Shown piece after piece: positions 1 through 41,221 of a stretch of 41,221 nt of DNA. Origin of the DNA: a virus; the IMG/VR virus record IMGVR_UViG_3300033155_000243, positions 1-41,221 of that record, one strand, 5' to 3'. The notes beneath the pieces were generated by a model that was not told the DNA's origin, did no database searches, and saw only the letters and a program-made list of their open reading frames with translations. Numbering within the stretch: position 1 is the stretch's first letter; each line of letters starts with the position of its first letter. The translations under genes were made by a program, and so were the position numbers.

Positions 1-1
1 C

Positions 2-244
2 AAATGGGTTGCACAGTTTTCTTGGACACTTGACGGTAAGTCGGATGCTCCTATTGAAAACGAAGCATACCAAGAAGCTGTCAGAGTAGCATCAGCGTTA
101 CTTGCAGGCGGCATTAGCGACTTTACAAATGGTGCTGACCACTATCATGCAACTTATGTTAACCCACCCTGGGCAAGTAAACTTACCCTTGTCGCTAAAA
201 TTGACGACCATATCTTTTATTTAGAACCAGCCTTTAAGAAATAA
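2..244 (+). CDS. Cell wall hydrolase, SleB type (C-terminal part)
   Basis: The reading frame is open from the window edge and stops at 242-244, giving the last 80 residues. The segment holds an alternating pattern recognised from the SleB/CwlJ hydrolase_2 family: a helix ending in LLAGGISDFTNGADHYH, then NPPWAS, then a hydrophobic stretch ending in HIFYL. In that family this half carries the conserved G-A-x-x-Y/H and W-A residues of a peptidoglycan-cleaving domain. In a phage it would act as a virion-associated or lysis muralytic enzyme. The N-terminal catalytic part lies outside the window, so activity cannot be judged. It is followed by a hairpin terminator, so it is probably the last gene of its transcript. 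Confidence 0.65.
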   Translation, partial: KWVAQFSWTLDGKSDAPIENEAYQEAVRVASALLAGGISDFTNGADHYHATYVNPPWASKLTLVAKIDDHIFYLEPAFKK

Positions 245-261
245 ACAATTTTAAATTGGCA

Positions 262-289
262 AAACGCAGGTCGACAGGTCTGCGTTTTT
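262..289 (+). terminator. Rho-independent terminator after the wall hydrolase
   Basis: AAACGCAG (262-269) pairs with CTGCGTTT (280-287) around a 10-nt loop and runs into five T. The loop contains the -35 box of the next promoter, so termination and re-initiation are packed into about 40 bases. Confidence 0.7.
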
Positions 290-299
290 CTATTATAAT
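271..299 (+). promoter_or_regulatory. Host-like sigma70 promoter
   Basis: TCGACA (271-276), a 17-nt spacer and TATAAT (294-299). The ATG at 306 follows after six bases, so the expected start of transcription coincides with the start codon. No ribosome binding site fits between them. Confidence 0.65.
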
Positions 300-305
300 C
301 CTGGA

Positions 306-575
306 ATGACAGCAGAACATGGCGACTACACACTTAAAGATGTAGAAGTTAAATTACACGATGCCCGCAGACGCTTAGAAGGCTTACTCGAATTACTAAA
401 AATGGATATTCCTCTTCCTGAGGATGAAATCATGACCGCAGTACACGACCTCGCCGAAGCACACACCATCATGCTTAACTACTACCTGATATATAAGAAC
501 GGACCAATAACAGAAGAAATTGTTTTGGAGACTCCCGATAATGTAATCGAGTTTCCAGGTAAAAAAGAGGATTAA
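306..575 (+). CDS. Small conserved-type phage protein, unknown function
   Basis: An 89-residue protein, mostly helical and charged. Residues 9-60 look like an antiparallel helical pair (LKDVEVKLHDARRRLEGLL, then an ATxxD-rich helix), followed by a short Glu-rich tail ending in FPGKKED. No catalytic motif, signal peptide or membrane segment is visible. The start at 306 is the only upstream ATG and lies six bases behind a strong TATAAT, so it is probably translated from a leaderless transcript. The stop is two bases before the exonuclease gene and the two are likely co-transcribed early. Function not recognised. Confidence 0.75.
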   Translation: MTAEHGDYTLKDVEVKLHDARRRLEGLLELLKMDIPLPEDEIMTAVHDLAEAHTIMLNYYLIYKNGPITEEIVLETPDNVIEFPGKKED

Positions 576-577
576 GC

Positions 578-1099
578 ATGTCAGATTTGATGATAGATAT
601 TGAAACACTTGATGTACGACCTACATCAACTATACTAACAATAGGCGCACAGGGCTTTGACCCGTTTAGCAGCAAGTTCACAGAAGCAACATATTACAAA
701 CGCCTATCAATTGACTCACAAGAAGACCGCACAGTAGACGACGGTACGGTTGAATGGTGGGGCAAGCAAGCCGCAGACGCACAAGAAGAAGCACTTGGTG
801 ATGGTGATGATAGAGTTGATATTAAAACAGCACTTGAAGAATTATCAAAACTTGCATGGAAGCATAAGCGTATCTGGGCTAACGGCACAACATTTGATAT
901 GGTAATACTTGAAGATGCAATGGCACAGTACGGTATTAATGTGCCATGGAAGTACTGGCAGGTAATGGATGCACGTACAATATATAAAATTACCAAAGCA
1001 CCTAAGCTAGACAACAACCATAATGCGTTAGCTGATTGTGTTAACCAAATTGATTTGTTACAGGCGTCCTTGAAGCAGTTAGGCATTACTAAGTTCTAA
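578..1099 (+). CDS. dexA: DexA-like 3'-5' exonuclease (DEDDh family)
   Basis: A 173-residue single-domain exonuclease of the Rv2179c/DexA branch of the DnaQ-like superfamily. The acidic residues are in order: D7 and E9 in MIDIETL, D107 in WANGTTFD, and H148 with D153 in NNHNALADC. This is the full DEDDh set, so it should be active. T4 DexA degrades single-stranded DNA from the 3' end, while bacterial relatives act on RNA; the substrate here is not decidable from sequence. The start ATG follows GAGG within AAAGAGGATTAAGC and lies two bases after the preceding stop, so the two genes form an early unit. The 3' end overlaps the last four bases of the convergent minus-strand gene. Confidence 0.75.
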   Translation: MSDLMIDIETLDVRPTSTILTIGAQGFDPFSSKFTEATYYKRLSIDSQEDRTVDDGTVEWWGKQAADAQEEALGDGDDRVDIKTALEELSKLAWKHKRIWANGTTFDMVILEDAMAQYGINVPWKYWQVMDARTIYKITKAPKLDNNHNALADCVNQIDLLQASLKQLGITKF

Positions 1100-1446
1100 T
1101 TATCAGCGTTCAGACCTAAGTCCTTAACCCAAGGCATATCTTGTTTTTCAACAGAGACTGAGCAATTTAAACATATAGATTTTAAATTGCTCAGCTTCGT
1201 ATTCTTTAAATTCCCGTCTACATAATAAACAATAATCTGCTTTGCCCATCTGGCTTTGAAGTGGCATTTGTCACAAATCATTTTTTTCTTATAACCGGTC
1301 TTAGTCCAATTTGGCTTAGCAGGTTTAATATTGTGACTACTACGAATACAAGTGTCACACTTCTTCCTATAATACGTTTTACCGTTACGTTTATAGTTGA
1401 TTCCTGCATGTCTTTGTTGACATTGTATACATATTGGCCGCGTCAT
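1096..1446 (-). CDS. HNH-like zinc protein, His replaced by Tyr
   Basis: A 116-residue basic protein with four CxxC pairs (C6/C9, C30/C33, C58/C61, C92/C95), enough for two zinc sites. Residues 73-95 read VYYVDGNLKN then LSNLKSICLNC, the layout of the small HNH-type proteins of marine T4-like phages. There the first catalytic residue is normally His before -x-D-G-N; here it is Tyr75. The protein may therefore be an inactive, DNA-binding derivative. It is one of only two genes on the minus strand. Its ATG follows a minus-strand GCTAAATA late box by five bases. Its coding sequence holds a perfect 14-bp inverted repeat. Confidence 0.7.
   Translation of the reverse strand: MTRPICIQCQQRHAGINYKRNGKTYYRKKCDTCIRSSHNIKPAKPNWTKTGYKKKMICDKCHFKARWAKQIIVYYVDGNLKNTKLSNLKSICLNCSVSVEKQDMPWVKDLGLNADN
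1158..1194. repeat. Perfect 14-bp inverted repeat inside a gene
   Basis: CTGAGCAATTTAAA (1158-1171) and TTTAAATTGCTCAG (1181-1194) are exact reverse complements with a 9-nt loop. It lies in the conserved LSNLKSICLNC region of the minus-strand gene and close to the convergent 3' end of the exonuclease gene. There is no T run on either side, so it is not a classic terminator. Confidence 0.8.
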
Positions 1447-1451
1447 ACCTT

Positions 1452-1459
1452 TATTTAGC
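1452..1459 (-). promoter_or_regulatory. Late promoter, minus strand
   Basis: On the minus strand the sequence is GCTAAATA, then AAGGT, then ATG (1446-1444). This is the same box and the same 5-base spacing seen at several + strand late genes. Confidence 0.5.
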
Positions 1460-1529
1460 AGTCGGTTCTTTATCGGACCCTTTAAAAGACAAATCTCCCT
1501 CCGTTAACCACCACTATTTCGGCAATTCA

Positions 1530-1537
1530 AATAAATA
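1530..1537 (+). promoter_or_regulatory. Late promoter of the tail sheath gene
   Basis: AATAAATA matches the T4 late box. The ATG of gp18 is 44 bases downstream behind TAGGAG, so this transcript has a normal leader. Confidence 0.6.
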
Positions 1538-1581
1538 GATGTAACAGATTTTATACATTACATTAATAGGAGATTTTAAAA

Positions 1582-4500
1582 ATGGCACTTGTATCACCAG
1601 GCGTTGAAGTTACGATTATAGATGAAAGTCAGTACACTTCAGCAGGACAGAATACAGTACCGTACATCTTGATAGCTACTGCGGAAGATAAATTGAACCC
1701 AGCAGGCTCAGGAATTGCACCAGGTACACAAGAATCAGCAGTAGACAACATCTACTTAATTACAAGCCAGCGTGAACTGGTGAACACGTTCGGTAACCCA
1801 ACGTTTTATAAAACAAGCGGCGGCAACGCACTTCACGGTTACGAACTAAACGAATATGGGTTAATGGCAGCGTACTCAGTACTAGGTGCCACTAACAGAG
1901 CATACATTCAGCGCGTTGACGTTGACATGTCAGAATTAGAAGCTTCATTAGTTCGTCCAAAGGGCGATCCAAATAATGGTGCTTACTGGTTTGATTTAAC
2001 TGAATCAGCATATGGTTTCTTTGTTTGGAACTCAACACAGAATACGTTCACAGTAACTGATCCAATTTTAATTACAGACGATTCAGAAACAGTTACACCA
2101 GGCGGTGTTCCGTTAGCAAGCATTGGCGCAATTAATTCTTACGCAATTGTTACAACCAATCTTAATAACCCGGTTTACTGGAAAAATCCAAAAAATGCAT
2201 GGGTGCAAATTGGTACAACAGCATGGATGGGAAGCATTCCAACCGTAATTAGTACAATATCCGATCCGGTATTAACAGTTGCTGGTGATTTATATATTGA
2301 CGGTACGCAGGTTACATTAACAGTAGGTACAACTATTGAAGACGTGAATGGATATATTCTTTCAGCAGGCATTAGTGGAGTAACATCTGATGTGGTTAAC
2401 GGCAGACTTGAAATTTATTCAACAAACGCAACATTATTAATAGCCGTAGGCGTCGATACGGGTGTTTTATTAACTGAAATTGGTCTTACAGCAGGGACGT
2501 TTAATACTCCAGTATTAACACATGCTACTCATACTAATGTTCCGCGTTGGAGAGACACAGATACAACACCTCGTCCAAGTGGTTCTGTATGGCAGAAGAC
2601 AACCGCAGTTAATGAAGGCGCAGACATTGTAGTTAAACGTTATGATTCAGCAGCAGATTCATTTGTTGCACAATCTGCTCCATTGTATGAAAACGATGAA
2701 ACAGCTAACAAGTTTTTAGATCCAGGTACTGGCGGTAAATCAATTGCAGGTGGCGACACTTATGTACAATATGATTTAAACGCAGATAATACTGGCACAT
2801 TTAAGATATTTGAACGAGCAGTAGGCGAAACTTCAATTACAGGTACATTAGTACCAACATTTGCAGGAACTGAAGCATTTACAATGTGGGCAAGTGCAAC
2901 TAACAGCGTTACACTATTAGGACCGTACGTTATTACACTAGATAGCACTACAGCAGAAAACATGGCAGATAAGATTCTTGCAGCTAACATTCCAAATGTA
3001 ACATCAAGTGTTACCGCAGGCGGTCTTGTTAACATTACACACACAGGCGGTGGCGTAGTAGTTATTACAGATACTGATGGCGCAATAGCTGCCGCAGGCA
3101 TTGCTGATACGTTAACAAATGTTCGTACAAATAACGGCCAGTTAGTATTAAGTAACTGGAATACATTAACTTATACCGCAGACACTGTAGTTCCTGGACA
3201 AGATCCATTAAATGGTACCCGTTGGTACTATCCAGCCATTGATGAAGTTGATATCATGATTCATGATGCGAATGAATGGAAAGGTTATCGTACAGTAACA
3301 AGCGATCTTCGCGGACATAACTTAACGTTAACAGATGCAAATGGTCCACTTATTTCTGCAACAGCTCCTGAGTTCCAGTCAGACGGTGCTACAGCACTTG
3401 CACATGGCGACTTATGGATTGATACAAGCGATTTAGAAAATTATGCAATCATTCGTAGATGGCAAGAAGATGCAAATGCCGTAGATGGATGGGTGCTTAT
3501 TGATAATGCAGATCAAACATCAACAGACGGTGTTCTATTTGCCGATGCACGTTGGGACTTAGATGGTACAACAGATCCAGTTACTGGTGACATACCGTTA
3601 ATTACTGATTTACTAGCAAGTGATTGGCTAGATCCAGATGCACCAGAAGCAGCTTTATACCCAGACGGTATGATACTGTGGAACACACGACGTGGCGGTT
3701 ACAACGTTAAAGAATTCCGCGTTAATTACTTTAATGCAGATGATTTCGATCTAACTGATTGGTTGTTAGCCAGCGCAACAGAAACAAATTCGTGGGTAAC
3801 AGTATCAGGACTTAAAGAAGATGGAAGCGCAAACTTCGGACGTTTAGCACAACGATCATTAGTTGTACAGGCTATGAAAGCAGCGGTTGATACTAACTCA
3901 GACATACGTGAAGAACAACGTCTGTTTAACTTAATGGCAGCACCAGGATATCCAGAACTTATTCCTAACATGGTTGCATTAAACAATGAACGTGCTAACA
4001 CTTCGTTTATAGTTGGTGACTCACCAATGCGTTTACCAAATACAGGATCAGAGATTGCAGAATGGGCATCTAACGGTGACGGCTTAGGCGTTCCAACTAA
4101 TGATGGTCTAGCAGCAAATGACGAATACATGGGTGTGTTTTATCCTTCCGGTAGAACAAATGACTTAACTGGTACATCAATTATTGTTCCACCAAGTCAC
4201 ATGATGCTACGTACTATTATACATAGTGACGAGCAGTCATATCCTTGGTTAGCACCAGCAGGCATTAGACGTGGTCAAGTCGATAACGTTAACGCCATTG
4301 GTTATATCGACGCACTAACAGGTGAGTTCCAGCAAATGTCAACACGCGAAGGTGTGCGTGATGTGTTATACACTAATAATGTTAACCCAATTACATTCGT
4401 TCCAGGAGCAGGCATTGTTAACTACGGTAACAAGACTACCAAACCAGGTACAGCACTTGATCGTATTAACGTATCACGTTTAGTTTCACATATTCGTATA

Positions 4501-4776
4501 CAAGCTGATGCACTTGGTAAGCAGTTTGTATTTGAACCAAACGATAAGTTAACACGTGATGAAATCAAAGGTCAGATGGAACGTATGCTTAACGATTTAA
4601 TTGCAAAACGTGGCATCTATGATTACTTGGTAGTGTGTGATAAGAGTAATAACACACCAGTACGTATTGATCGAAACGAACTTTGGGTTGATATCGCAAT
4701 AGAACCTGTAAAAGCAGGCGAATTTATTTATGTTCCAGTTAGAATTAAGAACACAGGTGAAATTAGCGGCGGATAA
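1582..4776 (+). CDS. gp18: Contractile tail sheath protein
   Basis: A 1064-residue sheath protein, clearly longer than T4 gp18 (659). The N-terminal sheath domain starts MALVSPGVEVTIID and includes AAYSVLGATNRAYIQRVDV near residue 110. The C-terminal core (about 700-1064) holds the conserved IIVPPSHMMLRT, WLAPAGIRRG and FVFEPNDKLTRDEI regions that lock subunits around the tube. Between residues about 120 and 690 lies a large insertion. It carries two divergent copies of an 80-residue beta module (about 225-302 and 430-510), each with a VTL, an IL-A-I, a GVTS/NVTS and a DTG/DTDG segment. The insert probably faces outward. The start is fixed by TAGGAG 8 bases upstream; a late promoter precedes it and a terminator follows. 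Confidence 0.95.
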   Translation: MALVSPGVEVTIIDESQYTSAGQNTVPYILIATAEDKLNPAGSGIAPGTQESAVDNIYLITSQRELVNTFGNPTFYKTSGGNALHGYELNEYGLMAAYSVLGATNRAYIQRVDVDMSELEASLVRPKGDPNNGAYWFDLTESAYGFFVWNSTQNTFTVTDPILITDDSETVTPGGVPLASIGAINSYAIVTTNLNNPVYWKNPKNAWVQIGTTAWMGSIPTVISTISDPVLTVAGDLYIDGTQVTLTVGTTIEDVNGYILSAGISGVTSDVVNGRLEIYSTNATLLIAVGVDTGVLLTEIGLTAGTFNTPVLTHATHTNVPRWRDTDTTPRPSGSVWQKTTAVNEGADIVVKRYDSAADSFVAQSAPLYENDETANKFLDPGTGGKSIAGGDTYVQYDLNADNTGTFKIFERAVGETSITGTLVPTFAGTEAFTMWASATNSVTLLGPYVITLDSTTAENMADKILAANIPNVTSSVTAGGLVNITHTGGGVVVITDTDGAIAAAGIADTLTNVRTNNGQLVLSNWNTLTYTADTVVPGQDPLNGTRWYYPAIDEVDIMIHDANEWKGYRTVTSDLRGHNLTLTDANGPLISATAPEFQSDGATALAHGDLWIDTSDLENYAIIRRWQEDANAVDGWVLIDNADQTSTDGVLFADARWDLDGTTDPVTGDIPLITDLLASDWLDPDAPEAALYPDGMILWNTRRGGYNVKEFRVNYFNADDFDLTDWLLASATETNSWVTVSGLKEDGSANFGRLAQRSLVVQAMKAAVDTNSDIREEQRLFNLMAAPGYPELIPNMVALNNERANTSFIVGDSPMRLPNTGSEIAEWASNGDGLGVPTNDGLAANDEYMGVFYPSGRTNDLTGTSIIVPPSHMMLRTIIHSDEQSYPWLAPAGIRRGQVDNVNAIGYIDALTGEFQQMSTREGVRDVLYTNNVNPITFVPGAGIVNYGNKTTKPGTALDRINVSRLVSHIRIQADALGKQFVFEPNDKLTRDEIKGQMERMLNDLIAKRGIYDYLVVCDKSNNTPVRIDRNELWVDIAIEPVKAGEFIYVPVRIKNTGEISGG

Positions 4777-4798
4777 TAGCTTCTTAGCTTAATTTAAG

Positions 4799-4821
4799 AG
4801 CGGTCTTCGGGCCGCTTTTTT
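4799..4821 (+). terminator. Terminator after the tail sheath gene
   Basis: AGCGGTC (4799-4805), TTCG loop, GGCCGCT (4810-4816) and a run of six T. Confidence 0.85.
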
Positions 4822-4848
4822 ATGGCGGTTTTTTCACGATGACAAAAT

Positions 4849-4856
4849 GATAAATA
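4849..4856 (+). promoter_or_regulatory. Late promoter of the tail tube gene
   Basis: GATAAATA, 31 bases before the gp19 ATG. AGGAG at 4876-4880 is the ribosome site, so the tube gene can be made from its own leadered transcript. Confidence 0.6.
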
Positions 4857-4887
4857 ACAATAAGAAATATATAACAGGAGACAAATA

Positions 4888-5505
4888 ATGTCAGTTTCAT
4901 CCTTAACAAAAATGACCACTCCATTAGCGAGTGATCAAAGCGCAACAAGCCAGGGCTTGTTAATGCCAAAACTTTCGTATCGCTTTAGAGTGGTATTTGA
5001 AAACTTGGGCGTATCTACACCACGTACAGAATTGACGAAACAGGTTAAGGATTTTAAACGTCCAAATCCAACGTTCGAGCCAATTGTAATTGATGTATAT
5101 AACTCCAAAGTTAAATTAGCAGGAAAACCAAGTTGGGCTGATGTCACATGTAATATTCGTGATGATGCTTCCGGTTCAGTTGCTAAGTTACTTGGCGAAC
5201 AGATGCAGAAGCAATTTGATTTCATGGAGCAGGCTTCAGCAGCTTCAGGTATCGATTACAAATTTACTACACGTTTAGAAATGCTAGACGGCGGCAACGG
5301 CGCACACGAACCAACAGTCTTAGAGACTTGGGAAATGTACGGTTGCTACCTATTAGGCGTTGATTACGGCACTGTAGATTATGCATCAAACGACCCAGTT
5401 ATGCTAGGAGTAACAATATCGATTGATAATGCAGTACAGACACCACTAGGCAGTGGTATTGGTACAGACGTTGGTCGTACGTTAGGCAATAACGTAACAG
5501 GTTAA
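4888..5505 (+). CDS. gp19: Tail tube protein
   Basis: A 205-residue protein of the T4 gp19 family that forms the rigid inner tube through which DNA passes. It has the family layout: a beta strand LSYRFRVVF near residue 30, then the FKRPNPTFEPIVIDVYN loop (about 58-74) and a late LETWEMYGCYLLGVDYG strand (about 145-161). T4 gp19 is 163 residues; the extra length is at the flexible N terminus and the Gly-rich C terminus. AGGAG sits 7 bases before the ATG. It follows the sheath gene as in T4, but with a terminator and a new late promoter between them, which allows a different dose of tube and sheath. Confidence 0.92.
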   Translation: MSVSSLTKMTTPLASDQSATSQGLLMPKLSYRFRVVFENLGVSTPRTELTKQVKDFKRPNPTFEPIVIDVYNSKVKLAGKPSWADVTCNIRDDASGSVAKLLGEQMQKQFDFMEQASAASGIDYKFTTRLEMLDGGNGAHEPTVLETWEMYGCYLLGVDYGTVDYASNDPVMLGVTISIDNAVQTPLGSGIGTDVGRTLGNNVTG

Positions 5506-5511
5506 TAGCCC

Positions 5512-6654
5512 ATGAGCGGCTTAGACAAGTTAAGTAAACTATTAGGCGCGAAATCCGGATCCGACTTGTTAAATCAAGTCGGAGATGGCTTCTTTGGCAC
5601 TGATTACCAAAAGGATTATGCACATGCTTCAAAGCTAATGCGCCCAAACGGGTTAGCACTAGCACCTAAGCAAAAGTTCCTATTCCACGTTTACTTTAAT
5701 CTCTCAGATCCATCATTACTTAAATCTTCAACAGACAAAGGACTAGTTGGCGCATTAGTTAAAAGCGTACAGCTTCCTTCGTTTAAATTAGATACCGAAG
5801 AGTACATTCAATATAATAGAAAACGTTTAGTGCATAATAAGATTATGTACGAACCTATTACAATAAAATTACACGACGATGGCGAAGGCAATGTACTTGA
5901 CATGTGGAACAGCTACTACCAGTATCATTTTGCAGATTCAAAGTACGATTATAATGAAGGTATTCAGACCGCTCCAGGACCAAATGGAAAAGCAACGTAC
6001 GGTGATAGAGATCTTTACAATAGAGATAGAGTAGGACAACAAGCTGGGTGGGGTAAAACAATTACTTCGCAATTCTCAGACGGTAACCGCAAGCCTGCGT
6101 TCTTTAAAGATATAAAGATTTATGGTTTCAACCGCGGAGGATATATTGCGTACACGTTAATTAATCCTGTTATAACAGCGTGGAATCACGATACATATGA
6201 TTATGCAGAATCAAATGGTGTAATGGAGCACTCTGTAACATTACAGTACGAAGCAGTTAAGTATTCGGACAACGAGACAGTTGGCCCAGGTGGCGATAAT
6301 GTGGACGGTTTCGGACACAATCATCCTGGACGTTACGATACAACGCCAGGCGCATTAGGCCCAGGCAGTACTGCATCATTATTTGGACAAGGCGGCATCA
6401 CTGATACTTTAAGTGCGATTAGCACAGACTTAGCGAACGGCAACATTGCTGGCGCAATTCAGAAAGCTGGCGCGTCTGGCAGAACATTCGGCAGTATTGA
6501 TAACTTAAGAGACGTTGTCACTGGTGACTTAATTGATTCGGCTACAACCGCCGGGCTCTCAGCAATTAGCAATATACCAAAAGGTACACTAAATTTTCCA
6601 ACCGGTGGTAATACTACGAAGAATGTAGCAGCATCACCAAAGAAAGTAGGCTAA
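5512..6654 (+). CDS. gp54: Tail-tube initiator / baseplate-tube junction protein
   Basis: A 380-residue protein six bases after gp19 with a tube-like fold in its N-terminal two thirds. The segments FLFHVYFN (about 63-70), LVKSVQLPSFKLDTEEY (about 84-100), KIMYEPITIKLHDD (about 110-123) and MWNSYYQYHF repeat the beta-sandwich order of the tail tube family. The last 120 residues are Gly/Ala-rich and low in complexity. In T4-like phages such a longer tube paralogue joins baseplate and tube (gp54, with gp48 related). The choice of gp54 over gp48 rests on memory of marine phage homologues and is less sure than the tube-family assignment. Confidence 0.65.
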   Translation: MSGLDKLSKLLGAKSGSDLLNQVGDGFFGTDYQKDYAHASKLMRPNGLALAPKQKFLFHVYFNLSDPSLLKSSTDKGLVGALVKSVQLPSFKLDTEEYIQYNRKRLVHNKIMYEPITIKLHDDGEGNVLDMWNSYYQYHFADSKYDYNEGIQTAPGPNGKATYGDRDLYNRDRVGQQAGWGKTITSQFSDGNRKPAFFKDIKIYGFNRGGYIAYTLINPVITAWNHDTYDYAESNGVMEHSVTLQYEAVKYSDNETVGPGGDNVDGFGHNHPGRYDTTPGALGPGSTASLFGQGGITDTLSAISTDLANGNIAGAIQKAGASGRTFGSIDNLRDVVTGDLIDSATTAGLSAISNIPKGTLNFPTGGNTTKNVAASPKKVG

Positions 6655-6658
6655 CACA

Positions 6659-7030
6659 ATGGCTATTAATGATTCAAATACGTTAAATGATAATCGTCCT
6701 AGCGATTCTAATGTGTCGCAAGCAATCAAACGCGAACAAAGAACTCTACCACCAGCAGGCCCAGAGTACGATCATGTTTTAAGTGTGTTTAAGAAAATAA
6801 TGAAAGATGAAGGCGCCGCTGCAAATTTTACACAATCACTATATCGAATAGCACAAGAAACCGGAACTCGGGTTATTTCTATTCTAGAATCGTTAGATAT
6901 AACAAGTGAGATAACGTTAAACGCATCTATGGCGTACTACTTAAACGCTATCAATTCGCCAACAACATTGTATGGCGTGCAAAACCCCACCAGACCTAAT
7001 TATTATGCCGGTCGGAATGTGCTGAGTTAA
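6659..7030 (+). CDS. Probable virion protein, unknown function
   Basis: A 123-residue protein placed between the tube initiator and gp4, with the next ATG two bases after its stop. The N-terminal 30 residues are polar and Asn/Ser-rich. Residues 35-95 form a helical region (DHVLSVFKKIMKDEG, FTQSLYRIAQETG), and the C terminus ends in RPNYYAGRNVLS. No enzyme motif or membrane segment is seen. Its position among late tail and head genes suggests a structural or assembly role, which is inference only. Confidence 0.6.
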   Translation: MAINDSNTLNDNRPSDSNVSQAIKREQRTLPPAGPEYDHVLSVFKKIMKDEGAAANFTQSLYRIAQETGTRVISILESLDITSEITLNASMAYYLNAINSPTTLYGVQNPTRPNYYAGRNVLS

Positions 7031-7031
7031 T

Positions 7032-7481
7032 ATGGCTCGCAGGGGAAGTACTAAATTCTCGCAAGGCGTCTACTATCCACGTAACCCAGAGAAGTACATT
7101 GGCAAAGGCAAAATAATTTATAGAAGTTCATGGGAAAACCACTTTTGTATTTTTTGCGATTCAAATGATCACGTACTTGAATGGGCCAGTGAAGCTGTAC
7201 GCATTCCATATAGACATCCAATTACAGGTAAGCAAACAACATACGTACCTGACTTCCTAATAAGATACAGAACTAAAAACAACAAGGTTGTAACTGAGCT
7301 TATTGAAATCAAACCAGCTGGGCAAAGTGCTCTTAGAGAAGGAATGAATCAAAATCAACGCGCCACTGTCGCTGTTAACGAAGCAAAATGGATAATGGCC
7401 AGGAAGTGGGCCAAGAACCAAGGCATTGTGTTCAGAGTTATTACAGAACATGATATCTTTGCAAACACTAAGAAGAAATAA
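7032..7481 (+). CDS. gp4: Head completion protein (gp4-like nuclease fold)
   Basis: A 149-residue protein, almost the same length as T4 gp4 (150). It starts with the family pattern FSQGVYYPRNPEKYIGKG followed by YRSSWE (residues 31-36), and includes a V-P-D-F motif near residue 75 and an E-I-K motif near residue 91. That E ... PDF ... E-x-K set is the PD-(D/E)xK nuclease signature shared by gp4 and TnsA-like proteins. gp4 acts when the filled head is stabilised before tail joining. It follows the preceding gene by one base and is probably co-transcribed with it. A leaderless late promoter for the small terminase begins just after the stop. Confidence 0.85.
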   Translation: MARRGSTKFSQGVYYPRNPEKYIGKGKIIYRSSWENHFCIFCDSNDHVLEWASEAVRIPYRHPITGKQTTYVPDFLIRYRTKNNKVVTELIEIKPAGQSALREGMNQNQRATVAVNEAKWIMARKWAKNQGIVFRVITEHDIFANTKKK

Positions 7482-7501
7482 CATTTCGATTTGGCTCTCC
7501 G

Positions 7502-7509
7502 GCTAAATA
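7502..7509 (+). promoter_or_regulatory. Late promoter, leaderless spacing
   Basis: GCTAAATA followed by CGTAC and then ATG at 7515. Five bases separate box and start codon. Confidence 0.6.
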
Positions 7510-7514
7510 CGTAC

Positions 7515-8006
7515 ATGACAAAGAAATTATCCGAGTTATTTGATCTACCACAAGAAGATACAGTTGTCGAGACTGAAGAAACTCCGACTGAAGAACCATC
7601 CGCTGAGATAATAACTACAGAAGCTCTAAACAACTTAGAGAAGATTGATAGCGCACTACCAGCTATTAAAGGATTAGAAGCAGCTGATAAAGAAATGGAT
7701 GAGATAGCAGCCATGGCCATTGCAAGTTATCAGGATTTGTTTGATTTGGGCATGAATGTTGAAGCTAGGATAGCAAATGAAATATTAGGCTCAGCAAGTC
7801 AATTCCTTGGCCATGCTATTACAGCTAAGAATGCCAAAATTACCAAAAAATTAAGGATGATCGATTTACAACTTAAGAAAGCCAAGCTAGATCAGTCTAG
7901 TGGCGGCGAAGAAGCATCCGAAGGTGAAGGAAGGTTACTAGACCGTAACGAATTACTTGCTGAAGTACTTAGGATAGCAAAAGAAGAACAAGACAAAAAG
8001 AAGTAA
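7515..8006 (+). CDS. gp16: Small terminase subunit
   Basis: A 163-residue protein, the size of T4 gp16 (164). It has a Glu/Thr-rich N terminus, a helical centre with DLGMNVEARIANEILGSAS (about 84-102) and a Lys-rich coiled helix TKKLRMIDLQLKKAKLD (about 113-129). This is the oligomerisation pattern of the Terminase_DNAP family that regulates gp17 during DNA packaging. An in-frame TTG lies 24 bases upstream, but the ATG at 7515 is preferred because MTKKL follows the late box directly. No Shine-Dalgarno sequence precedes either start. Unlike in T4, three other genes separate it from the large subunit. Confidence 0.75.
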   Translation: MTKKLSELFDLPQEDTVVETEETPTEEPSAEIITTEALNNLEKIDSALPAIKGLEAADKEMDEIAAMAIASYQDLFDLGMNVEARIANEILGSASQFLGHAITAKNAKITKKLRMIDLQLKKAKLDQSSGGEEASEGEGRLLDRNELLAEVLRIAKEEQDKKK

Positions 8007-8009
8007 ATC

Positions 8010-8017
8010 GATAAATA
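8010..8017 (+). promoter_or_regulatory. Late promoter
   Basis: GATAAATA, nine bases before a six-codon ORF at 8027 and 26 bases before the ATG at 8044. Confidence 0.55.
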
Positions 8018-8026
8018 TATAAAATA

Positions 8027-8047
8027 ATGCGAGCAAACACTTTATGA
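8027..8047 (+). other. Six-codon leader ORF (MRANTL)
   Basis: ATG at 8027 reads MRANTL and stops with TGA overlapping the ATG of the next gene (TTATGA, 8042-8047). It is the first ATG after the late box. Re-initiation at the overlap would couple the two. A GCGAG at 8029-8033 could also serve as a weak ribosome site for 8044, so the ORF may be coincidental. Confidence 0.3.
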
Positions 8048-8637
8048 AAAACTTGAACGAATACTTAACGTCATCAGCAAAGCAATACGATTATCGTATT
8101 AAGATTGCAGGTGATTTTCCTAAGGAATGTTATGAAAAACTTAAGGCGTCACTAGATATGTTTGATGTAGCTAGTTGCACAAAACCTAAAACGACCCCTA
8201 TTCAAAGCGAGCCACTACATTTTCCAGGATTACAGAACGAAGAAGTTAGTATATTTGATGTTACATTAAATTATCCAGCAAACCCAGACCAAATTTCGGA
8301 ACTTGCTAGAAAATGTGGCGTTGACTTAGCTAACCTTGTTGTACTTAACAAAGACTTTGACGATAGTATGAACAAAGAGGCAGAAGGTGTAGAAGATACT
8401 ACACGTTTAGAAACTCCGGACTATCCAGCACAAACTACAGAACAAAAAGACGCTAGTGATGCATACGCAGACAGCTATGAAACCGCAGCTAGGGAGTTTG
8501 CAGGTGAAGTTAGCACAGATTTTGAGGTAGCAGGCGAGAAGACAGCGCCAGCAAAATATTCAACAGACAAAGACGACGGCAAGGATAGTCCACTATCGAA
8601 GGTCAAGCGTTTAACAATTAAGGACATACTAAAATGA
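8044..8637 (+). CDS. Unknown late protein
   Basis: A 197-residue protein with two parts. Residues 15-105 look like a compact alpha/beta domain (YRIKIAGDF, ECYEKLKASLDMFDV, then EVSIFDVTLNYPANPDQI). Residues 120-197 are acidic and low in hydrophobics, ending in VKRLTIKDILK. No known motif was recognised. It lies between the two terminase subunit genes and its stop overlaps the next start (ATGA). The position behind a late promoter suggests a virion or assembly protein. Confidence 0.65.
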   Translation: MKNLNEYLTSSAKQYDYRIKIAGDFPKECYEKLKASLDMFDVASCTKPKTTPIQSEPLHFPGLQNEEVSIFDVTLNYPANPDQISELARKCGVDLANLVVLNKDFDDSMNKEAEGVEDTTRLETPDYPAQTTEQKDASDAYADSYETAAREFAGEVSTDFEVAGEKTAPAKYSTDKDDGKDSPLSKVKRLTIKDILK

Positions 8638-10646
8638 GCGACATGAAACTATATAAGATCTTAGAGACCTTTGACAAACTGGAATCAGCTAATGATAAGC
8701 TAGAACCTTATGTTGCTGAAGAAAGCGATGCCGAAGGTGCAGCTGAACGTATACATGCAAGAGTAGCAGCTCGTGATGCAGACGAAAGCGAAGTTCAAGA
8801 AACCCAAACTAAAGTCCAAACAATGGGCAACAAAGTCAGAGTTACTACAGACGGTGACACAACAGAATTTGACGATACTGAAACCGCAGCGGCAATGATG
8901 GGTAGTAAAGACGATGAAAATCAGTTTGCTACTGAAGCAGTTAGCGACGATGACGGCGACTGGGCATACGATAACAAGAAAGATAAAGATTTAGACGACA
9001 AGCACGATGAAGAGCTTGCTAAGAAAGAAAAAGAAGAACTTGACGAGTGGGCTCCAGAAGTGTCACAGGATCAAGACTGGGACGATGACGATGACGACGA
9101 CGACGACGACGAAGTAGTTGACGAAGGTAATGCAGTTGAAGAAGAAGCAGTTACTGAAGAAGTAGTTGACGAAGCAGCCGAAGATGATGCCGAGGAAGTT
9201 ACTGAAGAAGCATTTGGCCACATTGATGATTTTGATAGGGACCAAGGCATTGCACAAGGTACTGAGTTTTCAACTTTTGATAGTGAAAATGAAGCACATC
9301 GCAAACGTTTACAACGTGGCACACCAGTCGTACTAAGTCCAGAAATTTGTTCAGACGCAGCAGGTAACCGCAGGGGTGTGTTTGTTAACCGTAGCACAAG
9401 TGGTCACTTTGGTACAGTTATACGTGATTGCGATGGCCAAACAGTTAAAGTTCATTTAAGCGATATCGTTTCAGCAGACATTACTAACAACTCAGTTTAC
9501 GAACAATATAATATCGACTTTGACGCTATGTTAGCAGAAGATATTACAATGACACAAACTACTAACATGGATAATTCAGAAAACGATACAACTACTGTTA
9601 CAGCAGTTGGGCCTGACGCTGGCGAAGAGTTAGCAGCGATAATGGCAAATGCAGGAATGAACACAGGCGAATATGCTAGTGTAGACGCTGCACCAGATGA
9701 AGTTGGCCCAGTTGATACAGGCGAGCCTGGAATGCAAGATATGATTGGTATCATTGATGCCCCATCAGAACCTGTACAAACAGAATTGCCAGCCGCAGAG
9801 CCAGTAGAGCTTAATGCAAATGCAAGTTGTGGTATGCGTGAAACTGAAGGATGGGACGACGAAGGATGGGACGATACAAGTTTATCAGCAACCGGACCAA
9901 CAGACGCTGACTTAGATCACATTGAAGCAGAACCAGATCGCGAAAAAGAATTACATGAAGATCACTTACAGTACTTGTCTCCGGACATTGGTCTAGCTAT
10001 TGCTAATGGTCATGACATTTATGACGCAATGACAAACCCAGAAGTACCTGAGAAAGATCGTAATCTCCTTAGAGCCGAATACGAAGAAATTTATAAAGAA
10101 TTAAGTAATAGCGAATTTGCAACTCAGCCAGGCCAGCACCCAGATGATGACTTTGAAGCATACGAAGCAACGGCATTTGAACAAATGGCGCAGAAGATAT
10201 ACGATATCTATAGCACGAACAGTGATGATAACGCCGGCGGTATGTTTGGCAAGAATCCACTAGACGACTTTCCAGATCTTGAGTTTACTGAAGAAGGTGC
10301 AGACGATCGTGATATTCAACACGCTAACACACCAAACGAATTAGAAGCTGGTGTTGACATGGTAACACATGGCACAAGCGGTGGATTAAACAGAGCTAAG
10401 AACATGTTTAGAAAAGAATATCCAGGTGATAATCCAATGGCAGTCACTGAAGACGACGACGAAGATGCAGATCGCGACATTTTCGGTCTAGATGATGACG
10501 ACGATGATTATAATGATACTGACGTTGATGAATCAAAGAAAGAAGTTGACGAATCAGAAGATCCATTCTTTGTTAACGAACATGAAAGCGTTGATAACTT
10601 CCTAGGCTTGTATAAAGAGTTTGCCAAACGCGGCGAAAAGAAATAA
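8634..10646 (+). CDS. Large acidic protein with poly-Asp tract, unknown
   Basis: A 670-residue protein that is extremely rich in Asp and Glu. It has a short helical start (MKLYKILETFDKLES), a run of ten Asp at residues 150-159, long acidic stretches, and one better-folded segment around residues 230-300 (VVLSPEICSDAAG, HFGTVIRDCDGQTVKVHLSDI) that looks like a small beta barrel. The C terminus ends in SVDNFLGLYKEFAKRGEKK. It could be an internal head protein, a scaffold-like chaperone or a DNA mimic; nothing decides between them. The start at 8634 overlaps the previous stop; ATG 8643 is an alternative. The next gene starts two bases after the stop. Confidence 0.7.
   Translation: MSDMKLYKILETFDKLESANDKLEPYVAEESDAEGAAERIHARVAARDADESEVQETQTKVQTMGNKVRVTTDGDTTEFDDTETAAAMMGSKDDENQFATEAVSDDDGDWAYDNKKDKDLDDKHDEELAKKEKEELDEWAPEVSQDQDWDDDDDDDDDDEVVDEGNAVEEEAVTEEVVDEAAEDDAEEVTEEAFGHIDDFDRDQGIAQGTEFSTFDSENEAHRKRLQRGTPVVLSPEICSDAAGNRRGVFVNRSTSGHFGTVIRDCDGQTVKVHLSDIVSADITNNSVYEQYNIDFDAMLAEDITMTQTTNMDNSENDTTTVTAVGPDAGEELAAIMANAGMNTGEYASVDAAPDEVGPVDTGEPGMQDMIGIIDAPSEPVQTELPAAEPVELNANASCGMRETEGWDDEGWDDTSLSATGPTDADLDHIEAEPDREKELHEDHLQYLSPDIGLAIANGHDIYDAMTNPEVPEKDRNLLRAEYEEIYKELSNSEFATQPGQHPDDDFEAYEATAFEQMAQKIYDIYSTNSDDNAGGMFGKNPLDDFPDLEFTEEGADDRDIQHANTPNELEAGVDMVTHGTSGGLNRAKNMFRKEYPGDNPMAVTEDDDEDADRDIFGLDDDDDDYNDTDVDESKKEVDESEDPFFVNEHESVDNFLGLYKEFAKRGEKK
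9081..9110 (+). repeat. GAC/GAT triplet tract coding ten Asp
   Basis: Ten consecutive GAC or GAT codons. This is a likely slippage-prone site, in frame within the acidic protein. Confidence 0.85.
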
Positions 10647-10647
10647 A

Positions 10648-10989
10648 ATGAAAGCATCTGAGTTTGTCACTGAAACAACACGTGGCAAACAACTTGACGC
10701 ACAAGTTAAGGTAAGCCCTGTTACTGCATTTACTGTAGATGGGTTCCATGACTTGTATCGTGCATCAGGTATAATGGCACGGTTACCTGCAAACACAGAC
10801 GACATCGATGCTTATAGCTACGTAACAAGATTCCCAGTAATTGTCGCTTACACAGACGAAGAAAGAAAAATGATTAAGGCCGCCTTTAAGAAGATGGGCG
10901 TTCCGTATAAAGAACATGTTAAAAGCGGCAGCGAAGAACCAGACGGTGTTAATAACACTAGTATAGCAGTAGGATTCAAAGGATACTAA
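10648..10989 (+). CDS. Small protein with capsid-targeting-like N terminus
   Basis: A 113-residue protein. The ATG at 10648 is chosen over an upstream ATG in the same frame at 10621, which would overlap the acidic gene, because MKASEFVTETTRG closely resembles the T4 capsid-targeting peptide MKTYQEFIAEA. In T4 the prohead protease gp21 cuts after (L/I)xE, and VTE at residues 7-9 is a near match. The rest is a small alpha/beta domain with FPVIVAYTDEERKMIKAAF near residue 70. It may be an internal head protein delivered into the prohead and trimmed. The stop overlaps the next ATG (TAATG). Confidence 0.6.
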   Translation: MKASEFVTETTRGKQLDAQVKVSPVTAFTVDGFHDLYRASGIMARLPANTDDIDAYSYVTRFPVIVAYTDEERKMIKAAFKKMGVPYKEHVKSGSEEPDGVNNTSIAVGFKGY

Positions 10990-11333
10990 TGAAAGAACTA
11001 GATCAATTAAAAATGCTTAGTGAAAGCATTGCACGTTTAGAAGAAGCCGGTTATCCGATGACTTGGTCAATTTATCATCAGGATGGATCAGATGAGTTGC
11101 GAGGAGACTACAGCACCAACGTACCAGATGGTGTGTATATGGTAGCGTTTCCGTACATTGACACGGTTGGTACAGCTAAAGGCGTTACAGTTAAAAATGG
11201 CCAGTTTGTTCCTGAACCAACTCTTAAAGCAATAGGAAAAGCACGTGATGATGCTGGGTACTGGGGCAACTTTGTTGAGCATATGGAATATAACAAAGAA
11301 CATAATGCATTTATAGTAACAATTGGATCATAA
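10989..11333 (+). CDS. Unknown 114-aa late protein
   Basis: The ATG shares its A with the stop of the preceding gene, so translation is probably coupled. The N terminus is an amphipathic helix (LDQLKMLSESIARLEEAG), followed by a mixed beta region with GVYMVAFPYIDT and HNAFIVTIGS. No known family was recognised. A hairpin terminator 75 bases after its stop ends this transcript before the large terminase gene. Confidence 0.6.
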   Translation: MKELDQLKMLSESIARLEEAGYPMTWSIYHQDGSDELRGDYSTNVPDGVYMVAFPYIDTVGTAKGVTVKNGQFVPEPTLKAIGKARDDAGYWGNFVEHMEYNKEHNAFIVTIGS

Positions 11334-11410
11334 AGAATAACATCTTAGGACGTTATGGCGTTACGGCCGCAGTTACAGAATTCGCTACTCTACACTGCAT
11401 AGTAAACAAA

Positions 11411-11430
11411 AGCGGCTTCGGCCGCTTTTA
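11411..11430 (+). terminator. Terminator before the large terminase gene
   Basis: AGCGGC (11411-11416), TTCG loop, GCCGCT (11421-11426) then TTTT. It uses the same TTCG loop and GC core as the terminator after gp18. Confidence 0.8.
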
Positions 11431-11457
11431 TCTTCTACAGGGATTATGGATTTTCTG

Positions 11458-11465
11458 AGTAAATA
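11458..11465 (+). promoter_or_regulatory. Late promoter, leaderless spacing
   Basis: AGTAAATA then CTATT then ATG at 11471. The stretch TAAATACTATT matches the extended T4 late promoter consensus. Five bases separate the box from the start codon. Confidence 0.65.
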
Positions 11466-11470
11466 CTATT

Positions 11471-13051
11471 ATGTCAACAATGGATGGAGTACTAGTAAAG
11501 AAAGCACATAGCAAATCTCGTTACGATGAGAAACATCTATATGATTTTGCAAAATGCGCTGATCCTGTTACAGGACCAATGTACTTCCTTACTAACTTTT
11601 TCTATATCCAAACAACATTACACGGCCAGACTTTATACGCACCGTATGATTTCCAAATTGAACTCATTGAGAGTTATGTAAACAATCGATTTAGTATTAA
11701 CTTATTATCACGTCAGACTGGTAAGACAACAACCGCAGCGGGTTATCTGTTGTGGTATGCGATGTTTAGACCCGACACAACTATACTAATAGCAGCTCAC
11801 CAATTTAGTGGTGTGCAAGAAATCATGCACAGAATTCGTTATGCATACGAACTATGTCCTGACCACATCCGCGCTGGCGCAACATCGTACAATAAAGGTA
11901 GCATAGACTTTGACAACGGTTCACGTATTATTGGTCAAGCAACAACAGAAAAAACTGGTCGTGGTTTAACTATTGGACTATTGTACTTAGATGAGTTTGC
12001 ATTCGTTCGCCCAACTATAGCTAAAGAATTTTGGACTTCTATACGTCCAACACTAGCAACAGGTGGTGGCGCAATTATAACTTCAACTCCAAACAGTGAT
12101 GAAGATCAGTTTGCTTTACTTTGGAAAGGCGCACTTAAAACAGAAGATGAGTTTGGTATCACACGCCCAGATGGTACTGGTACAAATGGCTTCTACGCAT
12201 ATCAAGCAGACTGGACAGAACATCCAGATCGAGACGAGAAGTGGGCCGAAGAAGAACGTGCGGCTATAGGTGACGAACGCTTCAGGCGTGAGCACGAGAA
12301 TCAATTCTTAATATTCGACGAAACTCTAATAGCAGCCACAACACTAATTGACATGGAAGGTACAGAGCCCGTTAGTACAACTGGCCAGGTCCGTTGGTAC
12401 GCAGATCCTAAGCCAGGCATGATCTATACAGTAGCACTTGATCCTAGTCTAGGCACCGGTGGCGATCCTGCGGCTATACAAGTATTCGAAGCCAACACGA
12501 CAAAACAAATAGCAGAGTGGAAGCACAATAAGACAGCTATACCTATGCAGGTTATAGTGTTTGCTGACATCATTAAAGCAGTATCTGACAAATGTCAGAA
12601 TCAGAATAACGTATATTACAGTGTAGAAAATAATACAATAGGTGAGGCCGCTCTTATTAGCTTAGATGAATACGGGGAGCAGAACATTAGCGGCGTATTT
12701 CTAAGCGAACCCAAGAAACGTGGCCAGAACTCGGGCGGTAGACGCATACGCAAGGGCTTCACTACAACAAACACAAACAAACTAGCGGCATGTGCTAAGT
12801 TGAAAACCTTAGTTGAATCTAAGAAATTAACAGTAAGCAGCAAACCACTAATCACAGAGTTCAAACACTTTGTTGCGACTGGTGTTGGATATGCAGCTAA
12901 GCCAGGAGAGCACGACGATTTAGTCATGGCATTGCTACTAACTATTCGTATGCTACATGTACTCAAAGACTATCACAAAGAGCTTGGAGTCAATTTACGT
13001 GACTACGGCGACGATATAATCGAGCCAATGCCATTTGTCGCGATGTTCTAA
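11471..13051 (+). CDS. gp17: Terminase large subunit (packaging ATPase-nuclease)
   Basis: A 526-residue gp17-type motor protein, slightly shorter than T4 gp17 (610). The ATPase domain has Walker A SRQTGKTT (residues 80-87) and Walker B LLYLDE (170-175), followed by the coupling motif STPN near residue 198. The C-terminal RNase H-like nuclease shows the first Asp in VALDPSLGTGGD (about 318-330), a mid Glu in SVENN (about 384), and the final HDDLVMALLL (about 481-490). All key residues for cutting concatemers and pumping DNA into the prohead are present. The gene stands alone between a terminator and its own leaderless late promoter, apart from gp16. Confidence 0.95.
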   Translation: MSTMDGVLVKKAHSKSRYDEKHLYDFAKCADPVTGPMYFLTNFFYIQTTLHGQTLYAPYDFQIELIESYVNNRFSINLLSRQTGKTTTAAGYLLWYAMFRPDTTILIAAHQFSGVQEIMHRIRYAYELCPDHIRAGATSYNKGSIDFDNGSRIIGQATTEKTGRGLTIGLLYLDEFAFVRPTIAKEFWTSIRPTLATGGGAIITSTPNSDEDQFALLWKGALKTEDEFGITRPDGTGTNGFYAYQADWTEHPDRDEKWAEEERAAIGDERFRREHENQFLIFDETLIAATTLIDMEGTEPVSTTGQVRWYADPKPGMIYTVALDPSLGTGGDPAAIQVFEANTTKQIAEWKHNKTAIPMQVIVFADIIKAVSDKCQNQNNVYYSVENNTIGEAALISLDEYGEQNISGVFLSEPKKRGQNSGGRRIRKGFTTTNTNKLAACAKLKTLVESKKLTVSSKPLITEFKHFVATGVGYAAKPGEHDDLVMALLLTIRMLHVLKDYHKELGVNLRDYGDDIIEPMPFVAMF

Positions 13052-13057
13052 CTCTAA

Positions 13058-13065
13058 GGTAAATA
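13058..13065 (+). promoter_or_regulatory. Late promoter, leaderless spacing
   Basis: GGTAAATA then TAAGC then ATG at 13071. Five bases separate box and start codon. Confidence 0.6.
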
Positions 13066-13070
13066 TAAGC

Positions 13071-14921
13071 ATGAACAACGTAGCTGACAAATTATATAAC
13101 ATCCTTGGTACCAAGTTTAATAATACCGATATTAAGACACTAGATTCGAAAGGTAAAGAAACAATAGACATGGAAGAAATTGAAATGTTTAGCTTCGACT
13201 TCCTAGTAGATTCTCGCAACTATGGTCCTGTTGTAATATTACTGAGTGCTAATGATAACCTAGAAGTATATTACGGTAACAACACTAGCAAATCACTTGA
13301 TATTAACGCTAAGAAAAAATGGGAGAACTTAATTGAACACTTGAGTACTTTCGCGCGTACTAACAGACTAGGGTTTAGCTTAAAACACACTACAGATTTA
13401 AAGTACGATTTATCAAACATCACAGATATTACAGATATCTCTGAAAGCTATAGAAATATATTTGAAGGTTATTACGGTACATCTAGAACAAGCTATAACA
13501 AAATCCAAGAAAAAGCAAAAATTATTATTAGACATTCTAAAATAATTGGCGAAGATGATAAACGCTTCCGTAACATCAGCGAATTGTTTATTGAGAATGC
13601 AGCTGGCGAACGTTTCAAATTACCATTTACTAAATTAACAGGGGCTAGAGCAATGGCTCGCCACGTTACTGAAGGCGGTAACCCATACGATTTATTTGGC
13701 GTACATATTTGTGAAATGGTTAAAGACATTAATACACTTGGCGGTTTTGTTAGACGTTCCAAGTGTTATGAAGGTAACGAAGAAGCACTTGCATTAGTTG
13801 AAACCGGTCGCACACATTACAACGCTATGCGTAAAGGTTTAAAACAAATAGCTGGCAAGCGCGGATACCACACATTCAAAGAGAGTTGGGAACCATCTGA
13901 GATTACAGAACAAGACACAGATACAAATGCTATCCGCGCATTGTTTACAGAGAAATCAGTTAACCAACGCACCGAAGATGCATTACCTTTGCTTGCACGT
14001 TTACAGCAAATGGCCGAAGAACAAGGCGTTGATGAGAATACCGGTGTTACTGATTACAGTACTGGATATAATCCAGGCCCAGGCGGTTCTCGCAACGAGC
14101 TATTAGCTAAGTACGCCAAAACAAAAGATCCTAAGGATGCTGATGCAGCATTCCGTATGGGTGCCACCGAGCAAGAAGTAATAGACGCGAGAGACAAAAT
14201 GCAAGAAGTTAACGAATTTGAAGATTGGGCAGACAACATTGTTGAAGGTACCTGGGCTGTTCCAGAAACACCAAAGCAACTTAGAGCACTTAAATTATTC
14301 TTATCAAAAGAACAACCACTAGGCATTGATGCAATGAATGTCTCGGATGTATTATATGATATTATCGGAGATGATGATCTTTATGACTTGTTTAGCGAGA
14401 TAGCAGAACGCGAGCCAGAGTCAGACGCTCGTCCAATTGTAATTAATTGGATTAGAGATGCTGTTAAGGATTTAGATTTTGTAAATCCAAATGTAGTAAA
14501 GAATTTAAGAAAAGTTATTCAAGGTGTGAAGGAAGGCTTTGAAGGCGATCTAGATGCTGATAGCGAAGACGATTTAAATGCCAGGTTTAACAAAGACATG
14601 GATACTAATGTAAGACAAGAATCAACTAAAAAGGATACCGAAATGAAACCATTTACAGAATATGTCGCTGAGGCGGAAGCTGATGAAATTGAAGAAGTAG
14701 TAGAAACAGAAGTAGAAGATGACGCTGAAGTAGTAGATGAAGCTGAAGAGACAGAAACTAAAGAATGGAAGAAACCTTGGGAGAAAGACGACAAGGAAGA
14801 AGATGATAAAGAAGATGATAAAGAAGAAGTGTCTGAGACTGGTGCACCACTTGTTGCAATGAATGATCAAAACGATCTCGGCTCACTAATGCAACGCACT
14901 AACTATTTACTTAACAAATAA
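13071..14921 (+). CDS. 616-aa phage protein, unknown; acidic C terminus
   Basis: The ATG at 13071 is chosen over 13035 because it follows the late box by five bases and does not overlap terL. Residues 35-130 form a domain with FSFDFLVDSRNYGPVVIL and LEVYYGNNTSKSLD, a pattern remembered from large uncharacterised proteins of marine T4-like phages. The centre is helical. Residues 500-616 are strongly acidic, with Lys/Asp-rich repeats (DKEEDDKEDDKEE). It is not the portal: the position is right but no gp20 feature is seen. An internal ATG at 14643 starts a capsid-targeting-like peptide. A double hairpin follows the stop. Confidence 0.7.
   Translation: MNNVADKLYNILGTKFNNTDIKTLDSKGKETIDMEEIEMFSFDFLVDSRNYGPVVILLSANDNLEVYYGNNTSKSLDINAKKKWENLIEHLSTFARTNRLGFSLKHTTDLKYDLSNITDITDISESYRNIFEGYYGTSRTSYNKIQEKAKIIIRHSKIIGEDDKRFRNISELFIENAAGERFKLPFTKLTGARAMARHVTEGGNPYDLFGVHICEMVKDINTLGGFVRRSKCYEGNEEALALVETGRTHYNAMRKGLKQIAGKRGYHTFKESWEPSEITEQDTDTNAIRALFTEKSVNQRTEDALPLLARLQQMAEEQGVDENTGVTDYSTGYNPGPGGSRNELLAKYAKTKDPKDADAAFRMGATEQEVIDARDKMQEVNEFEDWADNIVEGTWAVPETPKQLRALKLFLSKEQPLGIDAMNVSDVLYDIIGDDDLYDLFSEIAEREPESDARPIVINWIRDAVKDLDFVNPNVVKNLRKVIQGVKEGFEGDLDADSEDDLNARFNKDMDTNVRQESTKKDTEMKPFTEYVAEAEADEIEEVVETEVEDDAEVVDEAEETETKEWKKPWEKDDKEEDDKEDDKEEVSETGAPLVAMNDQNDLGSLMQRTNYLLNK
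14643..14921 (+). other. Possible nested start: 92-aa acidic protein with targeting peptide
   Basis: In frame within the 616-aa gene, ATG 14643 begins MKPFTEYVAEAEADE, very close to the T4 targeting peptide MKTYQEFIAEA. AAGGA lies about 7 bases upstream as a plausible ribosome site. The product would be a short acidic protein, the usual style of T4 internal head proteins. Internal initiation is inferred only. Confidence 0.35.
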
Positions 14922-14965
14922 AACATTCCTCTAATGTTTCCGAAACGGCTCCGGCCGTTTTATTT
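14921..14965 (+). terminator. Double hairpin terminator
   Basis: AAACATT (14921-14927) pairs with AATGTTT (14933-14939). Then AAACGGC (14943-14949) pairs with GCCGTTT (14954-14960) around TCCG and is followed by a T-rich run. The second hairpin is the terminator proper. Confidence 0.8.
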
Positions 14966-14980
14966 TGGCTAACAAACCTG

Positions 14981-15009
14981 TTGCATTTTTTCACTGTTTA
15001 TCTTATAAT
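14981..15009 (+). promoter_or_regulatory. Host-like promoter upstream of gp32
   Basis: TTGCAT (14981-14986), 17-nt spacer, TATAAT (15004-15009). It would give a leader of about 120 bases before gp32, so the gene has both an early-type and a late-type promoter. Confidence 0.7.
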
Positions 15010-15062
15010 ACGCAGGTGATCCAGACAATTAGAATAAAAATTTCAGGGCACACCTTAAAGAC

Positions 15063-15070
15063 GATAAATA
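15063..15070 (+). promoter_or_regulatory. Late promoter upstream of gp32
   Basis: GATAAATA followed by ATCGT and an ATG at 15076 that opens a nine-codon ORF. Confidence 0.5.
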
Positions 15071-15075
15071 ATCGT

Positions 15076-15105
15076 ATGCTACAACACGCCGAGAAGGTTG
15101 CGTAG
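15076..15105 (+). other. Nine-codon leader ORF (MLQHAEKVA) before gp32
   Basis: ATG lies five bases after the late box, the same spacing as at gp16, gp17 and other genes, and stops at TAG 15103-15105. It ends 30 bases before the gp32 ATG, which has its own AGGAGA. It could be a regulatory leader peptide or chance. Confidence 0.3.
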
Positions 15106-15135
15106 TATTAGGACATTACACAGGAGATAACTATT

Positions 15136-16170
15136 ATGGCCTCATTAGCAGATATTCGTGCTCGATTAGCAGCACAAGACAACAAGAAAAACAAATCTTT
15201 TACAGACGGCGAAGGCCCTGTATACCCCCACTGGAACATAGACGAAGGCTCTACAGCCATTATCCGTTTCTTAAACGACGGTAACCCAGACAACCCTTAC
15301 TTTTGGGTTGAACGCGCTATGTTTAAATTTCCGTTTAACGGAGTCAAAGGTGACCCAACAGCAAAAAGCAATATTATTGTACAAGTTCCATGTATGGAAA
15401 TGTATGGTGAGAAAGATGCTGTACTCGACGAAGTACGTACATGGTTTAAAGATCCTTCATTGGAAGACATGGGCCGTAAATACTGGAAGAAACGTACATA
15501 CTTGTTCCAAGGTTTAGTACGCCAGGATCCAATGAATGGTAAGACACCAGAAAACCCAATTCGACGTTTCATGATTAGCCCACAGATTTTTACGTTAATC
15601 AAGAATAGCTTAATGGATCCAGAGATCGAAAACTTGCCTACTGATAGTAACGCAGGCTTAGACTTCCGTATCCAGAAGCAAATGAAGAGCGGTTACGCTG
15701 ATTACACAACTTCAAGTTGGGCACGTAAAGAAACAGCATTAACCGACGACGATGTAGCAGCTATTGAAGCTAACGGTTTAAGCAACCTTACAGACTTCTT
15801 GCCAGCGAAACCAACTGAAGAAGTTCAGAAAGTTATCCGTGAGATGTTTGAAGCATCTGTTGAAGGTGAACCATATGACCCAGCACGTTGGGGCGCATAC
15901 TTCACACCAGCAGGAATGGCTAAGACCAAAACTGATGATGATGCAACACCAGCAGCAACTACACCAGCAACACCAGCGGCAACAGTTGCTACAGAAATCA
16001 CAACAGAAACTGTAGACACACCAGCCACTGAAGCAGTTGTTGAAGCAGTTGTTGAACCAGTTGTTGAACCAGTTGTTGAAGCAGCGGTAGCGGTTACTGA
16101 AGAAGCACCAGCAGCAAATACACAAAAGGCTCAAGACATACTAAAGATGATTCGTTCACGCCAGCAGTAA
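15136..16170 (+). CDS. gp32: Single-stranded DNA-binding protein
   Basis: A 344-residue gp32-type protein that coats ssDNA in replication, recombination and repair. It starts MASLADIRARLAAQD (the basic LAST-like N-terminal region for cooperativity). The OB-fold core runs through residues 30-210, with the aromatic/basic stretches YPHWNIDEG, FWVERAMFKFPF and KKRTYLFQGLV. T4 gp32 binds zinc with one His and three Cys; here only one Cys is present (in VPCMEM), so the zinc site is absent. The C-terminal tail is Pro/Ala/Thr-rich, then VVE repeats, and ends QDILKMIRSRQQ. AGGAGA precedes the start. The next gene begins six bases later. Confidence 0.93.
   Translation: MASLADIRARLAAQDNKKNKSFTDGEGPVYPHWNIDEGSTAIIRFLNDGNPDNPYFWVERAMFKFPFNGVKGDPTAKSNIIVQVPCMEMYGEKDAVLDEVRTWFKDPSLEDMGRKYWKKRTYLFQGLVRQDPMNGKTPENPIRRFMISPQIFTLIKNSLMDPEIENLPTDSNAGLDFRIQKQMKSGYADYTTSSWARKETALTDDDVAAIEANGLSNLTDFLPAKPTEEVQKVIREMFEASVEGEPYDPARWGAYFTPAGMAKTKTDDDATPAATTPATPAATVATEITTETVDTPATEAVVEAVVEPVVEPVVEAAVAVTEEAPAANTQKAQDILKMIRSRQQ
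16036..16083 (+). repeat. Four tandem 12-bp repeats in the gp32 tail
   Basis: GTTGTTGAAGCA-type units, four in a row with G/C changes, coding VVEA, VVEP, VVEP, VVEA. They make up an acidic spacer in the C-terminal tail of gp32. Confidence 0.85.
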
Positions 16171-16176
16171 GGTAGA

Positions 16177-17004
16177 ATGAAGTTTTCATTAGTGTTCAAT
16201 GAATCAGGCGATAGTATCGAGTTTGATGCTATTCAGCCTGACGTTGTTGAGTTTTACGTTAATTGGTTAGATTCCTCCGGAACAAACAACTTCGTAATAC
16301 GACCAAAGCAAACTGAACCACTAACATCTTACGACAGATCAGAACTCAGGCAATACTTCGCTGAACTTGTTCCACGTCTCAGAGATGAATATGGTATTAG
16401 TTGTTTCGATGACATCGATCTTACAACAGATTGGTTTAATCAGGACAAGCTGAATAGGATACACGAGTGTTATGTTAAAATGTGCTTGTTACACGATCCT
16501 AATATCAATTATGAATTTTCCAAAACTCCGGAAGATATGTATAAGTTATTAACGTTAAATCAAGGTGTGCATTGGTCGGAGAAAAGATGGATGGCAAGGT
16601 TTATGAATGTTATACACCAAGCGCCAGACTTTGTTTTACCACCAGCAAACCCATTTAAACATGATATCACCACATTTGATTTATGTAATTTAAGTATCAT
16701 GTATGGCGGGTTAGGCAGGCAAACATTTGACAAGTGGCAGTGTTGGGATGATAACATCAATGATGTTGATACTCGCAACTTCGAAGATTTGTATGGGGAC
16801 ATACATTTAAATCTAGATCGACCACGCACTATGTTACCACCACCCGAATACGTTGAGTACTGTACAGACCACAATGTGGTTGCACAAGGTACACATGTTG
16901 CATTGGGTAATGCAGTAGACTTACCTGACAGGTTAGGTATGTATAGAGAAGTCATGCACAATAATCTAATAGAAACACAGGATAGTGTTAGGATTATATT
17001 ATGA
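16177..17004 (+). CDS. Unknown protein, tandem paralogue 1
   Basis: A 275-residue protein that is a diverged duplicate of the next gene. Shared blocks include the start MKFS(L/I)V(F/Y)N(E/K)SGD, an NPF followed by a D(L/I)C...LGR segment near residues 155-180, and the end region GNAVDLPDRLGMYREVM. The C terminus has EYVEYCTDHN. No known catalytic motif is recognised. It lies between gp32 and uvsX, so a role in DNA metabolism is possible but unproven. The start ATG follows AAGGT closely. It overlaps the second copy by four bases (ATGA). Confidence 0.7.
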   Translation: MKFSLVFNESGDSIEFDAIQPDVVEFYVNWLDSSGTNNFVIRPKQTEPLTSYDRSELRQYFAELVPRLRDEYGISCFDDIDLTTDWFNQDKLNRIHECYVKMCLLHDPNINYEFSKTPEDMYKLLTLNQGVHWSEKRWMARFMNVIHQAPDFVLPPANPFKHDITTFDLCNLSIMYGGLGRQTFDKWQCWDDNINDVDTRNFEDLYGDIHLNLDRPRTMLPPPEYVEYCTDHNVVAQGTHVALGNAVDLPDRLGMYREVMHNNLIETQDSVRIIL

Positions 17005-17897
17005 AGTTTTCAATTGTTTATAATAAGTCTGGAGACACTATACCATTTGTAGCATTAGGCCCCGGCACTTTTGAGATGTTGGAATACTATGTGCAAAACT
17101 TAGATGATAAAAGTCTTAATACATTTAAGACTTCTGCGGAGTCAGACCTAGCTGCAAAGTGTAAAGAGTTACGCGACTGTATAACTGATGTTAATTCATT
17201 TATATATCCGTTTATCGAGACGGAAATTACAGAGTTACACAACAATGAAGATTGTTTAGACCAGTACGTACTTAACAAGCTACATGCTGATTGGGTAAAC
17301 AGTCAGAGTTTAGAATATAATTTTATCGATAAGAAAGAAAGATATAGTAACAGTGATTTGGTTACTGAGGTGTGCAAGCTGTTTCCGGATGATATACCGG
17401 TAGCACCAGTTTCGTCTGTTTTATCAAGACTTGGGTTGGACAAAAGGTACGGTAAACTAAACCAAGACGTTCACAATGTGGAAGTGTTGTTCAATAGGAT
17501 TAATTATCAAGCAGCAGATACTGACTGGATTCAAATTGATAATCCGTTTAGTAAAGCACTAGCAACAAATGATATTTGTCATTTTAATATCAAATTTAAT
17601 CATCTTGGAAGACCATTATGTGGAAAGTTTGAAACGTTTGATATGAACCTCGAACACAATGACGAGAACTCGTTTAACGAACTACTTGGGTATGTTACGA
17701 TATCATTAAAACAACCAGAAACAATACCATTTAGTAAAGAATACATTGCTTGGTGCAATGAGCACGACAAGATACCGTCGAGTAGAAACATAGGTATCGG
17801 CAATGTTGTCGATATACAAGATAACTTAACGAAATATAGAAAAGTTATGTACAGAAATATAAACGATGCTAACACGTTTAGCATTGTAATTAATTAA
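17001..17897 (+). CDS. Unknown protein, tandem paralogue 2
   Basis: A 298-residue partner of the preceding protein. It begins MKFSIVYNKSGDTIPF and keeps the same order of blocks: NPF near residue 181, DICHFNIKFNHLGR near residue 190, a GYVTISLKQPETI strand, EYIAWCNEHD, and GNVVDIQDNLTKYRKVMY near the C terminus. Cys and charged residues in the EYxxxCxxH segment are shared by both copies (YCTDH, WCNEH). The middle, about 80-170, has diverged. Translational coupling through ATGA suggests the two act together, perhaps as a heterodimer. Confidence 0.7.
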   Translation: MKFSIVYNKSGDTIPFVALGPGTFEMLEYYVQNLDDKSLNTFKTSAESDLAAKCKELRDCITDVNSFIYPFIETEITELHNNEDCLDQYVLNKLHADWVNSQSLEYNFIDKKERYSNSDLVTEVCKLFPDDIPVAPVSSVLSRLGLDKRYGKLNQDVHNVEVLFNRINYQAADTDWIQIDNPFSKALATNDICHFNIKFNHLGRPLCGKFETFDMNLEHNDENSFNELLGYVTISLKQPETIPFSKEYIAWCNEHDKIPSSRNIGIGNVVDIQDNLTKYRKVMYRNINDANTFSIVIN

Positions 17898-17909
17898 GGA
17901 GAAGACACA

Positions 17910-19004
17910 ATGAGTACTAAGCCCTTCGATGTAAGCAAGTTTAGAAAAAGTATCACAAAATCAATTGACGGCCTTTCAACAGGCTTTCATGATCCAAAAG
18001 ATTGGATCTCAACAGGTAGCTATGCACTTAACTATCTAGTTAGTGGAGACTTCAACAAAGGCATCCCACTTGGTAAGGTAACAATATTCGCAGGCGAGTC
18101 CGGTGCAGGTAAAAGTTACTTCGCATCCGGTAACATCGTTAAGAATGCACAAGAGCAAGGTATTTTTGTTGTATTAATTGACTCAGAGAATGCACTCGAC
18201 GAGAAGTGGTTACATGCACTTGGTGTTGATACAAGCGAAGATAAGTTAATTAAATTATCAATGTCGATGATTGATGACGTAGCTAAAACTATTAGTACAT
18301 TTATGAAAGACTACAAAGCACTCGACGAAGAAGATCGTCCTAAGGTTTTATTTGTAATTGATTCTCTTGGCATGTTACTTACACCAACAGACGTTAAACA
18401 GTTTGAAGCTGGTGACATGAAAGGCGATCTAGGACGTAAACCAAAAGCACTTACAGCACTTGTTCGTAATACTGTAAATATGTTTGGCGCGTACAATGTA
18501 GGGCTAGTAGCAACCAATCACACATACGAAAGCCAGGATATGTTTAACCCAGATGAAGTTATCAGTGGTGGACGAGGCTTTATCTTTGCATCTTCAATTG
18601 TAATTGCAATGAAGAAAATGAAACTTAAAGAAGATGAAGATGGTAACAAGACTACACAGGTACATGGTATCCGTGCAGGTTGTAAAGTAATGAAAACACG
18701 TTACGCAAAACCATTTGAAAACATCCAGGTTAAGATTCCTTACAAGACTGGTATGAACCCGTACAGCGGCCTGTTTGACTTAGCTGAACAAAAAGAATTA
18801 TTAGTTAAGCAAGGTAACAGTTACATCTATACTACCAGAGACGGTGAAGAAATCAAAGCCTTCCGTAAGAAATGGGAACGTAATGAAGACGGCATCCTGG
18901 ACAAGCTAATGTTAGACATGGCTATGTCAGATAAAGCTGAACTTGAAGATGGTTTAGATCTAGATGAAGTATTTGACAACATCGAAGAAGATACTCAGGT
19001 ATAA
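17910..19004 (+). CDS. uvsX: RecA-like recombinase
   Basis: A 364-residue UvsX homologue (T4: 391). Walker A is AGESGAGKS (61-69), Walker B is LFVIDSLGML (about 147-156), and the loop region holds LVATNHTYESQDMFNPDEVISGG split across about 190-215. It catalyses strand exchange on gp32-coated ssDNA for recombination-dependent replication. The C terminus is acidic (EDGLDLDEVFDNIEED), as in RecA. AAGGAG precedes the ATG. Its neighbours gp32 and the UvsY candidate are its biochemical partners. Confidence 0.93.
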   Translation: MSTKPFDVSKFRKSITKSIDGLSTGFHDPKDWISTGSYALNYLVSGDFNKGIPLGKVTIFAGESGAGKSYFASGNIVKNAQEQGIFVVLIDSENALDEKWLHALGVDTSEDKLIKLSMSMIDDVAKTISTFMKDYKALDEEDRPKVLFVIDSLGMLLTPTDVKQFEAGDMKGDLGRKPKALTALVRNTVNMFGAYNVGLVATNHTYESQDMFNPDEVISGGRGFIFASSIVIAMKKMKLKEDEDGNKTTQVHGIRAGCKVMKTRYAKPFENIQVKIPYKTGMNPYSGLFDLAEQKELLVKQGNSYIYTTRDGEEIKAFRKKWERNEDGILDKLMLDMAMSDKAELEDGLDLDEVFDNIEEDTQV

Positions 19005-19059
19005 TTTCGTGGTAATGTTTTATAACGATATATAAAGCAAACCGCTTAGGAGAAATAGA

Positions 19060-19314
19060 TTGGAACTAGATATAGAAGTACATTTACAAGTTTGGAAAGA
19101 ATTAAAACCACATCTGATGGGCGGCGATGTTACGTCCGCAGCGGAGGATTTTATACATGTGTTATTAGAGCACGGTATTGATGCAAACGAAGTTATAAAG
19201 TATGCAGTAGACAGTGATTTGAAATCAGTCCTTAGGGAATTTGCAGATGATGAACACTTCGACGAAGAAGAAAATGAATGGCACGAGTACGAAAGTGAGG
19301 ATGACGGGCGATAA
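19060..19314 (+). CDS. Small acidic protein, unknown; TTG start
   Basis: An 84-residue protein with a helical core (VWKELKPHLMGGDVTSAAEDFIHVL, about 10-35 in two helices) and a very acidic tail ending in EYESEDDGR. The start is a TTG at 19060, chosen because TAGGAG sits seven bases upstream and no ATG exists near it. Small proteins of this make-up next to UvsX and UvsY are remembered from marine T4-like phages. Function unknown. Its stop overlaps the next ATG (TAATG), so it is co-translated with the UvsY candidate. Confidence 0.65.
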   Translation: MELDIEVHLQVWKELKPHLMGGDVTSAAEDFIHVLLEHGIDANEVIKYAVDSDLKSVLREFADDEHFDEEENEWHEYESEDDGR

Positions 19315-19769
19315 TGGTTAGATATAATCAAGTTGTTACAAACATAGCATTAATCCCTAATTTTCTAGATTACTATGAGAATGAGTTAAAGGATGCTAGA
19401 CGTGATGTTATTATCAATGGCAGCGTAGAAAAACAACTTCGGGATCTTCCTGGTATCACAGAACACCGGTTTAATCAATTGCAAGAAATTGAAGCATTAC
19501 TTAATTTTCTAAACGTACAGATTAGGAAAACTCGTCACACACATTATAAGAAGTACCTTGAAGGCTACGCTAAAGCATTATCAAGTCGCGACGCTCAGAT
19601 ATATTCTGACGCTGAAGATGAAGTAATTGACAGTGAAGTTTTAATTAATGAAGTGGCATTACTACGTAACAAGTACTTAGGTGTAATGAAAGGAATTGAA
19701 GCTAAGAACTTTCAATTAGGTCATATCGCACGCCTTAGGACAGCAGGGCTAGAAGATATCAGCGTCTAA
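19314..19769 (+). CDS. uvsY: UvsY-like recombination mediator
   Basis: A 151-residue all-helical protein, near the size of T4 UvsY (137). The match is in layout: a basic helix IRKTRHTHYKKYLEGY (about 73-88), a short SSRDAQIYSDAEDEV linker, and a C-terminal helix with ALLRNKYLGVMKGIEAKNF (about 118-136) then IARLR. T4 UvsY has DYYSGRG ... YWGILLDFCSGALDAI ... KHIQDMR in the same order. UvsY loads UvsX onto gp32-covered ssDNA, and this gene sits one short gene after uvsX. Sequence identity to T4 looks low, so the call leans partly on context. Confidence 0.65.
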   Translation: MVRYNQVVTNIALIPNFLDYYENELKDARRDVIINGSVEKQLRDLPGITEHRFNQLQEIEALLNFLNVQIRKTRHTHYKKYLEGYAKALSSRDAQIYSDAEDEVIDSEVLINEVALLRNKYLGVMKGIEAKNFQLGHIARLRTAGLEDISV

Positions 19770-19775
19770 TAGATT

Positions 19776-20588
19776 ATGGACAACAATAAAAATATAAGGT
19801 TGGTGTCGGGTGGGTTCGATCCTATACATGCAGGTCATATTGCTTTATTAAAAGCAGCCAGAAAAGAATTATCAGATCACATTCATACAATAGTTGCATT
19901 AAATTCAGATGATTGGTTAGTACGTAAGAAAGGCACGTATTTTATGCCATGGGAAGAACGCGCTAAGATTCTGGACAACATGGAAGGTGTGCAGGAAGTA
20001 ATGAAGTTCAATGACAGTGACGGAACAGCAAATGACGCAATAGCGAAATGTAAAGAACGCTGGCCTGGTTACACTGTACACTTTTATAATGGTGGCGACC
20101 GCAGTAAAGGAAACATAATGGAAATTATGAAGTACAGCGACGATCCTTTAGTAAAGTTTTATTTTGCGGCAGGCGGCGACATTAAAGAAAACAGCTCATC
20201 GGATATATTAAAAGATTGGCTCAACAGGCACATGGATTTAACAGAGCGCAATTGGGGGTCATACAAGGTGCTCGGCGAGTTGACAGGTGCAAAAATAAAA
20301 TTCTTAGATGTTGCACCTGGTAAATCATTAAGTATGCAGAAACATGAACATCGCAGCGAGCACTGGTTTGTGGCATGGGGAACAGCGACATTAGAAATGC
20401 ACGAAGGTGATCTAGAGGATAATAGACCAAATATCATGCAGCTGGGCAGACATTCACTTATTACAGTCCCGGTTGGTCATTGGCATAAACTGAGTAACAA
20501 TAGCAACGACAAACTATACATTGTAGAAATACAATACGGCGAAAAATGTGAAGAGTCAGACATAGTAGTTCAACTAGTAGATAAATAA
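19776..20588 (+). CDS. Nucleotidyltransferase-cupin fusion
   Basis: A 270-residue two-domain protein. Residues 8-150 form a cytidylyltransferase-like Rossmann domain with GGFDPIHAGHI (12-22, the HxGH motif) and an ENSSSDILKDW segment (138-148), as in RfaE/TagD-type enzymes. Residues 158-266 are a cupin like the C-terminal domain of type II mannose-6-phosphate isomerase/GDP-mannose pyrophosphorylase: RNWGSYKVL, PGKSLSMQKHEHRSEHW and VPVGHWHKL, with metal-type His at 190, 192, 196 and 235/237. Together they suggest synthesis or transfer of an activated sugar or polyol. The product may modify host surface, virion or nucleotides; which is not visible. No clear ribosome site precedes the ATG. Confidence 0.75.
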   Translation: MDNNKNIRLVSGGFDPIHAGHIALLKAARKELSDHIHTIVALNSDDWLVRKKGTYFMPWEERAKILDNMEGVQEVMKFNDSDGTANDAIAKCKERWPGYTVHFYNGGDRSKGNIMEIMKYSDDPLVKFYFAAGGDIKENSSSDILKDWLNRHMDLTERNWGSYKVLGELTGAKIKFLDVAPGKSLSMQKHEHRSEHWFVAWGTATLEMHEGDLEDNRPNIMQLGRHSLITVPVGHWHKLSNNSNDKLYIVEIQYGEKCEESDIVVQLVDK

Positions 20589-20589
20589 A

Positions 20590-20597
20590 GTTAAATA
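20590..20597 (+). promoter_or_regulatory. Late promoter of a virion protein gene
   Basis: GTTAAATA just after the preceding stop, with TAGGAG and an ATG 16 bases downstream of the box. Confidence 0.55.
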
Positions 20598-20613
20598 TTA
20601 GGAGAGATATTAG

Positions 20614-21243
20614 ATGGCTTTACGCACATTTCGAATAATGGGGCAAGCGTACTCATTAACTGATGAAGTTTCAGTTCTAGCAGAGTTCAATGGAGTACTA
20701 GTGCATGATGGTGTTGTACTAACAACAGCCACAGTCGAACCAGACCAGAATACAGCACGTGATGTAATGATAGAATTTGATGTAGAGGATACACTTTACA
20801 ACAAAACTGTATCAAGTTCATTTGTGGTTTCGGGCGGAACATTTATTATCTCTGGCATGATGGCCAATAAAACTAATCACGCAGATCTCGCAGAATTCAA
20901 CTACATGTGGCAGACAGTAAACCAGTCGCCTATGAAGACAAATATAACAGTAGATGGTATACTAGTGGATATTATTGAATCTTACGGTTGGCACTACAGA
21001 ACACCAGACGGATCAACTATAACGATGGACTGGAAAATTCCGGAGCCATATACCAAACACGATCTTCCGGGCCATGTCAGAATCTCACCAGATTTATGTG
21101 TTGCTGGAAAGGAATATAGGATTCGCAGAGTAGGTTCAACTGACTTTACACAGATCGGCGCTAGTGATAACCGCAGGCGAACTCAGTTTGTATGTACTAA
21201 AGCAGGCTCAGGCTCAGGCTCTGTTTATCCAACTGGTAATTAA
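20614..21243 (+). CDS. Probable virion structural protein
   Basis: A 209-residue beta-rich protein. It starts MALRTFRIMGQAYS and has alternating strands up to about residue 140, a style seen in tail or fibre-associated proteins of marine T4-like phages. Residues 164-204 hold the module AGKEYRIRRVGSTDFTQIGA followed by a Gly/Ser-rich end. The same module occurs inside the 302-residue protein at 32806 and is common in virion surface proteins. The start is supported by TAGGAGAG and a late promoter. It is followed by a 208-bp noncoding region. Confidence 0.6.
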   Translation: MALRTFRIMGQAYSLTDEVSVLAEFNGVLVHDGVVLTTATVEPDQNTARDVMIEFDVEDTLYNKTVSSSFVVSGGTFIISGMMANKTNHADLAEFNYMWQTVNQSPMKTNITVDGILVDIIESYGWHYRTPDGSTITMDWKIPEPYTKHDLPGHVRISPDLCVAGKEYRIRRVGSTDFTQIGASDNRRRTQFVCTKAGSGSGSVYPTGN

Positions 21244-21262
21244 CAACCAATTTAACCTCAAT

Positions 21263-21339
21263 AAAACCAATGACTTAGTGTCTAATAGAATCAACGACTT
21301 ACAACTATTTTCCTAACTCTAGTAAAATCAATGACTTGC
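21263..21339 (+). repeat. Three imperfect direct repeats
   Basis: Cores CCAATGACTT (21267-21276), TCAACGACTT (21291-21300) and TCAATGACTT (21328-21337), each preceded by an A-rich block. They are the main content of the noncoding region upstream of the AAA+ gene and may bind a regulator or initiator. Confidence 0.6.
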
Positions 21340-21358
21340 AACCAACATTAATTAGTCT

Positions 21359-21385
21359 CAAAGGTAGACCTTTTGGACACCTTTG
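21359..21385. promoter_or_regulatory. Dyad symmetry, operator-like
   Basis: CAAAGGT (21359-21365) and ACCTTTG (21379-21385) are exact reverse complements around 13 bases. The right arm abuts the -10 box of the next promoter, so a protein bound here would block it. Confidence 0.5.
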
Positions 21386-21392
21386 CTATAAT
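21384..21392 (+). promoter_or_regulatory. Extended -10 promoter of the AAA+ ATPase gene
   Basis: TGCTATAAT (21384-21392) is an extended -10 box. The -35 region is poor (TAGACC at 21365-21370, 16-nt spacer). The leader before the ATG at 21452 is about 50 bases and contains AGGAG. Confidence 0.6.
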
Positions 21393-21451
21393 TACTATAA
21401 CAGTTAGGCAAAGACCCAACTACTATTAACTAGAACTTACAGGAGTTCGCA

Positions 21452-22480
21452 ATGCAAGTAACAATCAACCAAGGCGAGTATCGCGGCATAGAAGTTCACA
21501 ACCAAACGTTTGAATTGGTTGCTGATGTTAAAGAAGGTGCGCGAGGCCATTTCATTACAGTCCGTCCAAATGCTGAGATAGGTGAAGGACGTGACAAAAT
21601 CCGTATTAAAGTATTACCACAGAATATTGAATACCCAGAAGGTGTTCAACTTAGTACTTCCCCTGTAGCCGAAGCGGTGCAGTTAGCCGTACCAGCTAAA
21701 ATAGAAACTGACGAAGAGGTTATTGCACGTATAGCAGACCGCTTCGAGATTCTAGAGGAAATGACTGCCGCTGCAATTGAAGCTAAGGTGCGTGGCATGA
21801 TAGTTGTAGGACCTCCAGGTGTTGGTAAATCGTATGGTGTAATACGCCAGCTAGAGAAAGCTCATTTGTTTGATCAGGTTGCTAACCGCATGCCGAAATA
21901 CGAAATTGTAAAAGGTGCAATGTCAGCACTAGGCCTGTACATGAAACTCTACAACAATAACGATGCAAATCAAGTTATCGTGTTTGATGATTGTGATGGA
22001 ATTTTAATGGACGACCTGAGTTTGAACTTGCTGAAGGCAGCACTAGACAGTGGCAAGCGCCGCAAGATATGTTGGAACTTAGATTCTAACGCACTCCGCG
22101 CTGAAGGTATTCCAGATAACTTCGACTTTAAAGGTAGCGTGATCTTTATCACTAACATACAGTTTGATAATATCCGCTCTAAGAAGTTGCAGGATCACTT
22201 GTCAGCACTTCAGTCACGTTGTCACTACCTGGATCTTACAATGAATACGATGCGCGATCGCATGTTACGTATTCGTCAAATCCATAACACAGGCGAACTG
22301 TTTGCACACTACCGCTTCAAAGGTAATGAAGGCGATCAGATTGTTGACTACATGGAAGAGAACAAGGACCGCTTACGTGAATTATCATTGCGTATGGCAG
22401 TGAAGATCGCGGACTTGATGAAGGTTACTAAAAACTGGAAACGGTTAGCTGAATCAACTGTAATGAAGAACAGCTTCTAA
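21452..22480 (+). CDS. AAA+ ATPase, unknown target
   Basis: A 342-residue protein. An N-terminal beta region (1-80) precedes the ATPase module: Walker A GPPGVGKS (120-127), Walker B VIVFDDCD (175-182), sensor-1 IFITN (231-235) and an arginine-rich segment MRDRMLRIRQI near residues 263-275. It does not look like the clamp loader gp44, whose partner gp62 is encoded elsewhere in this window. It may remodel DNA or protein complexes. The second acidic residue of Walker B is Asp rather than Glu. A good ribosome site and an extended -10 promoter with upstream repeats suggest tight regulation. The small gene at 22492 follows in the same transcript. Confidence 0.8.
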   Translation: MQVTINQGEYRGIEVHNQTFELVADVKEGARGHFITVRPNAEIGEGRDKIRIKVLPQNIEYPEGVQLSTSPVAEAVQLAVPAKIETDEEVIARIADRFEILEEMTAAAIEAKVRGMIVVGPPGVGKSYGVIRQLEKAHLFDQVANRMPKYEIVKGAMSALGLYMKLYNNNDANQVIVFDDCDGILMDDLSLNLLKAALDSGKRRKICWNLDSNALRAEGIPDNFDFKGSVIFITNIQFDNIRSKKLQDHLSALQSRCHYLDLTMNTMRDRMLRIRQIHNTGELFAHYRFKGNEGDQIVDYMEENKDRLRELSLRMAVKIADLMKVTKNWKRLAESTVMKNSF

Positions 22481-22491
22481 GGGAGACTGAC

Positions 22492-22656
22492 ATGTTTGAA
22501 CATAATGATACATTAAAGTACTTACCGGGTGGAGTTATAGTAACAGTCACCGAAGTACATGACAGACATATTGTAGCAGTAACCGATGACGATATGGAAG
22601 AATATGTTGATATTTACGAAGACGAATATGATCAGTACGAGAAGGTAAAGTCTTAA
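22492..22656 (+). CDS. 54-aa acidic protein, unknown
   Basis: A 54-residue ORF starting MFEHNDTLKYLPGG and rich in Asp, Glu and Tyr at its C-terminal half (DDDMEEYVDIYEDEYD). GGGAGA 6 bases upstream of the ATG, 11 bases after the AAA+ stop, is a strong ribosome site. The N-terminal half looks like a small beta hairpin (GGVIVTVTEVHDRHIVAVTDD). Function unknown; it may assist the ATPase encoded just before it. Confidence 0.6.
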   Translation: MFEHNDTLKYLPGGVIVTVTEVHDRHIVAVTDDDMEEYVDIYEDEYDQYEKVKS

Positions 22657-22670
22657 AGTTTAGAGAAGAA

Positions 22671-22714
22671 CGGACGTTTTAATTTCACATCTTTGACTCC
22701 TGTAGAAACGTCCG
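22671..22714. repeat. 9-bp inverted repeat with 26-nt loop
   Basis: CGGACGTTT (22671-22679) and AAACGTCCG (22706-22714) are exact reverse complements. They lie between the 54-aa gene and the terminator and could form an RNA stem-loop or a protein site. Confidence 0.6.
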
Positions 22715-22723
22715 ATTACTCTT

Positions 22724-22746
22724 AGAGCCCGAAAGGGCTCTTTTTT
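22724..22746 (+). terminator. Terminator after the AAA+ operon
   Basis: AGAGCCC (22724-22730), GAAA loop, GGGCTCT (22735-22741) and a run of T. Confidence 0.88.
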
Positions 22747-22758
22747 ATTGCAAAAAGA

Positions 22759-22788
22759 ATGACGAGGAAGTAACAGATGTGCTATAAT
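22759..22788 (+). promoter_or_regulatory. Extended -10 promoter of the radical SAM gene
   Basis: TGCTATAAT ending at 22788 with a weak -35 (ATGACG at 22759-22764, 18-nt spacer). The ATG at 22794 follows the -10 after five bases, so the mRNA should be leaderless. Confidence 0.6.
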
Positions 22789-22793
22789 AAGTT

Positions 22794-23984
22794 ATGACGG
22801 AGAAGAAGATATTTTGCCACCACCCGTGGACCAATTTGGGTATTAATGCAAACGGTAAATTGAAACCGTGTTGCAGATTTGCACCTGAAGAGATAGTCGA
22901 TGATTTTGGGCAGATGATGAATATCAAAACGCACTCAATAGCTGACTACAAGAAGACCAAGTTCCTTAGGAGAACCAAGCAGCAACTACTAGACGGTGTA
23001 TGGCCCAAGGGTTGTGACCGTTGTAAGTACGAAGAGGATCGTGGCATTGACAGCAAGCGCCAACTAGACTTCACAAGGTGGCAAGAAGCGTACAAGGGCT
23101 ATGACATGGAGTCAGGTAAGTTCATAACATCTAACATAGCACTTGGTACCGTATGTAACTTGAAATGTATAATGTGTCGCCCACAAGTATCAAGCGCATG
23201 GCGCAAAGAATGGAATACAATTTATAATACCGAGTACAAAGATTTCAAAGTAACCAAGCACAACTTTGTGGAAGAGTTCACTGAGAGCGCACCAAAATTA
23301 ATACACTTAGATGTGACAGGTGGCGAACCATTCCTGAATGAGTTAGAACAGCTCAAAGGTATAATGCAATTTCACATTGATACAGACAACGCTAAGGATA
23401 TGTGTGTACACCTAACGACCAACACTACGATATATCCAGATGACAGCATCTGGAAACTACTGTCGCACTTCAAAGAAGTAGATATGCAGCTCAGCATAGA
23501 TGGAATTGGTAAACGTTTTGAGTACATACGATTCAACGCTAAGTGGGACGAGTCACTACCAATTATTAAACAGTTCATTGAGGCTGAAAAGAAATACAAC
23601 AACGTGCGATTGAGTGTAAGCTGTACGATAAGCGCATACAACATATATTACCTGGACGAGTTTACTACGTGGTGCGAAGATATTGGATTACCTAAACCGT
23701 ACTTTGGTCCTGTGTTTGATCCGTTCCATTTAATGCCTGGAGTATGGCGCGCTGATATTAAAGCAAAGATAGCAGAACATTTAAATGAGAGTAGCAACGA
23801 GATTGTTAGGCAATGGGCAGCTTCTATTATAGCAAACCCAGAAGACGAAGAACGGTTTGATGAGTTTGTAGAATTTACTCGCACACATGATGAGTACAGG
23901 AAGAACAATTTTGTTGAGACGTTCCCTGAACTATCAGCACTACTTAAAGAAGCTGGTTGCCTAAATGATATATTATGGAAATAG
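22794..23984 (+). CDS. Radical SAM protein with N-terminal twitch-like cysteines
   Basis: A 396-residue radical SAM enzyme. The 4Fe-4S motif CNLKCIMC is at residues 121-128 and the SAM-contacting TGGEP is at 175-179. Before it, Cys8, Cys26/27, Cys74 and Cys77 (CDRC) form a second cysteine set with the HPWTNLGINANGKLKPCC pattern typical of twitch/SPASM auxiliary cluster regions. Here that region is N-terminal to the SAM barrel. Such enzymes modify peptides or small substrates by radical chemistry; the substrate is unknown. Nothing resembling a precursor peptide was recognised next to it. It starts directly behind a -10 box without a ribosome site. Its end overlaps an alternative start of the next gene. 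Confidence 0.85.
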   Translation: MTEKKIFCHHPWTNLGINANGKLKPCCRFAPEEIVDDFGQMMNIKTHSIADYKKTKFLRRTKQQLLDGVWPKGCDRCKYEEDRGIDSKRQLDFTRWQEAYKGYDMESGKFITSNIALGTVCNLKCIMCRPQVSSAWRKEWNTIYNTEYKDFKVTKHNFVEEFTESAPKLIHLDVTGGEPFLNELEQLKGIMQFHIDTDNAKDMCVHLTTNTTIYPDDSIWKLLSHFKEVDMQLSIDGIGKRFEYIRFNAKWDESLPIIKQFIEAEKKYNNVRLSVSCTISAYNIYYLDEFTTWCEDIGLPKPYFGPVFDPFHLMPGVWRADIKAKIAEHLNESSNEIVRQWAASIIANPEDEERFDEFVEFTRTHDEYRKNNFVETFPELSALLKEAGCLNDILWK

Positions 23985-24004
23985 ATATATTCGGAGTAAG
24001 AGAA

Positions 24005-25153
24005 ATGCCTAAACTAAAACCTGTAGTTGAAAAGATTGTACTGCAAGCTAATCGAGATGCGATGCACGGTGACCTTATGGTTAAGGTCCGACTCAACCGT
24101 TATGACTTACGGTTTATGTCTAACATCGAACAGAAGTACTTGTCTAAAGACAAGCCACTTAGTCCAGGCCAGAATGAACTGTACGAAAAGATTGTACACA
24201 AATATAGAAAGCAACTCAGGAAGCTAGGTGTAAATTACAGAGATGTAATTGCATTGCCATGGGAGAATGGTATCATTGAAGTTGATACGTTAACTCAGCA
24301 AACATATTTCAGACTTGCTGAAATTGACAATAATACTGTGATCCAACTTTACTTTAACTTTAACAAACAACAGATTGAAACAGTTCGTGAAATTATTCAC
24401 GACGACGGCGGCAATCATTTAAACCGCGGCACCACCGTTAGTTTCGGTAATGGCCAAAAATATAATTTTACTTGGAACAAGGACGACAAGATTTGGCAAG
24501 GTCCATTTAACGTATATCTATTTAAACGGTTGTACGAATTCTCTAAGAGTATTGGAGTACGAATCGAAAGATCAGTAACTGAGTTTATAGAGAAAATGGA
24601 AGCACGTGGATTAGAGAATGCTTGGACACCACATGTACACGTAACCGACGGGCAGATTTATATCAGTCACTTAACAGAAACGATGTTACCGTACTTAGAG
24701 GATATTGACTTCTCAGATACGTCTGTGCAGAACTTAGAGCGTCTGACTAAGCTGGGATTAACAGGCCCGTGTATGCACGGCGCAATCGATCAGTACATAA
24801 ATAGTGTATCGTCAAACACCAAGCACAATATTATGAATGACGATGACGTTAACACTTTAAAGAAATACGTTAAAGAGAGTGGCCGCAAGGTACTTCTTTA
24901 TTCGACAATTGGTTGGAAGCCATCTAGAGATTCAATAGGATTCGGGTTAACAGAATGGGATGATAATGTACTTCGCGTAAATGCCGGAGACGTGAGTACT
25001 GCCGAAGCAATTGACAAATTCAAGGAAGAAGGGTATAATACATTAATATCCACAACGGCCATTAGCAATCTATTCCTTAACCAGGATCAGATTGGTAAGT
25101 TTGCATTAGAAGCAGACAAAGTACTATACATTTCAATAGCAGGGACTACGTGA
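24005..25153 (+). CDS. Unknown protein preceding UvsW
   Basis: A 382-residue protein when started at ATG 24005, which has GGAG eight bases upstream. An ATG at 23975 in the same frame adds ten residues but lacks a ribosome site and overlaps the previous gene. Residues 45-75 (SPGQNELYEKIVHKYRKQL) resemble the N-terminal helical region of some phage helicases, but no Walker motif is found. The C-terminal half (about 290-382) has an alternating alpha/beta pattern. The stop overlaps the UvsW GTG start, so a role with UvsW is likely. A consensus promoter lies inside its 3' end. Confidence 0.6.
   Translation: MPKLKPVVEKIVLQANRDAMHGDLMVKVRLNRYDLRFMSNIEQKYLSKDKPLSPGQNELYEKIVHKYRKQLRKLGVNYRDVIALPWENGIIEVDTLTQQTYFRLAEIDNNTVIQLYFNFNKQQIETVREIIHDDGGNHLNRGTTVSFGNGQKYNFTWNKDDKIWQGPFNVYLFKRLYEFSKSIGVRIERSVTEFIEKMEARGLENAWTPHVHVTDGQIYISHLTETMLPYLEDIDFSDTSVQNLERLTKLGLTGPCMHGAIDQYINSVSSNTKHNIMNDDDVNTLKKYVKESGRKVLLYSTIGWKPSRDSIGFGLTEWDDNVLRVNAGDVSTAEAIDKFKEEGYNTLISTTAISNLFLNQDQIGKFALEADKVLYISIAGTT
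25011..25039 (+). promoter_or_regulatory. Consensus sigma70 promoter inside the gene before UvsW
   Basis: TTGACA (25011-25016), exactly 17 bases, TATAAT (25034-25039). Both boxes match consensus at every position. It points at uvsW, whose GTG is about 110 bases downstream. Confidence 0.7.
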
Positions 25154-26613
25154 CAACAGCAACTATAATAATAAAAGATGAAGTCAATTGTAAAATACAA
25201 AATTTAGATTTAACTACAAGACAAAAATTATCCAAACGTTTTAAGTACCAAGTGCCTTATGCAAGGCACATGCCTTCGTTTAAGCTAGGAAGATGGGATG
25301 GCAAAGTAGCGTTCTTCCAGCTTGGCGGTAGTACGTATATATCAATGCTAGACGAAATCCTTCCTATACTTATAGACGAAGGATACGATATACAGTTAGA
25401 CGATCGTCGCAACTACAGTTCGCATTTTGAATTTCCGAAAGTAGATGTAAACACATTCTCACATATTACATGGCCGGAAGGACATCGCTTTGAGGGCGAG
25501 CCTATTGTATTGAATGATCATCAAGTAACTTCCATAAACAACTATCTCGAAAATCCACAGTGTATGCAGGAAATCGCTACCGGTGCAGGCAAGACAATTA
25601 TAACAGCCGCACTTAGTTTATTCGCAGAGCCATATGGTCGTAGTATTGTAATTGTACCTAACAAGTCCTTAGTAACACAAACAGAAGAAGACTACATCAA
25701 CATGGGGCTGGACGTCGGTGTGTACTACGGTGGCAGAAAGGAATGGAACAAGACGCATACAATTTGTACATGGCAAAGTCTTAATCAGTTATATAAGGAT
25801 TCAAAGAATGGCAAAGCACTCTTAACACTTGATGAATTTCTTGATGATGTTAAGTGTGTTATTGTTGATGAAGTGCATAGTGCTAAAGCAGATGCACTGA
25901 AGGCAATGCTCACAGGCCCAATGGCGCACATACCTTTAAGGTGGGGCCTGACAGGCACAGTACCAAAAGAACAATTTGAATTAAAGACTATTGAATGCAG
26001 CATAGGTAAAGTTATCGGGCAGGTATCAGCAGCAGAGTTACAGAAGAAAGGTTTACTTGCTAACTGCCACGTACACATTAAGCAGCTACAGGACAACAGA
26101 GACTTGGGTAACTACCAAGCAGAACTAAAATACCTGCTTACAGACCCTGACAGGCTAGATCACATAGCTGAAATGATCATAGGCCAATCATTAACAGGCA
26201 ACACATTAGTACTTGTGGATAGGGTAGTTGCGGCTACTGAGTTAGCATTACGGCTACCACCAGACCGTGCATCAGTTGTAACGGGCAAGGTAAAAGTAGA
26301 CAAGCGCAAAGAAGAATATGATGAAGTAGCAAGCACAGACAATAAGATTATCATTGCCACATATGGAGTAGCAGCCGTAGGACTTAATATACCACGTATC
26401 TTTAACCTTGTGTTAATTGAACCAGGTAAGTCTTTCGTTCGCGTAATACAAAGCATAGGGCGAAGCCTACGTGTTGCTGACGACAAGGACTACGCAGACA
26501 TATACGATATAACAAGTAACTGCAAATTTGCAAAACGACACCTTACAAAACGTAAACAGTTTTATAGGGAGGCCGAGTACCCATTTAAAGTAGAGAAGAT
26601 CCACTGGAAATGA
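25150..26613 (+). CDS. uvsW: DNA helicase
   Basis: A 487-residue superfamily 2 helicase close to T4 UvsW (503). Motif I is ATGAGKT (143-149), motif II DEVH (240-243), motif III LTGT (about 272-275), and motif VI QSIGRSLR (about 442-449). The N-terminal 100 residues match the small UvsW DNA-binding domain (RFKYQVPYARHMP, GRWDGKVAFF). UvsW unwinds R-loops and branched DNA and shifts replication from origin to recombination mode. The start is GTG in a GTGA overlap with the previous gene. The 3' end overlaps the following ATG (ATGA). Confidence 0.93.
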   Translation: MTTATIIIKDEVNCKIQNLDLTTRQKLSKRFKYQVPYARHMPSFKLGRWDGKVAFFQLGGSTYISMLDEILPILIDEGYDIQLDDRRNYSSHFEFPKVDVNTFSHITWPEGHRFEGEPIVLNDHQVTSINNYLENPQCMQEIATGAGKTIITAALSLFAEPYGRSIVIVPNKSLVTQTEEDYINMGLDVGVYYGGRKEWNKTHTICTWQSLNQLYKDSKNGKALLTLDEFLDDVKCVIVDEVHSAKADALKAMLTGPMAHIPLRWGLTGTVPKEQFELKTIECSIGKVIGQVSAAELQKKGLLANCHVHIKQLQDNRDLGNYQAELKYLLTDPDRLDHIAEMIIGQSLTGNTLVLVDRVVAATELALRLPPDRASVVTGKVKVDKRKEEYDEVASTDNKIIIATYGVAAVGLNIPRIFNLVLIEPGKSFVRVIQSIGRSLRVADDKDYADIYDITSNCKFAKRHLTKRKQFYREAEYPFKVEKIHWK

Positions 26614-27245
26614 ACTACGCCACAGATAAACTAATTATCATGCGCTACCCGGGCTCGTGCGGTGGTAAGTTCTTAATTAATAGTCTTGGGTTAAGCAACG
26701 ATGCAGTGTTCCAACATGCGTGGTACGCTGAGCAACAACTGATTGGTAAGTTCACTCCGACAGATAAGTTACAATATCTGTTAACAGAAATTAAAGATGT
26801 GTACACTGGATGGACTGATCTCAATTTGGGTTGTTTCCAAATGTTTGGAATATTCACTGAGAACCAGACGTTAGACGCAGAATGGGATCCGATTCTTAGC
26901 GAGGTAATAGATAGTGGTAAGTATTTCTTTATTGTTGCACACGGTACAGAAGATTATAATAGGATAAAAGGTATATGGACTGGCGCCAGCAGTGTACAGT
27001 TTATTAATTGTCCTAATTTTATACGGACAGCCCGACTAGAAGGTCGTGTTCTTAAGTACGCGGCGGTTGATGACGAACCCGAGCACACATGGAACGCAGA
27101 ATGGTTCCTAGATGAAGATGCCACTACATTACACATTAAAGATTTATACCAAAAACTTAACCTCAGTGACTTTAACGAAAGTTATGTTAGGCAGCTTTTT
27201 CGTATGTGGAGAGATAAAATAAAAACAAGTACGGTGTATTACTAG
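26610..27245 (+). CDS. P-loop-like protein, possibly sulfotransferase fold
   Basis: A 211-residue protein. Near the N terminus IIMRYPGSCGGKFL (9-22) resembles the phosphate-binding loop of sulfotransferase-like and kinase-like folds, where a YPxSGxxxL pattern binds the PAPS phosphate. Residues 104-115 (GKYFFIVAHGTE) and 126-136 (SSVQFINCPNF) look like core strands. The C-terminal helix LYQKLNLSDFNESYVRQLF is the kind seen at the end of such proteins in marine phages. No second PAPS motif is clear. Substrate unknown. It starts in an ATGA overlap with uvsW. Confidence 0.55.
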   Translation: MNYATDKLIIMRYPGSCGGKFLINSLGLSNDAVFQHAWYAEQQLIGKFTPTDKLQYLLTEIKDVYTGWTDLNLGCFQMFGIFTENQTLDAEWDPILSEVIDSGKYFFIVAHGTEDYNRIKGIWTGASSVQFINCPNFIRTARLEGRVLKYAAVDDEPEHTWNAEWFLDEDATTLHIKDLYQKLNLSDFNESYVRQLFRMWRDKIKTSTVYY

Positions 27246-27718
27246 TGGCTATAATGGGACATTATTCTTACGGGTCGGACGTGATGCGGATTGATACCAG
27301 ATCTGACGATATAGTAATAGAAGAAATTAACAGATCGTTACCGGACTTTATAGCAGTACCAGTAAAAGAACACATGGAACAAGCGAACTATAGATTTGGT
27401 TGTATGCGTCTAGATGATTCACTGGCAATTGAACAAGAGTGTTTTAGGCTGATAACAGTCTGGACAGACAGCATCGACAGCACTATGATGGCCGCCGACC
27501 ACGGCTATGCTCATCCAAAGTTTAACCCATCTGAGATTGTATTCATTAAAGATATACAGTGTCAGCCTGAGGTTGCATGGGCAGTTGACAATTCGTTTGA
27601 TGGATTATATGTACTGCGAAGCGAGGACCCTAGTTTAACTAGTACAAGGTTTAGGTTCGCAGTGTACATGAAAGAAGAACACGTTACCTTTTGGAAATTA
27701 AAATACAATGGCAGATAA
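27245..27718 (+). CDS. Unknown 157-aa protein
   Basis: The GTG start at 27245 shares one base with the previous stop; ATG 27254 (MGHYSYG) is an equal alternative and no ribosome site decides. The protein is a mixed alpha/beta polypeptide with a hydrophobic PDFIAVPVKEHM segment, a Met/Asp-rich middle, and a strand-rich C terminus (RFRFAVYMKEEHVTFWKLKY). No motif was recognised. Its stop lies inside the start region of the next gene (11-base overlap). Confidence 0.55.
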   Translation: MAIMGHYSYGSDVMRIDTRSDDIVIEEINRSLPDFIAVPVKEHMEQANYRFGCMRLDDSLAIEQECFRLITVWTDSIDSTMMAADHGYAHPKFNPSEIVFIKDIQCQPEVAWAVDNSFDGLYVLRSEDPSLTSTRFRFAVYMKEEHVTFWKLKYNGR

Positions 27719-27959
27719 AAACAAAAACAAAAACCCGATAGACTTCTTCGGGCAGACAATTGGAGCAGGCGACTATGTTGTTGGAGGACAAGGTCACGAA
27801 CTTGCATTATACCGAGTGTTAAGACTAACACCTAAGATGGTACGTATTGCAAAATTTAATGCAAAAACAGATGCAGCTAAAAAAGGAAAGTTACGTTACA
27901 GTAACGAACTACTTAAAGTAGATAATGGGCTAGTCACGTTTTATGTTATGAAGAACTAG
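27708..27959 (+). CDS. Small basic beta-rich protein, unknown
   Basis: An 83-residue protein, Lys/Asn-rich at the N terminus (MADKNKNKNPIDFFG). The body looks like a small beta barrel (GAGDYVVGGQG, LALYRVLRLTPKMVRIAKF, GLVTFYVMKN), similar in pattern to KOW or SH3-type nucleic acid-binding modules. That likeness is inference from strand pattern only. It overlaps the end of the preceding gene by 11 bases and is followed by a new promoter. Confidence 0.55.
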   Translation: MADKNKNKNPIDFFGQTIGAGDYVVGGQGHELALYRVLRLTPKMVRIAKFNAKTDAAKKGKLRYSNELLKVDNGLVTFYVMKN

Positions 27960-27985
27960 ACAAAAGCAGTTAAAGGTTATATAAT
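27957..27985 (+). promoter_or_regulatory. Host-like sigma70 promoter, leaderless spacing
   Basis: TAGACA (27957-27962), 17-nt spacer, TATAAT (27980-27985), then AAACT and ATG at 27991. The TAG of the -35 box is also the stop codon of the previous gene. Confidence 0.7.
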
Positions 27986-27990
27986 AAACT

Positions 27991-28491
27991 ATGAGAATCC
28001 ACACGCTTGACGACACGAGTTTTGAACTCAACACACTACCAGAAGAGATAGATGATATGAGGTTTGCTATTCTTGATAATAGCAACCCGACCGAACCAGA
28101 CTTTATGTACATTCCATTAATCTTCTTAGAGAGCTTTACTAGTCCAGCACTAGTATTAAAGATAGGCAATCATAAAATTAAGATGCCCGTAGATTGGGAA
28201 ATCATAATTGGCGAAGACGAAGTTGGCGACCTAGAAACATTGCCGCTAACATCTATTAACGATAGAGACTTTAAAGCATTTCAGTTTAATAGTTTATCTG
28301 CTTTCAGACCAACGTTTGAATTGATTGAAATAATAGATGTATACAGCGAAGTAAATTGGTACGCACCTAAGTTAAAGAACGGCCAGTTTCTTGCAGTTCC
28401 ATTAGAGGAAGGCCCGAAGCCAAGATGCGTATACTTTATTAAAGAAATTTCACGTAACTGTGAAGTGATTGATTACAATAGTTTATGGTAA
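27991..28491 (+). CDS. Unknown 166-aa phage protein
   Basis: Starts MRIHTLDDTSFELN directly behind a -10 box. The centre (about 38-110) is a compact beta/alpha region with FMYIPLIFLESFTSPALVL, KMPVDWEIIIGEDEVGDLE (about 65-83) and DRDFKAFQFNSLSAFRP. The C terminus has YAPKLKNGQFLAVPLEEG and CVYFIKEIS. The sequence resembles a family remembered from marine T4-like phages with no assigned function. It is followed four bases later by the clamp-loader gene and probably leads an early DNA-metabolism operon. Confidence 0.6.
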   Translation: MRIHTLDDTSFELNTLPEEIDDMRFAILDNSNPTEPDFMYIPLIFLESFTSPALVLKIGNHKIKMPVDWEIIIGEDEVGDLETLPLTSINDRDFKAFQFNSLSAFRPTFELIEIIDVYSEVNWYAPKLKNGQFLAVPLEEGPKPRCVYFIKEISRNCEVIDYNSLW

Positions 28492-28495
28492 GATA

Positions 28496-28975
28496 ATGGC
28501 AGCACCACAAATACCACTAGGACAAATAATTACAGCAATGGACCGCAAGGATAGAGACTTTTATGATAACTTGTCTGAAGAGTTAAAGAAAAAGTTTAGT
28601 CCATTCATTATGCTGAAGTACAGCGCATCACTTGGACCTCCGAATAACTTTAATAGGCATCTACCACTTCCGACGCCAGACATGATGAACTATTATTTAC
28701 AGGCAACCAACTATCATGCCAACAAACACATGTTTGATCTTGCTAAACATCCGAAGCTACAGTGGTTGATGCTTACAACAGTGAGTCCGGCGATGGGCGA
28801 TCAATCTCATGTATGGATCAAAGGTAAGCCTAAACCTAAGAATGTAAACGCACCAATTAAGAAGCAGTTGTTGGAATTGTTTCCGTTTATGAAAGAAGAT
28901 GATGTTGACGTACTAAGTACATTAACAACTAAGAAAGAGCTCAGGCAATATGTCAAAGACCACGGCGAAAGTTAA
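28496..28975 (+). CDS. gp62: Sliding clamp loader small subunit
   Basis: A 159-residue helical protein started at ATG 28496; an upstream in-frame TTG at 28469 would overlap the previous gene. It shows the gp62 pattern of marine T4-like phages: DRKDRDFYDNLSEELKKKFS (about 16-35), then PFIMLKYSAS, a TNYHANKHMFDLAKHPKLQW segment (about 71-90), and LFPFMKEDDVDVLS near residue 125. gp62 is the delta-like subunit that forms the clamp loader with gp44. T4 gp62 is 187 residues and diverged, so the match is by pattern. gp44 is not in the window. Confidence 0.6.
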   Translation: MAAPQIPLGQIITAMDRKDRDFYDNLSEELKKKFSPFIMLKYSASLGPPNNFNRHLPLPTPDMMNYYLQATNYHANKHMFDLAKHPKLQWLMLTTVSPAMGDQSHVWIKGKPKPKNVNAPIKKQLLELFPFMKEDDVDVLSTLTTKKELRQYVKDHGES

Positions 28976-29678
28976 TAGACTAGTTACTAGCGGATGCAGT
29001 TACATGAATCATCATGCATTAGGTGGTGGTCCTGAGGATTTAGCACACCAATTAGAAATAAACAAGTTTCACACGCTGTCAATGGATGGTCTATCTAATA
29101 GTGCTATAATCAGATTAACAGTAGCCGACAGTATGCAAGCGACTGAACCAACACTGTACATTGTTAGCACAACGTTCTTACAACGGTTTGAATTGCCTAT
29201 ACTAAGAAAAGTAAATAACGAGAAGTGGGGATCATTCGGAAATGCAACGCCACTTGATACTAGAGAATATGATGAGTGTGTGATTGACTTAGAGAAATAC
29301 GTTGATCTTCATATGCAGTATAGTATTAACAGCGTTAAAGAACATATATATTCGCTGTACCAGCAGCTTGCAATGATGATCGATAGTGTAAAATCGCGTG
29401 GACATAAAATTGTAGTTTTTAATTCAGCTGAACAGCTACTAAGCGAGACACAGTTCTTAGATCCAAATGATGTTAGATTCTTAGACAACTACAGTACTGA
29501 GATCATTGATAGGCTCGAATGGCTATCAGTTACATGGCAGCATGAGCAAGGGGTTAAGCCAGACCCGGCAGATATAATACAGAATATTCCGTGGTGGAGT
29601 CAACACCCAGCAGCAGGCGAACACAGATTCTTAAATGAATTCTTAACTAATTACATTAACACAAACAATATATTATGA
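28950..29678 (+). CDS. SGNH-hydrolase-like protein 1
   Basis: A 242-residue protein with the layout of SGNH/GDSL hydrolases. Block I is SGCSYM (14-19, nucleophile Ser17), a GLSNSAIIRL segment near residue 47 matches block II (G/N), TLYIVSTTFLQRFE matches block III, and the last block is QHPAAGEH (218-225). The Asp that usually precedes the catalytic His by three residues is not present. Marine T4-like phages often carry such proteins; the substrate is unknown. A second member is encoded at 33778. It overlaps the clamp-loader gene by 26 bases. Confidence 0.6.
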   Translation: MSKTTAKVNRLVTSGCSYMNHHALGGGPEDLAHQLEINKFHTLSMDGLSNSAIIRLTVADSMQATEPTLYIVSTTFLQRFELPILRKVNNEKWGSFGNATPLDTREYDECVIDLEKYVDLHMQYSINSVKEHIYSLYQQLAMMIDSVKSRGHKIVVFNSAEQLLSETQFLDPNDVRFLDNYSTEIIDRLEWLSVTWQHEQGVKPDPADIIQNIPWWSQHPAAGEHRFLNEFLTNYINTNNIL

Positions 29679-30373
29679 TAGAGGCATCTACTAAAACAGA
29701 CACATACGCTTGCCAGTATTGTCACAAAGAATTTAAAAGCGAGCGCACACTTCTAGTCCATGCCTGCGAACAAAAACGTAGATGGCATGCTAAGGACGAG
29801 AAAGGTGTCACGCTTGGTATGCATACGTATGTTAAATTCTATCAGTACAACCAAGACAGAGCCAAAACTAGAACGTTTGAGGACTTTGTTACAAGTCCGT
29901 ACTACACTGCATTTGTGAAGTTTGGTAATTACTGCATCAATACAAAGTGCATTAAGATTGATAGGTACATAGATTGGATTGTTGCATCTGGAATCAAGTT
30001 AGATAAATGGGCAACAGACGCAACGTACACACTGTTCCTTGACACCGCACTGAAGACTGAGAATGTTAATGATGCATTAACACGGGCAGTCGAGTACAGT
30101 TTGGAATGGGGCGAAGAAAAGAGTATGCAGCCCGAAGATATTATGCGTTACGGTAGCGAGAACAGATTATGTCATGCTATAGTAACGGGTAAGATAAGTC
30201 CCTGGATAGTTTATCAATCTGAAAGCGGACAAGAGTTCTTAGCCAGGTTGTCGCAGGAACAGATGCAAATAGTTTGGGACGTAATTGATCCTGATCACTG
30301 GCAGCCAATATTTGAAAAGAAGATAGCAGACGTTAAGTACGTTGAGGAGATTTTAGATGCAGCAGGTTGGTAA
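29675..30373 (+). CDS. C2H2 zinc finger protein, unknown role
   Basis: A 232-residue protein. Residues 12-37 form one zinc finger, YACQYCHKEFKSERTLLVH followed by ACEQKRR; the last ligand is Cys rather than His. The rest is helical and conserved in style with proteins of marine T4-like phages that begin with the same CxxCxKxFxxERTLxxHxCExKRR pattern. It may bind DNA or RNA in regulation. It starts in an ATGA overlap with the SGNH-like gene and ends overlapping the next gene by 17 bases. Confidence 0.65.
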   Translation: MIEASTKTDTYACQYCHKEFKSERTLLVHACEQKRRWHAKDEKGVTLGMHTYVKFYQYNQDRAKTRTFEDFVTSPYYTAFVKFGNYCINTKCIKIDRYIDWIVASGIKLDKWATDATYTLFLDTALKTENVNDALTRAVEYSLEWGEEKSMQPEDIMRYGSENRLCHAIVTGKISPWIVYQSESGQEFLARLSQEQMQIVWDVIDPDHWQPIFEKKIADVKYVEEILDAAGW

Positions 30374-30611
30374 GAAAATATATAATAAGATTCGTAGTCT
30401 GTTTGTAGTTGACTTACCTGAGTTGCCGTGGGAGGCAGAAGAACGGATTTTCAACAGTCTCACCGAACAAGAAAAAACGTGGGCAAAATTAACAGCCGAC
30501 GACAAGCCTAAGCGTTATAACATTGATATTGGCAATATGACATTTAAACAAGCATCAAAGGTAACAGACATTGTAGCTAAACGAATAAAGGAAGGCAAAC
30601 ATTTCAGCTAA
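30357..30611 (+). CDS. Small basic protein, unknown
   Basis: An 84-residue Lys-rich protein with helical segments (GKKIYNKIRSLF, EAEERIFNSLTEQEKTWAKL, FKQASKVTDIVAKRIKEG). No known motif was recognised. Its 3' end overlaps another reading frame at 30601 that also looks coding, in the +1 frame relative to this gene. So the two may be separate coupled genes or one protein joined by a frameshift. Confidence 0.5.
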   Translation: MQQVGKKIYNKIRSLFVVDLPELPWEAEERIFNSLTEQEKTWAKLTADDKPKRYNIDIGNMTFKQASKVTDIVAKRIKEGKHFS

Positions 30612-30783
30612 CGAAACATGGAAGAAGCTTAAACGTCCGGCGCTCAGCCAAGGTCAAATTGACGAAATATATTATTCACATAGAATTTCCTTAGATCCAT
30701 CAGGCCGCATTTCGGTAGACAGAGGACGTGAGGGACGCAAAAAGACAATGACGGATTTACTTGAATTGGAATTAATAGAATGA
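30601..30783 (+). CDS. 60-aa ORF without standard start; possible AUU start
   Basis: The frame is open from a TAA at 30586 to TGA 30781-30783. It reads SANETWKKLKRPALSQGQ, then DEIYYSHRISLDPSGRIS, then a basic VDRGREGRKKT segment and LLELELIE. No ATG, GTG or TTG precedes this. ATT at 30601 lies five bases after AGGAAGG (30589-30595), so an AUU start giving M-SANETW is the best fit. A +1 frameshift out of the preceding gene is the alternative. It ends in an ATGA overlap with the DnaE-like gene. The RGREGRK stretch might correspond to the GRGS region that precedes the palm motif in DnaE, which is speculative. Confidence 0.5.
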   Translation: MSANETWKKLKRPALSQGQIDEIYYSHRISLDPSGRISVDRGREGRKKTMTDLLELELIE

Positions 30784-31343
30784 GCGCAGATATTGATATT
30801 GACTTTGCAAACAGACTTGATATATTACAACATATCAAGCACACTCCAGCGCGGAAGTTACACAAGGAAAAACCCGAACGACACAATAGCGGCGTTTATG
30901 TACAGCCTATTCCTTATGACCCGATGCTTGATGCTTCTGCTTTGCACTTTAAAGACGCAGACGAACGTGGATACTTTAAAATTGACTTCCTGAATGTATC
31001 TGTATACCAACATATTAAAGACGAAGCACACTACCAAGAAATGTTAGCCCGCACTCCACCTTGGGAACGTTTAAAAGAACCTGAGTTTGTTGAGCAAATC
31101 ATACATATCGCAAACTACCCTAGGCAGGTAGCACAATGTATGCCGGACACTATACCGCGTATGGCTATGTTCTTGTCGGTTCTTCGCCCAGGCAAAAAAC
31201 ACTTAATGGGTAAACCCTGGAAAGAGATAGCCGAGACAGTGTGGGACAAGGATGATGAAAACTATACATTCAAAATGTCTCATGCAATCGCATATTCACA
31301 TTTAGTTGTTCTCCATATGAATATTGTTGATACAATGAGCTAA
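30780..31343 (+). CDS. Mini DnaE-like (C-family polymerase core) protein
   Basis: A 187-residue protein with, in the right order, the core motifs of the bacterial replicative polymerase DnaE. DIDIDF (4-9) matches the palm DFDIDF with two catalytic Asp. HNSGVYVQP (35-43) matches KHAGGVVIAP. GYFKIDFLNV (64-73) matches the strand with the third catalytic Asp (D69). MPDTIPRMAMFLSVLRPG (121-138) matches the finger motif ending ALFRPGP. FKMSHAIAYSHLVVL (164-178) matches FNKSHSAAYALVSY. The PHP domain, most of the fingers and all C-terminal domains are missing, so polymerase activity is uncertain. It overlaps its small upstream partner and the next gene. Confidence 0.6.
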   Translation: MSADIDIDFANRLDILQHIKHTPARKLHKEKPERHNSGVYVQPIPYDPMLDASALHFKDADERGYFKIDFLNVSVYQHIKDEAHYQEMLARTPPWERLKEPEFVEQIIHIANYPRQVAQCMPDTIPRMAMFLSVLRPGKKHLMGKPWKEIAETVWDKDDENYTFKMSHAIAYSHLVVLHMNIVDTMS

Positions 31344-32416
31344 TGAGTACACTTGTTTACCTACATGATTATACAATTGCATCCGCTGGGCTAACACCAC
31401 TAGGGCGAAACATACCAACCACAACAGACTTTAATGAATTCCAAACGTCTGACGCAACTTTAAAAATTGCAATTGTTGAATTTGATTATTGCAATGGCGG
31501 CTACGTCGCTAAGCCAACAATCAATTTATTAGCAGACCTTGCATTTGCAGACCTAGTAATGTTTAGATCGATTGAAGGCAACCCGGTAATAGAAACCATA
31601 ATAAAAAATTCCGATAGGGCGAACTGCATATTTTTCCTTGCATACGTTCCGGCGGTTGAGTTAGAACATGCGACAGTTGTACATGACATGTATTGGCTCA
31701 AGTCAACCGCAAGTTTTTATATCGACGGAAGCCCAACCTTTAATATTGGTGTCCACCCGTATACTCAAAAAGACATGTCATTTGACGTAATGTACGGAAT
31801 AGAAAAACCCCATAGGCGTTTCGTAAAAGATTACATTAATTCAAACTCACAGTTCCTAGAGTCTAGATTTTTAGATCGAAGTTCAGTATACAATGATTCG
31901 TACGGCAATGCCGATGACATCTTCTGGGAGGACGGTATCATCCGTGACGAAGTAGCGGATATGATAATACATAACGGAAGCCATATGTTGGCCTCGCAGG
32001 TAATGCCAACTAAGGTTTACAATAAAACAGCGTATAGCATAATTTGCGAAACTGATTTTAGTAACAATTATACTTTCCCAACAGAGAAAGTATCTAAGCC
32101 GATGATTGCAGGACGTCTTTTTATTGTAATAGGGAGTCAGAACTATTTAAAAGGTTTACGAAAACTTGGATTCAAAACGTTTGATGGTATAATAGATGAA
32201 TCTTACGATTCAATCGAAGACCACCCTACTAGATGGCAGGCTGCAATGGATGAAGCTATGAAATTAACTCAGCGTCCGCAAGCTGAAATCTTTAAGAAGT
32301 GCTCGACTATATTCAAACACAATCAAGAGCAATTAATTAAGATGCAATATCCTTATTTTACGCTGGAGCGATACTTAGAAGAGTATATTAATCGGGCATC
32401 TTTCGAACAAGTGTAA
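31343..32416 (+). CDS. Glycosyltransferase-like protein
   Basis: A 357-residue protein. The C-terminal part has YSIICETDF (231-239), TEKVSKPMIAGRLFIV (247-262) and IDESYD (284-289), close to the TEKxxKxIxAG and IDxxYD patterns of fucosyltransferase-like GT-B enzymes in marine phages and bacteria. A GIEKPHRRFVKDYI segment (152-165) fits the acceptor-linker region of the same group. The N-terminal half is an alpha/beta domain without clear motif. It could glycosylate DNA, virion or host surface. It overlaps the previous stop by one base; its 3' end overlaps the minus-strand gene by 29 bases. Confidence 0.55.
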   Translation: MSTLVYLHDYTIASAGLTPLGRNIPTTTDFNEFQTSDATLKIAIVEFDYCNGGYVAKPTINLLADLAFADLVMFRSIEGNPVIETIIKNSDRANCIFFLAYVPAVELEHATVVHDMYWLKSTASFYIDGSPTFNIGVHPYTQKDMSFDVMYGIEKPHRRFVKDYINSNSQFLESRFLDRSSVYNDSYGNADDIFWEDGIIRDEVADMIIHNGSHMLASQVMPTKVYNKTAYSIICETDFSNNYTFPTEKVSKPMIAGRLFIVIGSQNYLKGLRKLGFKTFDGIIDESYDSIEDHPTRWQAAMDEAMKLTQRPQAEIFKKCSTIFKHNQEQLIKMQYPYFTLERYLEEYINRASFEQV

Positions 32417-32774
32417 TTGATTTACGTTTCTTTTTCTTGTGTACTATTTCATTTAGACTTGTTACAGGCCCACTTAATATCTCGAGTGATTTGTTAGCGA
32501 ATGTTTTAGTATATGGTTTAAACACTCCCCATTCGTGCCGGAGGAATATGTTAATTGGAATGGATCTATTGGACTCCCACCACCATGTTTCACCTAGCGC
32601 CAGGAACAACTCTTTAAACTCGGTATTTGGTAATGCGCCAAAGTTATAAAGGCTAGTAATAACACCGTCTCGATTCTGTATGATGCCAACGAATTCTTCA
32701 TCGGCATACCTGCAGACTGTTAGGAATGGGTACTTCTCTGTTAATTTTTTAAATAAACTATTGTTATTTTCCAT
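32388..32774 (-). CDS. Conserved-type phage protein, unknown (minus strand)
   Basis: A 128-residue protein, one of only two minus-strand genes. It has a clear folded pattern: FLTVCRYADEEFVGIIQNRD (17-36), ITSLYNFGALPN, FLALGETWWWESNRSIPIN (57-75) and FLRHEWGVFKPY, then a basic KKKKRKSITLVRK tail. The run of three Trp followed by ESNR is a distinctive mark of a conserved family in marine T4-like phages with no assigned function. It is convergent with the glycosyltransferase-like gene and divergent from the next late gene, whose start is 31 bases away. Confidence 0.7.
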   Translation of the reverse strand: MENNNSLFKKLTEKYPFLTVCRYADEEFVGIIQNRDGVITSLYNFGALPNTEFKELFLALGETWWWESNRSIPINIFLRHEWGVFKPYTKTFANKSLEILSGPVTSLNEIVHKKKKRKSITLVRKMPD

Positions 32775-32790
32775 ACGCTTTATTATTTTC

Positions 32791-32798
32791 CATAAATA
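32791..32798 (+). promoter_or_regulatory. Late promoter, near-leaderless spacing
   Basis: CATAAATA then seven bases then ATGATG at 32806. It lies in the 31-base gap between divergent genes. Confidence 0.6.
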
Positions 32799-32805
32799 CT
32801 ACATT

Positions 32806-33714
32806 ATGATGACATCCAAAATATATTTATATCATCAACGCCACAAGGTTATTCTTTTGGATACCAGTGGTGAATTTTTCAGCAGGAGATTCCGCCAAGT
32901 GTACACAAAGAATTTAACAGCCCACAGAGGCACAGATAACCAGATTCTAATAGAGTTTGTTAACCAAGATCAGAAGCGTGTCGATTTAGATCCGGATATT
33001 AAAGCAGGCTCATTCGTTATTGGAAATGAATACACAATAGTAACGGTTGGTGATACTGACTTTATAGCTATTGGTGCAGCAAGCGACACCATTGGTGTTG
33101 TTTTTACAGCGACAGGGGTTGGCGCAGGCACTGGTACCGCAGAAGCAACAGAATATGCAGGCAGAACGTTTACATGTAGGTTGATTTCACATGATGGGGA
33201 TAGCTTGCTATTAGAAAAGCCACTTGATATAGTCAATGCAACAACAGGACAAACTAAGCTAGTCCTAACAGAGCAAGAGCTAGATTTAATTGCTCCGGGT
33301 AAAGTAGGGTGGAGTGTGGAACAAGTGTCCACCGGCAATCCATACGAACCTGTATACGTAGATGATAACGCAGGTGGCAGAGGCGTTATGGACGTAGTAG
33401 ATAGCATTATGCCATCATTCATTGTAAGCGAAATCCTTACTATCCCAGGCGGTCAACCAGGTCCAACTATTGTTACAAGTGTTTTAAATACAGACGATAC
33501 AGACCTACATACATTCCAATTTGATATGACTCAGTTCAGCGGTGATATTGTTGCCGAAGGCGCAGCAGACATTGATGGAATGTGGTACGACATCCAAACT
33601 GAAAGTTTAACATTAAGTGATCTTCACACGTTTAGTATTAGTGGGTATCATCCTTACATTAGATTTAGCATCACAATAACAGCCGGCACAATAGAACAAA
33701 TTCAACACAGATAA
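32806..33714 (+). CDS. Baseplate/receptor-type virion protein with inserted module
   Basis: A 302-residue protein. The N-terminal domain (YTKNLTAHRGTDNQILIEF, about 33-51) and the continuation after residue 118 (FTCRLISHDGDSLLLEKPL, then LTEQELDLIAPGK and PVYVDDNAGGRGV) resemble the Ig-like baseplate upper proteins of marine phages. Residues 66-113 hold an inserted module, GNEYTIVTVGDTDFIAIGA with a Gly/Thr-rich end, also found at the end of the 20614 protein. The C-terminal 90 residues are a beta domain (TFQFDMTQFSGDIVAEG). The ATG at 32806 is chosen by its late box; the frame stays open upstream to an ATG at 32680 that would overlap the minus-strand gene. Confidence 0.65.
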   Translation: MMTSKIYLYHQRHKVILLDTSGEFFSRRFRQVYTKNLTAHRGTDNQILIEFVNQDQKRVDLDPDIKAGSFVIGNEYTIVTVGDTDFIAIGAASDTIGVVFTATGVGAGTGTAEATEYAGRTFTCRLISHDGDSLLLEKPLDIVNATTGQTKLVLTEQELDLIAPGKVGWSVEQVSTGNPYEPVYVDDNAGGRGVMDVVDSIMPSFIVSEILTIPGGQPGPTIVTSVLNTDDTDLHTFQFDMTQFSGDIVAEGAADIDGMWYDIQTESLTLSDLHTFSISGYHPYIRFSITITAGTIEQIQHR

Positions 33715-33749
33715 TTGGATCACTAAAATTCCAGCCACATATACCACCT

Positions 33750-33757
33750 AATAAATA
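33750..33757 (+). promoter_or_regulatory. Late promoter of the SGNH-like gene
   Basis: AATAAATA 20 bases before the ATG at 33778, with TTAGGA in between as ribosome site. Confidence 0.5.
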
Positions 33758-33777
33758 GTAGCAACTTAGGAATAGAT

Positions 33778-34530
33778 ATGATAAAGAATTTAGTTTCATT
33801 TGGGTGTAGTTGGACGTACGGCGACGAACTACTTGATCCAGCCTTAGAAGGCAAAGGTATAGAACCGTACCAGAAGGAAAACGATGCCTATCGCATGGCA
33901 CACGCCTATCCAGGTTTAGTAGCTGATCATTATGGTTGGACGTACGAAGACATTTCGTGGAATGGGGCAAGTCTACAATCAATGCTTTGGAACTTTAATC
34001 ACTGGATTGATAACAGCACACCAGAACACATTGCAGAATCTTTAGTCATTGTAGGATTAACAGACGAAGCACGTATGAGCTGGTACAATACTAATTACTT
34101 AAACTCCAAACGTACAGGCCAGCACGATGCACATCGCTACGTACATTCAGTTTGGGTTGATAGAGACTTTGATATTAAAGGTGAAGAGAACCGCATGGAG
34201 TACTGGCGTGATCTACACAAGTTACATTATACGTTATCTGATTGTGAGGATTGGCGTAATACTAATTATGGTACTATTGTAAGGTCATTTGATGGGATTG
34301 CAGCTAGAAACAATATTCAGATGTTACAGTTCAATGTACTAACACGCCAACATAAACTTAAGGTTCCAACTCTGATAGAATCATCCTCAGCACTTGAAAT
34401 GCTAGTGATTCGCGACAAGCCACGTAAAGATCCGTTGTTCCTTCCGAAGAAACATCCAAACGAGAAAGGCCATGCAGTTCTATCGGAATTCTTGATAGAC
34501 AAGATTGATTCTGTTATACTACATGAATGA
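33778..34530 (+). CDS. SGNH-hydrolase-like protein 2
   Basis: A 250-residue protein with SGNH-type blocks. Block I is FGCSWTYGDE (8-17, Ser11), block II is DISWNGASLQSM (about 59-70), block III is VIVGLTDEARMSW (about 90-102), and the final HPNEKGH (226-232) carries the catalytic-type His. The Asp usually three residues before that His is absent. Its relative at 28950 shares the overall plan but little direct sequence. Such proteins may be esterases acting on surface glycans, but the substrate is unknown. A sigma70 promoter for the primase lies inside its last 40 bases. Confidence 0.65.
   Translation: MIKNLVSFGCSWTYGDELLDPALEGKGIEPYQKENDAYRMAHAYPGLVADHYGWTYEDISWNGASLQSMLWNFNHWIDNSTPEHIAESLVIVGLTDEARMSWYNTNYLNSKRTGQHDAHRYVHSVWVDRDFDIKGEENRMEYWRDLHKLHYTLSDCEDWRNTNYGTIVRSFDGIAARNNIQMLQFNVLTRQHKLKVPTLIESSSALEMLVIRDKPRKDPLFLPKKHPNEKGHAVLSEFLIDKIDSVILHE
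34492..34520 (+). promoter_or_regulatory. Host-like promoter for primase-helicase, leaderless spacing
   Basis: TTGATA (34492-34497), 17-nt spacer, TATACT (34515-34520), then six bases to the ATG at 34527. It lies entirely within the 3' end of the previous gene. Confidence 0.6.
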
Positions 34531-35531
34531 TCGATATCCTACAGTACTTGCCGGCAAGGACCAAGAAGAGTCCAAGCGGTTGGTTCTCATTCAATGCCCC
34601 GTGTTGTATCCATAACGGAGAGACCCCAGACAAGCGCAAGCGAGGTGGGCTTATCCTTAGCGGTGACGATTGGTCATACCATTGTTTTAACTGCGGATTC
34701 AAAACACGTTTTGTAAACGGGCAGCAACTTAGTTTAAAGTCTAAGAAGCTATTGCAGTGGATGGGTGTTAGTCCGGAAGTAATTCAAAAGATTAATCTAG
34801 ACAGTCTGAAGAATAAGAAGATTTACGACATTGCTAAAGATCGCACTAACTCACGCAATGAAATTATTCAACGTAACATATTCTTTAAGAAGCAAACGTT
34901 GCCAACATCAGCCCGTAGCATTATGAAGTGCGATAACTGGGCAATTGATTATATAAAGAACGAACGTGGGTTAGACTACCATGATTACCCTTTTAAAATT
35001 ACACCACAGGAAAAAGGACGCAATAAGCAGCGTATTCTAATACCATACATGTACGGCGGCGATGTTGTAGGATGGACGTCACGTTACCTAGACACTAAGT
35101 TTCCGAAGTACTTAAACGAACACCAACAACCGGGTTATGTGTTTGGGTTGGATATGCAGAAAGAGGATTGGGACTTTGTTCTTGTTATGGAAGGGGTCTT
35201 CTGTGCTATTAGTATTAACGGTACAGCAGTGTTACACAACGAATTAAGTGAACAACAATTAGCAATACTTCGACGCCAAGGTAAAGAAGTTATTGTAGTG
35301 CCCGACCAAGACAAAGCAGGACTTGTATTAGTTGAACAGGCGTTAGAAGCAGGGTTCAGCATAAGCGTTCCGGAATGGCCAGAACATGTTAAAGATGTTA
35401 ACGACGCCGTTAAAGAATTTGGGAAACTTGGCGCACTGCTAAGTATTATTGCCGTGAAAACAGCAAATAAAGTAAGAGCTAAAGTTATGATCAACGCTCT
35501 TATTAAAAGGAAAAAGATAAAGATTAAATGA
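34527..35531 (+). CDS. gp61: DNA primase
   Basis: A 334-residue primase, close to T4 gp61 (342). The N-terminal zinc-binding region has C26, C27, H29 and the pair HCFNC (C53, C56). A TOPRIM-type core follows, with LVMEGVFCAI near residue 222 and VVPDQDKAG near residue 260, carrying the acidic metal-binding residues. With gp41 it forms the primosome that makes pentamer RNA primers on the lagging strand. The start overlaps the previous stop (ATGA) and lies six bases after a -10 box. The stop overlaps the helicase start (ATGA), so primase and helicase are co-translated. Confidence 0.9.
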   Translation: MIDILQYLPARTKKSPSGWFSFNAPCCIHNGETPDKRKRGGLILSGDDWSYHCFNCGFKTRFVNGQQLSLKSKKLLQWMGVSPEVIQKINLDSLKNKKIYDIAKDRTNSRNEIIQRNIFFKKQTLPTSARSIMKCDNWAIDYIKNERGLDYHDYPFKITPQEKGRNKQRILIPYMYGGDVVGWTSRYLDTKFPKYLNEHQQPGYVFGLDMQKEDWDFVLVMEGVFCAISINGTAVLHNELSEQQLAILRRQGKEVIVVPDQDKAGLVLVEQALEAGFSISVPEWPEHVKDVNDAVKEFGKLGALLSIIAVKTANKVRAKVMINALIKRKKIKIK

Positions 35532-36913
35532 CTACTGATTACACATATGATATACAAAAGTTATTCCTTGAGATGATGATTGCAGACGCACAGACTTTTG
35601 TGCGCGTACAAAACATTTTTAATGTTGAGAACTTCCATCCTGAGTTAAGACCAGCAGCAGAGTTTATAGAAAAGCACTCAGACAAGTTCGGCACATTACC
35701 TGAATTGTCGCAGTTAGAAGCAATGACAGCAGTTAAACTTGAGGCATTACCTGAAGCAATTAACGATGGACATTACGAATGGTTCTTTGAAGAGTTTGAA
35801 GGCTTTACTAAACGACAAGAGCTAGAACGTGCGGTACTTAAATCAGCTGACCTGCTTGAGAGTGGTGACTTCGAACCAGTACTTCCGATAATTAAGGCCG
35901 CTGTTGAAATTAGTCTTTTAAAAGACATGGGTATTGATTACTTTGCAGATCCAAAAGCACGACTAAGAGCAATTAAAGATAACAACGGCCAGACTAGTAC
36001 TGGTTGGGCAACAATGGATGATAAACTGTACGGTGGCTTCAACAGGGGCGAATTACAAATCTTTGCAGGTGGATCGGGTAGTGGTAAATCACTGTTCATG
36101 CAAAACTTAGCAGTTAACTGGGTTGAGGCAGGACTTAATGGAATCTTTGTCACGCTTGAACTTAGTGAAGATTTATGTGCTATGCGACTTGATAGTATGA
36201 TGACAGGCACACCGAGCAAAACAATCTTCAAGAATCTTGACGATGTTGAAATGAAAGTTAAGATGAAAGCTAAGTCAGCTGGCGATTTACAGATTAAGTA
36301 CTTCCCAGCACAAAGCAATGTCAACGACATCCGAGCATTCGTTAAAGAGTTACAAGTTAAGACAGGCAAGAAGATTGACTTCATGTGTATTGATTACTTG
36401 GATCTGTTAATGCCAGTAACTGCCAAAATTAGTCCAAGCGACTTGTTTGTTAAGGACAAATACGTATCAGAAGAAATACGTAACCTTGGTAAAGAAATTG
36501 ACGTTGTAATGGTAACAGCATCGCAGCTTAACAGGTCAGCAGTTGAAGAGGTAGAGTTCGATCATAGTATGATTAGTGGTGGTATCTCAAAGATTAACAC
36601 GGCTGATAATGTATTTGGTATCTTAACATCTCGTGCGATGCGTGAACGTGGCAAATATCAGTTACAGCTTATGAAAACACGTAGTTCTGCAGGCGTAGGA
36701 CAAAAGATCGACCTAGACTTTGACGTAGATACCTTACGTATTGTTGATAATGGGCAGTCTAGCATGGGTCATAGCGGGTCACCATCAAACATCATTAATG
36801 ACATTAAAGCAAGATCGACTATTACATCCAGCGCACCACAAGAGGTAGGTAAGGTAGCTGGTAAGGTAGACTCTAAAAAGTTAAATGAACTTCTTAACAA
36901 AGTTAAAAAATAA
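35528..36913 (+). CDS. gp41: Replicative DNA helicase (DnaB family)
   Basis: A 461-residue hexameric helicase, near T4 gp41 (475). The N-terminal helical domain (1-135) is followed by a RecA-like core with Walker A GGSGSGKS (181-188), Walker B MCIDYLDLL (about 286-294), a Q-rich VMVTASQLNRSAVEE motif (about 323-337) and an arginine-finger region SRAMRERGKYQ (about 368-378). It unwinds DNA 5' to 3' at the fork and loads gp61. The C-terminal 40 residues are flexible and Lys-rich. It is coupled to the primase by a four-base overlap. Confidence 0.93.
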   Translation: MTTDYTYDIQKLFLEMMIADAQTFVRVQNIFNVENFHPELRPAAEFIEKHSDKFGTLPELSQLEAMTAVKLEALPEAINDGHYEWFFEEFEGFTKRQELERAVLKSADLLESGDFEPVLPIIKAAVEISLLKDMGIDYFADPKARLRAIKDNNGQTSTGWATMDDKLYGGFNRGELQIFAGGSGSGKSLFMQNLAVNWVEAGLNGIFVTLELSEDLCAMRLDSMMTGTPSKTIFKNLDDVEMKVKMKAKSAGDLQIKYFPAQSNVNDIRAFVKELQVKTGKKIDFMCIDYLDLLMPVTAKISPSDLFVKDKYVSEEIRNLGKEIDVVMVTASQLNRSAVEEVEFDHSMISGGISKINTADNVFGILTSRAMRERGKYQLQLMKTRSSAGVGQKIDLDFDVDTLRIVDNGQSSMGHSGSPSNIINDIKARSTITSSAPQEVGKVAGKVDSKKLNELLNKVKK

Positions 36914-36924
36914 AGCTCGAACTG

Positions 36925-36932
36925 AATAAATA
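36925..36932 (+). promoter_or_regulatory. Late promoter
   Basis: AATAAATA followed after six bases by the ATG of a six-codon ORF at 36939. Confidence 0.55.
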
Positions 36933-36938
36933 TACACA

Positions 36939-36959
36939 ATGACGAGAGCTTACATATGA
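36939..36959 (+). other. Six-codon leader ORF (MTRAYI)
   Basis: ATG 36939 reads MTRAYI and stops at TGA that overlaps the next ATG (ATATGA, 36954-36959). The layout copies that at 8027: late box, six codons, then an overlapping start. GAGAG at 36944-36948 may also act as a ribosome site for 36956. Confidence 0.35.
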
Positions 36960-37204
36960 AAAAGCACACACGTAGTATTTTAGAAGAATTAGAACAGATG
37001 CACCATGCCCGCGATTCGCGGTATGTAATTGAAACCCGCGCTGAGAATATCATCGCAAGTGCAATCAATCTAATAGATCTTATGGAAGAAACCTACACCA
37101 CAGAGGAAGTTGAAGATCTTACTCGCAAGTTACTAAATTCTATTAAACAAAAAGACTCGTTAAAATTTAAGAGGTCGTTAGGACGAGTCAATGAGAGCAA
37201 ATGA
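36956..37204 (+). CDS. Small helical protein, unknown
   Basis: An 82-residue protein with a basic N terminus (MKKHTRSILEELEQM) and three predicted helices. The segment IETRAENIIASAINLIDLMEETY (about 25-47 in one long helix) and LTRKLLNSIKQKDSLKFKRSL near residue 60 match the style of a small conserved protein of marine T4-like phages. No function is known. It overlaps the next gene by 14 bases, which itself bears a capsid-targeting-like peptide, so a role in head assembly is possible. Confidence 0.6.
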   Translation: MKKHTRSILEELEQMHHARDSRYVIETRAENIIASAINLIDLMEETYTTEEVEDLTRKLLNSIKQKDSLKFKRSLGRVNESK

Positions 37205-38273
37205 GTTTATAACAGAAAACCCAATCGGTGAACTAAGTACCTGGCTTCAGCAACAATCCATAGGTCGTAAGATGAAGGATAGGGCCAATGCTCAGAAGGC
37301 CAAGCTACCATTGATCGCTAAACAAGTGCAGAAGTTAATGGCGTCAAGAGTAGCGCAGATTGCAACATCTAACGTCGAAGATAAAAAACAAGAATTAGCA
37401 AAACAAGTGATGTCTGTTATGTCTAGATCTACTAAGGTCGACATTGAAGGCAATCCAGAACTATTTAAAGATTCAATGGACGCTCTTTTATCTGCAATAA
37501 CAGCAGACGCAAACGGAGTGGCTTCTAATAGCCAAGTACGTACACTTATAACCGACATTGTCGATAAATCATTTAGCGTTAAGATGTCTGGCACCAACCG
37601 GATGGACAAATTCAAGCAAGAATTAGCAGCAGGATTAAAGGCAGGTAAGGATCCGGAAGATGCATTAAACGATGCAGCTGAAAGCTCAGGACTAGACCCA
37701 GACGATTTTGATACTTCTACTATGCCTGACGTTGGCACTGGCCCAGCTACACCTGTACCAAGTGGCCCAATTGATCCAAATGCAGGGGAAGGGAGTGTTT
37801 ATTATGAAGACCTTATTACAAAGGTTAAGGAGCACTTAGCAGCTAACCCAGCAAAGTTTAGCAATAGGGATACCGCAGCAGAATTTGTTGATGCTCAATT
37901 AGAAGATAACGGCGTCGAAGATCCTGAGGTACGTGATGCTATTGTCGATGCAATAATGCACGATAAAGATATGCCATTTAACTTAGGATTCGAAGAAGAG
38001 TTCAGAGCATTAGTGTATTCTCCAAACGGCACACGTTTTAAACAAGGTGACGATGTTGACAATACGGCGTATGTTAAACATAAAGGTATGTGGACCCGCT
38101 GGGAAATTGGTGCGCGTAGTAACTGGCGCTTCATGGAGAAAATTACAAGCAAAAGGGATTTAGCAGGGTTAATTGATCTAGCTAAGAAAGCCACCAGCGA
38201 CATGACCCCACTTACATTCAGACAAGACGATGTTGAAGGTTCTCAGAATCTGTACAGAGTATCCGCTCGATGA
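37191..38273 (+). CDS. Putative internal head protein with targeting peptide
   Basis: A 360-residue protein starting MRANEFITENPIG. The first nine residues resemble the T4 capsid-targeting peptide (MKTYQEFIAEA), and ITE at 7-9 is an exact match to the gp21 cleavage rule (L/I)xE. Residues 20-160 are helical and charged. Residues 180-205 form a Pro/Gly-rich linker. The C-terminal domain (about 265-360) has a beta pattern with FRALVYSPNGTRFKQGDD and TRWEIGARSNWRF. It may be packed in the head and injected with DNA. The start overlaps the previous gene and the stop overlaps the next (ATGA). Confidence 0.55.
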   Translation: MRANEFITENPIGELSTWLQQQSIGRKMKDRANAQKAKLPLIAKQVQKLMASRVAQIATSNVEDKKQELAKQVMSVMSRSTKVDIEGNPELFKDSMDALLSAITADANGVASNSQVRTLITDIVDKSFSVKMSGTNRMDKFKQELAAGLKAGKDPEDALNDAAESSGLDPDDFDTSTMPDVGTGPATPVPSGPIDPNAGEGSVYYEDLITKVKEHLAANPAKFSNRDTAAEFVDAQLEDNGVEDPEVRDAIVDAIMHDKDMPFNLGFEEEFRALVYSPNGTRFKQGDDVDNTAYVKHKGMWTRWEIGARSNWRFMEKITSKRDLAGLIDLAKKATSDMTPLTFRQDDVEGSQNLYRVSAR

Positions 38274-39796
38274 ATTCAAAGTTTCTAGATACGCACAGCC
38301 ACATTTTAATGGCGAGCATTGCCAACGCACAAGGGTTAACGTGGTCGCGCGATGCAGGTCTTGTTGACAGCGTAACAAACGAAACTATTTCCGAAGATCC
38401 AAGAGAGATTGTTAGAACACTATTACCAGGTTACTCAGCTGACCCATTAAATTTAAGTGTAGAAAGCATCTTAGAGTACGTTTATAAGAGGCACGAGAAT
38501 CAGCCTGAGAAGATTGAAGAACTAGTAGGTGCTGCCGCAGAAATATTAGCAGAGCACGGTGTTCAGATGCCTATGCCGAACGAGCCTGCCGTACACGAAT
38601 CAAACGATACAGATGAATACTTCCTTGCGCGGTTACGTAATAGGATTGTTGTCATGGATATGGAACCATTGTTTGATGATACCGGGTCCGTTTACAAAGA
38701 ATATGTAACAGAAGGTAAGTTACGTGATATGAATCACCTTGAGGATCTAGTACTTGAAGAAGGTCCAAGTGGTTTATACAAATCAATAAAGATTTTACGT
38801 GCATTTGCCGAAGGCAAAGCACAAGCAGAAACGACCATTAAATGGGATGGCAGTCCTGCCATAGTATTTGGTAGAGACGACAGTGGTCAATTCTTCTTAA
38901 CTGATAAGTCAGGCTATCAAGCTAAAGGCTATGATGGCCGGGCGAAGTCAGCTAAAGAATTAGGTAGTATGTTTGCTAACAGGAAGCCAGTTATGGATGC
39001 TAGCCGCAAACAATTTGTATCAAGTATGGTGAACATCTTTGATGCATATCAAAAAGCAACACCACAGAACTTCCGTGGCATGATGAGCGGCGACTTAATG
39101 TACTCTAGTACCCCGGGCGTTGAAGATAACATATATGTTATGCAGCCTAACGCCGTACGCTATGCAGTAGCTACAGAGTCTAAGCTAGGGCAGCGTATTG
39201 GGCAAAGCAATACAGGTATAGTTGTTCACAAGTACATCGGTAATCAGTTTAATACAGTACAAGAAGCAATTAAACAGATGCAAGGTAACGAGGTGTTTGT
39301 TATACCTCCTACACATGTACAAACACCATCTGGCATTAACACAGGGCCTATAGATAAACTAGAAGCATTTGCTAATACACATGCAGCAGAAATCAAAACA
39401 TTGTTTGATCCAGCAGGCCTTAAAGGTATTGCTAACATTCATACATTGTTCTACAAGTACATTAATAACAGTGTAGACACAGGACTTGAAAGTCTAGGCA
39501 ATGATTTTGAAGCATGGTTAAACACAGAAAATCTGTCAGACAGTAAACGAGCTAATATTGCAAGCTACCTAGAAGCTAACAGGAAGGGAGTAAATGCTTT
39601 ATGGACACTCATCAGAGGCATTATGAAGGCAAAGGATTGGATAGTAAACGAGTTTGATTCTCATCCTGGCGATGTGCAACAATCAATTGATGGTCAGCAA
39701 GGTGGCGAAGGATACGTAGTAAAAACTAAGGACGGCCTGGTAAAATTGGTATCTAGGCATAAATTTACCGCTGCAAATAGAGCCTTACATAGGTAA
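38270..39796 (+). CDS. Ligase-like covalent nucleotidyltransferase
   Basis: A 508-residue protein with the nucleotidyltransferase motifs of DNA/RNA ligases. Motif I is TIKWDGSPA with candidate nucleophile Lys191 (K-x-D-G). A mid strand GMMSGDLMYS lies at about 268-277 in the place of motif III. Motif IV is GGEGYVVK (478-485), and motif V is KLVSRHKF at the C terminus. No C-terminal OB-fold follows. Residues 1-130 are an added helical region. KEYVTEGKL at 143-151 resembles a capsid-targeting peptide and may be where shorter relatives start. The function could be nucleic acid repair carried in the virion. It overlaps the preceding gene by four bases. Confidence 0.6.
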   Translation: MNSKFLDTHSHILMASIANAQGLTWSRDAGLVDSVTNETISEDPREIVRTLLPGYSADPLNLSVESILEYVYKRHENQPEKIEELVGAAAEILAEHGVQMPMPNEPAVHESNDTDEYFLARLRNRIVVMDMEPLFDDTGSVYKEYVTEGKLRDMNHLEDLVLEEGPSGLYKSIKILRAFAEGKAQAETTIKWDGSPAIVFGRDDSGQFFLTDKSGYQAKGYDGRAKSAKELGSMFANRKPVMDASRKQFVSSMVNIFDAYQKATPQNFRGMMSGDLMYSSTPGVEDNIYVMQPNAVRYAVATESKLGQRIGQSNTGIVVHKYIGNQFNTVQEAIKQMQGNEVFVIPPTHVQTPSGINTGPIDKLEAFANTHAAEIKTLFDPAGLKGIANIHTLFYKYINNSVDTGLESLGNDFEAWLNTENLSDSKRANIASYLEANRKGVNALWTLIRGIMKAKDWIVNEFDSHPGDVQQSIDGQQGGEGYVVKTKDGLVKLVSRHKFTAANRALHR

Positions 39797-39810
39797 AAAT
39801 CTTCCAAAGA

Positions 39811-39818
39811 GATAAATA
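39811..39818 (+). promoter_or_regulatory. Late promoter of the 113-aa protein
   Basis: GATAAATA, 48 bases before the ATG at 39867, with TTAGGAG as ribosome site. The spacing is like that of gp18, with a normal leader. Confidence 0.6.
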
Positions 39819-39866
39819 ATTGTAACGGGATCTTAAAGATACCCACATTAATTAGGAGATTATAAA

Positions 39867-40208
39867 ATGGCAGGCGTAACAAAAGTAAACGGTTTTACAC
39901 AATCAGATCAGTTTTTTGGTCGTACAATAGTAGGTGTTACAGTATCTACAATGACAGCTTCACCAGCAGATGTTGATGGCGAGCACGTTAAATGGCCAGA
40001 ACTTGATGCAGCGGTTCAGGCAATTGAAACAATTTGTACAGTTTCAGTAGTAGGCGCGTACACTGCAACAGATACAGCAATCAACTTAATCGTTGAAGGC
40101 GTTGATGCAGAAGGCGACAAGTACACATTGGTTAATGGCGATCCAGCAACACTTTTTGAAAAGTTAACTGAATTAACTGGCGAAACAGTACTAGTTTTTG
40201 TTATCTAA
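39867..40208 (+). CDS. Probable abundant virion protein
   Basis: A 113-residue protein starting MAGVTKVNGFTQSDQFFGR, with beta-rich sequence and few Lys or Arg. The order of strands (TIVGVTVST, CTVSVVGAYTATDTAINLIVEG, ETVLVFVI) fits a small decoration or structural protein of the type found in marine T4-like phages. It has its own late promoter, a long leader with a strong ribosome site, and its own terminator, an arrangement shared here with sheath and tube genes and suggesting high output. Exact role unknown. Confidence 0.6.
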   Translation: MAGVTKVNGFTQSDQFFGRTIVGVTVSTMTASPADVDGEHVKWPELDAAVQAIETICTVSVVGAYTATDTAINLIVEGVDAEGDKYTLVNGDPATLFEKLTELTGETVLVFVI

Positions 40209-40227
40209 GTAAAACCTTAGCAAATAT

Positions 40228-40257
40228 AAAAAGCCTCTTTTATTTAGGGGCTTTTTT
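40228..40257 (+). terminator. Terminator after the 113-aa protein
   Basis: AAAAAGCCTC (40228-40237) pairs with GGGGCTTTTT (40247-40256), allowing two G-T pairs, and ends in a T run. Confidence 0.8.
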
Positions 40258-40277
40258 ATGGCTGGACTATCTGCATA

Positions 40278-40285
40278 GTTAAATA
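40278..40285 (+). promoter_or_regulatory. Late promoter, leaderless spacing
   Basis: GTTAAATA then CACAC then ATG at 40291. Five bases separate box and start codon. Confidence 0.6.
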
Positions 40286-40290
40286 CACAC

Positions 40291-40698
40291 ATGCCACAGC
40301 ACATTAAGATACATACAGACTTTGATATAACAAACACAGGTGTGGTACGCAATTTTAAAGAAGGGTTATTGCCATGCAAGGTAGATGGCAAAACAATAAA
40401 CTCTAGAGATGAGTGGATTAAGTGCAGGCAGCAGCAAGCAAACTGGGAGACACTTATACAAATTATTTCATTGCGTACTCAACCATTGAATATCCGCACG
40501 GTTGTTAATACAGCTGACTGGTTACTTGAGTTTGATGTTGATCACATTGATGTATTTAGAAAGAATGGAGATCCGCTAGGGTTGTTAAAAGAAGACATTG
40601 CAAATGTACCATTGCTAACAGGATTAAATGAACAGAAAGATTTAGAGGTAGGCAGTAGTAATAGTCCTAACATAAGGATTGAAACCTATGAATTATAA
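40291..40698 (+). CDS. Unknown late protein
   Basis: A 135-residue protein starting MPQHIKIHTDFDITNTGV. The middle has a strongly patterned RDEWIKCRQQQANWETLIQ helix (about 40-58) then IISLRTQPLNI, a combination remembered from a conserved family in marine T4-like phages with no assigned function. The C-terminal half is mixed beta/alpha (WLLEFDVDHIDVF). No ribosome site precedes the ATG, which lies five bases behind a late box. It overlaps the next gene by 11 bases. Confidence 0.65.
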   Translation: MPQHIKIHTDFDITNTGVVRNFKEGLLPCKVDGKTINSRDEWIKCRQQQANWETLIQIISLRTQPLNIRTVVNTADWLLEFDVDHIDVFRKNGDPLGLLKEDIANVPLLTGLNEQKDLEVGSSNSPNIRIETYEL

Positions 40699-41155
40699 TG
40701 ACGTTAGTAAAAAAGTACGCAAGATTGCCAAAAAGACACTAACGCAGGATGATTTAGCTGAGCAGATTATTATACAGAAGGGTAAAGCGTATCATGCCTA
40801 TGGCAAGTACGTAATTGAAGAAACACCAGCAGGCTGGCAGGTAACGGCAGACATGTTTTCTACCCCGATGTTGTTTAACACGGCCAAGGTAGCACTGGCA
40901 TGGTGCATAGCACACAAGGTCGGGCGGTATGAATTGGCAACAAAGCTACGGAATCTAGATAGCCGCGTTACTGCAAAGCAGTATGATATCGATATGATAA
41001 CGTATATGTTGGATAATAACACACAAGATTCAGATGCAAGGGCAATACTAACAGCAAGATTAGTGGAAGATATCGATTCCAGACAGTCTTGCAAGAAACA
41101 ATTAGCCAAATCTGTCGAATCAGCTAAATACATAAAATTAAAGGAACAAATTTAA
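40688..41155 (+). CDS. Unknown helical late protein
   Basis: A 155-residue protein. ATG 40688 (MNYNDVSKK) is preferred over a TTG at 40679 because AAGGA lies nine bases upstream. The sequence has a basic N-terminal helix (VSKKVRKIAKKTL), a small beta segment (KAYHAYGKYVIEETPAGW, about 33-50), and a long helical C-terminal half with KLRNLDSRVTAKQYDIDMI near residue 90. This looks like a coiled structural or chaperone protein. No function is assigned. The next gene begins immediately after the stop. Confidence 0.6.
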   Translation: MNYNDVSKKVRKIAKKTLTQDDLAEQIIIQKGKAYHAYGKYVIEETPAGWQVTADMFSTPMLFNTAKVALAWCIAHKVGRYELATKLRNLDSRVTAKQYDIDMITYMLDNNTQDSDARAILTARLVEDIDSRQSCKKQLAKSVESAKYIKLKEQI

Positions 41156-41156
41156 A

Positions 41157-41221
41157 ATGAACCTAGCAGACTTAACAAGAACAGTAGACTCCGAAACAGT
41201 CACTAAATTAATTAAAACCCA
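41157..41221 (+). CDS. Start of an unknown gene (cut by window end)
   Basis: ATG at 41157 opens a frame reading MNLADLTRTVDSETVTKL and continues to the window edge. AAGGA lies about 12 bases upstream, inside the end of the preceding gene. Too little is visible for a family call. Confidence 0.45.
   Translation, partial: MNLADLTRTVDSETVTKLIKT

Follow-up and report, generated by a model that had tools for sequence, protein, structure and literature searches.

We propose, at odds of roughly one in two, that the gene at positions 22794–23984 of the window, the 41,221-base virus record analysed here (all window features lie on the + strand), encodes a functional phage BtrN-like radical oxidoreductase, an oxidase or epimerase, that most likely acts on a surface-glycan sugar. 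Our analyses revealed a radical SAM enzyme with its auxiliary-cluster domain at the N terminus, conserved cysteines, a fixed genomic slot and, for some relatives, a glycan-gene context; from these observations we infer cluster ligation, the type of reaction, a sugar substrate and a role in infection. The radical SAM gene is real and conserved, and it is new within an already named family. The new part is the glycan reading, for which the odds are about even.

The 396-residue protein, called as an open reading frame with an ATG start, is matched over its whole length by NCBIfam NF033640 (N_Twi_rSAM) at 300.2–300.5 bits (model positions 2–397 of 398; residues 5–383), against a curated cut-off of 170 bits. 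Pfam SPASM aligns with residues 8–78 (22815–23027; E = 6e-6), and Pfam Radical_SAM aligns with residues 118–265 (23145–23588; E = 1.4e-5, below the gathering score), the barrel core that fold matches also cover. The N-terminal segment carries the motif CX9-15GX4C, gap, CX2C (C8-X12-G21-X4-C26 and C74-X2-C77), which the part of PMC6231123 concerned with it gives as the first part of the SPASM motif, with one cluster; cysteines for a second SPASM cluster (CX5CX3C, gap, C) were not found in the protein. The SAM-binding [4Fe-4S] motif CX3CX2C follows at residues 121–128 (23154–23177; C121-NLK-C125-IM-C128), and this succession, an N-terminal cysteine set and then CX3CX2C, is the trait of NF033640. 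Since SPASM and twitch domains are described as C-terminal extensions in the relevant part of PMC9012708, the domain order is swapped here: the BtrN-type arrangement, with twitch C-terminal to the barrel, is not what we find. The first-pass annotation had placed the twitch-like part before the barrel, and this placement is borne out by NF033640, the Pfam SPASM match, cysteine invariance and a BtrN-twitch profile with four cysteines in register. Given the full-length match, the order is one that NCBI has already recognised, as the family name shows; domain order and cysteine pattern are those of N_Twi_rSAM, and nothing essential differs. No function for NF033640 or N_Twi_rSAM was found in the open-licence papers searched. 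Radical SAM cassettes are mentioned for pelagimyophages in a portion of PMC7029224, and the text of PMC12619734 contains no radical SAM terms.

The cysteines of the protein lie at residues 8, 26, 27, 74, 77, 121, 125, 128, 204, 277, 294 and 389. Both CX3CX2C at 121–128 and a second set before it (8, 26, 27, 74, 77), as read in the first pass, agree at every position with the translated reading frame. All 33 aligned rows share C8, C26, C74, C77, C121, C125 and C128; C27 is kept in 32, and C294, the only widely conserved cysteine outside residues 1–128, in 31. The same seven together with C27 are kept in 10 of 10 divergent N_Twi members that are 19–29% identical to the query, two of them cellular and five from Vibrio phages. 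Because the N-terminal set is invariant across the aligned relatives, it is not a product of chance, and C8, C26, C74 and C77 are the presumed ligands of an auxiliary cluster.

Which known enzyme does this domain resemble? The N-terminal-domain profile, searched against the PDB, returned BtrN entries only (E = 0.011 and 0.02), and the family profile found BtrN at E = 1.1e-4, with profile positions 3–94 on BtrN 168–257. Counted along the profile alignment, C8, C26, C74 and C77 fall on BtrN residues 169, 187, 232 and 235, which we take to be the cluster-ligand cysteines of BtrN. In the relevant parts of PMC9012708 and PMC6231123, the auxiliary cluster of BtrN is fully ligated by four cysteines, and the enzyme oxidises a cyclitol alcohol. 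BtrN (2-deoxy-scyllo-inosamine dehydrogenase; PDB 4m7s, 4m7t) and the phage enzyme thus share a CX3CX2C barrel and a one-cluster, four-cysteine twitch, but the twitch comes last in BtrN and first in the phage enzyme, and sequence similarity is weak. In a single-sequence search of the PDB, SkfB came up at E = 0.019, besides one unrelated chain at E = 0.63. The AlphaFold2 model of the whole protein (pLDDT 90.9, pTM 0.89) matches viperin, anSME, CteB, BlsE, SkfB, DesII and MoaA, tied at Z of about 10–11.5; as judged from this predicted structure, the matches are to radical SAM barrels at large, peptide maturases and sugar enzymes both being among the best, and they favour no particular substrate. 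A separate model of the N-terminal domain (pLDDT 77.9) had no fold match in the PDB.

The mechanism that we envisage is as follows. C121, C125 and C128 would be the ligands of the SAM-cleaving [4Fe-4S] cluster, and the resulting 5'-deoxyadenosyl radical would abstract a hydrogen from the substrate. The single auxiliary cluster, bound by C8, C26, C74 and C77, may then serve as acceptor for the electron of the substrate radical, the role proposed in BtrN, so that the outcome would be a two-electron oxidation (dehydrogenation); alternatively, the intermediate could be quenched on its other face, giving epimerisation. The substrate would most likely be a surface-glycan sugar, of host lipopolysaccharide or polysaccharide or of a phage-made glycan, and it is conceivable that divergent paralogues each tailor a different position.

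The suggestion of a sugar comes from the surroundings of relatives. Vibrio phage K566 encodes four N_Twi-like proteins (202, 193, 154 and 142 bits, two of them over 170), and their cluster includes two GT8 genes, a weak GT4 and an annotated PagP. A carbamoyltransferase lies one open reading frame beyond the end of an array of N_Twi genes in a 344-kb relative, and in another record (G001) an epimerase-family gene stands between two N_Twi paralogues, with a GDP-mannose dehydratase some 0.45 kb beyond a third. Plasmid searches returned five records: the match enters the N-terminal domain in three (Azospirillum, Methylomagnum, Halobellus), and the two Streptomyces records match the barrel only. 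All three of the former, which we examined, sit in polysaccharide clusters, where the neighbours are variously glycosyltransferases, FkbM methyltransferases, epimerases or dehydrogenases of sugars, a flippase or an ABC exporter; the Azospirillum protein, at 121 bits, is under the NF033640 cut-off, and the Methylomagnum protein is annotated as a member of the family. Pfam matches were obtained for 4 of 10 scanned open reading frames beside the slot genes of other relatives (a further radical SAM, a 2OG-Fe(II) oxygenase, and two methyltransferases including an FkbM), and many flanking frames have none. FkbM genes occur in 6 of 14 records, mostly not adjacent to the N_Twi gene, and GDP-mannose dehydratase genes in 4 of 14. 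An N_Twi-like gene in Vibrio phage D484 (136 bits, under the cut-off) lies by two unrecognised frames, and no glycan gene was recognised in the stretch viewed. The neighbours of the radical SAM gene in the window are replication and recombination genes. A fusion of cytidylyltransferase-like and mannose-6-phosphate isomerase-like domains (19776–20588), two genes upstream of the phrog_1250 gene described below, is the only sugar-related gene among those scanned there. These co-locations are counts with no background rate, and from a sample of three records in the case of the plasmids; because phages pack accessory genes together, co-location may not mean a shared pathway. The first-pass annotation named no substrate; the K566, 344-kb, G001 and plasmid contexts point to glycans.

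The alternative that survives best, albeit an unlikely one, is that the enzyme modifies a peptide or protein, oxidising or cross-linking an amino acid in a protein of the phage or its host, such as a tail fibre, in the manner of the SPASM/twitch maturases. CteB, SkfB and anSME are among the top fold matches, the family profile finds anSME, ChlB, SkfB and CteB in the PDB, and upstream of the array in the 344-kb relative stands a gene for a probably tailspike-like product that contains a Peptidase_G2 (IMC autoproteolytic) domain. CteB, SkfB and anSME have the barrel fold in common with the phage enzyme, but their auxiliary domain is C-terminal, and the phage enzyme lacks the second SPASM cluster motif. 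Pfam scans of the protein gave only SPASM and Radical_SAM and no peptide-binding domain, and the cellular relatives sit in the polysaccharide clusters described above. No short open reading frame is constant beside the gene across 33 loci, in keeping with the earlier remark that there was no obvious precursor peptide; a RiPP maturase with a linked precursor was rejected, but a precursor that is distant or of another type could still exist. The sole gene-like, conserved short frame close upstream belongs to a family of 33–38 residues (YDGELFLFAVDTQYEADE type) without cysteine, which 11 of the 33 loci have and the window lacks (examples are L002 3099–3200, L003 4549–4650 and L008 9757–9867).

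That the gene makes a nucleotide or small-molecule enzyme, such as a viperin-like maker of chain terminators or a modifier of RNA or a cofactor, seems to us quite improbable. Viperin (5vsl) is among the best folds (Z 11.5, rmsd 3.6, 198 aligned residues), tied with many others, and there is a weak NCBIfam viperin match; against this, the fold matches cover the barrel, which is common to the superfamily, and the viperin model NF038283 scores 22.6 bits with a cut-off of 180. A viperin homologue was rejected. Viperin is not known to have an auxiliary-cluster domain. Pfam and PHROG scans recognised no nucleotide kinase beside the gene.

How is the gene distributed among phages? IMG/VR scans yielded 6 and then 57 loci with relatives; two scans of genome contigs gave 35 and 1 pattern-matching stretches, none of which encoded a relative. 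The nearest isolate phages are Vibrio phages K566 and K567 only, at 23% identity. In a tree of 62 rows, built after removing rows more than 95% identical and with the window protein represented by its twin L001, the protein falls in a clade of 30 rows (support 100/99). This clade was seen here only in virus contigs, and its nearest members are 42–46% identical, apart from the 100% twin. The slot in the window is marked on the left by a phrog_1250 gene with a weak AAA match (21452–22480) and on the right by a UvsW-like helicase gene (25150–26613), both assigned by Pfam and PHROG scans. Twenty-five of the 30 clade rows, from diverse T4-like phages, lie at most 1.5 kb after the phrog_1250 gene and/or at most 3.2 kb before uvsW, the others being L031, L032, L040, L041 and L042; relative to the window, the slot loci show about 63% identity in UvsW, 54% in the phrog_1250 product and about 45% in the enzyme.

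Other clades keep other addresses, here read by eye from neighbouring open reading frames in a tree whose long branches leave the deeper joins unsure. One lies beside the replicative helicase (L090, L091, L103 and one L039 gene; 99/96), one before terminase (one L058 gene, L089 and L112; 100/99) and one near UvsX (L088 and another L058 gene; 100/100), and a clade of L015, L017 and L030 is a second gene in the slot (100/100). A match of more than 170 bits to NF033640 is present in 22 of 22 records searched, which are those behind the loci and mostly the longer ones, and 7 of them have two or more. In the 344-kb relative (the record of L094) 13 matches were counted, 6 of them above the cut-off; they include the array of seven genes at 316.2–326.6 kb (10.3 kb), of which five score above it. 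Two of the 13, found at the ends of the contig, could belong to a single gene, and the weakest matches represent fragments or radical SAM genes of other kinds. T4-like phages of this kind often carry several N_Twi paralogues. In L112 (15763–17747), a radical SAM gene whose SPASM domain is C-terminal overlaps a GHMP-kinase gene, in a record that also has N_Twi genes.

The window carries T4-like genes for sheath, tube, neck, terminase, a gp32-like SSB, UvsX, UvsY, UvsW, primase and helicase. Directly upstream of the radical SAM gene, sequence and folding indicate a structured element (22656–22747) that ends in an intrinsic terminator, with a stem at 22724–22741 and then a T run, and a promoter-like site follows at 22759–22788 (ATGACG-18-TATAAT, with TG before the second hexamer). 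The gene had been described as standing alone, and a terminator and promoter do precede it, but it overlaps by 10 nt the downstream open reading frame (23975–25153; 392 residues, no Pfam or PHROG match), which itself overlaps uvsW (25150) by 4 nt. Promoter-like and terminator-like sites in the region are no more numerous than in shuffled sequences. The promoter-like site ends 5 nt before the ATG, and the radical SAM mRNA may therefore be leaderless, as judged from this position. By script and with no shuffled control, a terminator-like hairpin was found upstream in 17 of 25 slot loci and a promoter-like pair in 13, with the second hexamer ending 5–9 nt before the start codon in nine of the 13; seven loci have neither, and four of these (L010, L011, L018, L020) have an open reading frame directly upstream. 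A six-codon mini-ORF, MCYNKL (22777–22797), overlaps the promoter-like site, and its stop overlaps the radical SAM start codon.

The element itself consists of a 9–10-bp stem whose loop keeps ACTCCTGTA, followed by the terminator. Its stem varies with pairing kept among the window, L094, L095 and L096, with folding z-scores of -3.5 to -5.8. A hairpin scan of all collected loci gave seven distinct matches among 127 motif sites, of which four are the element (the twin contig L001, L094, L095 and L096) and three are unlike it; 12 permuted 7-mers, scanned as a control, gave 0–16 matches. In a pattern scan of IMG/VR (at least 119 stretches), the complete element recurred, among the matches listed, in just L162, L183 and L213, the first two being the contigs of L094 and L001 and the third carrying the letters of L095. 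Among the matches listed, then, the element occurs only in this clade. An Rfam scan of the window had no match.

L094, L095 and L096 are close to the window in core genes (UvsX 87–92%, UvsW 84–91%), and in all three the radical SAM gene is absent at the slot: the 392-residue frame, conserved between phrog_1250 and uvsW, follows the phrog_1250 gene. In L094, a terminator and promoter stand directly before this frame, and in the window the radical SAM gene sits between. Its absence from this slot in three core-close relatives makes the gene accessory. Relatives that have it are under purifying selection: dN/dS lay at 0.076–0.118 for each of the seven pairs tested. That the gene is selfish or transient cargo, with no function that matters to the phage, would agree with the empty slots but is very improbable, given this dN/dS, the address shared by most of the clade and the hairpin kept before the gene at most slot loci; a pseudogene was rejected.

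We return to the reading of the enzyme as a glycan-directed radical oxidoreductase, and to the supply of its clusters. Of 18 records, 6 carry a gene for an A-type carrier and 3 one for IscU; the window has neither. Adjacent IscU-like and A-type carrier genes were observed in two T4-like phage records (L114 17946–18648, L116 1531–2224). The pertinent section of PMC5332604 (2017) describes T4-like environmental phages with Fe-S assembly genes, one with 12 radical SAM genes. Multiple radical SAM genes are shared with the phages studied here, as are the A-type carrier and IscU of relatives; that section makes no mention of an N-terminal twitch or a glycan context. Tentatively, and with more doubt than confidence, we speculate that N_Twi enzymes form a radical glycan-tailoring toolkit that T4-like jumbo phages have in common with polysaccharide clusters of bacteria and archaea, and that the phages keep several old paralogues at fixed addresses, some with their own Fe-S assembly proteins, to alter the surface sugars of the host or the virion in the course of infection.

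If the enzyme acts on sugars, radical chemistry would join the means by which phages remodel cell surfaces. Vibrio phages K566 and K567, for which named public genomes exist, offer a possible test system, and address-specific paralogues would show how phages expand one enzyme family.
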